Assembly (NCBI GenBank): GCA_949152475.1
Contig: OX424555.1
Coordinates: 97,559,515-97,623,514, forward strand
Reading direction: 5' to 3'
Origin: Terebella lapidaria
Taxonomy: Eukaryota > Annelida > Polychaeta > Terebellida > Terebellidae
DNA length: 64,000 nt
Shown: piece after piece, positions 1-64,000 of the stretch
Position numbering within the stretch: position 1 is the first letter of the stretch
Layout of the letters: the number at the start of each line of letters is the position of its first letter
Notes under the pieces: generated by a model
The model's input: only the letters and a program-made list of their open reading frames with translations
Told to the model about the DNA's origin: nothing
Database searches by the model: none
Translations under genes and position numbers: made by a program

Positions 1-837
1 AATTATGAACAAAATTCTGTCATATTTTATGGGTTTTGCATGAATATAATTTCAATTGTTAATTGATTGAAAATATGTTTCAATCATCAAACATGTCTTC
101 ACATTTCAATTCAATTATAAGAAATATATTAAGTGAGTTACAAGGTTACCAAAATTGAACATTTTTGGGGAAAAGAGGGGGACGCTCTACTATTAAAGCA
201 TGTGCCTCTATTAGGACCAATAAAGGTAGTTTAATCAATGAAGGGTGAAAATGTTCAAATTTCAGAGGACAACTCACAACAATATTTGTTAAGCAACTGA
301 GAAGACATTATGAGTGATATAGACAATTAAGTTTATTTACCCATGATATTACATCTGATAAGAGACATGCACAGTATAGTAACCATAGTAACAGTCATAA
401 ACAAGAATGAGCCAGATACTTCAAAAACACATAAAATAGCAATTCATGTAGAAATTTCATATCTCAAAGTGTAAAACAAAATGTACATGTATTGTTAATT
501 CACAATATATATTCAACATATATTTTTCCTTCACAATTCAATCATGAGTGCATTCGAAATGTTCTAATAAAAGATATACCATTGAAATAATTAACTACAA
601 CTCAGTAAGACATACATGAATCACACACTTTGTGTGACAATCTGTCAGAGACAGCTAATGTTATAAATTTCACGTTTTTCCCCCAATGAGATGTTAAGTT
701 ACTTAAGTGAACACACCACACGATCTGTACAGTAAAATATCTGTACAGTGAACGTAGTCCGCTACAAACATAGAGGTAATGAAAAGTCAAAATTTAAAAG
801 TTATATCTTGAATATTTTCTCTTCAAAATAAAATATT
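1..837. other. AT-rich intergenic DNA
   Basis: No convincing gene is visible. Short open frames here have no recognisable domain. The only structure noted is the repeat piece at 123–228, listed separately. Confidence 0.6.
123..228 (+). repeat. Partial copy of a dispersed MITE-like repeat
   Basis: This stretch closely matches 61022–61128 near the other end of the window. Shared words include GTTACAAGGTTAC and CGCTCTACTATTA, and both copies end with a variant of CTATTAGGACC. The distal copy has a matching inverted terminus 270 bp upstream, so the family is a terminal-inverted-repeat element. Here only the right part is visible. Confidence 0.7.
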
Positions 838-843
838 TAATAA

Positions 844-1067
844 AGTAACTGATCAGCATTCTAATACTGAAAAGAAAATAGGGGGTCACCGTGCTGGTTT
901 TTTCGACATATTCGATCAAAAATCACAAACATTTACTAAAATGACTTAATTTATGGTATTTTTACACATTTTTTTGCCCATATTCACATCTTGCATCTTG
1001 TTTTCCAAGAGAACGGATACGGTGACCCCCTATTTTCTTTTCAGTTTTAGGATTCTGACCAGTTACT
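844..1067. mobile_element. Fold-back MITE
   Basis: Arms of 49 bp at 844–892 and 1019–1067 are inverted copies of each other with a few mismatches. Both contain AGGGGGTCACCGT and CTGAAAAGAAAATA. They enclose about 126 bp of AT-rich DNA with no coding potential, the structure of a non-autonomous DNA transposon. The target-site duplication is not clear, so the superfamily is unassigned. It may lie in or just past the 3' untranslated region of the zinc-finger gene. Confidence 0.7.
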
Positions 1068-1114
1068 CTATAAAATATGTCATTTTGAAGCTCTAAATTT
1101 TGTTAATACAGTCA

Positions 1115-1120
1115 TTTATT
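1115..1120 (-). promoter_or_regulatory. Possible polyadenylation signal of zinc-finger gene
   Basis: Reads AATAAA on the minus strand, about 665 nt past the stop codon of the zinc-finger frame. It is the first canonical hexamer I noticed downstream of that gene. Such hexamers are common in AT-rich DNA, so this is a weak call. Confidence 0.3.
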
Positions 1121-1784
1121 TTGAAAAACTCTTTGACCCCCTCCCCTCACTGTTTGGAGCAGACTACCTTATTAACTGTGAATATAAACATGACAAAGTT
1201 TCCAGAATATAGGCCCTGATCAAAACTTTGCTTAACTGCAATCAGTAATAGCAAAGATGTATCATATGATCGGTTATACCGTGTTAACGAATTCATTTCA
1301 CTGGAGATCAATATATTGACAGTATATAGATCTATTGAATGTCTCATCTTATAATGACTGCTCAACATATAAACTATCAATATTTTAGTTTGTTAGAATT
1401 ATGTCCAAATTTGCAGAAAAATTGCATTTACATATTATTCACACGAACATGAAATTACTAAACAACCACAATTTGAGAGGCACTGCAATGTTGGTTCAAT
1501 TAAACAACCCAATGATACAGTGTACACAGAAACGAAGTAATGGTGTCAAATGTCAATAATAACTGTTAACAATCACCTTCATTTTCATGTTCATAACAAT
1601 ATGAACAGCTTAGCAGTTTAAAGCATGCTTTGAACCACGGATGCCTACTCGGCCTGTGACAGTGTCTTCCACAGAACAGCCAGTTCTCCTGTGGAGACTG
1701 GAAATCTGACATCGATCGCCTCAGTTCACATTCAGTCAGCTCCTCCTCGCTTGAAATCACATTTGACATCTGAAAACTCTTGAC

Positions 1785-3071
1785 TCAGTCTATGTCCTGC
1801 TGCTGTAGCGTCGGTGGACTCTCAGAGAGGATCTCGGTCATGGAGTCGGAGGGAACTGGAGACAGATGTGGGATTGTCCAGTCTAGGTCAGCGGCGTCAC
1901 CGAGGGAACCGTCCGCGGCGGACTGCTGACCGGGCCCCAGGACTGACGGGAAGTGCTGCATCGAGTGCTCCATCAGCTGGAACCTGCTCTTGGACGTGTA
2001 TGTGCAGTCTGAGCATGTCAGTGTCGGCAGGTCCTCTGCGGCATGACCCTCCATGTGAGCCGAGATCTCAGCTGCTGAGAGAACAGTGAAACAGAAGGAA
2101 CATGCCTGGCAATCTGCCACAGCGTGGAACTTCTTCATGTGACTGAAGGTGCTCTTACGCAGCGAGAAGCGTTTGTTACACACTCCACACTTGTGCGGCT
2201 CTGGCTCTACATGGGTCACAATGTGGTAGCGGAGGAAATCACGTCGGTGGAAAGCTTTGCTGCAATATTTACACACATATGGGCGATTGTCCAAGTGTTG
2301 GTTCATGTGTCTCGTCAGCGTTCGATGCCAGCCAAACACCTTATCACAGTACTGACATGGGTATTCCCCTTTTTGCTTACTGTGACCCTTTTTCAATGAC
2401 AGTTTTGGAATGTACTTCTTCATACTTGGCGAAGCTACACATTCTGAGTTTGAGTTTTTTTTCATCAAAGGCAGCAAGTATGTGGCGTCGACCATTTCGC
2501 ATTTGTCGGGGTCTTCTGTGTCCGACTGATCATGCTGATACCCCGCAGACATCCAAGATGGCAGGTCCACCATAGCATCCCCCTCATCTCCCTCAGCTCC
2601 TCTGCGGATCACATCCAGAAGTCCGCAGCTCTGTGCTTCTGACGAGTGTTCAGGCTCCAACTTTACCACAACTTCTCTATCGATAGAATCCGTGTGGTTC
2701 TCTTCTCGATCATTCAGTCTTGTCTTCTTCATGCTATCTCTGCTGGTAGAGCTGTGTTGTCCCGGCCGAGATGCTATGTGGGTAGGCTTCCTCTTTCTGG
2801 CTGATTTCTGGTCAGAAGACCCAGCATGATTCGGGGTTTCACTGCTGTTTTCAACTGTAGGTTTCGATGTGGAGACAGAATCTGAAGCGTCCTCGAGCAC
2901 ATCATTGTGAAACTGCTCATGCACTTTCACAACAAACTGTTGTTCGCAGGAGTCACTGCTGATACACACAATGCCATCAATTTCAACATTCCCAAGAAGG
3001 TTTAAGGAGTTCACTCGACACAGATGTAGGATTGAGTCCTGCAGTAACTTGATCATCTCCTTGTTGATCAT
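1785..3071 (-). CDS. C2H2 zinc-finger protein, 428 aa
   Basis: Probable nuclear DNA-binding protein. Five C2H2-type fingers lie in the C-terminal half: C239/C242/H255/H259, C267/C270/H283/H287, C295/C298/H311/H316, C321/C324/H339/H343 and C353/C356/H369/H373. The first two keep the usual spacing and a linker close to the TGEKP type; the last two are divergent. The N-terminal half is acidic and serine-rich, with a basic patch ARKRKP near residue 91 (possible nuclear import signal) and VKLEP at 136–140, a classic SUMO-acceptor form. No BTB, KRAB, SCAN or ZAD domain is seen. The start is the first ATG after an in-frame TGA nine bases upstream. A splice-acceptor-like TTTCAG ends just upstream near 3109, so a 5' untranslated exon probably lies further right. 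The coding part is one exon. No specific orthologue is recognised. Confidence 0.85.
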   Translation of the reverse strand: MINKEMIKLLQDSILHLCRVNSLNLLGNVEIDGIVCISSDSCEQQFVVKVHEQFHNDVLEDASDSVSTSKPTVENSSETPNHAGSSDQKSARKRKPTHIASRPGQHSSTSRDSMKKTRLNDREENHTDSIDREVVVKLEPEHSSEAQSCGLLDVIRRGAEGDEGDAMVDLPSWMSAGYQHDQSDTEDPDKCEMVDATYLLPLMKKNSNSECVASPSMKKYIPKLSLKKGHSKQKGEYPCQYCDKVFGWHRTLTRHMNQHLDNRPYVCKYCSKAFHRRDFLRYHIVTHVEPEPHKCGVCNKRFSLRKSTFSHMKKFHAVADCQACSFCFTVLSAAEISAHMEGHAAEDLPTLTCSDCTYTSKSRFQLMEHSMQHFPSVLGPGQQSAADGSLGDAADLDWTIPHLSPVPSDSMTEILSESPPTLQQQDID

Positions 3072-3108
3072 TTTGCATCAGGGTGTCAATCAATAGTGTG
3101 AGGTATAC

Positions 3109-4379
3109 CTGAAATGTCAACAAATATATCAATATGATATAGGTGAATAATGATATGTTATATATAGTATGTCATACATATCATATGTTATGTCATAGAC
3201 TCATATGTAGTATGTTATAAAATAAATAAACATTATTATGTTATATATCGTATGTAATATGTAGGCTGTGTAAACTAATGCTACAAGCGTTACATCAATG
3301 TGTGTTACTTCGAGAAGGTCCAGGGCAAACTTGAGCATTCCAAAATGGCCCTGGACCATTTTGGAACGGTGCTTTACTAAGATGATTTTGATTTATTTCT
3401 TGACAATATGGCAAAAAATATTAATGTAACTCATGTTTTATAACCAAGTTGGATTATACAAAGCTAATTAAATGGCAGAAAATTGACAAGGAGGAAAACA
3501 CCGTGAAGTTCACTGATGAATTTACTGACTTCCATATAAATGTATTTAATCATTGAATAAACATGTGGGAAAATTTTATGAATTTATATTACTCGATTTT
3601 CATTGGAAGGAAAATTGTGTAAATATTTTTTTGCTGTTTACATCCAATATTTAAGGATTGATTGCATGTGATCGTCATGAACCTGGCAGTGACCAGCTGT
3701 CCATGCACTTAAAATGTAAATATAAAGGTAACAAATTCATGAATTTACACACTTCCAACCAACGTGAAACTTTGCCTTTCTGATTGTTAGCCATCGAGGA
3801 TTACTAACCGAGACTCTGTTTCTTACTAAGCAATGTTAGATTTGTTAAATTCATCATTTTCATATGTCATTTTCCGACCTATTTCTCAGTCTACAAAATA
3901 CACTCACAACAATGCGAGCGAAAGGACTATGCTGTGCAGCAAATAGCTAGTGAGGCCAGTAAAACTCACAGATGATATGCACTCGGGTGCACCGAGGTGT
4001 TTGGGATTATGAATGTTCAGCTCATTGTATTCATCTCACAGAAAGTATAGCCCTACATATTCTCATTATTTTGACGACAACAAGGAATAAATATATGCAA
4101 CAGCCAGTGCTTGTCAAGCAGAACACTCGAATCTTCGTTTTGGTGAAACGTATAAAATGATTTATCTAATCATCAAATTGCACAGCTTTCGTGATATCAT
4201 TTATGAAACCATGTCTCGGTTCATCATCCATGCGTATTTGTGTGTGTGCTAGCCAAGTTTTAGGTCAGGGGATTGTATTGTTTTGGTGATTTTGTTACCT
4301 TTACTTTCACATTATAAGTCAATGGAAAAGTGTCTCAGTGCAGTCACCGGTAAGCTACGTGCAGTCACACCTTAATAAG
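3109..4379. other. Intergenic or 5' intron of zinc-finger gene
   Basis: AT-rich DNA without a credible coding frame. A perfect 10-bp inverted repeat (GGTCCAGGGC … GCCCTGGACC) sits near 3317–3356. The promoter and first exon of the zinc-finger gene may lie here but could not be placed. Confidence 0.5.
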
Positions 4380-6556
4380 AAACATTTTATATTCCAAGAT
4401 TGTCCTGGGCATCCCCGAGAATGTCCAATCCCCGAGAACGATCAAGCCAAACGGTCATATTATAAGGACCAAATTGATGAACATAAACAGTGTTCCAAGA
4501 AATTGTGGCAAACCTTGAAAAATCTTGGGTCTGGTAAAGGATCCAAAGCCAAAACTAGAAATATTGGTATCATGATAAATGACAACCTGACATTTGAGGG
4601 GGACAAGGTAGCTGACCAATTCAATAGTTATTTCACTAGTGTGGCTAACACTCTGCTTGATAAACTACCAAATCCATGTGGATTGTATGGCATAAGACAT
4701 GTGATCAGCTATTACCAAAACAAAGGTGTAACAAATAACGCATTCAGTTTCTGTAATGTCACTGTTGACACTGTTAAAAAATCTCTTCACTTGGTAAACA
4801 AATCTAAGGCCACGGGTTTGGACAATATCCCAGCACGATTTATTCGGGATGCAGCAGATGTTATTGCACATCCAATAACACATATAATAAATCTCTCACT
4901 CAATCAAGGGATTGTACCCAATGATTGGAAAGTAGCTCGAGTCATACCTCTGTATAAAAAATCATCAAAAACTGATTGTGGCAACTATAGACCTGTGTCT
5001 GTATTATGTATCCTTTCTAAAATTTTAGAACGAACAGTGTATGACCAGTTGCAAATGTACTTAAGCCATAATAAACTGTTGTACCAGTTTCAATCAGGAT
5101 TTAGGAAAAACTATTCAACTGATTGTACTCTAATTTACCTATCTGACTGTATTAGAAAGGTAATTGATCAGGGCATGTACTGTGGTATGGTCATGATAGA
5201 CCTGCAAAAGGCATTTGACACCGTTAACCATCGTATTCTTCTGTCAAAATTGGAAGCAATAGGCCTAAACAACACCTGTGTCAAGTGGATGGCATCCTAT
5301 TTAGAAGGCAGGAGCCAGATTGTAGATGTAAATGGTACTAAATCTAATCAAATGTCCATAAATTGTGGTGTTCCCCAGGGATCCATTTTAGGGCCATTGC
5401 TGTTTTCAATATATGTTAACGACATGGAGTCGTCCGTCACATGTAAATTAATGTTATACGCGGACGATTCAGCCTTATTAGTGTCCGGACGTAGTGTTCA
5501 GATGATTGAAAACTCTCTTAGTAGAGAACTTGAATCACTTTGTTCTTGGTTAGTAGACAACAAATTGTCAATCCACTTAGGTAAAACTGAGTCCATTATA
5601 TTTGGTAGTAAGCATATGCTAAGGAAATGTTCAGCATTAAATATTAAATGTAAGGAAATCAATATTAAGTCCCAGACAAGTGTAAAATATCTAGGCGCTG
5701 AATTGGATCAATCACTCAGTGGGTCTAACATGGCATTGCGTGTTATCAATAAGGTTACTTCTCGGGTCAAGTTTCTAAATAGAAATGCAAGATATCTCGA
5801 TGTTCACACTAGTAAACTCCTGGCTTCGGCTCTTATTCAGTGCCATTTGGACTATTGTAGTCCATCATGGTATCAAGGTTTAACTGCAAGGTTAAAAAGT
5901 AAATTACAAACTTGCCAGAATAAAATGGTCAGAACTGTCCTTAGATTACCGTACCAAACTCATCTAAGGGTTGAACATTTTTGCTCGTTAAACTGGCTTC
6001 CTGTGCCTGAACGTGTAATCCAGTTAAAAATGTGTCAGGTTATGAAAATCTTATCTGGTGTTGCTCCTTCATATTTGTCAGAAGGGTTCAACTGTTCTAA
6101 CATATCTCAGGGTACCCGTCAAAGGGAGTCCTCTTGTCTGGAGGTTCCTAGGTTTAAAACCAAAATAGGATGTGATTCATTTCAGTACTCTGCTATCAAG
6201 TAATGGAATACTCTTCCTTCCAATGTCAGGGCAATCACAACAGTCAATGGTTTCAAAAAACTACTCAAGGTGCATTTGTTTGATGTTCTGAACCACAGGG
6301 AACGTCATGATTTTGTATACCTGTAATGTATTCTAATCATCAGTTTTCTTGTGATACGCTAGTCTGTGTAAATAATTATCCGTTTGTCTCAACTCGATCT
6401 TGTACACAGGACCCCAACGGAAATAAGTCCTCTGTCCGGACTTTCTTGGGTTTTTATCCTCTGTATCAAATCGATTTTTACAAATGTCTTATTATGTTTT
6501 ATTGTTTCATTTGTATCGTGTTTTTGATACGAAATAAATAATAAATAAATAATAAA
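4380..6556 (+). mobile_element. 5'-truncated LINE (CR1/L2/Jockey-type)
   Basis: A non-LTR retrotransposon reverse transcriptase, coding from about 4390 to 6203. Motifs in order: NYRPVSVL (about 4980), QSGFRKNYSTD (about 5095), the catalytic block IDLQKAFDTVNH (about 5200), GVPQGSILGPLLF (about 5370) and the active-site box YADD (about 5458). The connector after the RT continues to WNTLPSNVRAI just past a TAA at 6201–6203, so the frame has an early stop near its end. The apurinic-type endonuclease and any ORF1 are absent, the usual 5' truncation. The 3' end has a short hairpin (GTATC … GATAC) followed by an AATAAATAATAA-type tail, as CR1/L2-like LINEs have. The 5' boundary is approximate. Clade is uncertain without alignment. 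Confidence 0.85.
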
Positions 6557-7142
6557 TGCCCAAGAATGAGCACGACATCTTTCAACTGTTCAATGGTACA
6601 ACTCCCCTATTATCGCTCATCCTAACATCCGTACAGACTATCGTGCCGTGACTACCTTACATTATTATTTGAAACACGATTTACATAGACTTTCCATTTG
6701 GGTCTCCGTATATTGTAATATCCTCAAAGAATCGAACAAGACTATATCTAGATTGATGTTGGCGTCAAAAATAAAAACGTCCAATGTTTTTTCCCCTGCA
6801 GATCAGATCTTATGGAAATGCTTTGACGACATAACATTTGTGGTTGAACGTTATGACGATAGGGCTGCGTGTCGTCCATGCATTCAAACAAAATCCCAAT
6901 ATGTCCTATTTCATTTTCAACTAAACACGCCAAATGCGTGTATTGTATGAAGGGAAAATTCTCCTTATATGAGTTAGCAAATAAATCTATTAACAAATTG
7001 AAAAAAAAAATTGTTAAATGATCAGATTTACAAGCTCAAAATTATGTTCTACAACCTCGATCATGAACGTAGTATCAAAGTTTTGTCTATCATAGAGTCA
7101 TAGGCCTACCATGTAAAAATATTTTTATTTACCTGTACCCTT
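6557..7142. other. Intergenic DNA, nothing recognised
   Basis: AT-rich sequence between the LINE tail and the left LTR of the Gypsy fossil. Short frames on both strands show no domains. Confidence 0.5.
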
Positions 7143-7336
7143 TGGAGGAAACTTCTCGATTGTGCTCAGTTTCTTTATTTGGACAACGATGAAAGAGTCC
7201 TGTAAAGACATAGAAAGATAAGAAGGCTATAAACGCACAATCGTGATGGTATTGGAAGCTAATCATAAACACTACAAACATAATCAAAATCTATTCAGGG
7301 TCTCAAAAAAGTCTCTTGACAGCGGTAATCTCTTCA
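7143..7336 (-). repeat. Left (3') LTR of the Gypsy fossil
   Basis: A 194-bp sequence that matches the two outer pieces of the right LTR (12094–12168 and 13495–13600). It starts TGAAGAG and ends CTCCA on the minus strand. Confidence 0.8.
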
Positions 7337-10300
7337 TCCCCCCAGTGCGAGGACCTAGGCCTGAGCAAGTCCATGGTATAGGAAGGCGGACTTGAATTAT
7401 CCATTTACCTGATTCTGGCTCATATTGTTTGGGTGGCCGGACCACACGGCGGGGCTGCAAAGGAGGGGCTGTCGGCAGCTCGGGTGGTTCCACAGAAGTG
7501 GGTACGTCTGGGGTCATGTCTATCGACGGATGGGGCTCCTCGGACTCTGGCTCAAAGGTGGTGTCCGTATCTGATGTTGGGCATGTTGCATTAGAGGGCA
7601 CCTGGGCGTCCTTGATGAGGTGCCATTGGTGAGCGTCTTCCTGAGGTGGGCGTTCCACAACAGGAAATTGTGTAGGCGGGTGCAGTTGGTCACCAGGGTA
7701 GCAGAGCGTCTGGTTGCTGCAGTTTGATCAAGGGTGTGGCTGGTACATATGCACAAAGGAACCGGCGATTGCGCAGTGTGATCCGCCCAGAGCCATCTAC
7801 CTTAACACGATACTGATCATGACCGGGCGATTCAACAACAATTCACAATCTGTCCCACTTGATGGGGTGGGGTCCTTGCTGGTTCTGAAGAAAGACCCGC
7901 TCGCCAATCGTCAGGGGATGCAGTGGGCGAGAGTGAGCCTTCAGTGCTTCGGTGGCGAGAGTGATGCATGCTCTGAGGGCACCTTCCTTTGCCGCCCATT
8001 TCACGCCAAAGTGACCAGACATGAGGGTCAGACGTGAAAACTTCTCAAGGCAGTTCACGAAGGTGAATGTGTCCTGTAGGGGGTGGTGGAATATGATCTG
8101 TGCCTGAGACAAGTTGCAATCCGGGTCTGGTGTGTTCCGCAGTTATAACATGGCACGTAGGAAGCCATCATGGTCCAGACTGCCTGTTGTACCAGTGTTC
8201 GACATGAGAAGGCGTATAGGGGTTTTTACAGCAACTTTTGCTCTGCCGTTAGACTGAGGGAAACTGATAGACGAAAATCGGTGCCTAATGCCCCAGAGTC
8301 GAACGAAATCCTCTGTGTTTTTGGCTACGAATTCTGAACCGCCATCACTTGCGATCTCCTCTGGAACCCCAAACATGGCAAAGAGTGAGTGCAGATGACG
8401 AATAAGGCCATCGGATCCTGCAAGGGTAGTGCCCGCCGCAGAACTAAGCACTTCTACCCAGCCTGATAGGCGATCAACCATGACCAGGTAATGATGCCCT
8501 CGATAGTCAAAGTAGTCAGTGAATACTGCCTCAAATGGGGTTGATGGTGGTGACGATGCGAGAGGGGATGTGGCGGCCTGTGAGGAAGCATTTCTGTTGA
8601 AGTCGGCGCATCTATCCCTGGCTGCCCGGATGTCCTTTGACACTCCTGACCAATAGACGATAGCACGGGCGTGCTGTTCCATTGTGGAGGTTCCTTGGTG
8701 AGCCGCATGCAGGTGTTGTATGACTTGGCTGCGGAGGGACATGGGGACCACAACACGATCCTGAGGCTCGCCAGTGCAGAGTCACTACCAGCGACGGACT
8801 CGGTACCCTCCTCAAGTAGCTTCAGCAAGTGGCCCAGGGATGCATCATCAGCTGTTTCTCGTGCGCGGAGGGACCAGGAGATCATGCCTAGATGTTTGGT
8901 GTCATTGCGGATTGCAGCCATCAGTGCCGATTCTGCAATATCAGAGATACTTGGCAATCCAGGCAGGACATCAATGTCTGAATATGATGGGGAGGGATAT
9001 CTAGAGGCAGCGTCGGCAGCATGGTTACTCTTTCCAGGCAGATGATTAATCGCCATGAAAGGGTGCGTTGCTTGAGGCGAAATAACAGTGAGTTGGTGAT
9101 CTCGTCCAAGTTGCGATCAACGAAAAATTTCACAAGTGGTTTGTGATCAGTGATGACGACTAGGTCACAGCCTTGTGTAAAGTATTTGGTCTGTTCTAAG
9201 CCGCAGGCAACAGCAAGGGCTTCTCCTTCGATGGCAGCATATCGCTGCTCTGTTGATGACAGGAAGCACGAGCCAGCCAGAGTGATCCTCCATCCTCCGG
9301 GGCAGCAGTCTGGAATTCCTGGTGAGCAGTTGCAGTGTTGTTGGAGGAGGAAGTACCCATGCCATGTTTAGACCAGTCAGGACGTAGACATGTACGTTTC
9401 TGTATGTCGAAAATCTCCACACCTTCACGGATGACTTCAATGATAACCCCTTTGTATTTTTGGAAGGCCCCTTCCAACTCAGGTGGTCACGAGAATTTAC
9501 AGCGTGGGCTGAGGAAGGGCTTGAAGGCTGCCATTGTGTCGCGCAGCTGGGCATAGTTGGATACCAGATTAACAAGGCCAGACCAGCTTCTAATATCAGT
9601 GGTGTTGGTATTTCGAAAGTGGTTCAATTGAGTTGTCCAACACTCCCTGCAAACTGAAACTTGTCAGGATTGAGGACAATGCCAGTTCGCCCAACGCGTG
9701 TGAGAAAGTCGATGGTTCTCAAGATCGCTGTCAGAGTGAATGATGTCATCGACGCAGCGTTCTTTGCGCTCAAACTCGGCTAAGACAGCAACAAATCGGC
9801 GATTGTATCCATCCCCTGATGACAAGAAGCCCTGAGGTGCCCGTGTATAGTGCCAGCGACCGAATGGAGTGATGAACGTTGTGAGGTGGCGGTCAGATGC
9901 TCGCAGAGGGACACTATGATATCCATTCCAGGCGTCTGTGACAGTCTTCCAAGTATCCTTGGGGATACGGCGTGCAAGGTGAAAGGGCGACTCCATGGCA
10001 TATGTCTACCGTTGACATAAATTATTCAGTGTCAAGAGATCCACTATACGGCGAGGGGAGCCAACATGCTTCCTAGTGATGACCATCCTGTGGCACCATG
10101 TGACAGGCTCCCTATATGCGACACGCTCAATGACGCCAAGGGCTTCATCACGGAGGAGGTCGTCATGTACTCGTTGTTGCCAGTGGAGGGGTACATTTGC
10201 TGGAGTGTGACACGCTCTGGGTGTGGCAGTTGGGTCGACATGCATCTCAATGGGTGGACCTTCCATACATGGCAGTGCACGATGGGGACATGTGTTGAAT

Positions 10301-12093
10301 GTGGAGGAGGCATATCTGTCAAGCAACCATGCCTTCATATGTGGATTGTTTTCAGGGGTGCACGGAAACGGCGGTCTGGGAGGGCGTGGTGTTCCCGGCT
10401 TTACGCTGGGGGCATGAGCATGCATCTTTATATGTGTCACTGGAGCCCTGGCACCCATCGTTGAAGGCTCGTGTGCCATTGATTGCTGGCGATGCACCAG
10501 AGGCATGTGACTGGCTTCCATGGAGCTCACTCCTTGGCACAACATCGTCAAGGGACGAGAAAGTACAAGGCAGGAGTCCAAGGTTGAGTAACGAATCACA
10601 TCAATCAAAGGACATGTACCGTACATGGCTTGGACAGAGCTGCTCACATAGACCATGGATTGACATAAGGCCACTTCACCGGCGCAAGATTTTGTCTCGA
10701 ACTTGACAAAAAATGCTCCCTCTATGGCGATTGGGGAGCGGTTGGCAGCTGATGGACTGAGGCATATGGGGTGTAGGGCATCATGTGGGAACCCGCATGC
10801 CAAGTCAGCCTGTGCACCAGTGTCTGCGAGTACTGTGACCTCTGCATGGGTGTCCATTGTGGTTGCTGTGGTGCTTTTGACTGGTGTGGTGAGTGATATT
10901 GTGATAGGTGTTCTGGGGTGGTCACGGAGATGAGCCCTTTTCATCTCCCCCTTACTGAAGATGTGATGGTCCAACCTTACTGTTGGTGGTTTGTTGACAG
11001 TGGCGTGTGTGTCCGGGACTCCCTTGAGGTGGCGTTTGCGAGATTTGCTCGAATCTGGAGTCATTTCAGTGTGGACTGCTGCTACCTGTGATATTGGATC
11101 AGTCTCCATAGACTGCACAGTTGGTTTGGAGGTCTGGTGTGGTTGCTGCTGAGTTTGGCGTTGTTGGCGCTTTTTACGACGCAGTAGCGGTAGCAGTCGA
11201 TGCACATATGGTGGGGCTTTTCATTCCAACCCCTGGCCCCTTCAGTGAAGACCTAAGATGCCATGACATTCACGGCATGTTGCTTCCTTGGCTCGGTCCA
11301 CTGGGGATGGAGTTGCAGTTGGGTTGGGGCTGATTTCCTTTGTTGCTGGAAGGATGACACAGCTGACAGAGAGGAAGAGGGTAGGGCATTTCGAGCCATC
11401 TCCTTGTTTTCCACCAGTGCAATGACCTCATTCACAGGCTTCTCCAGGATGTCTGTGATTACAATTACTTCCCTGCGAATGTCACTGTTGTAAAGGCCAT
11501 CTATGATCACGTCCCTGATGATATGATCGGTGTAGTCAACCGAGAGGCCACAATTGCACTTTATTGAGAAAGCGCACGTTTCTGCCTTCCCTCGGACCTT
11601 AGCTGTGAAGGCTCGAAATGGTTTATCACGATTCTGGTGTAGCTGGAGAAGTTCTGTGCGTAGCACACAAGTGGCAACTCTGATCACTGCCAGTAATCGC
11701 ATGGCAGCAAGCAACTGGGGCAGAGGTTCAGCGGCAGCATTAAGATTGGCTGTGAGTAGACTGTCCCTGAGGTCAGTCCCTGTGCACTGGAACAGGTGCG
11801 AAGGGAAGGTGCAGAGGTGTCGTCGATTGCCGACTCAGTCCCAAAGACATCCCAGCGTCTTGTGGAGATGTGCCATTCTTCAATGCTAACTCCAACGTCG
11901 ACCCTGGGACGCTCAAGTTTGGGGCCTCGAAGTGCTGTGGGGGTTTGGGGCAGGTGCAGCCGTAGGTGCTGGGGTTTTGTGTGCTAAGTCATGTTTGGTT
12001 AGGAGAGCGATCGCCAGGGCCTCTGATACGTCATCAGTCTTGAACTCGCACTGTGGTACGGAACACTTGATGACTACCATGTTGATTCTTTCG

Positions 12094-13600
12094 TGAAGAA
12101 AACTCCTCGATTGTGCTCAGTTTCTTTATTTGGATAATGATGAAAGACATAGAAAGGCTATAAACGCATATAACGAACTCATAAAACAACCGTCCTCCTC
12201 CGTGATCACGTTCTTGTGAAGGAGCGATCACGTTCGTGCAGAGGATCGGCCACGTGCTTGCGGAAGACCAGGCATGCACGTGCGCAGAACAGCTTTCGGT
12301 GGAGAGCCCAATAGAAGGAGGCAGCCACAGCTCTCTGGGAGTCAGTCGGGGCAAGGTACCAGAGGAGACACATCACCCTGAGACGGTTCTGTCTTCCTTG
12401 GACAGGCGAGGGAGAGGACTTAGACTTTCCGTACCTCCGCATATCTTGACCTCCACATTGCGGAGCCCAGACTCCATGTACGGGAAATGTAACGGGGAAG
12501 GGTGCGGGTCCCAATGATGACAATCTTGGAATCCGGTCCAACGGCCCTTCACTATATGAGCCCCGGCCCTCTTGACTTACAGATGACGGCAAGGCGGCGA
12601 TCTCTTCTTGCACAGTAGTGCAAGCGTGAGGGAAGTCTCTGGTGAACCTCCACAACTCGCGGACCTGTGAGGAACGTCCCCTGATGTGCGGAGACACTCT
12701 GTCTGCGCAATAGACGAACCTCCGCATCCGCGGACTTGTGAAGGAAGTCTCTGACGATACTCCGCACCCGCGGAGTGGCGAGGGAAGTCCCCTGACGTGC
12801 GGAGACACCCAGTCTCCGCAGGTGACGGACCTCCGCACCCGCAGAAGAGGGAGGTGAAGCAGACGTGCGGAGGACCCTCCGCAAGGATGAGGGAACTCTG
12901 CGGAGCCACAGAACCTCCGCAGTGTGAAAGACCTCCGCAGAGAGAGGCCCTCTGCAGATACAGAGGACCTCCGCAGAAGTGAGGATCTCCGCACAGGCGA
13001 CACTTCCGCGGAAGACGGCGAGACAGACTCCACAAATACACACCTCCATGGACGGAAGAGTTGCGAAGCCAGGGAACCCTCGCCTCCGCAAGGACTTCGC
13101 GTAGGAAGAGACTGACGCTAGTTCTGATGCCTAACGTTAAAAGCAGGGTCTTATTCTAAACCCGGACCCGGTGTAACCTTTCAGTATTGTAAAGCCCGGT
13201 GACTTAGTCTTAAACTGTGTAATTTGTGAAACATTGCATTCATTTTGTGAGTGAGTAACTCGTCGTATTTGGTAATAAAACCCGTGTCTTTGAAATAATA
13301 TGTCTTCAGCATATTTCTCTAACCAGAGAAATACTATGAAATTGCGGACGTCTCACCAATAATTGTCTATAGCGTTCGGACACAGAGACGAGAGGTACTG
13401 CACAAGAACCATACGGAAAATAAACACAACGAGAGAAAATAAACAACAAACAAAACACCACACGGCACCAAATAGTAATCGTGAAAATCGCTACACGCAC
13501 AATCATGATGGGAAATTGGAAATTAATCATAGGCACTACAAACATAATAAATATCTAGCCAGGGTATCAACAAAGTCTCTTGACAACGTTAATCTCTTCA
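12094..13600 (-). repeat. Right (5') LTR split by a 1.3-kb insertion
   Basis: The outer parts, 12094–12168 and 13495–13600, align with the 194-bp left LTR. Between them lies about 1.3 kb absent from the left copy. The word ACGCA occurs at both edges of the extra DNA, as a 5-bp target-site duplication would. Confidence 0.7.
12169..13494. mobile_element. Insertion of unknown type inside the right LTR
   Basis: This segment separates the two halves of the right LTR and is flanked by ACGCA. About 12600–13050 is a GC-rich imperfect tandem repeat (unit near 90 bp) rich in CTCCGC and GCGGAG words. About 13130–13320 is a different, AT-richer block with AATAAA at 13272–13277, resembling the 3' end of a retroelement read on the plus strand. 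No coding domain was recognised. The open frames across the repeat are compositional. Confidence 0.5.
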
Positions 13601-16600
13601 CCTAGACATCATGCTGGCATGACGTGAACTGACTATTATTAGGGTTTAGATAGCTAATTATAATGTTTGACTGTTATAACGTCATGAATATCAATACGCT
13701 GTACGCTGTTGTGAACAGTGCATGATTCCACTGGGATCAGCATTGCCAGTGATCCGTGTATAGGGTGTGTACAATGGTGTGATGTATGGTAGATATGTGT
13801 CTGCTACAGCCAAGGTTACGTGATGCCACCTGTGACTACTCAAGGGAGGGGTCTGCTGAAATATCTCAGGTGATGTTGAGTAACCTTTCAGCCGGAAAAT
13901 CAGACTGTCGAATCCAGCAGGCACCTGCCAATTATTGACCAAATTGTTGATATATGGCTGTGAATACTTTTGAACATATGCAGATCCTGCATGTATCTGC
14001 TTAGGACATACAGTTTCAAAAGTTCGTGTATGTGTTATATACAGTCGGCGTTGCTGTGATTCTATCAATATCAGCATACGACTTCAAGAAGATATACTGT
14101 AGGTACCGGAAACTACGTACTATACTGACTGGAAAATGTTTCAGGCAACTGGATGGTTCCATCTTTATACTGAGAGTTGTGACTGTTTATGTATAATATT
14201 GTTTCACAACAGATATGAGTTGACCAAGAATAATAGGAGATTCAATCTTTCCAGACCTGATCTCATGCAAAGCTCAGTTTGTTTGTATTACAAATACAGA
14301 TACAGGGATCTGGGAAGTGATTCGTGCTTCCTGGTCGTCCAGATCAGTTCCTCACATAATCACACAAACAAACTGTTTTCTTGTGTTTATGTGTAATCGC
14401 GTTTTACCTGTACCTAAAACCACCTACCTTACTGTTTGCGGATATTGATAGCTAAGGTCATTCAGGGGCTGGGATATTTATTGTTTCGAGAGTCTTGGGA
14501 TGTGAACAGTTTCCTCCGCATGTTTGCTAAATGATGATGTAAATATTTTTACCTTCTTGTCGGTACAATGCATATATCACATTCGCTTATGCTCTGGAAA
14601 CGTTTGATATTTTATCCGAGAAAAAGTGAGGTTTTTTTTTTACTGGGCAGACGTTTGCAGTCAAGAGTACAGCCAAATATCGTGTTCCAAAGATATCAAA
14701 CAAACACATATATATCCAGAGTTGTGCAGCTACTGAAACTCTAAGTTATAGAGGGAGCTTCATCCGTCAGCAATAAATATATTTTCATCACCAGATGGAA
14801 ATCTCAGAAGGCGATGAACTATGAAATAATTTGTTTCATGGCATCGTTAAGAGGAACCATACAGTATAATATCTAGGGATGTTTCATACAACCTGACACG
14901 CAATGCATAATATAAATAACCCCCAGAAATACTCACTATGATTTGTATAAATGATAAAGACCACACAAACAGCAAAATAGGTATAGCTCATTAAGACATT
15001 TGTTTAGTCGTTATAATTATTATGTTTACTCAGTTTATATAAATTATCGAATACGTACCACTGGGAGTATAGGAACCCATAAAGACGCACAAGTGGTCCA
15101 TACGGGTAAAAACATAGTTATTTCACCCAAGAGAGGGTCCACTTTTCAATTTCCTGTTTTAGGTAATTAAGTTTCTCTATAGGAAGCAGGTAATCTGTCG
15201 GTTTTCATGTGTGCGAATATTTTTTTTTTATCAGTGCTTTTTTCCATGCCTGATGGAAGTCTGTTAATCGATTAGAGTGCCTACAATACACTTATGATTG
15301 AAATCAAGAGAGTTCATGACGATGGTCGCACCTGGATGCCTTGCCAATCTTACAAATTTCATTTTGTTAAATATGTTCATGTATAGTATGAAACATCGTA
15401 CTTTATAATGATAATAATTATACTTCACATTTGCACTGAATTTGACACTCTGCCCTTCCTATACAGACCGTTCCGGGGGGGGGGGGGGAGCTGTACGGTA
15501 TGGATATTTCGGGGAGTCATAACCAGCAGACGTCAGGCTTGAGCCACCAAGTGCATTGGTAACATCTGGATTCACCGGCCTCCCACCAAAAACTCCTCCC
15601 AGACAGTTAAAAGTCCGCGTGAGGGAAACTGCAAACGGGATCTCCACAAAACTCCTTCTCTTAGCGAGTTTTTCCCCTGGAGTTTCCCCTCCCCCGGCCA
15701 TCACTCACCGCCGGATACAATCGTGTGTGAGGCAAACACGCCATGTTCTCTGGAGTTTCATCTTGTTCTATACATAGATACGGTCTACACGTGGTAGGAA
15801 TACATATATTTTTCAAAGCTAGATTGCGCGGTGCGTTTTGTAGGCGAGACTGGGAGTGATCAAGGCTGCTCGTTTATTAGCAAGAGAGCGAACGAACGAG
15901 CGGCGGAACTCTACATTTAGCGGAGGGAACGGGCGAGGGAATGATCGGATAACCATGGAACACAAAACAAGCTGATGGGGCAGACCAGTCAAAAGCTCGG
16001 GGCCAGGACAAGGTGAGGCGAGTCTACAATAATATATGTCCAGTGTTGATAATGTGTTGAGTCGTGTTACATGGGCTGGTCAGTGAGGAGTCGCTCATTG
16101 CTAGGATACCAGCTCTAGACTTCCCCGGCGCCTGTCCTAACGACTCGGGGGCACTGGCTCTTCCTGGGGGGCATTGATTCCTCGGGCCTCGCGATGCCCG
16201 GTCACAGTTTTGTTCTGACCGCCAAGAGAGCTCTATAAATATTGCGGAGATCACCTTGTTATTGTATACCCTGCAATTTTTTTTTAATTTGCAGTGATGA
16301 GCTGTGATGAGGACCCCGACTTGTATGTAGCCCGGGGAATATAATATCTGGAGGTAAGTGTGAACGAATACGTATTCGGTGAACATTTCACTAAATTCCA
16401 TTAAAAACACACACTTTAAATTTAAGGTTCACCAATCACCGATGGTAGCAGAATGGAATTTTCTTCAATAATGTACTGCAGGGACACACACATTTTAATA
16501 CGGCAGCAGCTAGAAATGATGTCTATCCCGCAAGCGTGCGGAGTTTGTATTACCTGTCCAAACAATCATGTTTTTCTCTCCTAATTGCTTCGAGTAATGA

Positions 16601-16822
16601 AAATATTTGCTTCTCAACCAGCGCATTTTTGTCGGTTGAAGGAAACTCGTATTGAACATGTATACAGAGCAACCCTTTCAGATTTGTAGAAACATTGCAG
16701 AATAAAATAATCGTATAATTGAAGAGTTCCATTATGTTGTTCAAGATCATAGTGCCACCAATGATTGAATTTCTCTCTGATGTTCCAGATTCCCCTAGCT
16801 GTTGTATGCTGACTGCCGCACA
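13601..16822. other. Intergenic and upstream DNA of the kelch gene
   Basis: No coding domain is recognised. A run of about 14 G lies at 15475–15488. The stretch from about 15840 to 16220 is richer in CpG than its surroundings and could hold the promoter and a 5' untranslated exon of the kelch gene. An acceptor-like GATGTTCCAG ends near 16786, shortly before the kelch start codon. Confidence 0.45.
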
Positions 16823-18547
16823 ATGTCTGCCCAGAGAAAACTCACCCCAGTTTCGGACCCTGCACGCGGAGACCGGGTCCTGAAGGGATTTGACCTGATG
16901 CGGAAGACGGACTCCTATCGGGACTTCACCCTGGTAGCCCAGGATCACTCGTTCCCCGTCCACAAGCAGCTGATGGCTGTCTCAAGCGAGTATTTTCAGG
17001 GCTGCTTCCGGAGCGGGATGCTGGAGACCCAGACGGCCAGTATGGATTTACAAAGCGTCAGCGCCGCGGGACTGAAGCAGGTGTTGGACTTCCTCTACAC
17101 GGGTGGTATGGCTCTCTGCAGAAGAAACATCCACGAGGTCCTGGAGACGGCTGTCTTCCTACACGTAGACGACGCCGTTAAACTCTGCTCTGACTATATC
17201 TTCTCACAGCTCAAGATGAAGACGGTCCGGGAATACCGTAAAATCGCCGAGAGTTACCAACTGGAGGAACTCTGTGCTGCCATCGATAAGTTCGTGCTGC
17301 AAAACTTTCACAAGTTCATCAAGGCGGACGACTTTCTACAGCTCTCCCCTCTCAGACTGGTCGAGTATCTCAAGGACGACCGACTACGCTGTTCCGAGTT
17401 CAAACTCTACAAAGCTCTAGAGAAATGGATCTTTCATGATGTTTCGAAAAGAGAGATATGCACTGAAATGGTTTTGAGTTTTATTAGATTTGCTTCCATG
17501 ACCAACGAGGAACTGAACCGTCTTCGGAAACACTCCTTGTTTTATGAAAACCATGTTTTTCACGAGCTAATTGACGAAGGAATGTCGTTTCGATGTGCCA
17601 CGCTACAGAAACAGTTGGTATCACACCACAACGAGAGGATGAGAGTCCGCAGCACTCCGCACATTGTGACATTCGCCAACTCACCCTCAGGGATACCCAG
17701 CTGTATTCTGCTCAACAACAAATGGTACGAGCTCCAAATTGGAGCTGAACAACCCAAGTCCATCCAGAGTGCTTCCCTCTGTGTATTCAATGATTTCTTG
17801 TTTGTCTGCGGAGGTGATTCTGGCGAGGGAGACCAGCCATCCAAGCTCTGTTACTGCTTCAAGCCTCACTCTTGCTCCTGGACTCGCATCTCCAACATGC
17901 GAGTCGGCAGGAAGAATTTTGCACTGGTTGCTCACTCGGGTTTCTTGTATGCCATTGGAGGTATCGGCGAGAGGAATGAAGTAATTGACTCTGTAGAGAA
18001 GTACGACACCTCGAGAGACATGTGGAGCTACGCATGCGCAATGGGTCGTGGTCTCTCCGATATTGCCTGTTGTACTTTAGGTGACTCCATCTTCATAGCA
18101 GGCGGGATGGACGAAAACTGCTTCAATGTGGTGACTTTCAAGACGTTCTTACCAAGAATCTCAATGTGGCAGAGACGTGCAGATATCCTCAGCATCAAGT
18201 TCAAGCCAAAACTCTTCACCTCTGGCGACAAGCTTTTCCTCGTCGATCTATACAAGACGGATGGCGTAGCCTGTTCCATAGAGTGCTACAGTCCGGTCAA
18301 CAACCAGTGGACGGTCCTTGACGGCACGAGGATGACTTTCTCCAGGTGCTTCACGGCCGTATCCTCGCACGACTGGCTCTACTTTGTGGGGCGGAATGAG
18401 GTGGAGGACGGGCACAGCAAGCGCTACAACATGGTCACGGGCAAGCTGGAGGACATCGCGGACTTCCCGTGGCCCGTGGACGCCCCACTCTGCACAACCA
18501 TCAAAATACCTTTCAGTATTATCAAGAACAAAATCGTTAAGAGATGA
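16823..18547 (+). CDS. Kelch-like protein (BTB–BACK–kelch), 574 aa
   Basis: Family members usually serve as substrate adaptors for Cullin-3 ubiquitin ligases, in cytoplasm or on the cytoskeleton; that role is inferred from the domain order. BTB domain about residues 30–131 (DFTLVAQDHSFPVHKQLMAV, with the conserved D and H of the dimer and Cullin-3 surface); BACK domain about 137–235; kelch propeller from about 280 to the C-terminus, with the usual double glycine in FVCGGD (about 330), YAIGGIG (about 380) and FIAGGMD (about 428). Length is typical of the family. The start is the first ATG after an in-frame TAG at 16796–16798. The coding region is a single exon; an acceptor-like site just upstream suggests a separate leader exon. 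It is not assigned to a numbered KLHL orthologue. Confidence 0.92.
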   Translation: MSAQRKLTPVSDPARGDRVLKGFDLMRKTDSYRDFTLVAQDHSFPVHKQLMAVSSEYFQGCFRSGMLETQTASMDLQSVSAAGLKQVLDFLYTGGMALCRRNIHEVLETAVFLHVDDAVKLCSDYIFSQLKMKTVREYRKIAESYQLEELCAAIDKFVLQNFHKFIKADDFLQLSPLRLVEYLKDDRLRCSEFKLYKALEKWIFHDVSKREICTEMVLSFIRFASMTNEELNRLRKHSLFYENHVFHELIDEGMSFRCATLQKQLVSHHNERMRVRSTPHIVTFANSPSGIPSCILLNNKWYELQIGAEQPKSIQSASLCVFNDFLFVCGGDSGEGDQPSKLCYCFKPHSCSWTRISNMRVGRKNFALVAHSGFLYAIGGIGERNEVIDSVEKYDTSRDMWSYACAMGRGLSDIACCTLGDSIFIAGGMDENCFNVVTFKTFLPRISMWQRRADILSIKFKPKLFTSGDKLFLVDLYKTDGVACSIECYSPVNNQWTVLDGTRMTFSRCFTAVSSHDWLYFVGRNEVEDGHSKRYNMVTGKLEDIADFPWPVDAPLCTTIKIPFSIIKNKIVKR

Positions 18548-18702
18548 AGAGGTCAATTGTGAGAACATCACGGCATTTCCATACATGAAAGCATTATGAC
18601 AATGATCTTAGACATTAGTACTGAAATGGTGCTCTTCCACAAATTTAAATAAGTTATGAATTTTCGGATGTATTTCGAAAGACTCATTGAGATTGTGAGT
18701 CT

Positions 18703-18708
18703 AATAAA
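18703..18708 (+). promoter_or_regulatory. Polyadenylation signal of the kelch gene
   Basis: A canonical AATAAA about 155 nt past the stop codon of the kelch frame, giving a short 3' untranslated region. Confidence 0.6.
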
Positions 18709-19077
18709 ATATTTCCTGAACTAATTTTATTTTATGTTTGCTTCAAACTGTTTTAATTCAAAATGTACTAATAAAGACATTTCGGGAGAAATGCCTTTAT
18801 GGTTCTAACATAATTTTTCAACTTCTTTTTCTGTCTCTTTCTTTCTTTTATTCGGCTTTTTTGGTTCCCAGACAACTTCGGTTTGCCCTGACGTATGTTT
18901 GCCAAATTTTTACCACTATTCAAAAATAATATGTATTGAAAATTCACGTCACCCTAGCGGCCAATCTTTTTGAAAATCGTATTTTTGTATGACGCATATT
19001 TCAATATAAAAGAATATAAAATATATAAAAGAATGCATATATTGGGATAAGATTTTTACTATTAGGATTATTTCTCG
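18709..19077. other. AT-rich spacer, nothing recognised
   Basis: Sequence between the kelch gene and the TACGG-terminus element. No credible gene is seen. Confidence 0.5.
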
Positions 19078-19083
19078 AAATAT

Positions 19084-19684
19084 TACGGAGCCGCTGAAAG
19101 GACATGGAAGAAATATTTTTTGACATACGGTTATTGCGTTCCCTTGCAATAATATTGCGTTCCCTCGCAATATTATCGCGTTCCCTCGCAATCAGGATCG
19201 CGTTCCCTCGCGATCTTATTGCATTCCCTCGCAATCCGGATCGCGTTCCCTCGCAATCCAGATCGCATTCCCTCGCGATATTATCGCGTTCCCTCGCGAT
19301 AATATCGCGTTCCCTCGCATTCCGGATCGCGTTCCCTCGCGATCTTGTAGAATAACCTTCTCAGAAGTCATTGGCGTCAGCACAATGCGAGGGAACGCGA
19401 TCCAGAATGTGAGGGAACGCAATGAGATCGCGAGGGAACGCGATAATATCGCGAGGGAACGCGATAATATCGCGAGGGAACGCGATCTGGATTGCGAGGG
19501 AACGCGATCCGGATTGCGAGGGAATGCAATAAGATCGCGAGGGAACGCGATCCGGAAGACGAGGGAATGCGATAATATTGCGAGGAAACGCAATATTATT
19601 GCGAGGGAATGCGATAATATTGCGAGGGAACGCAATAAAAATGTGCTAAAAATATTTCTTCCATGTCCTCTCAGAGGCTCCGTA
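19084..19684. mobile_element. TACGG-terminus fold-back element 1
   Basis: It begins TACGGAGCC and ends GGCTCCGTA. The outer ~45 bp on each side form terminal inverted repeats sharing AGGACATGGAAGAAATA. The perfect 6-bp duplication AAATAT flanks it at 19078–19083 and 19685–19690. The interior is made of short repeats: GCGTTCCCTCGC units on the left half and GCGAGGGAACGC on the right, pivoting around 19350–19390, so almost the whole 601 bp could fold into one hairpin. There is no coding capacity. It shares terminus and duplication length with the element at 29207–30301. Confidence 0.8.
19120..19640. repeat. Inverted array of GCGAGGGAACGC units
   Basis: Roughly 12 units on each side, spaced about 15–20 bp, with variable joining words such as GATAATATC or GATCCGGAT that are themselves nearly palindromic. 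The open frames across this stretch (RSLAILSRSLAI-type repeats) are products of the repeat and not proteins. Confidence 0.85.
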
Positions 19685-19962
19685 AAATATCACTCTAAGA
19701 ACAAAGGACCTATCTAAATTTGTATTTGTGGATACAAAAGAGGAGGGTAGATGTGCAATTGTGCATGCAGTTCAATACCTTAGGACGTTGTAATACGCGC
19801 CAGAGTTCGGTGGATCAGCAAACCGTAGGCCTACTAAGTATATTGAAATAGCGTCATAAACATTGTGATCGTAAGACGCGAAATATATAATAAAATGTAT
19901 CATACCAATAAGGACAAAAACAACAAACCGAACAATACCGAAACAAAGGTCATAGGTGTGAT

Positions 19963-20192
19963 CAGAGCCGTCTAGTAAGAGAGTTACGACAATGACGTGA
20001 TAGGCGCCATTTTTTGTCCAATCACGTTTGACGTAAAACAACAATACCCCTAACAAAGCTCCATTGATATCATGAATACCTCGGGCTGTAAGGTCGTTTC
20101 AGCCGATGCAAAGCTTCTTTTGGACAAAAAATGGCGAATCACGCTAAAATCTCGAACGGTCATTGTCACAACTCTCTTACTAGACGGCTCTG
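19963..20192. mobile_element. hAT-type MITE, 230 bp
   Basis: Termini CAGAGCCGTC and GACGGCTCTG are perfect inverted copies, and the similarity extends about 65 bp inward (TAGTAAGAGAGTT, CGCCATTTTTTGTCC). The exact 8-bp duplication GGTGTGAT flanks it at 19955–19962 and 20193–20200. CAG termini with an 8-bp duplication are typical of hAT elements. Non-coding. Confidence 0.85.
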
Positions 20193-20200
20193 GGTGTGAT

Positions 20201-22800
20201 ATATCTCTGGTGGCGCAGACGATTTACTTCCAGTTCCTAATTGAAAGGAGTACTTTCATTTATGAATGGTACTTCTCGAGATATGCGAGCCTCGAATTGG
20301 ACTATGGTGAATATCCTGTATTAAATTACCTCATCAAGATTGATAGTTTCAGATTTAATTTGCTTCGGAACAAAATAATCGGAGAGGGAAGAAAATTTTC
20401 AATTTTCAAACAAATAATTTGAATAAAATTAATTACTAGTAATACCATCACAACACATCTTAAAACTGAGTGGGTTTTTGATGGATTAATTTGACACTAC
20501 CTCTTTATTATGGTGAATGTGCCTCGTCTGAAATCAAAGTGAAAATCCACTCATCAGTAATAAAATAGGCCTATATATACCTCGACTGAAAACCTCTCGA
20601 ACAGTTGGGAAGAATCCCATTGGTGGCAAATATCCAAAAATGACATATAAGCCACCAAATGGGTGTGTAAAGTTTGACGCCCGCTATCCAAGGTCCTTGC
20701 GGATAAGCTATAACCAGGTAAACAGTCCGTCGATCAAGTCCGGCCGTCATACATCACTCAGACATTGCGTCTTATAATAATATAATAATAAGCCCGACGG
20801 TCTGTCAGAGCCTGTGTCGCACCACCCCAAGGCGAGAGACTACCGTTCCAGGGGGCGTGCGCTCCTAGATCTAAGCATTCCCCTCCTGGGCCCCCAATTG
20901 ACCTTACGAAGCTGTCAATCATTTTTTACGTCAATGACGCTTTAGCCAATCAGAGAACGTCATTTTCAGCAGCCACGTGTGTAGCTTGTCACTCTGGATT
21001 TTGGTCCGTCATAAATCATGTATGATGACATACATGTACCAGTGAGCACACTCGTTCAGACCACACTCCTCCCATATTCTTAAAGCTTTGCTAATAGCTG
21101 TGTGATGATAGTGAATCCATGCACAACGGATTGCGTGCAAATCAGACATGCTGTATCCGAACTGTGTGAATTACACATGTACCGACGGTACAGCAAGTCT
21201 CATGTGTGGCAGACCAAACTCCGGGTTGAAAGTCGATGATGTCGATACACCAGACGGGAACAACACAGTGGAAAAACTTGCACTACACACCCTACATTCT
21301 TAGTAAATCTACTAATGTATAGAGTACACACGTGTACATGTTCGTATACGTATCGGTATCACCAGAACCCCCATTAGGGCCTACACTACACCCGCGCCCT
21401 GTATCACAGTGAAACTTGAGCGATCTACACTGTCCTTTTCAATCTTCGATAGATATTGTAATACTACTTGACACACAACATGCTCACATGATGTACCATA
21501 ATAATAACTTTCGTGCAATGTAAATCTTAGAGGTTACAGGTATTTTGTGTTCATCAGAAATAGATAGGCAAACGCCTGTTACATGAAGCTTTTGGACTCG
21601 GTTTGAACTTTCCGATCGAGTCATTTTGAATGATAAAATATGCTTATAATAAACTGCTTGTCAATTCGTATGGAACTCAGTAATGAATTTACGTAAACAA
21701 TATATACCGGGTTGATAAACAATTAACCAGAATAGATGAATTTTTATTTTATTTTTTGTGTGCAAAATGTGCAAAAACATTACTTTCACATCCGTAATAA
21801 ACCCAGCAGTCCACCAGCAGCGACAGCGGGAAGGATGAGAGTAACACTAACAATAACAAAACAGACATTTGAATACTAGTCAATCATAACAACATTTTGT
21901 ATTTGAAATACATGTGCAGTAAATTTCAAATATTACAAGTAAACAAGACGGGCGACATTTATTTATAAGCAATAAATGATAATCCCGTGCAGCCAGACTC
22001 CTTTGATATCAGTCTCGAAGCGACGGTGAATAACTTGTGTATAACAACATATTATAGCTAGGTCACCGAGAGTATAGTGAAGATACTTAAATACATCATC
22101 CCGAAAATGTTACCCGGTATGTTATTTGTGCAAATGTTATCATTTTAAATTATGTGACATTTGCAGTTGCAGCGTTTGGTAAACTTTCACCACGATGCAC
22201 AGAGCAAATACTTGATTTCATATTTATAATTTTTGTGAATTGATCCAGGGCGCATACTGTTTGTCCATCGTGGACAATCATTCAGTCAGATAGATACAAT
22301 GTAACAAAGATCGTCCTGCCCACAATCACGCCCACGGCTGTCAAGTATTGATTAGTGCACAGACATATCTGGACACGTGAACGTCCTGTAGCGGTCAGCA
22401 CGTGCGGAATCTCCGCATTGACCTGTTTCTATCTGTCAATAAATGCCAGTTCAAAGGTCAAGATATAGGACAGCAATGTATTCCGGCAAGCATGAGTGTT
22501 CCCTGCTGGATAGATCTGTCACGGTCTCCACATGGGATTATGTACTTGTGGTATGTGTTGCAACCCACTGCTCCCCTTCCGTGCACTGATAGTCGGACGA
22601 ATACTCTTGGTTTATATAAATATAGCCTACTGCTGCGGAGAAAAAGTGATGATATTGCATCTGACACGAGATTGGTATTTACGACAAGGAGAAAAAATAA
22701 TAGAAAAATCAGTAGATCTAGGAATATGAGCAATATTCGTGTATTCGGCTGTTGACATTCCTAGATTTGGCGGGATATTTCCACGTGTTTTTGACGGAGT
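20201..22800. other. Intergenic DNA with one old repeat piece
   Basis: No recognisable gene. 20596–20670 is a repeat piece listed separately. Around 20920–20960 are an AGCCAAT word and ACGTCA words that can occur in promoters, but no adjacent coding exon is identified. Confidence 0.4.
20596..20670 (+). repeat. Old dispersed repeat, copy 1
   Basis: Contains AACAGTTGGGAAGAATCCC then two GGTGGC/GCCACC words flanking a TATATCC-like core. The same arrangement occurs inverted at 23541–23613. Confidence 0.65.
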
Positions 22801-23070
22801 ATTCTGAAAACGTCAAAAGTGGGCGTGGCCTATTTTTCCGTCGTAAGGTCAATTGGAAATTGCCCCCGGGGCCCTATCGAGCCCGCATAGCCAGAGAAAG
22901 GGGACGTGGAGCACTTGGCCGTGCTCGCCGTCGTCCTCTCGCCTTGACTGCTCTGAGACAACTCCGAGGAAGCAGGACGGGCTGGCAGTATTTAAAGCTG
23001 CCAGCGCACGAGGGACAAGGACGTGACGACAGACAATTGTTGCAGTATAGTGGAGTTAGGAGCTCCTGAG
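22800..23070. other. GC-rich island of unknown nature
   Basis: A local rise in GC and CpG within AT-rich DNA. It contains a TATTTAAA word near 22989 and an arginine-rich open frame on the plus strand. It could be a promoter or 5' exon of a gene not otherwise seen, or simple composition. No domain was found. Confidence 0.3.
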
Positions 23071-23540
23071 CTTCGAATTCGAAGTGGCCAAAACAAGAAT
23101 AGTGTTTACAAAATCGTCACACTTGGTTTCATGTAGCTGGATCCAGATGCTTGGGAACGAAGGGGGTCTGGGATTTTTTGAAATAATGAACATGAAAGGC
23201 ATGATACTGTTTGGAGAGTTTGGTCTCATTTCCATTTTCACAGCCCAGTTTATTTCATTGGTATGAAATGACAGTAATTTCTATGATAAACATGGATGTA
23301 TGGGTTGAGAAAAGCAATGATACATTTTTGACTAACTACATCTAAACAGGTTTACACAGCAAAACATTCCTTCCCTATGAGAAATCCCATGTCCTAATAA
23401 TAAATTGGAAATGAATCAATTGCTAAATATCCATTAAATGAATGAAGACCCAGACGCCCTGAGTCCCCCAATGAGTTTGACCACAAAGAACTGAACACCA
23501 ATCTCCCAGGTATATCCCATTTGGGTATATAGGAAGTATA

Positions 23541-23613
23541 CCCATTCGGTGGCAAGCCATTTTGGGATATATGCCACCAAAGGGGATTCTTCCCAACTGT
23601 TGAAGCGATTCGA
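23541..23613 (-). repeat. Old dispersed repeat, copy 2 (inverted)
   Basis: The reverse complement matches 20596–20670: AACAGTTGGGAAGAATCCC, then GGTGGC … GCCACC with a short spacer, then a GAATGGGT-like end. The family is unidentified. Confidence 0.65.
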
Positions 23614-23667
23614 GTTACTCAATAATGAAACAAAACCGGTATTTACTATGGGTATTAATACATGTTT

Positions 23668-23770
23668 TTGTATTACCTCAACGGAACCTCAATGGAAACA
23701 AGTCCTTTGTTGGACTTTTTTTTAGATAATCCTCGGTATAATACCAGTATAATGTTCTACACTATATCAT
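23668..23770 (+). repeat. LINE 3'-tail fragment
   Basis: Resembles the 3' untranslated region of the LINE at 4380–6556: GGAAACAAGTCC here against GGAAATAAGTCC at 6418, each followed by GGACTTT and a TATCCTC/ATCCTCG word at similar spacing. This suggests a shared conserved LINE tail. No RT is visible before it. Confidence 0.5.
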
Positions 23771-24460
23771 TGTATTTTACAACAGTTATTTGATGTATTC
23801 AATGTGGTTCGTTTTATACCAAGTATATCAATCAGTCAATTTAGTCAGTCGAATTTACCTGCATGCAAGATGTATTACACAAAACACTTACCTGAAACTA
23901 ATATAATGGACACTTCATTATTTTGGAACACGACTAGGCGAGAGAGCAGGTGGGCCTCGAAAGTCTGGAACAACGACGCAAGCACATGATGCACAAGGTC
24001 TTCTCATCAATGGGAGATGGAAGATTCCATCCACAAGCTCAATAAGCTCAACCCTGAGGGACAAACCCACAACCTACGTAAATACCACGCCCACCACCTA
24101 CCACACATCCGGACCAGGAGATTCAAAGACAGTTTCATCAATTAGTGCTTGTTTGACTCTACAACCTGACATAATCATTTATATTTTTACTTTCCTTTCT
24201 CGTTTTTTATCATCATTTTTATTATGAATCCTTTTAATTTAAAATGGTTTCTCAGGTTAATATGTATTTCCTTTTTATTAGTAGTACTATTAGTATTGGT
24301 AGGCTATCTGTATTTTTCTGTGTTTTATTACCAACAGTTTTGTTATTTTGTGTAAACAAAAATTCCAGTAAAATACTCCAATAAATCCAATCATTTTATA
24401 AGTCTTTGTGGTTTTTATTTATTCATTTATTTTATTATTATTTTCCCCCACAATATCGAT
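23771..24460. other. Unassigned DNA
   Basis: A short frame over 23930–24140 (KVWNND … HHLPHIRTRRFKD) reads like degraded coding sequence but is interrupted and unrecognised. The rest is T-rich. Confidence 0.3.
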
Positions 24461-24466
24461 GGGGGA

Positions 24467-24492
24467 GACATACCCCATAAATGGGGTATGTC
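24467..24492. repeat. Perfect 12-bp-arm palindrome
   Basis: GACATACCCCAT and ATGGGGTATGTC separated by AA. Could form a hairpin or mark an old insertion. Confidence 0.7.
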
Positions 24493-24551
24493 ATGCCATC
24501 TTAGTAACACCACAAATGTGTCTGGATTCATTTCTATGGGCCTGGGTGTCC

Positions 24552-24552
<1 letters not shown>

Positions 24553-24583
<31 letters not shown>
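24553..24583. repeat. TTA/ATT trinucleotide microsatellite
   Basis: About ten uninterrupted ATT units. Confidence 0.9.
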
Positions 24584-24586
<3 letters not shown>

Positions 24587-24599
24587 GATAAATAGTAAT

Positions 24600-25224
24600 A
24601 TGATAAACGGTAATATGATAAAAGGCGCATTATGATTTGGATACCTTGTGCCTTTTGACTAATAGCGTATTTGGCTTTTCATAGTCATGGGATTCAACCG
24701 GAAGTGGGTAGTTTCACAAAAAGCAGTGTTAAAATTTACGGAAATTAGTCAAGAAAAGTCGAAATAAAGTTAATGTCGTATTGTGAAAAGCACTGAAATT
24801 GGTAAATATTTGTTGGTTATACTTTCTTACTGTATAATAACCAAGTTATGTGTATCAAGCACGGATGTCAAAACTGAATGATTACAAGTTGACAGCGATT
24901 TCTTGCAATCAACTAGCGTGTCCGGAGGTTTTTTGAATTTTTATTTTCTAAATTGCAGGTGATGTTGTTTAATTTAAAGTGTGTTTTTATGAACACATTG
25001 GTCCTTGAATGACCTCCGTAGCCCAAAAATTGACGATTTGAGAGCAATTTGAAAGTTCAGCTTTTGAAAATCTTGTCTGTCACCCAAATTGCGCATGGGT
25101 ATTTTTACATGTACATGTACCTTTTGCTGCAATATCTTGATTGGTTTCCACATATAAGCACTGAATTACTAGTATGTATTGTTGACAATACAATTCTAGA
25201 GCTGGGGCTCGATTTGAGAGAAAA
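24600..25224. other. Intergenic DNA, nothing recognised
   Basis: AT-rich sequence before the first Helitron-like copy. No gene or repeat was recognised. Confidence 0.5.
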
Positions 25225-26158
25225 CTAGATGATTCGGTAGCCAACGACCGCGTGGGTGTATACCCCTGGGCTCTATAATCTCTGTTGCCAAAATATGTAA
25301 ATTCAGACAAAATATAATCTCTGCCAGGCCAGTGTGTTTTATCGATATCAGTAATAAAAGTTCTGGACCTTAACTAGTAAAAGTAATGTTAACTTATTCG
25401 GTTACAGTCATGAAATCTCCACTGAACTAAACCTATACCTTGTTGAGCCCAATAATAAATGTTTCTCGTCTTTACAATTTTTACTATGATAAGGTAGTAA
25501 AACTAATGTTAACTTATTCAGTTACAGCCATGAAATCTCTACTGGACCAAACCTATACCTTGTAGGGCCCAATAATAAATGTTTTCTTGTTTTACCTATT
25601 TTTATTGTGGTCAATAATAGACTTAACTAGTAAAATTAGTGTTAACTTATTTGGTATTATTGTTCTGTTTTCCCAAAAACATCAGTTCTCTATTCTCAAC
25701 AAGAATTCAGTGTTATTTGCTTTCATAGTACAGGTTATTGGAGTGACCACATATGTCCAAGTGGGTATGTTAATGGTCGTATTACGTTAACCTGTTAACT
25801 AATTAATATTTATTTGGTCATTCCGAAAAACGATAGGTTTCGTGAGACTGTATTTTTAATCAAGCCCGTGCGATTTCATCATCATTCATCGAAAACTCTC
25901 ACCCATAGAGCCTTCACAAACCATGTGTGCTAACCTGGACAAATTGAGCACAAAATGTGTCGCCAATTAGCCAATTTGGTTGCTATGGCAACCAAAATCG
26001 ATCGGTGTCACAATCTTACCATGTACGTCATGTCTCTCTGAGAAATTATCGTTCAGATTTACAGCCTGTAGCCTGTTCACAAGAAAGTATCTGTGGCAGA
26101 CGCCGACGCAGACCGACAATCGCAAATCCATAGTATCAGCCGAACTTTGTTTGTGAGA
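25225..26158 (-). mobile_element. Non-autonomous Helitron-like element, copy A
   Basis: Read on the minus strand it starts TCTCACAAACAAAGTTCGG and ends with a stem-loop (GCGGTCG … CTACCG) a few bases before CTAG, followed by T. TC at the 5' end and a hairpin plus CTAG at the 3' end are the hallmarks of Helitrons. It matches copy B (26508–29193) at both ends, in the GGATTTG/CCATAGTAT region and in the 132-bp tandem unit (about 25370–25660). At 934 bp with no Rep or helicase coding, it must move in trans if at all. Confidence 0.65.
25370..25660 (-). repeat. 132-bp minisatellite in copy A (about 2 units)
   Basis: About two and a half units containing GTTAACTTATT, CTTAACTAGTAAAA and CCCAATAATAAATG. 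The units are the reverse complement of the seven-unit array in copy B. Confidence 0.75.
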
Positions 26159-26507
26159 CACAATATTAAAAAATTATTGCAAAAAATTGCTAAACAATCA
26201 CATTGCAGTGAACATTTGAGCGAGAGCTGCATGTACCCCACCCCAGTTCATATTAGATTTTATTAGGTTCTGGCCAGAATGCAATATCTTTTGAATTAAT
26301 TCATCATTTCTGATATTCCATTACATATGAAATGTCACACAATTTTTTCTTTGTTGTACAGAGTACATAGACCTACATCATTACATTATAACTAGGCTCT
26401 GTCCAGATAGGCCTATAGATCATAAAAATCAAAAATATATTTCTATGTTTATATCCAAATATCTTGAGCTTTGTCACTAAGAAATAACAACATACACAAT
26501 AATTGTA
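26159..26507. other. Spacer between head-to-head Helitron-like copies
   Basis: 349 bp of AT-rich unique-looking sequence between the two 5' termini. No gene is seen. Confidence 0.6.
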
Positions 26508-26548
26508 TCCCCCGAACAAAGTTCGGCGGATACTATGGATTTGGCTTC

Positions 26549-26587
26549 GTCGTCCGCGTCCGCGCCCGCGTCCGCGTCCGCGTCCGC
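26549..26587. repeat. GTCCGC hexanucleotide run
   Basis: About six units of CGTCCG/CGCCCG near the 5' end of Helitron-like copy B. It gives the RGRGRG-type translations seen on the other strand, which are not proteins. Confidence 0.85.
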
Positions 26588-27094
26588 AGAGATTTTCTTG
26601 TGAACGCGCTACAGACCGCAATGCCGTGGCACATTTTGCATTGAAAACAGCCTGTTTGAGACACATGGCTTGTGAACGCGCTACAGGCCGCAATTCTCAC
26701 CCGATCACCATTATTTTTTACAGGCACATATATTATGGTAAGATCCCGACACCAATCGATTTCGGTTGCCGTGGCAACTGAATTGGTCGTTTGGGGACAC
26801 ATTTTGCATTGAAAACAGCCTGTTTGAGACACATGGCTTGTGAACGCTCTACTGATGGCAATTTTTGACGAATCTCGATAATATTTGGAAGTTTTGTTGG
26901 GAAGGGCTGTCACACGAAACCAATGATTTTTTAGAATGATCATATAAATATTAATATGTTAACAGCCTAACTTATTACAGAATTTGGAAATATCCATTTT
27001 GACATGTGAGATCATTCCAATAGCCTGTACAATGGAAGGTAATGACACTGGTATCTTGTTCAGAATGGAGAACTGATGTTTTCAGTGAAAACAG

Positions 27095-27970
27095 GACAAT
27101 ATTACTGAATAAGTTAACATTAGTTTTACTAGTTAAGTCTATTATTGTCCACAATAAAAATAGTTAAGACGAGAATCGTTTATTATTAGGCTCAACAAGG
27201 TAAAGGTTTTGTCCAGTACAGATTTCATGGGTGTAACTGAATAAGTTAATATTATTTTTTAATAGTTAAGTCTATTATTGACCACAATAAAAATAGTTAA
27301 GACAAGAAATATTTATTATTAACCTCAACAAGGTAAATGTTTCGTCCAGTACAAACTTCATTGGTGTAACCGAATAAGTTAACATTATTTTCACTAGTTA
27401 AGTCTATTATTGACCACAATAAAAATAGTTAAGTCTATTATTGACCACAATAAAAATAGTTAAGAGGAGAAATATTTATTATTAAGCTCAACAAGGTGAA
27501 AGTATGTCGTACAGATTTCATGGGTGTACTGAATAAGTTAACATTATTTTTACTAGTTAAGTCTATTATTGACCACAATAAAAATAGTTAAGACAAGAAA
27601 TATTTATTATTGGGCTCAACAAGGTAAAGATTCTGTCCAGAAGACATTTTATGTCTGTAACCAAATAAGTTAACATTTTTTTTGCTAGTTAAGTCTATTA
27701 TTGACCTCAATAAAATTAGTTAAGATGAGAAACAATTATTATTGAGCTCAACAAGGTTAAGGTTTTGTCCGGTAGAAATTTCTGGGTGTAACCAAATAAG
27801 TTAACATCATTTTTACATGTTAAGTCTGTTATTGACCATAATGAAAATAGTTAAGACAAGAAATATCTATTATTGGGCTCAACAAGGTGAAGGCTTTGTC
27901 CAGTAGAGATTTTATGGCTGTGACCAAATAAGTTAACATTATTTCTTGCTAGTTAAGTCTATTATTGATC
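27095..27970 (+). repeat. 132-bp minisatellite in copy B (about 7 units)
   Basis: The word AATAAGTTAAC recurs at intervals of 131–133 bp. One interval is 159 bp because of an internal 27-bp duplication (TAAGTCTATTATTGACCACA). Units diverge by several percent. Confidence 0.9.
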
Positions 27971-27975
27971 ACAAT

Positions 27976-28870
27976 AGCTTTTCATGAAAACATTGATCAA
28001 CTTTTACTTTGAATTTCAACTTGAGACCATGTTTGGCACAAATTATGAGTTAAAATATAACTTATGGTGAAAAATTCGATCTGGCTCCAATTTCTTCGTC
28101 TTGAAATGCAGTTTTGGTTAATTTTTATTTTGAATTTCAACTTGAAAGCATGTTTGGCACATATTATGAGTCGAAATATAACTCATGGTTAAAAGTTCGA
28201 TCTGGCTCCAATTTCGTCATCTTGAAATGCAGTTTTGGTCAATTTTTAGTTTGAATTTCAACATATTATGAGTTAAAATATAACTTATGATGAAAAGTTG
28301 GATCTGGCTCCAATTTCTTCATCTTGAAATGCAGTTTTGGTAAACTTTTAGCTTGAATTTCAACACGAAACCAAGTTTGGCACATATTATGAGTTAGAAT
28401 ATAACTTATGATGAAAAGTTCTATCTGGCTCCAATTTCTTCATCTTGAAATGCAGTTTTGGTCAACTTTTACATTGAATTTCAACTTAATACCAAGTTTG
28501 GCACATATTATGAGTTGAAATATAACTCATGGCGAAAAGTTTGATCTGGCTCCAATTTCGTCATCTTGAAATGCAGTTTTGGTCAACTTTTAGTTTGAAT
28601 TTCAACTTGAAACCAAGTTGGGCAGGTATTATGAGTTAAAATATAACTTATGACGAAAAGTTCAATCTGGCTCCAATTTTGTCATCTTGAAATGCAGTTT
28701 TGCTTAACTTTTACTTTGAATGTCAATTTGAAACCATGTTTGGCACATACATGTACATGTATTATGAGTCGAAATATAACTTATGGTGAGAAGTTCGATC
28801 TGGCTCCAATTTCGTCATCTTGAAATGCAGTTTTGGTCAACTTTTACATTGAATTTCAAGTAAGTAAAAT
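27976..28870 (+). repeat. 121-bp minisatellite in copy B (about 8 units)
   Basis: ATCTGGCTCCAATTT recurs at intervals of 121 bp, with one shortened unit (102 bp) and one lengthened (133 bp, an added ATGTACATGT). It is absent from copy A. Confidence 0.9.
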
Positions 28871-29206
28871 ATTCTGAGTTGAAATATAAATAGGTGAAAA
28901 GATTGATCTATCTGTATTTTCGATATTTTATCAAACATGTCGAAATGGAAATCCATATAAAGAGATTTCAGTGGTGATTTTGAATTCGATCTTCAATAAC
29001 CTCGGAAGATCAGTGCAGCAATTTTGGTGGGGAAAAGAAAACAGTTGTGACTTGAGATTTAACATTTCTCTGGTAATCTTTTTTAGCCCTTGCTCTAGTT
29101 TTTCACACTTGACAGTCATATATTTGGGGCAACAGAGATGATAGGGCTACGGGGGATACACCCAAGCGGTCGTAGGCGACCGGAAGCGTCTAGTTATACA
29201 GGTAGT

Positions 29207-30301
29207 TACGGTGGCTCATATTCGCCAGATGGAGGAATGCACTTTTTTCTTTACAGCGTTATAACGCTGTAATACAGCGTTATAACGCTGTAATACAGCG
29301 TAATAACGCTCTAATTTACAGCGTAATAACGCTCTAATTTACAGCGTAATAACGCTCTAATTTACAGCGTAATTACGCTCTAATACAGCGTTATAACGCT
29401 CTATTACAGCGTTATAACGCTCTAATTTATAGCGTAATTACGCTTTAATTTACAGCGTAATTACGCTCTAATTACAGCGTTATTACGCTGTAATTTAGGC
29501 GTTATTACGCTGTAAATTACAGCGTTATAACGCTCTAATTTACAGCGTAATAACGCTCTAATTACAGCGTTATAACGCTCTAATACAGCGTAATAACGCT
29601 CTAATTAGAGTGTAATAACGCTGTAATTAGAGCGTAATTACGCTGCAAATTAAAGCGTAATTACGCTATAAATTACAGCGTTATAACGCTCTAATTTACA
29701 GCGTAATTACGCTCTAATTACAGCGTTATTACGCTCTAATTACAGCGTTATTACGCTGTAATTTACAGCGTAATTACGCTCTAATTACAGCGTAATAACG
29801 CTCTAATTACAGCGTTATAATGCTCTAATACAGCGTAATAACGCTCTAATTAGAGTGTAATTACGCTGTAAATTAGAGCGTTATAACGCTGTAATTTACA
29901 GCGTTATAACGCTCTATTACAGCGTAATAACGCTGTAATTAGAGCGTAATTACGCTGTAAATTACAGCGTTATAACGCTCTAATTTACAATGCCAGAGAC
30001 ATCATCGGACCTGCTAGTTCATCAGCTCAATCATTTGTAGGGAAATCTCAAAACTATTCTGATCTAGATATGTTTATTACAAATCACGATAATGGAAATA
30101 TGCTAGGAAGGTGAACGGTTTAATTTAGAGCGTAATAACGCTCTAAATTAGGGCGTTATAACGCTGTAAATTAGAGCGTTATAACGCTGTAAATTAGAGC
30201 GTTATAACGCTGTATTACAGCGTTATTACACTGTAATTAGAGCGTTATAACGCTCTAAAAAAAATTTGTGCTCCTCTATGTGGCGAATATGAGCTTCCGT
30301 A
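29207..30301. mobile_element. TACGG-terminus element 2 with palindromic body
   Basis: Starts TACGGTGGCTCATATTCGCC and ends with its inverted partner (GGCGAATATGAGCTTCCGTA), with inverted similarity over about 40 bp. The perfect 6-bp duplication GGTAGT flanks it at 29201–29206 and 30302–30307. The body is an array of the self-complementary word AGCGTTATAACGCT and variants, with one 120-bp unique segment at 29995–30117. Non-coding. It lies 13 bp from the end of Helitron-like copy B. Confidence 0.8.
29255..30258. repeat. Array of AGCGTTATAACGCT palindromes
   Basis: About 40 units of 20–24 bp; each holds a near-perfect 14-bp palindrome (AGCGTTATAACGCT, AGCGTAATTACGCT or the mixed AGCGTAATAACGCT) joined by CTAATTTAC-like links. 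Interrupted by unique DNA at 29995–30117. Confidence 0.9.
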
Positions 30302-30307
30302 GGTAGT

Positions 30308-31059
30308 ATACTTGTTAGCTGCTGAAATACAACACGACGTACGGTTGGTACTGGTAGTTATCGCCAGTGATCACGGCAGCAATACCCCAAATTCCCCCAT
30401 TATCGCCCATTTTGGCGCCGGGCGGATTTTTCTCCCAAAAGCCGCGTGGGGTGCCTCCACTATAATCACTTGCGCTCCTCGGCGCTGCAGTTTATTTACA
30501 AACAGATAACTACCTGGTGATTTTAATATCCTATTGAAGTCATTGTGTGACTTCCAGACACTTCCATCGAGTGCAACAGCATGAATAATTACCACGAAAT
30601 TTGTCCATTTTTCAACTGTCGAAAACTCTACGGAATTTCCCGAATCACAACGAAACAATTATATCACGTGATTCGTCTGTTTTCACTCTTTCACATGGCA
30701 TCAACAAATTTCCATTAACCCCGAGCGTTCGATGTAAATAAACAGATTTAAATGACCACCCCCACGCGGTTTTGGCGCCAAGCGCGGGAACCAGAAACAC
30801 GAAAATTTTGAGACCCCACCCACAGTGTAGCAATTTTTATATTTTTATCTCACCTTATATCAAAATTTCAAGATATACATTTTGAAGAATATATATAAAG
30901 GTACCCGATACAAGTCTTCAAAGAGAAATATCCTGAACTCGTGATTTTTGATAAATTTCTAAAGATGGCCATTTAACATGGTGACAGATACAAATCCGAT
31001 TATGTAGAAAACACTGGACACGCTAAATCAACAACACTGGTCTGACAGATCACAATGAC
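30308..31059. other. Intergenic DNA, nothing recognised
   Basis: No gene is supported. Open frames on the minus strand at 30371–30833 show no domain. Confidence 0.45.
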
Positions 31060-31305
31060 CTGGGGCCCGTTTCACTAAGATAGCGAGCTCGTTACCTATA
31101 TAAAGTCCTCGTTGGAGTTTTTAATGATGGAAATAAAAACATAAAATAACTATGACAACTTATTGTTAACGATGGATACAACGAGCATTGCTAACGATGG
31201 AATTCTTAGTGATTAAAAAACCCTCGTTATTAGCGAGGATTGTTTAATTTAACGAGAATTTGGCTGCTAACGAGCTCTTTATCATCTTAGTGAAATGGGC
31301 CCCAG
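31060..31305. mobile_element. Small TIR MITE, 246 bp
   Basis: Termini CTGGGGCCCGTTTCACTAAG and its inverted partner, differing at one base. Flanked by the 5-bp duplication ATGAC at 31055–31059 and 31306–31310. The interior holds several GAGCTCGTT/AACGAG words in both orientations. Non-coding. Confidence 0.8.
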
Positions 31306-31310
31306 ATGAC

Positions 31311-31711
31311 GTTTGATGATTGTAACTTGTCATCAATTTCTGGCAGAATGTATGGAAGGGCAACAGGTTCAATATTCTCTAGGTGCTTTTTTCTTCAGCA
31401 ATCCCTATTATGGGCACCTATGTTTCCTTATTCTTCACTAATTATCAATATGATTGACACGAATTAGTTTACGAGCTTTTTATGTTTCGCTTTAGTGCTT
31501 TTCATTTTCTTTCACAAGATGTGCAATTTGTTCTTTTCACGGGTCCATTGTTCTTGACTACTTTTCATTCTAGTTTAAGACATATCATGTTATTCTTTAC
31601 TAGTATTCAATATGCTTGACACAGATCCATCATCGTACATGCACGTGTTTATCCTTCCAATTGCTTTCATTTCCTTTCACTGGTTTGTGTTGTTCTTGTC
31701 TATGTCCGCGC
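31311..31711. other. Intergenic DNA, nothing recognised
   Basis: T-rich unique-looking sequence between two MITEs. Confidence 0.5.
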
Positions 31712-31921
31712 CCCATCTAACGACCTGTTTTGAAAACTTGCACCAACATCACCAATAACTGGATGCTCCAATTACCAATATTACCAATAACTATGCATAT
31801 GGCTAGATACAAACCATCATGATGATGTCTGATGATCGAGATGAAGCTGGCTTCAAAGTTTGGGGACCGTCCAGTTATTGGTAATTTTGGTGCAAGTTTT
31901 CAAAACAGGCCGCTAGATGGG
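31712..31921. mobile_element. Fold-back MITE beside the satellite
   Basis: 52-bp inverted arms at 31712–31763 and 31870–31921 share CCTGTTTTGAAAACTTGCAC and ACCAATAACTGGA. Its right end lies exactly where the ~143-bp satellite begins. Confidence 0.75.
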
Positions 31922-33780
31922 ACGGACGTTATTTTTGGACTTGTGGCACTGGACAAACATGTCTAAGGGGTATTATGAATGAACTTTGACCTTCACCTAA
32001 AATTTTTTTGCCGAGGTGGCGTTTTCGTTTCCGCCGATGTCTCAGAAACGGTGCATCGTAGAGCAAAACGGACGTTATTTTTGGACTCGTCATCCTAGAC
32101 AAACATGTCTGAGGGGTATTAAGGTTGACCTTGACCTTGAATTTTTCTGCCGAGTCGGCATTTTTCGTTTTTGTTGATATCTCGGAAACGGTGTGTCGTA
32201 GAGTGAAACGAACGTCATTTTCGGACTCGTGGCACTAAACAAACATGTCTAAGGGGTATCATGGATGAACTTTGACCTTCACCTGAAATATTTTCGCCGA
32301 GTCGGCATTTTTCGTTTTCGTCGATATCTCGAAAACGATCGTCGTAGACCGAAACGGACATTATTTTCGACTCGTCACTCTAGACAAACAGTCTATGGGG
32401 TATTAAGGATGACCTTTGACCTTGAATTTTTCTGCCAAGACGTCATTTTTCGTTTTCGTCGATATCTCGGAAACAGTACGTCGTAGAGTGCAACAGATGT
32501 TATTTTTGCACTCGTAGCACTAGACAAACATGTCTAAGGGGTATCATGGATGAACTTTGACCTTCACCCGAAATTTTTTCGCGAGTCGGCATTTTTCGTT
32601 TTCGGCGATATCTCGGAAACGGTGCGTCGTAGAGCGAAACGGATGTTATTTTCGGACTCGTGGCACTAGACAAACATGTCTGAGGGGTATTATGCATGAA
32701 CTCTGACCTGAAATTTTTTCGCCGACTCGGCATTTTTCGTTTCCGTCGATATCTCAGAAACAGTGCGTCGTGGAGCGAAACGGACGTTATTTTCGGACTT
32801 GTGGCACTAGACAAACATGTCCTAAGGGTATTATGGATGAACTTTGACCTTCACCCGAAATTTTTTCGCGAGTCGGCATTTTTCGTTTTCATCGATATCT
32901 CGGTAACGGTGCGTCGTAGAGCGAATCGGACGTTATTTTCGTACTCGTGGCACTAGATACATGTCTGAGGCGTATTATGCATGAACTCTGACCTCAAATT
33001 TTTTCGGCACTAGACAAACATGTCTTAAGGGTATTCCTAAAAAAATTTTCGCCTAGAGTCGGCATTTTTTGTTTTCGTCCATATCTCGGAAACAGTGTGT
33101 CGTAGACCGAAACGGACTTTATTTTCGGACTCGTCGTTTTCGACAAACATGTCTGAGGGCTATTAAGGATGACCTCGACCTTGAATTTTTCTGCCGAGTC
33201 GGCATTCTTCGTTTTCGTCGATATCTTGGAAACGGTGCGTGGTAGAGCGGAACGAACGTTATTTGTCGCACTCGTGGCACTAGAAAAACATGTCTAAGGA
33301 GTATTATGGATGAATCTTGACCTGAAATATTTTCGCCGAGTCGGCATTTTTCGTTTTTGTTGATATCTCGGAGACGGTGCGTCCTAGAGCGAAACGAACG
33401 TTGTTTTCGGACTCGTGGCACTAGACAAACATGTCTGTTGGGTATTATGGATGAACTTTGACCTTGACCTGAAATTTTTTCGCCGAGTCGGCATTTTTCG
33501 TTTTCGTCGATATCTCGAAAACGGTACATCGTAGAGCGAAACGGACATTATTTTCGGACTCATGGCACTAGACAAACATGTTTATGGGGTATTATGGATG
33601 AACTTTGACGCCCTAGACAAACATGTCTGAGGGGTATTATGGATGAACTTTAGACCTCGACCTGAAATTTTTTTGCCGAGTCAACATTTTTCGTTTTTGT
33701 CGATATCTCAGAAACGATGCGTCAGACAACGTTTTCGGACTTGTCGCGTTAAACAAACATGTCTAAGGAGTATTATGGAT
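31922..33780. repeat. ~143-bp satellite array, about 12 diverged units
   Basis: The word ACAAACATGTCT recurs at 140–146 bp intervals. Each unit carries GGACTCGTGGCACTAGAC, GGGTATTATGGATGAAC, TTTGACCTTGACC, GCCGAGTCGGCATTTTTCG and CGATATCTCGGAAACGG. Several units are internally shortened after 32950. The frames translated here (FRFRRYL / MSSATSPK repeats) are artefacts. A leftover part of the same unit appears at about 42575–42610, beyond the nested insertions. Confidence 0.9.
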
Positions 33781-34193
33781 TAAAGGGCCACGGACACGAA
33801 AAAGTGACTTGTTTTCATAATGAAGTTAAGCATCTACTAAGCATGTGCACAACAGAAATGGTATCAATTAGGGCTCGGGTTGTCGAGAAATTGACCTAAA
33901 CAGCCGTTGTGCCAGCTATTTGACATTTTACGTTCTTTGTGATCTGTGACGTCACGGGGGAACGACAGCGCTGGCAAATACGTTTGTCGTTGCAGGTGGT
34001 TGTGTGCGGGTGTCTGGCGGGAATCCATCACTACATGTACATATACTATAGATATCATATCAATAAGTATGGGAATTTTGTAATCATATGCAGCATGGGT
34101 ACCTTAATGTCGGCTAAGGTTCTACACATCAGGAAGGTGTCAGCCTTTTCTACTTTCCGGATGATCCATAACCTGTTTACATATGCCTACATA

Positions 34194-35024
34194 CAGGGCC
34201 AGATTAACGTAGGGGCTATTGGGGCTGCAGCCCCAGGCCCATAGTCCCAGCAAGAAAAAAATAGGCCCCAATTCTCACAAAAACGATGCACAGTTTTGTT
34301 TCAACTACGGGGCCTATTTTTAACTGCACAGTTTTTTTCAAAACTTGGGTCCTATTTTTGCGAGTGCTTATTCGTCCCCTTTCTCACTCATAGGCCTATT
34401 GTAGGCTGCAGATTGAAACCGTGTTTTTTTTTTCAAACTTGGGGACCTGTATTTTTCTGCGGGTGCTAGTGTGTCTCCTTTTCACACAGATGGGTTTAGG
34501 CCTACAGAAGATCTCCATGATAGGCATACACCTGCCATCAACAGATTTGCACACAAAGAGGCCGAAAAGTACATATGTATGATCATAAAAAAAATTGATT
34601 ACATCGGAAATTTGTGTTTCACTGTTTATGATAAACAACTGCATATACCACATTATGTTAGATTTTTTATTCTGAAAAAAGTCACTGATTTTTTAGGGGG
34701 TCAACTTCAATAATTATTCGGAATCCTCGACAAATTTACAAAATTTTAAATCTACCGGATTTACAATAATAGATCTAGGCCAAATTACTTTTTCAGTCCT
34801 TTCACTCTTTAGTGGAAAAAAAGTTCAAAATTCGAATCCGATTTGAATGTCCAAATATCGCATAAATTCTTCCTCAAATACACGCCAAATTGCTCAACTC
34901 ACAAAACAAAAAAACATTTTTTTCTCGGGGGCCTTACGGCGCCCCCCGGACCCCCAGACCGGATAGCTTTAGGCCCATTTATATTTTCCAGCCCCAGGCC
35001 CCTCTGTCGTTTTATCCGCCCCTG
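34194..35024. mobile_element. hAT-type non-autonomous element, 831 bp
   Basis: Starts CAGGGCCAGATTAA and ends with the inverted partner of CAGGGGCGGATAAAA. Both arms carry GGGGC words and the CCCCAGGCCC block. The perfect 8-bp duplication CCTACATA flanks it at 34186–34193 and 35025–35032. No transposase coding is seen. Confidence 0.88.
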
Positions 35025-35032
35025 CCTACATA

Positions 35033-35909
35033 CGCTCAATAGCCTGTCTGTATTTCAGCGAGATATACCCTACTGAAATGTATCCTGATGTACCATGACA
35101 TACTCATGAAAATAGTTTTGAGAGGCCTACTTCACCTGGGAATTGAACGGCGATTTCATTCTTTCAGCTTTAAAATTTACAGCTAGCAATATACATCAAC
35201 GGAGAATTTAGCCCCACCTAGGATTTCTCGGTCCACACTCGATTTTCAGTTTGATTTCATTTAAATTGTGAAATCCTTTGAGAGCAGCTTCTCTGTGTGA
35301 AAAAGGCTACACCCCAACGTCTTTTTTATCCGAAATTCAAATTACTGCAATACGTCGATGCCTGGTAGATTTTAGGCTTCACAGCGAGTTATCTTGAAAC
35401 TGTATTATGCCATACCATAGTACAGTAAAACCACTATGCCTGATCACAGAGTCGGATTCCATCTTTTTACCAGCAATCATTTCAATCATTTGTCTAATCG
35501 CTGGCATATCGAAAAACAAATGATATAATTATGCAAGTGTTAATATAATACCCCCCAAAGAACACATCACGGCTTACAGTCATGGTTTCTCCTGTCTGAC
35601 TTTTCATCTTCCGGAGAGAGGGGTGGAGCAGGGGTAGAGGTTTTACGTGCTACTCCCCCATGTCATTACAAATATTGGATATACGTACGTGTGATAGTTT
35701 ACCGTAGGCCCTACATGTATAATATCCATAATTTCTAGTATATATTTTGTATCTCATTTGCAGGCCTACTTGCCTGGTATGCATGTTCAGCTCTAGCGAT
35801 ACAGTGTACAACTGGTCCTGATATAATTTTTATTTTGTGCCCATAACACCGCCCCCGACCCCCCCCCCCCCACCCCCGACAGCCTCATTTCAGCCTGAAA
35901 CACATCTAC
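35033..35909. other. Unassigned DNA inside the nested block
   Basis: No gene is recognised. A C-rich run (about 14 C) lies near 35860. Confidence 0.5.
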
Positions 35910-35930
35910 GTTTATTTTATACATCACCAA

Positions 35931-36099
35931 TCTAAACTACTACATGCTCCTTTTCGATCCTTTGGATCGTTCTGGATAGAAATTCGCGTACTGAAAGCAA
36001 GGCACGATCGTCTGCCTGCATGACTCAAGCGCTCCTTTTGCCGCCAAAACCGCCGCGCATATGCGCGCGCAGCTGCGCAGAAGCTTCACTTTTCTGTCC
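35931..36099 (+). repeat. Left inverted terminal repeat of DIRS
   Basis: 169 bp, the near-exact inverse of 42084–42252, from CTAAACTACTACATGC to CTTTTCTGTCC. It includes the self-complementary CGCATATGCGCG. Confidence 0.92.
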
Positions 36100-39000
36100 A
36101 CCGCCATTTTTGCTTGGCAGCTTTGGATTTTGGTTCCCGGTGAATTCGTAGAATTTAGTCTGCAAACTAGACTTTTGCGTTATATTCTTACGGAATTTCA
36201 CCTGCCACGTTCATAGACATCGTTTTGTGTCTATTTGGATAAGTATTGGTCGATAGTTTGTTACTTGCTAGATCGTCAGCGATTTGTATAGCCAGTTCAC
36301 CCTATTATCGTCCATCCGTCGTACTTGATAGTGTATTTGTTGTTTACATCTATCAATAGTTCTACGTTAATTTTCTACTGTATATATTTTGTAAACGTAT
36401 ACTGTAGTTTATATATTCGTAGTCCTCTTAGGGTTCTTTTTCAGCGCGGTCTCAGGTTTGCGTATTTTGCCCGCCCTGTTACTGTGTGTGGTTAGTTCCC
36501 TTTCGTGATCATGACTTCACAATCCTGCCTTGGTACCGGTGCCATGGACGAACGTCCATGCCCGAAGTGTCTGGTCAATACCCTCCGAGGAGGGGAGAAA
36601 CACAGTTTGTGTTTCGACTGTTTAGACCATGGCCCGATATCTATGGAGGATTTGAGGTGTGATCTGTGCCGTTTCTGGCGTCCCTCTTCCTTCGTGCAGG
36701 CGACTGCAAAGTATTCCGAAGCCTCGTTGGCTCGTCGGGATGCTTTGAGGCTTGCGAAAGCTTCGGCTCCGCAAGTCCGCCAGTCGCCCATGGAGGTGGA
36801 GACTCCGCCTGTGACGACACAGATTGCGTCCGGTGTTAGCCAGCCCCTGGGGCTAACACAGGACATGGTCAACGCGGCTGTGCAATCCTTCTTTGCACAG
36901 TCGTTATCGTCCCTTCAGGGTCCCCTCCTGCCGGGTCTCTCTTCCCTGCTTGGACAGGGAGTCCCGGCCGGTTCTTCGGCTGCCCCTTCGTCGCAGGGAG
37001 AGCTTGCTCCCCCTGCTGGCAAGAAGTCGAAATCTTCTAAGAAGAAGGTTTCAGTTCTTGCCAAGGCGAAAGCAGCCAAGGAACCGCACTCCACCTTCGT
37101 CGTCCCTCAGTCGGGGCCGATCGAGGTGGAGGGGTCCGTCGTCTCTTCCCCTGGGCTTTCCAAGAAGAGGAAGCGTGCTTCCTCTAAGCGCCGTGGTGCT
37201 GAGACCACATCGATTTTCGATGTGGCTCAGGCTTCGTCCGACCTCTCGGTGGGCGACGATCAGGCTTCGGGCTTCGATCGGCGGAGCATCTTGGATGGCT
37301 CATTCGGGTCCTCGGTCTCGAGGTTCGAGGGGGAAGAGTTCCCTTTGTTTGGGGGTGAGGCTCTCGATCGTTCGTGCGATCGTGAGTCTTCACTTGGCGG
37401 TCGTGCTCCTGGTCCTCGATCAGGGCACGATCGGGCGGGTGGTGCTGGGGTCGTTCCTCAGGACCACTCAAGTCCTGTGTACGCGGATGTAAGTCGCCGG
37501 ACGGGCGCGATCGCTGAGCAGGCATTCCCTCGCCCGTCCTTTGATGTACCCTTGGGGTCATCGAGGTCTTCGATCGGACCTGTGAGGTCCAACGATCGGG
37601 GGGGTCGAGTGGAAGCTGATCAGGAGTCGTCCTCCTCGGAGGATGAGACTTCCGATCAGGCCGGGGGTTCTAACTTCCGGTGGGCTTTGGAGTCGGTCGC
37701 AAGGCGTATGGACTTGCCGATCGATGCTCCAGGGCCCTCACGGGGAACCGGTAGGTTCGCGTCGGCGCCAGTTCGTCGGCCGATCCGGCTCCCTGTGGCT
37801 CCCGCGTTGGTCAAGTCCTTCGACAAGATCAACAAGGGAGTTACGGCTAAGAAGGATGTGGCTCGTACGGAGTCGACATTCCCGACTAGCCGTGTTCGAC
37901 CTGAGTCGATCGACACCTATCGGACTGTAGAGTCCGAGGGTGGACATCAGACTTCCGTCCCGGTCGAAGACCCTAACCTTCACCTGCTTTCCCGGAAGCA
38001 GGGTACGGTCTGGTCAGCTTATGTGAAAAAGGCTCGCCTTTCTTACTGGCAGACGCTGTCTCATCAGTTGATGGGGCAGCTCTCGTTGACGGATCACCTG
38101 ACCACTTTGGTTCAGGAGTTTGTGGACGAGGCGGATCTGGAGGAGGGGAGTCGCGCCAACATTCATGCAGCACTCGGCGTCTTGGCCGGAGTGGTCCATG
38201 CTGCTGAGCGTGACAGTGCGCACCTGGGCGCACAATTGGATCTCACCATGCGTGATGCCGATCTCCGTCTGCTTGACGTGTCCGCTACGGACGTCGCTGA
38301 GCTACGTGGGAGGCCGCTTTTCTCAGGCTATACCTACGCCAACCTCTCTCGATCGGATATTTCCGTCATGCGGGAACATCTCCGGGATGAGGCTATGGCC
38401 AAGGCTTTGCTTGGGAAGTCGGCGGGGTCTGGGACAGGCAAGAAGACCAAGGGTCAGAAGCCTGCCCAACCTCAGGCACCACATGCACCCGCTTCTGCGC
38501 AGCCGCCCTTTCGGGGGGCGCAGCCTCCCCCTCCCCAGGGGGATGGCAAGCGTGGAGGCAAAGGGGGTGGACGCTTCAAAGGCAAAGGGAAATCTTCTGC
38601 TAAGAAGTGACTCGTTGCGGGAAAGCGTAGGCTCTGTGGAAGGTTCAGTTCTGTCGGAATTCGATCTTCCACAACCTGGTCCAGTCGGCGGACGCCTGGC
38701 TCAGTTCGTCCAGAACTGGAGCGATCTGGCGTCGTCAGACAATTCAGTCGTGGCATGGGTGAAGTTCGGTCTCACCTTCAGATGGGAGGCTGGAAAACCA
38801 CCGATCAGACCCAAAGCGTGGTTCTTCCCTGTGCCCGGCGATCGGGAAAAGTTTCAGCTTCTGCAGCACGAGGTGCAGCAGTTGCTAGAGAAACGTGCGA
38901 TCGAGGTGGTCAAGGACGAGAGAGGATTCTATTCTCTCATCTTCCTAGTGCCGAAAAAGACAGGCGGGTGGCGTCCCGTTTTCGATCTGTCAAACCTCAA

Positions 39001-41918
39001 CAAATTCCTGATCATACCCAGGTTCAAGATGGATTCGGCGCTTTCCGTTCAGAAAGCTCTGTCCAAGGGGAAGTGGGCAGTCAGTATCGACGTCAAGGAC
39101 GCGTACTTACATGTGCCCATACACCCAGCCGATCGGCGATACCTCAAGTTCGCCTTCGAGGGTTCGGTGTATCAGTTCAGGGTACTTCCTTTTGGAGTAG
39201 CCACCGCCCCTTACGTGTTCACCCGTATCGTAAGGACGATGGCGGCCAGGTTTCGATCGGTTGGAATTCAATTCCACCATTATATCGACGATTGGTTAAT
39301 CATAGCCGACTCCCCGTCTCAGGCTATAGAGCAATCCGGGTTCGTCCTCAGGTTGGCGACCAGCCTTGGCTGGATCCCCAATTGGGCGAAGTCTCATCTG
39401 TCCCCGACACAGAGGTTCGAGTATGTCGGGGTAGATTACGATCTAGAGCGAGGAGTAGCTCTTCCTCCGCGGAAGAGAGTTCTCAAGGCGATTGCGGCGA
39501 TGGAGGTCGCGCTGACGCAGTCGTCGATCACAGCTCGACAGTTTCTGTCCATCATCGGTCTGTTGGCGTCGATGGAGAAACAGGTGCCGTTCGGCAGGTG
39601 CTTCCTCAGACCCATTCAATGGTGTCTAGCGTTGCAATGGCGGATCCTCACCGATCGACTAGACCAAGTCGTATCGGTGGACGATCGTGCTCGGGAAGCA
39701 ATGCATTGGTGGCGGGACCATCGGAATCTTTTCCGAGGGATGCCACTGGCGGAGTATCTGCCCGATCGGACCTTCTTCACCGATGCGTCAGAATTGGCTT
39801 TGGGAGCTCATATGGACGAGCACGAACTCTCTGCTGTGTGGAACACGAGAGAGAGGGTGTTGCACATCAATGTCCTAGAGCTGTGAGCGGTGAGACGTGC
39901 GTTCGAGATCTGGGGGCCTCAGAGTCCCCCAGGGACGAAGTGGCTGGTCTTCACAGACAACAGCACAATAGTGGCGCACATAAACAAACAAGGTGGAACT
40001 CGGTCGAGTCAGCTTTGTTTGGAGGCCGAGTGTCTGATCAGGTTTGCCTTCAAGTACCGTCTGTTTATCAGGGCGAGGCACCTGCCGGGCCACAGGAATG
40101 TCCTAGCGGACGCTCTGTCGAGACCGGACAAGATCATAGGCACGGAGTGGAGTTTGCATCCGGGGGTGTTTCGGCGCGTTTGTCAGGCGTTCGGGACACC
40201 GAACATAGACCTGTTCGCAACCTCTCGGAATCACAAGCTCCCGGTCTACTTCTCACCTCTGCCAGAGAGCGAGGCACTGGCTGTGGACGCGATGTCTCAG
40301 TCGTGGGACGGGATGTTCGGGTATGCGTACCCGCCAACTCGGTTCCTAACAGAAGTGCTGCACAAGGTAGCCAGGTCTCAGTGCGAGATTCTGTTGGTGG
40401 CGCCATGCTGGCCGATGCAGGCGTGGTTCCCCCTGCTACTGTCCCTCCTGATCGATGTACCACGGGTTCTCCCGATCGAGGACAGGTTGCTGAAGCAACC
40501 GGGGCGGGATATATTTCACGATTCCGTCCACGTGCTCAAATTACACGTGTGGAGGCTATCGAGCGATCCTTCCAGGAGGCAGGATTTTCTCAGCAGGTGT
40601 CCGTACATCTCGCGAGAAAGAATAGGAGATTCTCCTCTAAAACGTATGAGGCTAAATGGAGAGTATTCGTACGTTGGTGTAACGGAAGGCGCATTGATCC
40701 GCTCTCTGCCCCTCTGAATGCAGTGCTAGACTTTCTCTGCTATCTCTTTGATAGGCTTAATTTGAAGCCTACTACGATCGAGGGATACAGGTCCATGCTG
40801 GGCCCTGTATTCCGTGCTAGGGGGATCGATTTAACTAATAATCGTATCCTTGCTGATCTCTTGGCGTCCTAGGACGCAAAGGCCACGGGGAGTTCCTACT
40901 CTACCGGATTGGGACATGGCTTTTGTGCTATATTGTCTTACTAAAGCACCTTGGGAGCCTCTCAAGGAAGTTTCCTTGCAGAGGTTAACTCTTAAGACTT
41001 TCTTGCTAGTTATGCTAGCAAGTGGTCGAAGACGCTCAGATGTCGCGGCGATCGACGTATCGCGAGTCGCATTTGGCGCGGATGGGTCCGTTTCCTTATA
41101 CCCAGTACGTGATTTTATGCCTAAAACACGTGCTGCAGTTGAGGGCGGGAAAGCGTTCTCCCCTATCGTAATTCCGTCACTGGGCGGTTACGTAGGACGG
41201 AATGAGCCGGACGCTCTATTGTGCCCGGTAAGAGCGCTGAAAATCTACATCGATCGTACCAGATCGATCAGGAAAGATCGCAAGCGGTTATTTATTTCCT
41301 ATCAGCCTAATAGGGCTACGGATATCTCCACAGCTACACTATCCCGATGGGTGAAGGTTGTAGTGAGGACTGTCTATGCGGAGTCAGGTGCTGACGATCG
41401 AGTCACTTACAAAATATCGTCCCACCAAATCCGACACATCTCGATGTCTTTGGCGGCCAGGTCGAATATTCCGTTGGAATATATCGTGAGGGCTGGAATG
41501 TGGACTAATTCTACGACATTCATCGGGTTCTATCTGTCCAATGCTGCCGAACTTCAGGACCAGTCGTCCAGATTTAGACTGGGTCCGCTGGTCGTAGCGC
41601 AAGCTGTTGTTTGAACCAGCGGGACAGAAAAGTCTTGGTTTTAACGTGCACGTGTATATACCGGTAAGCAACACTTTGTGTTTGTGTTTGAGTTCTTTAT
41701 GTTACGGTCTCAAGTAGAGTTCCGTTTTCCACCGATGGGTGAAGAAGAAATTCGTGCATGTCGGAGGCAAGCGATCGCACCGCTACGTGAGTATCTTTAT
41801 TATATTACTAAAGATATATCGAAAATGTAGCATTTTAGCGATTCGCTTGAAATCAAGACTATCGTCTGTTTTCATGACTCTCTAGCACTACTGCTCCACC
41901 GCCTATCCTTTGATTCTA

Positions 41919-42021
41919 AGGAGCATGTAGTAGTTTAGATTGGTGATGTATAAAATAAACTTCCCAAATTTTAATTGTAAATTTGCCGTTTATTGTTATT
42001 ACTCACCTCTAAACTACTACA
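41919..42021 (+). repeat. Internal complementary region of DIRS
   Basis: 41919–41960 is the reverse complement of the left outer end (35910–35951), and 41961–42021 that of the right outer end (about 42239–42299). In DIRS elements this region is thought to template a circular intermediate. Confidence 0.92.
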
Positions 42022-42083
42022 GTAAAGGCCCTCCCATCCATCCCCGCCAGTTGTGTGCTAGGGGCTTCCTTTTGTCGTTTTTT

Positions 42084-42252
42084 GGACAGAAAAGTGAAGC
42101 TTCTGCGCAGCTGCGCGCGCATATGCGCGGCGGTTTTGGCGGCAAAAGGAGCGCTCGAGTCATGCAGGCAGACGATCGTGCCTTGCTTTCAGTACGCGAA
42201 TTTCTATCCAGAACGATCCAAAGGATCGAAAAGGAGCATGTAGTAGTTTAGA
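42084..42252 (-). repeat. Right inverted terminal repeat of DIRS
   Basis: The inverse of the left repeat, with very few differences. That points to a young copy. Confidence 0.92.
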
Positions 42253-42574
42253 GGTGAGTAATAACAATAAACGGCAAATTTACAATTAAAATTTGGGAAA
42301 TTTGTACTTTCTTCAGTGCTTCGTCCCCTGTACCTGCAACCACTTTCCGGCATCAAAGATTCTGTACAGAGAATTCTTTTCCCCCGTGACGTCAGAAACG
42401 TCATTTTACGTAAAAAGATGCTGACCGCTCTCCACGTGGAATATCGGTCTTCGGACCGCTGTAGATCTCATCTGTGTGTTCAGAAAGGCTCTATTTCCGT
42501 CTGCATGCATATATTTATGAATATTGTTGCATGTAGATCGATTTAATAATCACATCAAATATCATGTCCATGGC

Positions 42575-42615
42575 CCTTTGACCTCAGCCTCAAATTTTTT
42601 TGCAGAGTCAAAAAA
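42575..42615. repeat. Remnant of the ~143-bp satellite right of the nested block
   Basis: CCTCAGCCTCAAATTTTTTTGC then AGAGTC resembles the satellite words GACCTCGACCTGAAATTTTTT and GCCGAGTC in the same order, as expected if the unit broken at 33780 resumes here. Confidence 0.5.
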
Positions 42616-42815
42616 TTAAATTAGTCTTAACACCGGAATGCCCCCAAGGCATCTTTAGGCCTTGACGTCTAGTATTCAAAAGTCTTTAGGGACTAGTCTT
42701 TATGGATAACTAGTGTCATGAACTACAAAAAACAAAAACATCATTTTACCAGCGCCTGAGAGACCATCGTTTGCTATGCACGGGCCCATATATGGAGGAG
42801 GTTAATACAGCAATA

Positions 42816-43362
42816 CACTACCCACCAAAGGTTTAGGTTCAACATGTGAGCGACATCAAGAGTTAGAAATGCTCAGCTCAAAGTCCAGATCTGAACCTCA
42901 TCTGAACTGTATCTCACACCTTGGTCGGATAGAGGCCTCCAGACACCCTGGCAGCTCTTGAAAAACTACCAAGGACACTTTTCTGGATCTTGTCTGGATC
43001 TTGTCAGGACCTTGTTGTGCAGAGTCTGGGCGGTGTGAGAAGCCCACAGATGACACACATGTTAATAATGAATTAACCCAAGAAGTACACACCTGTATTA
43101 CAATAATAACATGTGTGTCGTCCTTGGAATGCTAACAAGGCCTCGGTTCTGCACGACAAGCTCCTGACGAGATCCAGAAAAATATCCTCTTGCCAAGTTT
43201 TTACGCAGACTTGTCCCAAGTGCTGCCAAGGTGTTTGGAGGCGTTTGTGCAACAGCTGACCACAGTGTGAGATGACATTTACTGGTAAATCTAGTTCAGA
43301 ATTGGACTTTGGGCTGTCCTGATGTCGCTCACATGTTGAACCTAAATTTTTGGTGGGTAGTG
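42816..43362. mobile_element. Mariner-type fold-back element, 547 bp
   Basis: Termini CACTACCCACCAAA inverted at both ends, followed by AGGTTCAACATGTGAGCGAC in both arms. TA dinucleotides flank it (42814–42815 and 43363–43364), the usual Tc1/mariner duplication. The two halves are inverted copies over about 270 bp (TTTCTGGATC, CCTTGGCAG and GTGTGTC words in mirror order), so the element is nearly all hairpin. No transposase. Confidence 0.85.
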
Positions 43363-43364
43363 TA

Positions 43365-44018
43365 TATCAGGCTGACTGCACTCTGTGTAATCCATAGTAG
43401 AATTTTCACAAACATTAATAGTTTCAAGTTTTGACAGAGAAATAAGCCGCCACTCACAGAACAATGAGGCCAGCTCTTATCAATTACTGATGCTGACTAC
43501 TTCGAACTGTACAGGGCGATGGCCTACCGGTATACTAGTATATAATATCACTGCATTGTCTTATTACCATATTTTGTTTGGCATGAATTCACAAACTGAA
43601 AATTAAAAACCTGTTGTAGACAAACTTAAACTTCAAAAATCTTTTTGTCTTCTGAGATAAAAACATTTTCTCCTTTAGTATTTTGATTAAATTGACCAAA
43701 CAAGTTGGTAGCACACCACTGTTATAGGTAACCAGATTCAGATTCAGACCTATCTCAAGTGCATTCTTTTTATTTTGATCCATGTGCACCAAGAAATCAG
43801 TTTGTCGTAGAAACGGTCATGGAACAAAATCAGGATATTCCATGTCTTCCAGGCAATGATCAGATACAAGTACGGTAGGCCTCCACAGTAAAATGATATG
43901 TCTAAAGTTTTTTGTACCATATATAAGTATTACCGGGTATGTACCATATATGAACAAAAGTCAATGACCTTCATTTGATTTGCCAACATCGTTTATTTCA
44001 TATTTCACTATCTTGCAG
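43365..44018. other. Upstream region or leader intron of the V-ATPase gene
   Basis: No coding exon is seen. The stretch ends with an acceptor-like TATCTTGCAG at 44009–44018, so it is probably the end of an intron in the 5' untranslated region. Confidence 0.5.
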
Positions 44019-44028
44019 GTGAATCATA

Positions 44029-44049
44029 ATGCTGAATTTCACTGACTGA
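44029..44049 (+). promoter_or_regulatory. Short upstream ORF in V-ATPase leader
   Basis: ATG followed by five codons and TGA (MLNFTD), 50 nt before the V-ATPase start codon and downstream of a likely acceptor at 44018. If that exon is used as read, this frame precedes the main start on the mRNA and could lower initiation. Confidence 0.4.
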
Positions 44050-44099
44050 CTCCAATAGTGACAGATTCTGTATAGTTCCGAGAGCAGCCCTCTGACACA

Positions 44100-47000
44100 A
44101 TGGGTTCTCTATTCCGGAGTGAGGACATGTCGCTGTGCCAGTTATATCTGCAGGCCGAGGCAGCGTATAACTGTGTGGCGGAGCTGGGCGAACTGGGGCT
44201 CGTACAGTTCAAAGATGTAGGAAATACTCATCGAAACTTGTACATGTCAACTTAAAATAGAAATAAATTTAAAAGAGCATCATGATTTTCTGACTTGACT
44301 ACTGTGGAGATCTGTTATACAACAGTATGTGCTCCATTTAGTCAGGCAGTTTCACTTGAATTCTGTCTGTTTTTTTAGTTGAACCAGGATGTCAATGCTT
44401 TCCAACGGAAGTTCGTCAGTGAGTTGAGACGATGTGAAGAGATGGAACGACAGCTGCGTATGTATAAACACCACGTGGCGGCCAATATCCGGTTGTGAAT
44501 GTCGCCTGTAAATGCAGAATTTGGCAAGGAATGAAATTCCTGAATGCACCTTGAATGTACTTCAATCATCTCACAGGATTCTTTGACCACGAGCTGAAAC
44601 GAGAGAAGATGGAAGCGACAGAGCTGTTGTCAAACCCAGACACTCCGGCACCAAGGGATATGGTCGATCTTGAGGTCTGACATAAATTTAGCACGGTTAC
44701 AAATATTTAATTCTCGTCGATTGACAAGAATTGTGTCTACAAAGTTTGACATTAACCTTTTTTCAACACTATGATACACATACATTGTATCAGTATGCAT
44801 GTATTTGCAAGTATGTGTAGCAACTAGAATATAGCTGTTTCTGATTTAGGCAACTTATGAGAATCTGGAGGGAGAACTAAAGGACCTAAATGTAAGCATC
44901 GAGGCTTTGATGCGGAACCATCTGGAGCTGAAAGAACTTCAGAATGTCCTCAAGCACACGGAGGACTTCTTCCTTGAGGTGACCGGCTTCTCGTGGGCTG
45001 GCTGGGCAGGGGAGGGGGTCAATGATATTAATGGTTATTGGTAGGAGGCCAGGAGGAGGTTAATGAATGGGCACTGGTGGGAGGGGGTTAATGGTGGTTG
45101 GTAGGTGAGGGGTTAATGAATGACAATAATACATGTAGTGGCAGCTAGTGGTGCAGGGGTATTAGCTTCTGCCATGTATATAAAAATTATCTATATCATA
45201 TTATGCATATTAACAGTGATGGTGACATACATCGGATATGGATCAACTGCTATCTTTGCTGCGTTTTCAATGACGTTCACTGACGACTTAGGGCAATTGC
45301 TTTACATACACTCTGTTGGTGTGAACTTTGATAATTTAGTGCCTTTAGTGATGCAAAGTGAATGCTAACCACTGGACCTATAGATCCATTCATCATCAAA
45401 GATATCAAATCTTTATAATATGGATATTTTCCCGGGCACAAAATGTCAGTTACTGATGTCTAGTGGTTGCTCTATAACCCATTACACTATATTATTATTT
45501 CACCACAGCTCTATGGTGTATAAACTGTAGGTCCCAGAATTCCTGTCATAATCTTGTTGACGTTTTTCCATCTGTACTGGTAGATGGCCTAGATTCATGT
45601 TAGTTTTCTGTTCTAGTTCGTAGTTATGGGCTGCAGGACCATTGGCTCATTTATTCATATTTTTGCATGACATTGTCATTGAGTTGAAACTCCACACCAA
45701 TGCTCATCAACTGTATCACGTAACATAGTACTAAATGTTGAGCCTACCGCCGATTTTGAGCGATTTCACTCGACAAGACTATGTCTTGCATGGGTTTGTG
45801 CAGTGTTTGTATCATTTTGGTCAACATTTTATGGAGTTTCATGTCATGTGTGTCTTCAATAGTCTAACACAAATGTATTTGCTTGAATGTTTACATAAGC
45901 ACCAAAATAACTTTACTGGATAGATTGCATGGCTTTGAACAATGTCACATGCAAAAATCTATTTGATACTATATACATTAAGAATATGATCTTACATTTT
46001 ACAGATGCACAAAGAAATCTGATGAAGTTAATTGGTGTGAATGTAGTCTGTATTGTCTGATGTTGTTTCCGTGGTAACAGCCTGCCTCTGAACCCTGGCC
46101 CACATCCGTGTATACATGTACAGGTTGCTATAGTAACTGTATAGTTTCTGGGTGGTGTCTTCAAGTCTGGGGCAAGGTGTTTTACTGTATCACTGTAAGA
46201 TATCTAGCAGAGCTATGGATTTGTCACCATCGTGATGCTGTGTCTAATGAACTGTGTCTAATGAGAGACTACTCTCCTGTATATTTCTCAACCAATTTTG
46301 ATTATGTTCATGCTATGGCAAGACCTTGACACATATTGATTTTGGTTTAAGTCATTCATTATTGACATTGATGAAAGACACTGGCTGGGCAATGGAGCTA
46401 TTAACACATTGTGATTGGCAGAGATGATGGGACATCCTAGGGATACACTGTCATGGTCGTTAGAATGACCGAAGAATTCTAGTTTCAGGTGCATGTTTCT
46501 ACCTGCCTCACAAAACATGTTCTAAATTTTTCTTCTTACCTTTATGGTTTGCAGCAACTTTAAACTTTCTTGCTGTGTCTCCGTGAGTTAAACCGTGAGT
46601 TAAGCATAATCTCTATAACATGCAAATACATACATTTACATTGTTTCATGTACACCTGTCGTGTTTACTTGTTAGCAAGCTCCCAACCTCCATGTTTAAA
46701 ATATGTGTGTGTTATCATGGTTATTTGTAAGTGTTGGCCAAGGATCGGCTGTATGATGCCTGCATGCGAGTAACCTAATCATGCATGCCAATATCATGTG
46801 AGCTGTGTATAATCGAAATGATCAAAAAATGAAATGTAGAATTCATCAATCATAAGTAATGATTAGTTCATTCAGCATGAAATAAACCAACCTTCCCCTG
46901 ATCTCAGAAACTAACTCCTGATGATAGAACCAGCACCTTGCTAGCCCGTCTCGTGTGCTAACTCTGTTGCTATGGTAGCCATGGATGTGTACATGGGTGT

Positions 47001-50000
47001 GTGGTTTACGGTTCGTTGGCAGTCGGGTGTCGGCCTAGTGTCTGACACGTCCCGGACTTTACCGTCACAGGCCGCGTCTCGGGAGATTGAACTGAACCAA
47101 TACACCGAGCCAGGCCAAGGGGCGCCACAGGATGGGTCCTCACGCTTCTATCTCGGGTACGCATCGCACAAAAATTGTCAGTGTCCTACAAAAAAAGATT
47201 AGTCTATGATCAATTGTGAGTGTGAAATATGAAGTTTCACACACAAAACAATCGAATACACAAAATAGCTGACATCGTGAACAATAAATGATACTTATCA
47301 TGTATGAATTAAGGAATTATTTTCTAACTGGATGGTATCAAAAACCCATTATCGATTTCTGGCGGTACTCATGACTGACATTGTAGCAGCAGTACCTGTA
47401 TTGTAGCAGTACCTGTATTGTATCAGTACCTGTATTGTAGCAGTACCTGTATTGTATCAGTACCTGTATTGTAGCAGTACCTGTATTGTAGCAGCACCTG
47501 TATTGTAGCAGTACCTGTATTGTAGCAGTTCCTGTATTGTAGCAGCACCTGTATTGTAGCAGTACCTGTATTGTAGCAGCACCTGTATTGTAGCAGCACC
47601 TGTATTGTAGCAGCACCTGTATTGTAGCAGTACCTGTATTGTAGCAGCACCTGTATTGTAGCAGCACCTGTATTGTAGCAGTACCTGTATTGTAGCAGCA
47701 CCTGTATTGTAGCAGCACCTGTATTGTATCAGTACCTGTATTGTATCAGTACCTGTATTGTATCAGTACCTGTATTGTAGCAGTACCTGTATTGTAGCAG
47801 TACCTGTATTGTAGCAGTACCTGTATTGTAGCAGCACCTGTATTGTAGCAGTACCTGTATTGTAGCAGTACCTGTATTGTAGCAGTACCTGTATTGTAGC
47901 AGTACCTGTATTGTATCAGTACCTGTATTGTAGCAGTACCTGTATTGTAGCAGTACCTGTATTGTAGCAGTACCTGTATTGTAGCAGCACCTGTATTGTA
48001 GCAGCACCTGTATTGTATCAGTACCTGTATTGTAGCAGTACCTGTATTGTAGCAGCACCTGTATTGTATCAGCACCTGTATTGTATCAGTACCTGTATTG
48101 TAGCAGCACCTGTATTGTATCAGTACCTGTATTGTATCAGTATCTGTATTGTAGCAGTACCTGTATTGTAGCAGTACCTGTATTGTAGCAGTACCTGTAT
48201 TGTAGCAGTACCTGTATTGTAGCAGTATCTGTATTGTAGCAGCACCTGTATTGTAGCAGCACCTGTATTGTAGCAGCACCTGTATTGTAGCAGCACCTGT
48301 ATTGTATCAGTATCTGTATTGTAGCAGTATCTGTATTGTAGCAGCACCTGTATTGTATCAGTATCTGTATTGTAGCAGTATCTGTATTGTAGCAGCACCT
48401 GTATTGTAGCAGCACCTGTATTGTAGCAGCACCTGTATTGTATCAGTATCTGTATTGTAGCAGTATCTGTATTGTAGCAGCACCTGTATTGTAGCAGTAC
48501 CTGTATTGTAGCAGCACCTGTATTGTAGCAGTACCTGTATTGTATCAGTACCTGTATTGTAGCAGTACCTGTATTGTATCAGTACCTGTATTGTAGCAGC
48601 ACCTGTATTGTATCAGTACCTGTATTGTAGCAGCACCTGTATTGTAGCAGCAGTACCTGTATTGTAGCAGCACCTGTATTGTATCAGTACCTGTATTGTA
48701 GCAGTACCTGTATTGTAGCAGCACCTGTATTGTAGCAGCACCTGTATTGTATCAGTACCTGTATTGTATCAGTACCTGTATTGTATCAGTACCTGTATTG
48801 TAGCAGTACCTGTATTGTAGCAGTACCTGTATTGTAGCAGTACCTGTATTGTAGCAGTACCTGTATTGTAGCAGTACCTGTATTGTATCAGTATCTGTAT
48901 TGTAGCAGTATCTGTATTGTAGCAGTACCTGTATTGTAGCAGCACCTGTATTGTATCAGTATCTGTATTGTAGCAGTATCTGTATTGTAGCAGCACCTGT
49001 ATTGTAGCAGTACCTGTATTGTAGCAGCACCTGTATTGTAGCAGCACCTGTATTGTAGCAGCACCTGTATTGTAGCAGCACCTGTATTGTAGCAGCACCT
49101 GTATTGTATCAGTATCTGTATTGTAGCAGTATCTGTATTGTAGCAGCACCTGTATTGTAGCAGTACCTGTATTGTAGCAGCACCTGTATTGTAGCAGTAC
49201 CTGTATTGTAGCAGCACCTGTATTGTAGCAGTACCTGTATTGTAGCAGTACCTGTACTGTATCAGTACCTGTATTGTATCAGTATCTGTATTGTAGCAGT
49301 ATCTGTATTGTAGCAGTACCTGTATTGTAGCAGCACCTGTATTGTATCAGTATCTGTATTGTAGCAGTATCTGTATTGTAGCAGCACCTGTATTGTAGCA
49401 GCACCTGTATTGTAGCAGCACCTGTATTGTAGCAGCACCTGTATTGTATCAGTATCTGTATTGTAGCAGTATCTGTATTGTAGCAGCACCTGTATTGTAT
49501 CAGTATCTGTATTGTAGCAGTATCTGTATTGTAGCAGCACCTGTATTGTAGCAGCACCTGTATTGTAGCAGCACCTGTATTGTATCAGTATCTGTATTGT
49601 AGCAGTATCTGTATTGTAGCAGCACCTGTATTGTAGCAGTACCTGTATTGTAGCAGCACCTGTATTGTAGCAGTACCTGTATTGTATCAGTACCTGTATT
49701 GTAGCAGTACCTGTATTGTATCAGTACCTGTATTGTAGCAGCACCTGTATTGTATCAGTACCTGTATTGTAGCAGCACCTGTATTGTAGCAGCAGTACCT
49801 GTATTGTAGCAGCACCTGTATTGTATCAGTACCTGTATTGTAGCAGTACCTGTATTGTAGCAGCACCTGTATTGTAGCAGCACCTGTATTGTATCAGTAC
49901 CTGTATTGTATCAGTACCTGTATTGTATCAGTACCTCTATTGTAGCAGTACCTGTATTGTAGCAGTACCTGTATTGTAGCAGTACCTGTATTGTAGCAGT

Positions 50001-53000
50001 ACCTGTATTGTAGCAGTACCTGTATTGTAGCAGTACCTGTATTGTAGCAGTACCTGTATTGTAGCAGCACCTGTATTGTATCAGTACCTGTATTGTAGCA
50101 GTACCTGTATTGTAGCAGTACCTGTATTGTAGCAGTACCTGTATTGTAGCAGCACCTGTATTGTAGCAGCACCTGTATTGTATCAGTACCTGTATTGTAG
50201 CAGTACCTGTATTGTAGCAGCACCTGTATTGTATCAGTACCTGTATTGTAGCAGCACCTGTATTGTATCAGTACCTGTATTGTATCAGTATCTGTATTGT
50301 AGCAGTATCTGTATTGTAGCAGTACCTGTATTGTAGCAGCACCTGTATTGTATCAGTATCTGTATTGTAGCAGTATCTGTATTGTAGCAGCACCTGTATT
50401 GTAGCAGCACCTGTTTTGTAGCAGCACCTGTATTGTAGCAGCACCTGTATTGTATCAGTATCTGTATTGTAGCAGTATCTGTATTGTAGCAGCACCTGTA
50501 TTGTATCAGTATCTGTATTGTAGCAGTATCTGTATTGTAGCAGCACCTGTATTGTAGCAGCACCTGTATTGTAGCAGCACCTGTATTGTATCAGTATCTG
50601 TATTGTAGCAGTATCTGTATTGTAGCAGCACCTGTATTGTAGCAGTACCTGTATTGTAGCAGCACCTGTATTGTATCAGTATCTGTATTGTAGCAGTATC
50701 TGTATCGTAGCAGCACCTGTATTGTAGCAGTACCTGTATTGTAGCAGCACCTGTATTGTAGCAGTACCTGTATTGTATTGTAGCAGTACCTGTATTGTAT
50801 CAGTACCTGTATTGTAGCAGCACCTGTATTGTGGCAGCACCTGTAATGTAGCAGGACCTGTATTGTAGCAGTACCTGTATTGTATCAGTATCTGTATTGT
50901 AGCAGTATCTGTATTGTAGCAGTATCTGTATTGTAGCAGTACCTGTATTGTAGCAGTACCTGTATTGTAGCAGCACCTGTATTGTAGCAGTACCTGTATT
51001 GTATTGTAGCAGTACCTGTATTGTATCAGTACCTGTATTGTAGCAGCACCTGTATTGTGGCAGCACCTGTAATGTAGCAGGACCTGTATTGTAGCAGTAC
51101 CTGTATTGTATCAGTATCTGTATTGTATCAGTATCTGTATTGTAGCAGTATCTGTATTGTAGCAGTACCTGTATTGTAGCAGTACCTGTATTGTAGCAGC
51201 ACCTGTATTGTAGCAGTACCTGTATTGTAGCAGTATCTGTATTGTAGCAGCACCTGTATTGTATCAGTATCTGTATTGTATCAGTATCTGTATTGTAGCA
51301 GTATCTGTATTGTAGCAGTACCTGTATTGTATCAGTATCTGTATTGTAGCAGTATCTGTATTGTAGCAGCACCTGTATTGTATCAGTACCTGTATTGTAT
51401 CAGTACCTGTATTGTAGCAGTACCTGTATTGTAGCAGCACCTGTATTGTAGCAGTATCTGTATTGTAGCAGCACCTGTATTGTAGCAGTATCTGTATTGT
51501 AGCAGTACCTGTATTGTAGCAGCACCTGTATTGTATCAGTATCTGTATTGTATCAGTATCTGTATTGTAGCAGTACCTGTATTGTAGCAGTACCTGTATT
51601 GTAGCAGTAGCTGTATTGTAGCAGTATCTGTATTGTAGCAGCACCTGTATTGTAGCAGTACCTGTATTGTATCAGTATCTGTATTGTAGCAGCACCTGTA
51701 TTGTAGCAGTACCTGTATTGTAGCAGTACCTGTATTGTAGCAGTATCTGTATTGTAGCAGTACCTGTATTGTAGCAGTACCTGTATTGTAGCAGTACCTG
51801 TATTGTAGCAGTACCTGTATTGTAGCAGCACCTGTATTGTAGCAGTACCTGTATTGTAGCAGTACCTGTATTGTAGCAGCACCTGTATTGTAGCAGTACC
51901 TGTATTGTAGCAGTACCTGTATTGTAGCAGCACCTGTATTGTAGCAGTACCTGTATTGTAGCAGCACCTGTATTGTAGCAGTACCTGTATTGTAGCAGCA
52001 CCTGTATTGTAGCAGTACCTGTATTGTAGCAGTAGTACCTGTATTGTAGCAGTACCTGTATTGTAGCAGTACCTGTATTGTAGCAGTACCTGTATTGTAG
52101 CAGTACCTGTATTGTATCAGTATCTGTATTGTAGCAGCACCTGTATTGTAGCAGCACCTGTATTGTAGCAGCACCTGTATTGTAGCAGTACCTGTATTGT
52201 AGCAGCACCTGGATTGTAGCAGCACCTGTATTGTAGCAGTACCTGTATTGTATCAGTACCTGTATTGTATCAGCACCTGTATTGTAGCAGCACCTGTATT
52301 GTAGCAGCACCTGTATTGTAGCAGCACCTGTATTGTAGCAGCACCTGTATTGTAGCAGCACCTGTATTGTAGCAGCACCTGTATTGTAGCAGTACCTGTA
52401 ATGTAGCAGTACCTGTATTGTAGCAGTACCTGTATTGTAGCAGCACCTGTATTGTAGCAGTACCTGTATTGTAGCAGTACCTGTATTGTAGCAGTACCTG
52501 TATTGTAGCAGCACCTGTATTGTATCAGTACCTGTATTGTAGCAGTACCTGTATTGTAGCAGTACCTGTATTGTAGCAGTACCTGTATTGTAGCAGCACC
52601 TGTATTGTAGCAGCACCTGTATTGTAGCAGTACCTGTATTGTAGCAGTATCTGTATTGTAGCAGCACCTGTAATGTAGCAGTACCTGTATTGTAGCAGCA
52701 CCTGTATTGTAGCAGTACCTGTATTGTATCAGTACCTGTATTGTAGCAGTACCTGTATTGTAGCAGCACCTGTATTGTAGCAGTATCTGTATTGTAGCAG
52801 TATCTGTATTGTAGCAGCACCTGTATTGTAGCAGTATCTGTATTGTAGCAGTACCTGTATTGTAGCAGTATCTGTATTGTAGTAGTACCTGTATTGTAGC
52901 AGCACCTGTATTGTAGCAGCACCTGTATTGTAGCAGTATCTGTATTGTAGCAGTATCTGTATTGTAGCAGCACCTGTATTGTAGCAGCACCTGTATTGTA

Positions 53001-56000
53001 CCAGTACCTGTATTGTAGCAGTATCTGTATTGTAGTAGTACCTGTATTGTAGCAGCACCTGTATTGTAGCAGCACCTGTATTGTAGCAGCACCTGTATTG
53101 TAGCAGCACCTGTATTGTAGCAGCACCTGTATTGTAGCAGTACCTGTATTGTAGCAGTACCTGTATTGTAGCAGCACCTGTATTGTAGCAGCACCTGTAT
53201 TGTAGCAGTACCTGTATTGTAGCAGTACCTGTATTGTAGCAGCACCTGTATTGTAGCAGCACCTGTATTGTAGCAGTACCTGTATTGTAGCAGTACCTGT
53301 ATTGTAGCAGTACCTGTATTGTAGCAGTATCTGTATTGTAGCAGTATCTGTATTGTAGCAGTATCTGTATTGTTGCAGTACCTGTATTGTAGCAGTACCT
53401 GTATTGTAGCAGTACCTGTATTGTAGCAGTACCTGTATTGTAGCAGCACCTGTATTGTAGCAGTATCTGTATTGTAGCAGCACCTGTATTGTAGCAGTAC
53501 CTGTATTGTATCAGTATCTGTATTGTAGCAGCACCTGTATTGTATCAGTATCTGTATTGTAGCAGTATCTGTATTGTAGCAGCACCTGTATTGTATCAGT
53601 ATCTGTATTGTAGCAGTACCTGTATTGTAGCAGTATCTGTATTGTAGCAGTATCTGTATTGTAGCAGCACCTGTATTGTAGCAGTACCTGTATTGTATCA
53701 GTATCTGTATTGTAGCAGTATCTGTATTGTAGCAGCACCTGTATTGTAGCAGTACCTGTATTGTATCAGTATCTGTATTGTAGCAGTATATGTATTGTAG
53801 CAGCACCTGTATTGTAGCAGTACCTGTATTGTAGCAGCACCTGTATTGTAGCAGCACCTGTATTGTATCAGTATCTGTATTGTAGCAGTATCTGTATTGT
53901 AGCAGCACCTGTATTGTAGCAGTACCTGTATTGTATTGTAGCAGTACCTGTATTGTAGCAGTACCTGTATTGTAGCAGCACCTGTATTGTAGCAGCACCT
54001 GTATTGTAGCGGTACCTGTATTGTAGCAGTACCTGTATTGTAGCAGTACCTGTATTGTAGCAGCACCTGTATTGTAGCAGTATCTGTATTGTAGCAGTAT
54101 CTGTATTGTAGCAGCACCTGTATTGTGGCAGCACCTGTATTGTATTGTAGCAGTACCTGTATTGTAGCAGTACCTGTATTGTATTGTAGCAGTACCTGTA
54201 TTGTATCAGTACCTGTATTGTAGCAGCACCTGTATTGTAGCAGTACCTGTATTGTAGCAGTACCTGTATTGTAGCAGCACCTGTATTGTAGCAGCAGTAC
54301 CTGTATTGTAGCAGTATCTGTATTGTAGCAGCACCTGTATTGTATCAGTACCTGTATTGTAGCAGCACCTGTATTGTAGCAGTACCTGTATTGTATCAGT
54401 ACCTGTATTGTAGCAGCACCTGTATTGTAGCAGTACCTGTATTGTAGCAGTACCTGTATTGTAGCAGTACCTGTATTGTAGCAGCACCTGTATTGTATCA
54501 GTACCTGTATTGTATCAGTACCTGTATTGTAGCAGTACCTGTATTGTAGCAGTACCTGTATTGTAGCAGTACCTGTATTGTAGCAGTACCTGTATTGTAG
54601 CAGCACCTGTATTGTAGCAGTACCTGTATTGTAGCAGTACCTGTATTGTAGCAGTACCTGTATTGTAGCAGCACCTGTATTGTAGCAGTACCTGTATTGT
54701 ATCAGTACCTGTATTGTAGCAGTACCTGTATTGTAGCAGTACCTGTATTGTAGCAGCACCTGTATTGTAGCAGCACCTGTATTGTAGCAGTACCTGTATT
54801 GTATCAGTACCTGTATTGTATCAGTACATGTATTGTAGCAGTACCTGTATTGTAGCAGCACCTGTATTGTAGCAGCACCTGGATTGTAGCAGCACCTGTA
54901 TTGTAGCAGTACCTGTATTGTAGCAGTACCTGTATTGTAGCAGTACCTGTATTGTAGCAGCACCTGTATTGTAGCAGTACCTGTATTGTATCAGTACCTG
55001 TATTGTATCAGTACCTGTATTGTAGCAGTACCTGTATTGTATCAGTACCTGTATTGTAGCAGCACCTGTATTGTAGCAGCACCTGTATTGTAGCAGCACC
55101 TGTATTGTAGCAGTACCTGTATTGTAGCAGTACCTGTATTGTAGCAGCACCTGTATTGTAGCAGCACCTGGATTGTAGCAGCACCTGTATTGTAGCAGCA
55201 CCTGTATTGTAGCAGTACCTGTATTGTATCAGTACCTGTATTGTAGCAGTACCTGTATTGTATCAGTACCTGTATTGTATCAGTACCTGTATTGTAGCAG
55301 CACCTGGATTGTAGCAGCACCTGTATTGTAGCAGTACCTGTATTGTATCAGTACCTGTATTGTATCAGTACCTGTATTGTAGCAGTACCTGTATTGTAGC
55401 AGCACCTGTATTGTATCAGTACCTGTATTGTAGCAGCACCTGTATTGTAGCAGCACCTGTATTGTATCAGTACCTGTATTGTAGCAGCACCTGTATTGTA
55501 GCAGCACCTGTATTGTAGCAGCACCTGTATTGTATCAGTACCTGTATTGTAGCAGCACCTGTATTGTAGCAGCAGTACCTGTATTGTAGCAGCACCTGTA
55601 TTGTAGCAGCACCTGTATTGTAGCAGTACCTGTATTGTATCAGTACCTGTGTTGTAGCAGTACCTGTATTGTAGCAGCACCTGTATTGTATCAGTACCTG
55701 TATTGTAGCAGCACCTGTATTGTAGCAGCACCTGTATTGTAGCAGCACCTGTATTGTAGCAGTACCTGTATTGTAGCAGCACCTGTATTGTAGCAGTACC
55801 TGTATTGTATCAGTACCTGTATTGTAGCAGTACCTGTATTGTATCAGTACCTGTATTGTAGCAGCACCTGTATTGTATCAGTACCTGTATTGTAGCAGCA
55901 CCTGTATTGTAGCAGCAGTACCTGTATTGTAGCAGCACCTGTATTGTATCAGTACCTGTATTGTAGCAGTACCTGTATTGTAGCAGCAGTACCTGTATTG

Positions 56001-59000
56001 TATCAGTACCTGTATTGTAGCAGCACCTGTATTGTAGCAGTACCTGTATTGTAGCAGTACCTGTATTGTAGCAGTACCTGTATTGTAATGTATTGAGACG
56101 CTCCCCTTGTGTCCCGTAGTTACGTGGCAGGCGTCCTGACCCGAGAAAGACTCCCCGGCTTCATGCGACTGCTGTGGTTCGCCTGCCGTGGGAATATCTT
56201 CATCAGACATGCCGAGATCGACGAACCACTGGAGGACGCGCTCACTGTTAGTGTCGCATAAACTTGTCACTTTCTTTGTGCTCACTGGTTGGTACTCATG
56301 TACACCGTGAAGTACCAAATTCAGAAATACGTCTTTCTACTAATCTGATTCAAAGTTATTACCTGTTAACTATAGTGACAATATTTACAGAGCTACTGTA
56401 CTTAACTTTTGAAAAAAAACATTTCAGTACACATGTTTTTCAGGGAGAGAGGGTCCACAAAGTTGTGTTCATTGCGTTCTTCCAAGGAGAGAATCTCAAA
56501 GCTCGAGTCAAGAAAGTCTGCGAAGGGTGCGGACTCAAAAATTTATTACCAATTTCATGTTATATTTTCTGTAAATCTATTGTTTCCCAGCATTTTAAAC
56601 AATTGAAGGATGTGTACGAGTGTTATGGTCAATGAATCTGTCAGTCAGTTACTGATATCCCTTGACAATATTCTGTATCACAGCTACAAAGCGACGCTGT
56701 ACCCCTGCTCCGAGTCCCAAGATGAGAGACGAGAGGTGGCGATTGGTGTCTTGACTCGACTTCAGGATATCGAAACAGTAAAGTCTCACTGTTTCTAGAC
56801 ATTTTTACTTGGTATTGCAAGTAAAGTTACATTGCAGTCCATTGCATGTACAATCATTACAAATCTGGCATGGAAAATGATACTGACCAGAAAACAATTG
56901 AAATATTCCTAGATATATACATGAGCATGTTGTGAAAATATTGACGGCAGCTGAGCACTTACTAGACACATCATACCCTTGCCTTGGACAGTCTAATAAC
57001 AGAAAAAACCCAGCCACAACATGTGTACAATCTTCCACAAACCCTCCGTCTTGCCCAGGTTCTCCAGAAATCCCTGGAACAGAAGCGCCGACTGCTGGGG
57101 ACCGTGGCCCAGAACTGGAACTCCTGGAACGTCAAGGTTCTCAAGGTCAAGGCCATCTACCACATCATGAACATGTTCCACACAGAGGGCAAGAACTACA
57201 TCGCCGAGTGCTTCATCCCGACACGAGAGGTGGACACAGTCCAGGCCATCCTCAACCGGGCCACGGTCAGCATGGGATAGGGGTGCTGTAGGGTATAGTG
57301 TGTTTTGTCCTCAACAGGGCCAAGGTCAGCATGGGACAGGGGTGCTGTAGGGTATAGTGTGTTTTGTCCTCAACAGGGCCAAGGTCAGCATGGGACAGGG
57401 GTGCTGTAGGGTATAGTGTGTTTTGTCCTCAACAGGGCCAAGGTCAGCATGGGACAGGGGTGCTGTAGGGTATAGTGTGTTTTGTCCTCAACAGGGCCAA
57501 GGTCAGCATGGGACATGGGTGTTGTAGGGTATGGTGAGGTGTTTGGTCAACCTGGCCACTGACACAACTTCAAGCTGCGGTTTACAGTAATAAAGCTCAT
57601 AAACAGGGAAAGAGAGATGAAGTAGTTTTGTAGATGATGTTCCTAGCCATGATGATTACACAGTGTCTGCAATGATATATTTCACTGTCTCCAGGAGAAC
57701 GCCGGTAGCTCAGTACCGTCCATTGTACACCCTGTACAAACAGCGGAGACACTTCCGACCTTCAACCGTACCAACAAGTTCACAGGCGCTTTCCAGACAA
57801 TCATTGATGCGTATGGAACGGCCAACTACAAGGAAGTGAACCCGGGTCAGTGAAGAACATGATCTGGAGCTTAGATCTGTACAATATAGTTTCACTTCCA
57901 CGTACTTAGACAAGCTATCCATATAACAAAGTCACTGATTAGTGCTGGTGGGTATGTAAATGAATCATGCAGTCCTGGACAACCTTGGATTAGTGTCTCT
58001 TCCTTGATTACATAACATTGTGTAATTGTATCTATTATGTTTTGGTTCCAGCTCCGTTTGCCATCATAACGTTCCCGTTCCTGTTTTCTGTGATGTTTGG
58101 AGACTTCGGTCACGGGATTCTGATGTTTCTCTTTGCTGTGTGGATGGTTGTACGAGAGAAGCAGCTTCTGCCCGCAGCAAAAGGTGGAGAGGTCAGTCAT
58201 CCATTCGATTCAGGGCTTTGGTGTCAGGGGAAAAAACTGGTTAATTTCAAATACTGTAGCTAGTTCATAAAATTTACAAACATCTAGTAGCTTGGTTGGA
58301 AGTTTGTGAATAATTTTGCAGATACATATACTTTTGATCATATACCTTTATTAGGTAACCTTTCAGTGAGTAGTGATATTGCTGTTTATATCAGATATTT
58401 GGTATCATCTACGGCGGTCGATACATCATACTGTTAATGGGGGCGTTTTCAATCTACTCCGGACTGTTGTACAACGACGCGTTCTCCCGATCCATCAACA
58501 TCTTCGGCTCGGGATGGAGGGCACCACCTGGGTGAGTGGGGAGGTGCGGGAGGGGGTTATATGAGGATTATAGCAGGAAAACTATGTTCTCAACCAGTGG
58601 AAATTCATGAGTGAGAAAATATTGCTGGAGTATTTATAAATTAGAATATCATGCTCAGTATTTTATGTTCCGTGTTTCAAATCAGTTCCATGGAACAATG
58701 ATCTGTACTGATACATTTTCCAGGAATATCGACATGAATCTCAGGACCATCCAACTAAACCCTACGAACTCCAGTGTGTGGCTTGGACAACCTTATCCTT
58801 TCGGGATTGATCCTGTAAGCTGCTTCCACTGCATCGATTCAAACAAATCTGCTAAACCAGGGTTTGTCGTTCGATATCTCGATGTTTTATTGTGCTGTTC
58901 TCAGGTCTGGCAGTCTACCGTGAACAAAATCACATTCACAAACTCGTTCAAGAAGAAGATATCGGTGATATTCGGAGTCGCTCAGATGTTGTTAGGTGTG

Positions 59001-62000
59001 CTGCTCAGTATGTGGAATCATGTGTGAGTATTGGTGATTATGTTCGCAACAATTCCAGATAATTCACTGTCACCCTGATAAATCATATTAATGTAACATG
59101 CACCTACTTGTGTGGTATATGGCTTACACGTCAATATATGTTACATCAAATTAACATGACTGTTTCTACTGCAGATATTTCCGGAAGTACCTCAACATCT
59201 TATGTGACTTCTTCCCACAACTGCTGTTCCTGCTGGCGATATTCGGGTATCTGTGCGCTCTCGTGTTCACAAAGTGGGTTATTTTCACACCAGAAACCTC
59301 TGGATGTGCCCCAAACATCCTCATTGGTGAGTTCAGATTGGTGTGTTATCTGGTATGTTTAACATGCTTATGGTAGTAGTGTACCTAGAGATTCACTTGA
59401 CAGTACTATTTTGGAGTTTTGGATTTCCAAGTCAGAAGGTCTTTGAGAGACTTGCTACCCCCTATGATGTGTCAGAGTATAAGGCAGCTCTGCCAGATTG
59501 TGATTTCTGTTTGTCTGCTCTGTTTTAGGATTCATCAACATGTTTATGTTCAGTTACCCGGGAAAGGGTGAAATCTGTAGCAATCAGACATGGTACAACG
59601 GACAGGTTTGTAGAAACTCTGAGCTTGTTATGTTGGTGTTTTAAAACACTTGTCCAGATTATATGTGAAATAACACAAGCCACTTTGTCATTCCAATTAA
59701 TTATCTCTCGAAAAAATTGCCCATTTTAATGATTTTGTCCCTAATAGAGATACGTGCAGTCGGGTTTGGTTGTGCTGGCAGCAGTGTGTGCGATCTGGAT
59801 GTTGTTCAGTAAGCCCGTCTTACAGTATCTCATCCACAAACGCAGACTACGAGCTCGCGGGAGACCTCTGGTGAGTGTAAGCAACACTACAGACGAGTGA
59901 GCCGTGCACATACAGTAAATCAACACTCATGCATGTGTTGTGCATGGGATTTCAGTTGATAGTTATATATAGTTCACATACATATTGTTCAGTTGATTGT
60001 GTTTTGAGATGTGTATGATAAATATCACTCAAACTTTTTGGTAGACTGCATGAAAAAGCATATATATGAACATGCATTTTTTTGTTGCATGTGTATTCTA
60101 ATTGACTGGTTTATTCCTGAGGTATTATGTTCTAACCAGTATTGAAACACAATACATACTATGTTATCACCATTGTTCCCAAACTAGCAACTTCCCAGTC
60201 TTTCTAGAATAATCTCTAAAACATGGATTGCTTGAACAAATCCAATAGCCACAAGCTGAAGAATAGTTGCCGGTACTAACATAACTTACGTACTATCATG
60301 CTAACCTTGTCAAAGGCTGAGGACAGTCCTGCGGGGTACATGTCCGTCCAGCAGGTACAACTGTATAGATATACACTCAACACTGGTTATATGCACCTGT
60401 GTCGTTCTCTCTCACACATCAAGCACTTGTATATAAACCGAGCTCTTCTTTATGCGTGTTGTCTGCGTATCTGTAAAAAGTTACTGTAAGCACTAATATG
60501 ACAAGCATTCTCGTGTTAACAATCATGAGAATTCACTTGTAAAAGTAAGGGAATTTAAAGTGTTCCATAAGCGATAGACTAAATACGAAGGCTGTAGATC
60601 TCAAACGTTTTACCTTACCATTCTTTTAGTGGTTACTATAGTCACTATGTTAGTATTGATGTTGTAGTTTTGCCTTGATGTGCTGTGCTATAAATACTGT
60701 AGTAACCCCATTGATCAATGTTGTCAAATCAAGATTCCTTACTCAGTAGATGTGGTAATATACCTGTAATCATCAAACATTGTGAGATCCAATCAAGTCT
60801 GTAGCTGTAGTCAGGAGAGTATCTTTGTGATCACCGTCTTGGTCCTAATAGTAGCACGGCGAGCCAAAGCAAGACCTCTTGCAGCAGCGCGCGCAAAAAT
60901 GACTTCAAACTCAGGGTCAAAATTAAGAAAATCACTGAATAATACACCTATAGCCTTAAATCCCCTTTATTATGATTCAAATAACATAAACAATTGGATT
61001 GGAACACTCCAAGATCTTATTAGAAAGATATTAAGTCAGTTACAAGGTTACAAAAATCGAATATTTTTGGGAAAAAGAGGGGGGCGCTCTACTATTAGGG
61101 CACGTGCCACTATTAGGACCGATACGGTATGTATTATCTCCAAATACTGAAACAGAATTGTACACCTAAAGTATTTGTACGGCACCAGTATAAATTTAAA
61201 TAAAATACAAAACCTCGCTCATAGACTATAAAGTGATCATTTTTAAGAACAAACTCACTAATATTTTTGTTCCTTCATCATGTTCACCCATGCATGTATG
61301 AGTACAATCAATCAATGACCATTAACCTGGTACATTGGCTACAGCTGACCCCAGCACTGACCTAGCACTAACAGCTAAGTGTGTGTGTGTATTTGAGCCG
61401 GGTTTCCACTCTGATACTATAGGTGATTCACGTTCAGATCGATGATGAGACACCGAGCGGTCACTTTGATGATCCAGAGGGCAGTACACATGTGGACACA
61501 ACAGATGATAACGTGCCACTCGCCCCAACACAGAATGACGATAAGGTTCGTGGAGCTGTCGAGTCCTTAGGATAAAGGATAAATACATATCATGAGCATG
61601 TCTACTTTATGATGATGACTCTGTTCAATAAACTTAGCTACTACTAGTATAGAAAAACAATTATAGCAGCAGATTCTAATATAAACATATAGCAAACTAT
61701 GCCTTTTCATGTGTTCACAGTACAATTTTGGGGAGTCGTTTATCCTCCAAGCGATCCACACAATAGAGTATTGTCTGGGCTGTGTGTCTCATACTGCATC
61801 ATACCTCCGACTGTGGGCACTTAGTCTAGCCCACTCACGTAAGTCTATTGCACTCATGTAAGTCTATTGCACTCGTCTAAGTCTGGTGCACTCTCGTGAG
61901 TCTATTGCACTCATCTAGGTCTGGTGCACTCACATAAGTCTGATGCAATCACATAAGTCTGATGCAATCACATAAGTCTGATGCATTCACGTACCATTAA

Positions 62001-62628
62001 GTCTGGTGCACTCATCTGAGTCAGGTACACTCATATAGTCTGGCACACTCGTGTAGGTCTGTTAGTTTTATGTTTGCATGAATTGTATTCATGTATAGCT
62101 GCATGTATATATTGACAGTAGATATTCTTTGCCTTTTGTCAGAGTTGTCGGAGGTTCTGTGGAATATGGTGATGCAGAGAGGACTGAAGATGAACAGTTA
62201 CTTCGGAGCGGCTATGATTACGGTGTCGTTTGTGCCATTTGCGTTGCTGACAGTGGCGATTCTGCTAGTGATGGAAGGCCTCTCTGCCTTCCTACACACA
62301 CTCAGACTTCACTGGTGCGTTATCAGCCAACATTGGAAATACATTACAAGACACCTTGCCCACACTCATCACCTTCATTCCTAAATCTCAGTTTTACAGT
62401 ATTTTTTCTGTCAACCTTTTCACCCAAATTTGTACCCCAATGACACCGCCCAAACTCTGTTTCAATGTAGCGATGTTTTGCCTAAGCCTGTCACTACATG
62501 TACTAGTATCTGATTCTATCACAATTTATGTTCGCAGGGTGGAGTTCCAGAGCAAGTTCTACGCTGGTGATGGGCTTCCTTTCACGCCGTTCAGCTTCTC
62601 AGAAATACTTGAAAGTGGATTCGAGTAA
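44100..62628 (+). CDS. ATP6V0A: V-type proton ATPase subunit a, 850 aa, 22 coding exons
   Basis: Membrane subunit of the V0 sector that carries protons past the proteolipid ring in endomembranes or plasma membrane. Coding exons: 44100–44216, 44379–44457, 44577–44674, 44850–44978, 47071–47156, 56120–56246, 56444–56526, 56684–56777, 57059–57265, 57695–57845, 58052–58191, 58395–58531, 58724–58814, 58905–59023, 59175–59326, 59529–59605, 59748–59870, 60316–60354, 61423–61545, 61721–61838, 62143–62314, 62538–62628. All junctions are GT–AG with matching phase. The protein starts [10 protein letters not shown]; the cytosolic N-terminal half (to about 390) precedes a C-terminal half with about eight membrane spans. 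[15 protein letters not shown] and the RLWALSLAH block are present; R754 is the essential proton-path arginine (R735 in yeast Vph1p). Length is normal. Intron 5 (about 9 kb) is mostly minisatellite. The 39-nt exon 18 is symmetric and may be optional. Paralogue class (a1–a4) is not resolved. Confidence 0.95.
44979..47070 (+). other. Intron 4 of the V-ATPase gene
   Basis: 2.1 kb with no recognised element. About 45020–45125 is a degenerate minisatellite of GGTTAATG / GGTAGG words. Short frames inside have no domains. Confidence 0.7.
48120..50600 (+). repeat. Higher-order repeat in the 17-bp array, about 1.0–1.14 kb period
   Basis: Blocks with the same order of unit variants begin near 48137, 49279 and 50285, steps of 1142 and 1006 bp. 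The first two steps share the +3 insertion CAGCAGTACC at 48651 and 49793, also 1142 bp apart. The two steps differ by 136 bp, exactly eight units. Confidence 0.85.
50771..51110 (+). repeat. 226-bp higher-order repeat, two copies
   Basis: The +5 word TATTGTATTGTAGC at 50771 and 50997 is followed in both copies by the rare GTGGCAGC, GTAATGTAG and CAGGACC variants in the same order. 226 bp is thirteen units plus five bases. Confidence 0.85.
57265..57545 (+). repeat. 59-bp minisatellite spanning the exon 9 donor
   Basis: GGTCAGCATGGGA recurs at 57265, 57324, 57383, 57442 and 57501, exactly 59 bp apart. Each copy carries a version of the last coding bases of exon 9 (CTCAACAGGGCCAAG against CTCAACCGGGCCACG) followed by GTCAGC. 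The donor at 57266 is therefore present five times. Confidence 0.93.
60833..61128. mobile_element. TIR MITE in intron 18 of the V-ATPase gene
   Basis: 26-bp termini at 60833–60858 and 61103–61128 are inverted copies (ACCGT, GGTCCTAATAGT, GCACG shared). The right part matches 123–228, so the family is dispersed in this genome. No clear target-site duplication. Confidence 0.7.
61831..62055 (+). repeat. 19-bp minisatellite spanning the exon 20 donor
   Basis: About eleven units of GTAAGTCTATTGCACTCAT-like sequence, 19 bp apart (starts at 61839, 61858, 61877, 61896, 61915, 61934, 61953, 61972, then degenerate). The last exon bases CCACTCAC match the unit end GCACTCAT. GTAAGT is intact at 61839 and 61858, and GTGAGT at 61896. 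Confidence 0.9.
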
Positions 62629-64000
62629 CTTTCCTCATTCAGTATTCCAATAACTATTCTGTATTGTATATTGTATTATTATATACACATACAATTGTAT
62701 ACACCATGCGCAGCGCTGAATGTACTTATTGTTTGTGTTTGTATTATTTGTTGATATTGTACACCCCTTTAATACGACATCATAGCTTCCAATCAATTTT
62801 GTGTTTTGTTTGTGTCAGGTTATTCCATGAGCGAAAATTATCTGCTGCAAATGTACAAGTTTTTCAGTATGTTTGTTTAGTTAGAGAGTGATAAATTATT
62901 CATCACAGACATGAGCAATTCATGGTTCCGACCAATCCTTCTTCTAGACGAACTGTCTCACATATGTCTGATATGGGATAAACAAAGTGCAGGTTCATTT
63001 TAATATATAAGTTGAAAGGTGTGAAACGGGCACCAGCTGACTGTGCCAGAATCGGCAATCCCCATCTCATATGTAACCAGTCAGCACACTCAATCTGAGA
63101 CTCAGGCTAGTTGTAAACACATTGGTGAAATCTGTTCCCAGCAGAATGGTGTCGGATAGCGAGATAATCAGATAAACAATTGTTGTATAAAAGGGGTCTG
63201 ACTGTACATGTAATACTCTGCTGTTAGATACATGTAGTAGTGCTAATCATTTACATTGCAATTATACCAAGACGAATTCTCCCAGTATAGCATTCTATGT
63301 TATCATGACTATAATCACTGGTAATTAAGGATATTTAGGAATACTTGTGTACAGTGTTGTACATCTTTCAAGAGGTGAAGACATGACTGCTTCCAAGGGT
63401 ATTACCTGTTTAGTCATCACTGTTGTGAGATTTCCACCTGTGATATTTAGGTGTGTACTTAGATATTCTGTAGTTTGTGATATCGTTGGGAGTGCCTCTC
63501 TACTATAAAACTGTGCTCAGCTCGGTCGGTCTTCCATATCATGTACTGATGTTTCAAGCATTAGGGGAAGGGGTCCTTTACATAAGCTTTTGTCTTTGTA
63601 ACCCCAGAACAAGTTAGAGCCACTCGATTTAATTCTCTTGAAGTGGTACTGTTAATTACCTTATTGTTGCAGTTTGAACATTTGATCATTCCAATGATAG
63701 TATCCTTCGAGGCATTTGGTAAGAAGGGAGTGGATAACATAGCGTTTACATTTTTGATACAGAAATCTCTGATCGAAATATATTGTGAGAATGTTGGCGA
63801 TTCTGTTTGTGCTGCGTATGATCAATATTTTGAAGACTTTTCTGTGATCGTTGTACCACTCAAAATATGCATGTTTGTTAAGTGCTCTTTGACAAAGAAT
63901 TGCTTGTATCTGTGAATTTGCATGAACTTAATCTGGATTAATAAAGTATATTTATATCACTTTGGTCAATTTTCAATGCTTTTTTGAGTTTCGGTGGAGG
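62629..64000 (+). other. Probable 3' untranslated region of the V-ATPase gene and beyond
   Basis: No further coding exon is recognised. The frame at 63643–63915 has no domain. An AATAAA at 63940–63945 could end a transcript with a 1.3-kb tail, though nearer non-canonical signals are possible. Confidence 0.4.
63940..63945 (+). promoter_or_regulatory. Possible polyadenylation signal of V-ATPase gene
   Basis: Canonical AATAAA about 1.3 kb past the stop codon at 62626–62628. No other gene's exon intervenes. Confidence 0.35.

Follow-up and report, generated by a model that had tools for sequence, protein, structure and literature searches.

The locus studied here raises the question of what moves an element whose body is a run of short palindromes, and of where such a body comes from. 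It lies in a window of 64,000 nucleotides (C1:97559515-97623514) of the Terebella lapidaria genome, which was searched as 761.6 Mb in 438 contigs. Starting from what is directly observed, namely the ends, the 6-bp duplications, the copy number, coding relatives of similar build and array motifs specific to each family, we consider it probable that this is a non-autonomous IS3EU-type transposon, mobilized in trans, and that its body is a retained subterminal array, most likely of transposase-binding sites. An odd palindromic satellite would thereby become a probable component of the machinery of transposition.

The window element and its copies

An element with an exact GGTAGT duplication had been placed at 29201-30307 in an earlier note on this DNA, and these coordinates are exact: GGTAGT flanks both sides of a 1095-bp element at 29207-30301 (Table 1). 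Its terminal inverted repeats are imperfect, with 26 of the first 30 bases (counted by eye) agreeing between the ends; since the right end reads TACGGAAGCTCATATTCGCCACATAGAGGA inward, it is to be written TACGGAAGCTC, and not TACGGTGGCTC. The body, described earlier as about 40 palindromes, holds 39 units of the form GCG-(A/T)6-CGC when one mismatch is allowed in GCG/CGC, and the full unit of the arrays is TTA-S-AGCGTWATWACGCT-S-TAA. Spacing is 21–23 bp in 37 of the 38 intervals, the remaining one, of 163 bp, spanning the unique spacer. Within this spacer a frame of 40 codons followed by TGA (29992-30111, ARDIIGP...MLGR) is open, and it is common to many copies of the family (L089, L010, L026, L034 and others), with some residues differing between subfamilies; at a guess, it could be what is left of a coding interior since lost.

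Table 1. Positions, within the window, of element 1 and of the parts of the window element (element 2).
Feature	Positions	Strand	Remarks
Element 1 (family E), 601 bp, duplication AAATAT both sides	19084-19684		
Target-site duplication, left copy, GGTAGT, 6 bp	29201-29206		
Left terminal inverted repeat TACGGTGGCTCATATTCGCCAGATGGAGGA	29207-29236	+	First 21 bases: 347 genome places, control 0
Main palindromic-unit array, core AGCGTWATWACGCT, spacing 21-23 bp	29251-29989		
Unique spacer, common to other copies (about 97-99% in closest)	29990-30113	+	
Second array, shorter, units as in main array	30114-30259		
Right terminal inverted repeat, inward reading TACGGAAGCTCATATTCGCCACATAGAGGA	30272-30301	-	
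Target-site duplication, right copy, GGTAGT, 6 bp	30302-30307		

Genome counts place the shared TACGG-type ends beyond chance: TACGGTGGCTC has 1551 matches, compared with 107 when the pattern is reversed, and the terminal 21-mer of the window family, TACGGTGGCTCATATTCGCCA, occurs at 347 places against none for its reversed control. Within the window alone, the 11-mer with two mismatches is no commoner than in shuffled sequence (8 found, 10.28 expected). Thirty-seven places with the exact 21-mer were examined, comprising the first 30 listed of the 347, six from three regions with opposed ends, and the window itself. At 17 of them (16 elements) a partner end is present and the 6-bp duplication is exact, and at a further 4 the duplication has a single mismatch; given several possible partner ends, the script kept the one giving the best duplication. 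Another 8 places have a partner end but two or more mismatches in the duplication, and at the remaining 8 no partner end was found within the sequence examined. The first 30 listed places alone contribute 13 exact duplications and 3 with one mismatch, so that the 6-bp duplication anticipated for other copies is indeed found in them. Two of the loci with exact duplications, L010 and L011, have identical flanks 10 kb apart and may represent a single insertion that was later duplicated.

The prediction that other copies would also have bodies of repeat arrays was borne out. The 19 window-family elements that are distinct in sequence and have at most one mismatch in the duplication range in length from 179 to 3632 bp, and the family core is present in all 19, with 3 to 38 cores GCGTWATWACGC each. 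At L073, one window-family element lies inside the right terminal repeat of another, with an inner duplication AATATG and outer flanks GAGAAG on both sides. Termini of this family also recur in the same orientation about 2.92–2.95 kb apart on three contigs (C4:24004127/24007074/24010026, C8:38774070/38777021 and C9:35701784/35704701), as if the element lay within a tandem unit of about 2.95 kb.

Terminus families, target sites and array motifs

We distinguish seven terminus families: A, the window family; B (L059-L066 and L070); C (L079/L080); D (L068/L069/L071); E, element 1; F (L081/L082); and G (L083/L084). The earlier note held that elements 1 and 2 have the same ends and belong to one mobilizing system. 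TACGG is indeed shared, but the two have little beyond it in common at their ends and the termini otherwise belong to different families; TACGG is thus a superfamily signature, and a common system stands at the superfamily level, not at that of a single family. Families A to F start with TACGG and family G with TACAG, which is not TAYGG. Compared by eye over its first 21 bases, the terminus of family F agrees with that of the window family at 18. The terminus of element 1, TACGGAGCCNCTGANAGGACATGG, occurs at 999 genome places (control 0), and its body is made of GCGTTCCCTCGC-type units, mostly 21–22 bp apart, in two arrays that mirror each other, the units of the left half being oriented opposite to those of the right. 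Three element-1 termini stand in the same orientation about 7.35 kb apart at C1:53270070, 53277406 and 53284784.

Across families A to F, 37 elements were lined up, and the 6-bp duplication is exact in 30 and has one mismatch in 7, most of these rows having been pre-selected by a rule that permits one mismatch. Other tests are less biased. Fifteen opposed TACGGTGGCTC pairs within 5 kb were read by eye among the matches listed, and a 6-bp duplication accompanies 13 (exact in 10, with one mismatch in 3) but not the other two, L072 and the pair in L024; of the long coding elements with both ends read, which were chosen by position, 3/3 have exact duplications. The target preference is weak, roughly S-W-W-W-W-S: of the 37 rows, in which the row of element 1 is out of register, 27 start and 22 end with G or C, and the inner positions are mostly A/T.

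The main arrays have lags of 21–23 bp in family A, 21 and 43 in E, 21 in C, 20 in F, 20.5 (41) in G and 20 and 61 in D, compared with 18/32/50/100 in B; with lags of about 20–23 bp, six of the seven families are therefore near two helical turns. When tested against shuffled units, dyad symmetry is found in five of the seven families at nominal, uncorrected P values of 0.001 for A (8 of 9 pairs), 0.018 for F, 0.02 for D, 0.029 for G and 0.047 for C, whereas E (P 0.22) and B (P 0.47) do not pass. Unit sequences were entered by hand from TRF and column counts, and the test favors family A, whose two W positions pair by definition. Family B, whose elements have TACGGTGGCTC.TTACCGCCAATTA ends, is the exception to the palindromic pattern, with long arrays of 18/32/50-bp period lacking dyad symmetry.

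Array motifs follow the terminus families, a comparison in which only the off-diagonal zeros are informative, as the motifs were derived from the same families. Hence the body is not arbitrary cargo, and the earlier proposal of a system that accepts arbitrary bodies fails, the more plainly so with the same core in 19/19 window-family elements. Among the short delimited elements only L067 has family C ends, and it lacks an exact family C core; family C cores are contained in the elements at L004 and L007, which are not delimited.

Coding relatives and their transposases

The Pfam model rva_4 (PF24764) has at least 133 matches in the genome, with 150 of 246 candidates scored, and these merge by eye to at least 111 loci. 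Two related families include transposase-coding elements, of 19.9 kb in one family and of 10.3 kb, as two copies, in the other. These have TACGGTGGCT ends, exact 6-bp duplications and, within either end, an array whose motif is particular to the family; a third coding family has a terminus and an array at one end. The longest of these, at C1:12384421-12404322 in family C, spans 19,902 bp between opposed TACGGTGGCTC ends with ATTCGC on both sides and encodes an rva_4 transposase at C1:12400268; inside each end is an array of CGAGCGCTCG-type units with a spacing of about 21 bp, and about 5.2 kb of the interior is unread. L080 is a second copy, 96% alike, and the match between the two stops exactly at the terminus.

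Four more loci from two other transposase groups (L081-L084) were fetched without prior knowledge of their ends, and in all four an array follows the upstream terminus, which reads TAC(G/A)GTGGCT. L081/L082, of family F (the 421-aa group), have the terminus TACGGTGGCTGATATATGCCATA and a 20-bp unit ACGCGTACTTAATATTAAAT, and L083/L084, of family G, have the terminus TACAGTGGCTTATTTGTGCCA and a 20.5-bp unit. In family F, whose other ends were located by position, one coding copy (C1:52942706-52953024, interior partly unread) measures 10,319 bp with CTATGG on both sides, and another (C2:34319383-34330582) measures 11,200 bp with ACAGAC on both sides; the 881-bp difference is a nested 875-bp element of the same terminus family together with its 6-bp duplication. 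The family F motif is present in the coding elements and also in this nested non-coding element. In family G, the terminus TACAGTGGCTTATTTGTGCCATATTTA lies about 2 kb upstream of 3/3 listed 385-aa loci, with arrays at both loci that were fetched; the far end of its coding elements was not found.

The three transposase ORFs, from families C, F and G, match rva_4 above the curated cut-off. All three also match NCBIfam IS481 (E 4.5e-8, 3.2e-4 and 5.8e-4) and one matches NCBIfam IS3 (E 1.9e-6), far below cut-off in each case, and weaker NCBIfam matches are to IS630 and ISNCY. A catalytic pattern, ..HIDG..RAD(H/R)GTEN..NQRIES.., was read by eye in the translations. Among solved structures, the family F transposase has no match at E up to 1. 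A separate genome query with NF033577, for which 67 of 5964 candidates were scored, yielded what we presume to be retrotransposon integrases, and was set aside.

The coding element with the same ends that the earlier note had called for was met with in part: related families provide one with closely similar ends, and none was found for the window family itself. Comparison of 302 of the 347 exact terminus places with the 111 rva_4 loci found no coding partner, a single rva_4 neighbor lying inward within 20 kb where chance alone would give 0.88. That place, considered as a coding partner (C15:19324999), turned out to hold an array element of the ordinary kind (L089). A search for transposase remnants in the window family gave none, the family C protein matching only L079-L084 among the loci compared and the window.

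Origin and possible role of the arrays

Fungal IS3EU elements are described as having 6-bp duplications, terminal inverted repeats of over 30 bp and TAYGG..CCRTA ends (in the excerpts of PMC12730594), and TA..TA ends, duplications usually of 6 bp and kinship to IS3/IS481 are given for IS3EU, which is treated together with GingerRoot, in the excerpts of PMC10045372. The elements described here resemble IS3EU in their ends and duplications and, in the coding relatives, in their transposase: the window element has TACGG..CCGTA ends and a GGTAGT duplication, 6-bp duplications accompany 3/3 long coding elements and, with at most one mismatch, 13/15 opposed short pairs, and an IS3/IS481-like DDE transposase is indicated by the weak NCBIfam matches, which come from the related families C, F and G and not from the window family. 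They differ in their arrays of palindromes of about 21 bp, and in having non-autonomous members made of these, neither of which appears in the published descriptions as excerpted from PMC10045372 and PMC12730594. Palindromic subterminal arrays in IS3EU are likewise missing from the titles and abstract openings among the matches listed, a set that has the GingerRoot paper and Repbase outside it. GingerRoot reportedly goes back to Cerbin et al. 2019.

Dada-type transposons had been put forward as the source of the enzyme, and the 6–7 bp duplications that the earlier note ascribed to them would suit the present elements. Dada inserts at fixed sites in multicopy RNA genes. Here, by contrast, the duplicated targets vary from copy to copy, with the S-W4-S preference alone in common, and the coding relatives encode rva_4/IS481/IS3-like transposases. 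Together with the IS3EU-type ends, the varied targets and the transposases of the relatives lead us to reject Dada as the source, and we give it next to no credence.

Under the IS3EU reading, an IS3/IS481-like DDE transposase supplied in trans would cut the TACGG..CCGTA ends, and insertion would proceed through a 6-bp staggered cut with weak target preference. The body would then be the subterminal array that coding relatives have beside both of their ends, and not foreign cargo, with the coding interior lost and the ends and arrays kept while the unit number varied. Palindromic units about two helical turns apart could place transposase dimers on one face of the DNA and so load the ends, in which case the arrays would most likely be multiplied transposase-binding sites. 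On this reading more units may help mobility, the window family probably came about when a coding interior was lost, and a sister transposase, not found here, presumably moves it.

The arrays could instead be neutral, the element being an IS3EU-type non-autonomous transposon in which the palindromes are a satellite generated by slippage or unequal exchange and have no part in transposition. Unit number does vary widely between copies, from 3 to 40 cores, copies often differ in length by close to a whole number of units, and the long tandem arrays of family B lack dyad symmetry. Among indels no longer than 120 bp, 251 of 372 are near multiples of 22 (22% expected), and among those of all lengths 270 of 394 (46% expected), figures to which we give little weight because the alignment of periodic sequence favors gaps as long as the unit and the 71 pairs lack independence. 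Against neutrality, arrays with a period of about 20–23 bp, each with its own motif, recur in six of the seven families and adjoin the ends in coding elements too, and the unit of the window family keeps both arms, with core variation that is symmetric. On balance we find a purely neutral origin unlikely, though it deserves to be taken seriously.

A self-complementary body might also act as a foldback, forming cruciforms, or hairpins in single strands, that take part in excision, replication or genome defense. The main array has many inverted repeats and folds as a single strand at -309 kcal/mol, compared with a mean of -107 for 20 shuffles, but such a score is expected of any palindromic array, because shuffling destroys the repeats. 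Across 567 units of the window family, both arms are conserved and the variable core positions are placed symmetrically, with little covariation between the arms: pair -2/13 is complementary at a frequency of 0.298, where independence predicts 0.435, most other arm pairs are near the expectation, and pair 4/7 exceeds it (0.582 versus 0.507). This combination of conserved arms, symmetric variation and little covariation is more in keeping with two protein half-sites than with a hairpin. Selection for hairpins thus finds little support, the covariation it calls for being mostly absent, and we judge the hairpin explanation improbable. With arrays inside both inverted ends and little or no coding sequence the element can still be called foldback-type, which is a descriptive class and not a lineage.

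For repeats of this placement, close parallels are the foldback-like transposons Galileo and Tetris: Galileo, which carries tandem repeats inside its terminal repeats as additional transposase-binding sites, with higher transposition efficiency suggested as the benefit, and the non-autonomous Tetris copies, which vary in repeat number (both in the excerpts of PMC4079207). Tandem repeats within terminal repeats are what these share with the present elements. According to the same excerpts, Tetris repeats are about 220 bp long and its duplications 8–10 bp, as against 20–23-bp units and 6-bp duplications here, and the Galileo transposase has a THAP domain, whereas that of the coding relatives is IS3/IS481-like. 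In Crassostrea gigas, two of 52 satellites, CgiSat35 and CgiSat47, are annotated DNA/IS3EU, but their units measure 690 and 129 bp, and no short palindromic units are described in the excerpts of PMC8268682.

A broader generalization, which we put forward tentatively and with somewhat more doubt than belief, is that in IS3EU-type families each transposase lineage may read its own palindrome of two helical turns, present in many repeats within the ends, with non-autonomous copies serving as portable arrays that attract or titrate transposase. If this is true, the array motif would be a readable code for the DNA-binding domain of the transposase, co-evolving with it. One genome here offers several families, three of them with coding members and each with its own short array motif, and joint change of a DDE transposase and its binding sites becomes testable. 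Such elements would also provide a possible route by which transposons spread short palindromic satellites through a genome.

Two further features of the window deserve mention. At 47388-56087 a 17-bp unit is repeated in tandem about 509 times over 8.7 kb, an array that is open in several frames, and at 36496-41614 overlapping long ORFs resemble, by eye, a reverse transcriptase and a tyrosine recombinase of DIRS/Ngaro-like type.
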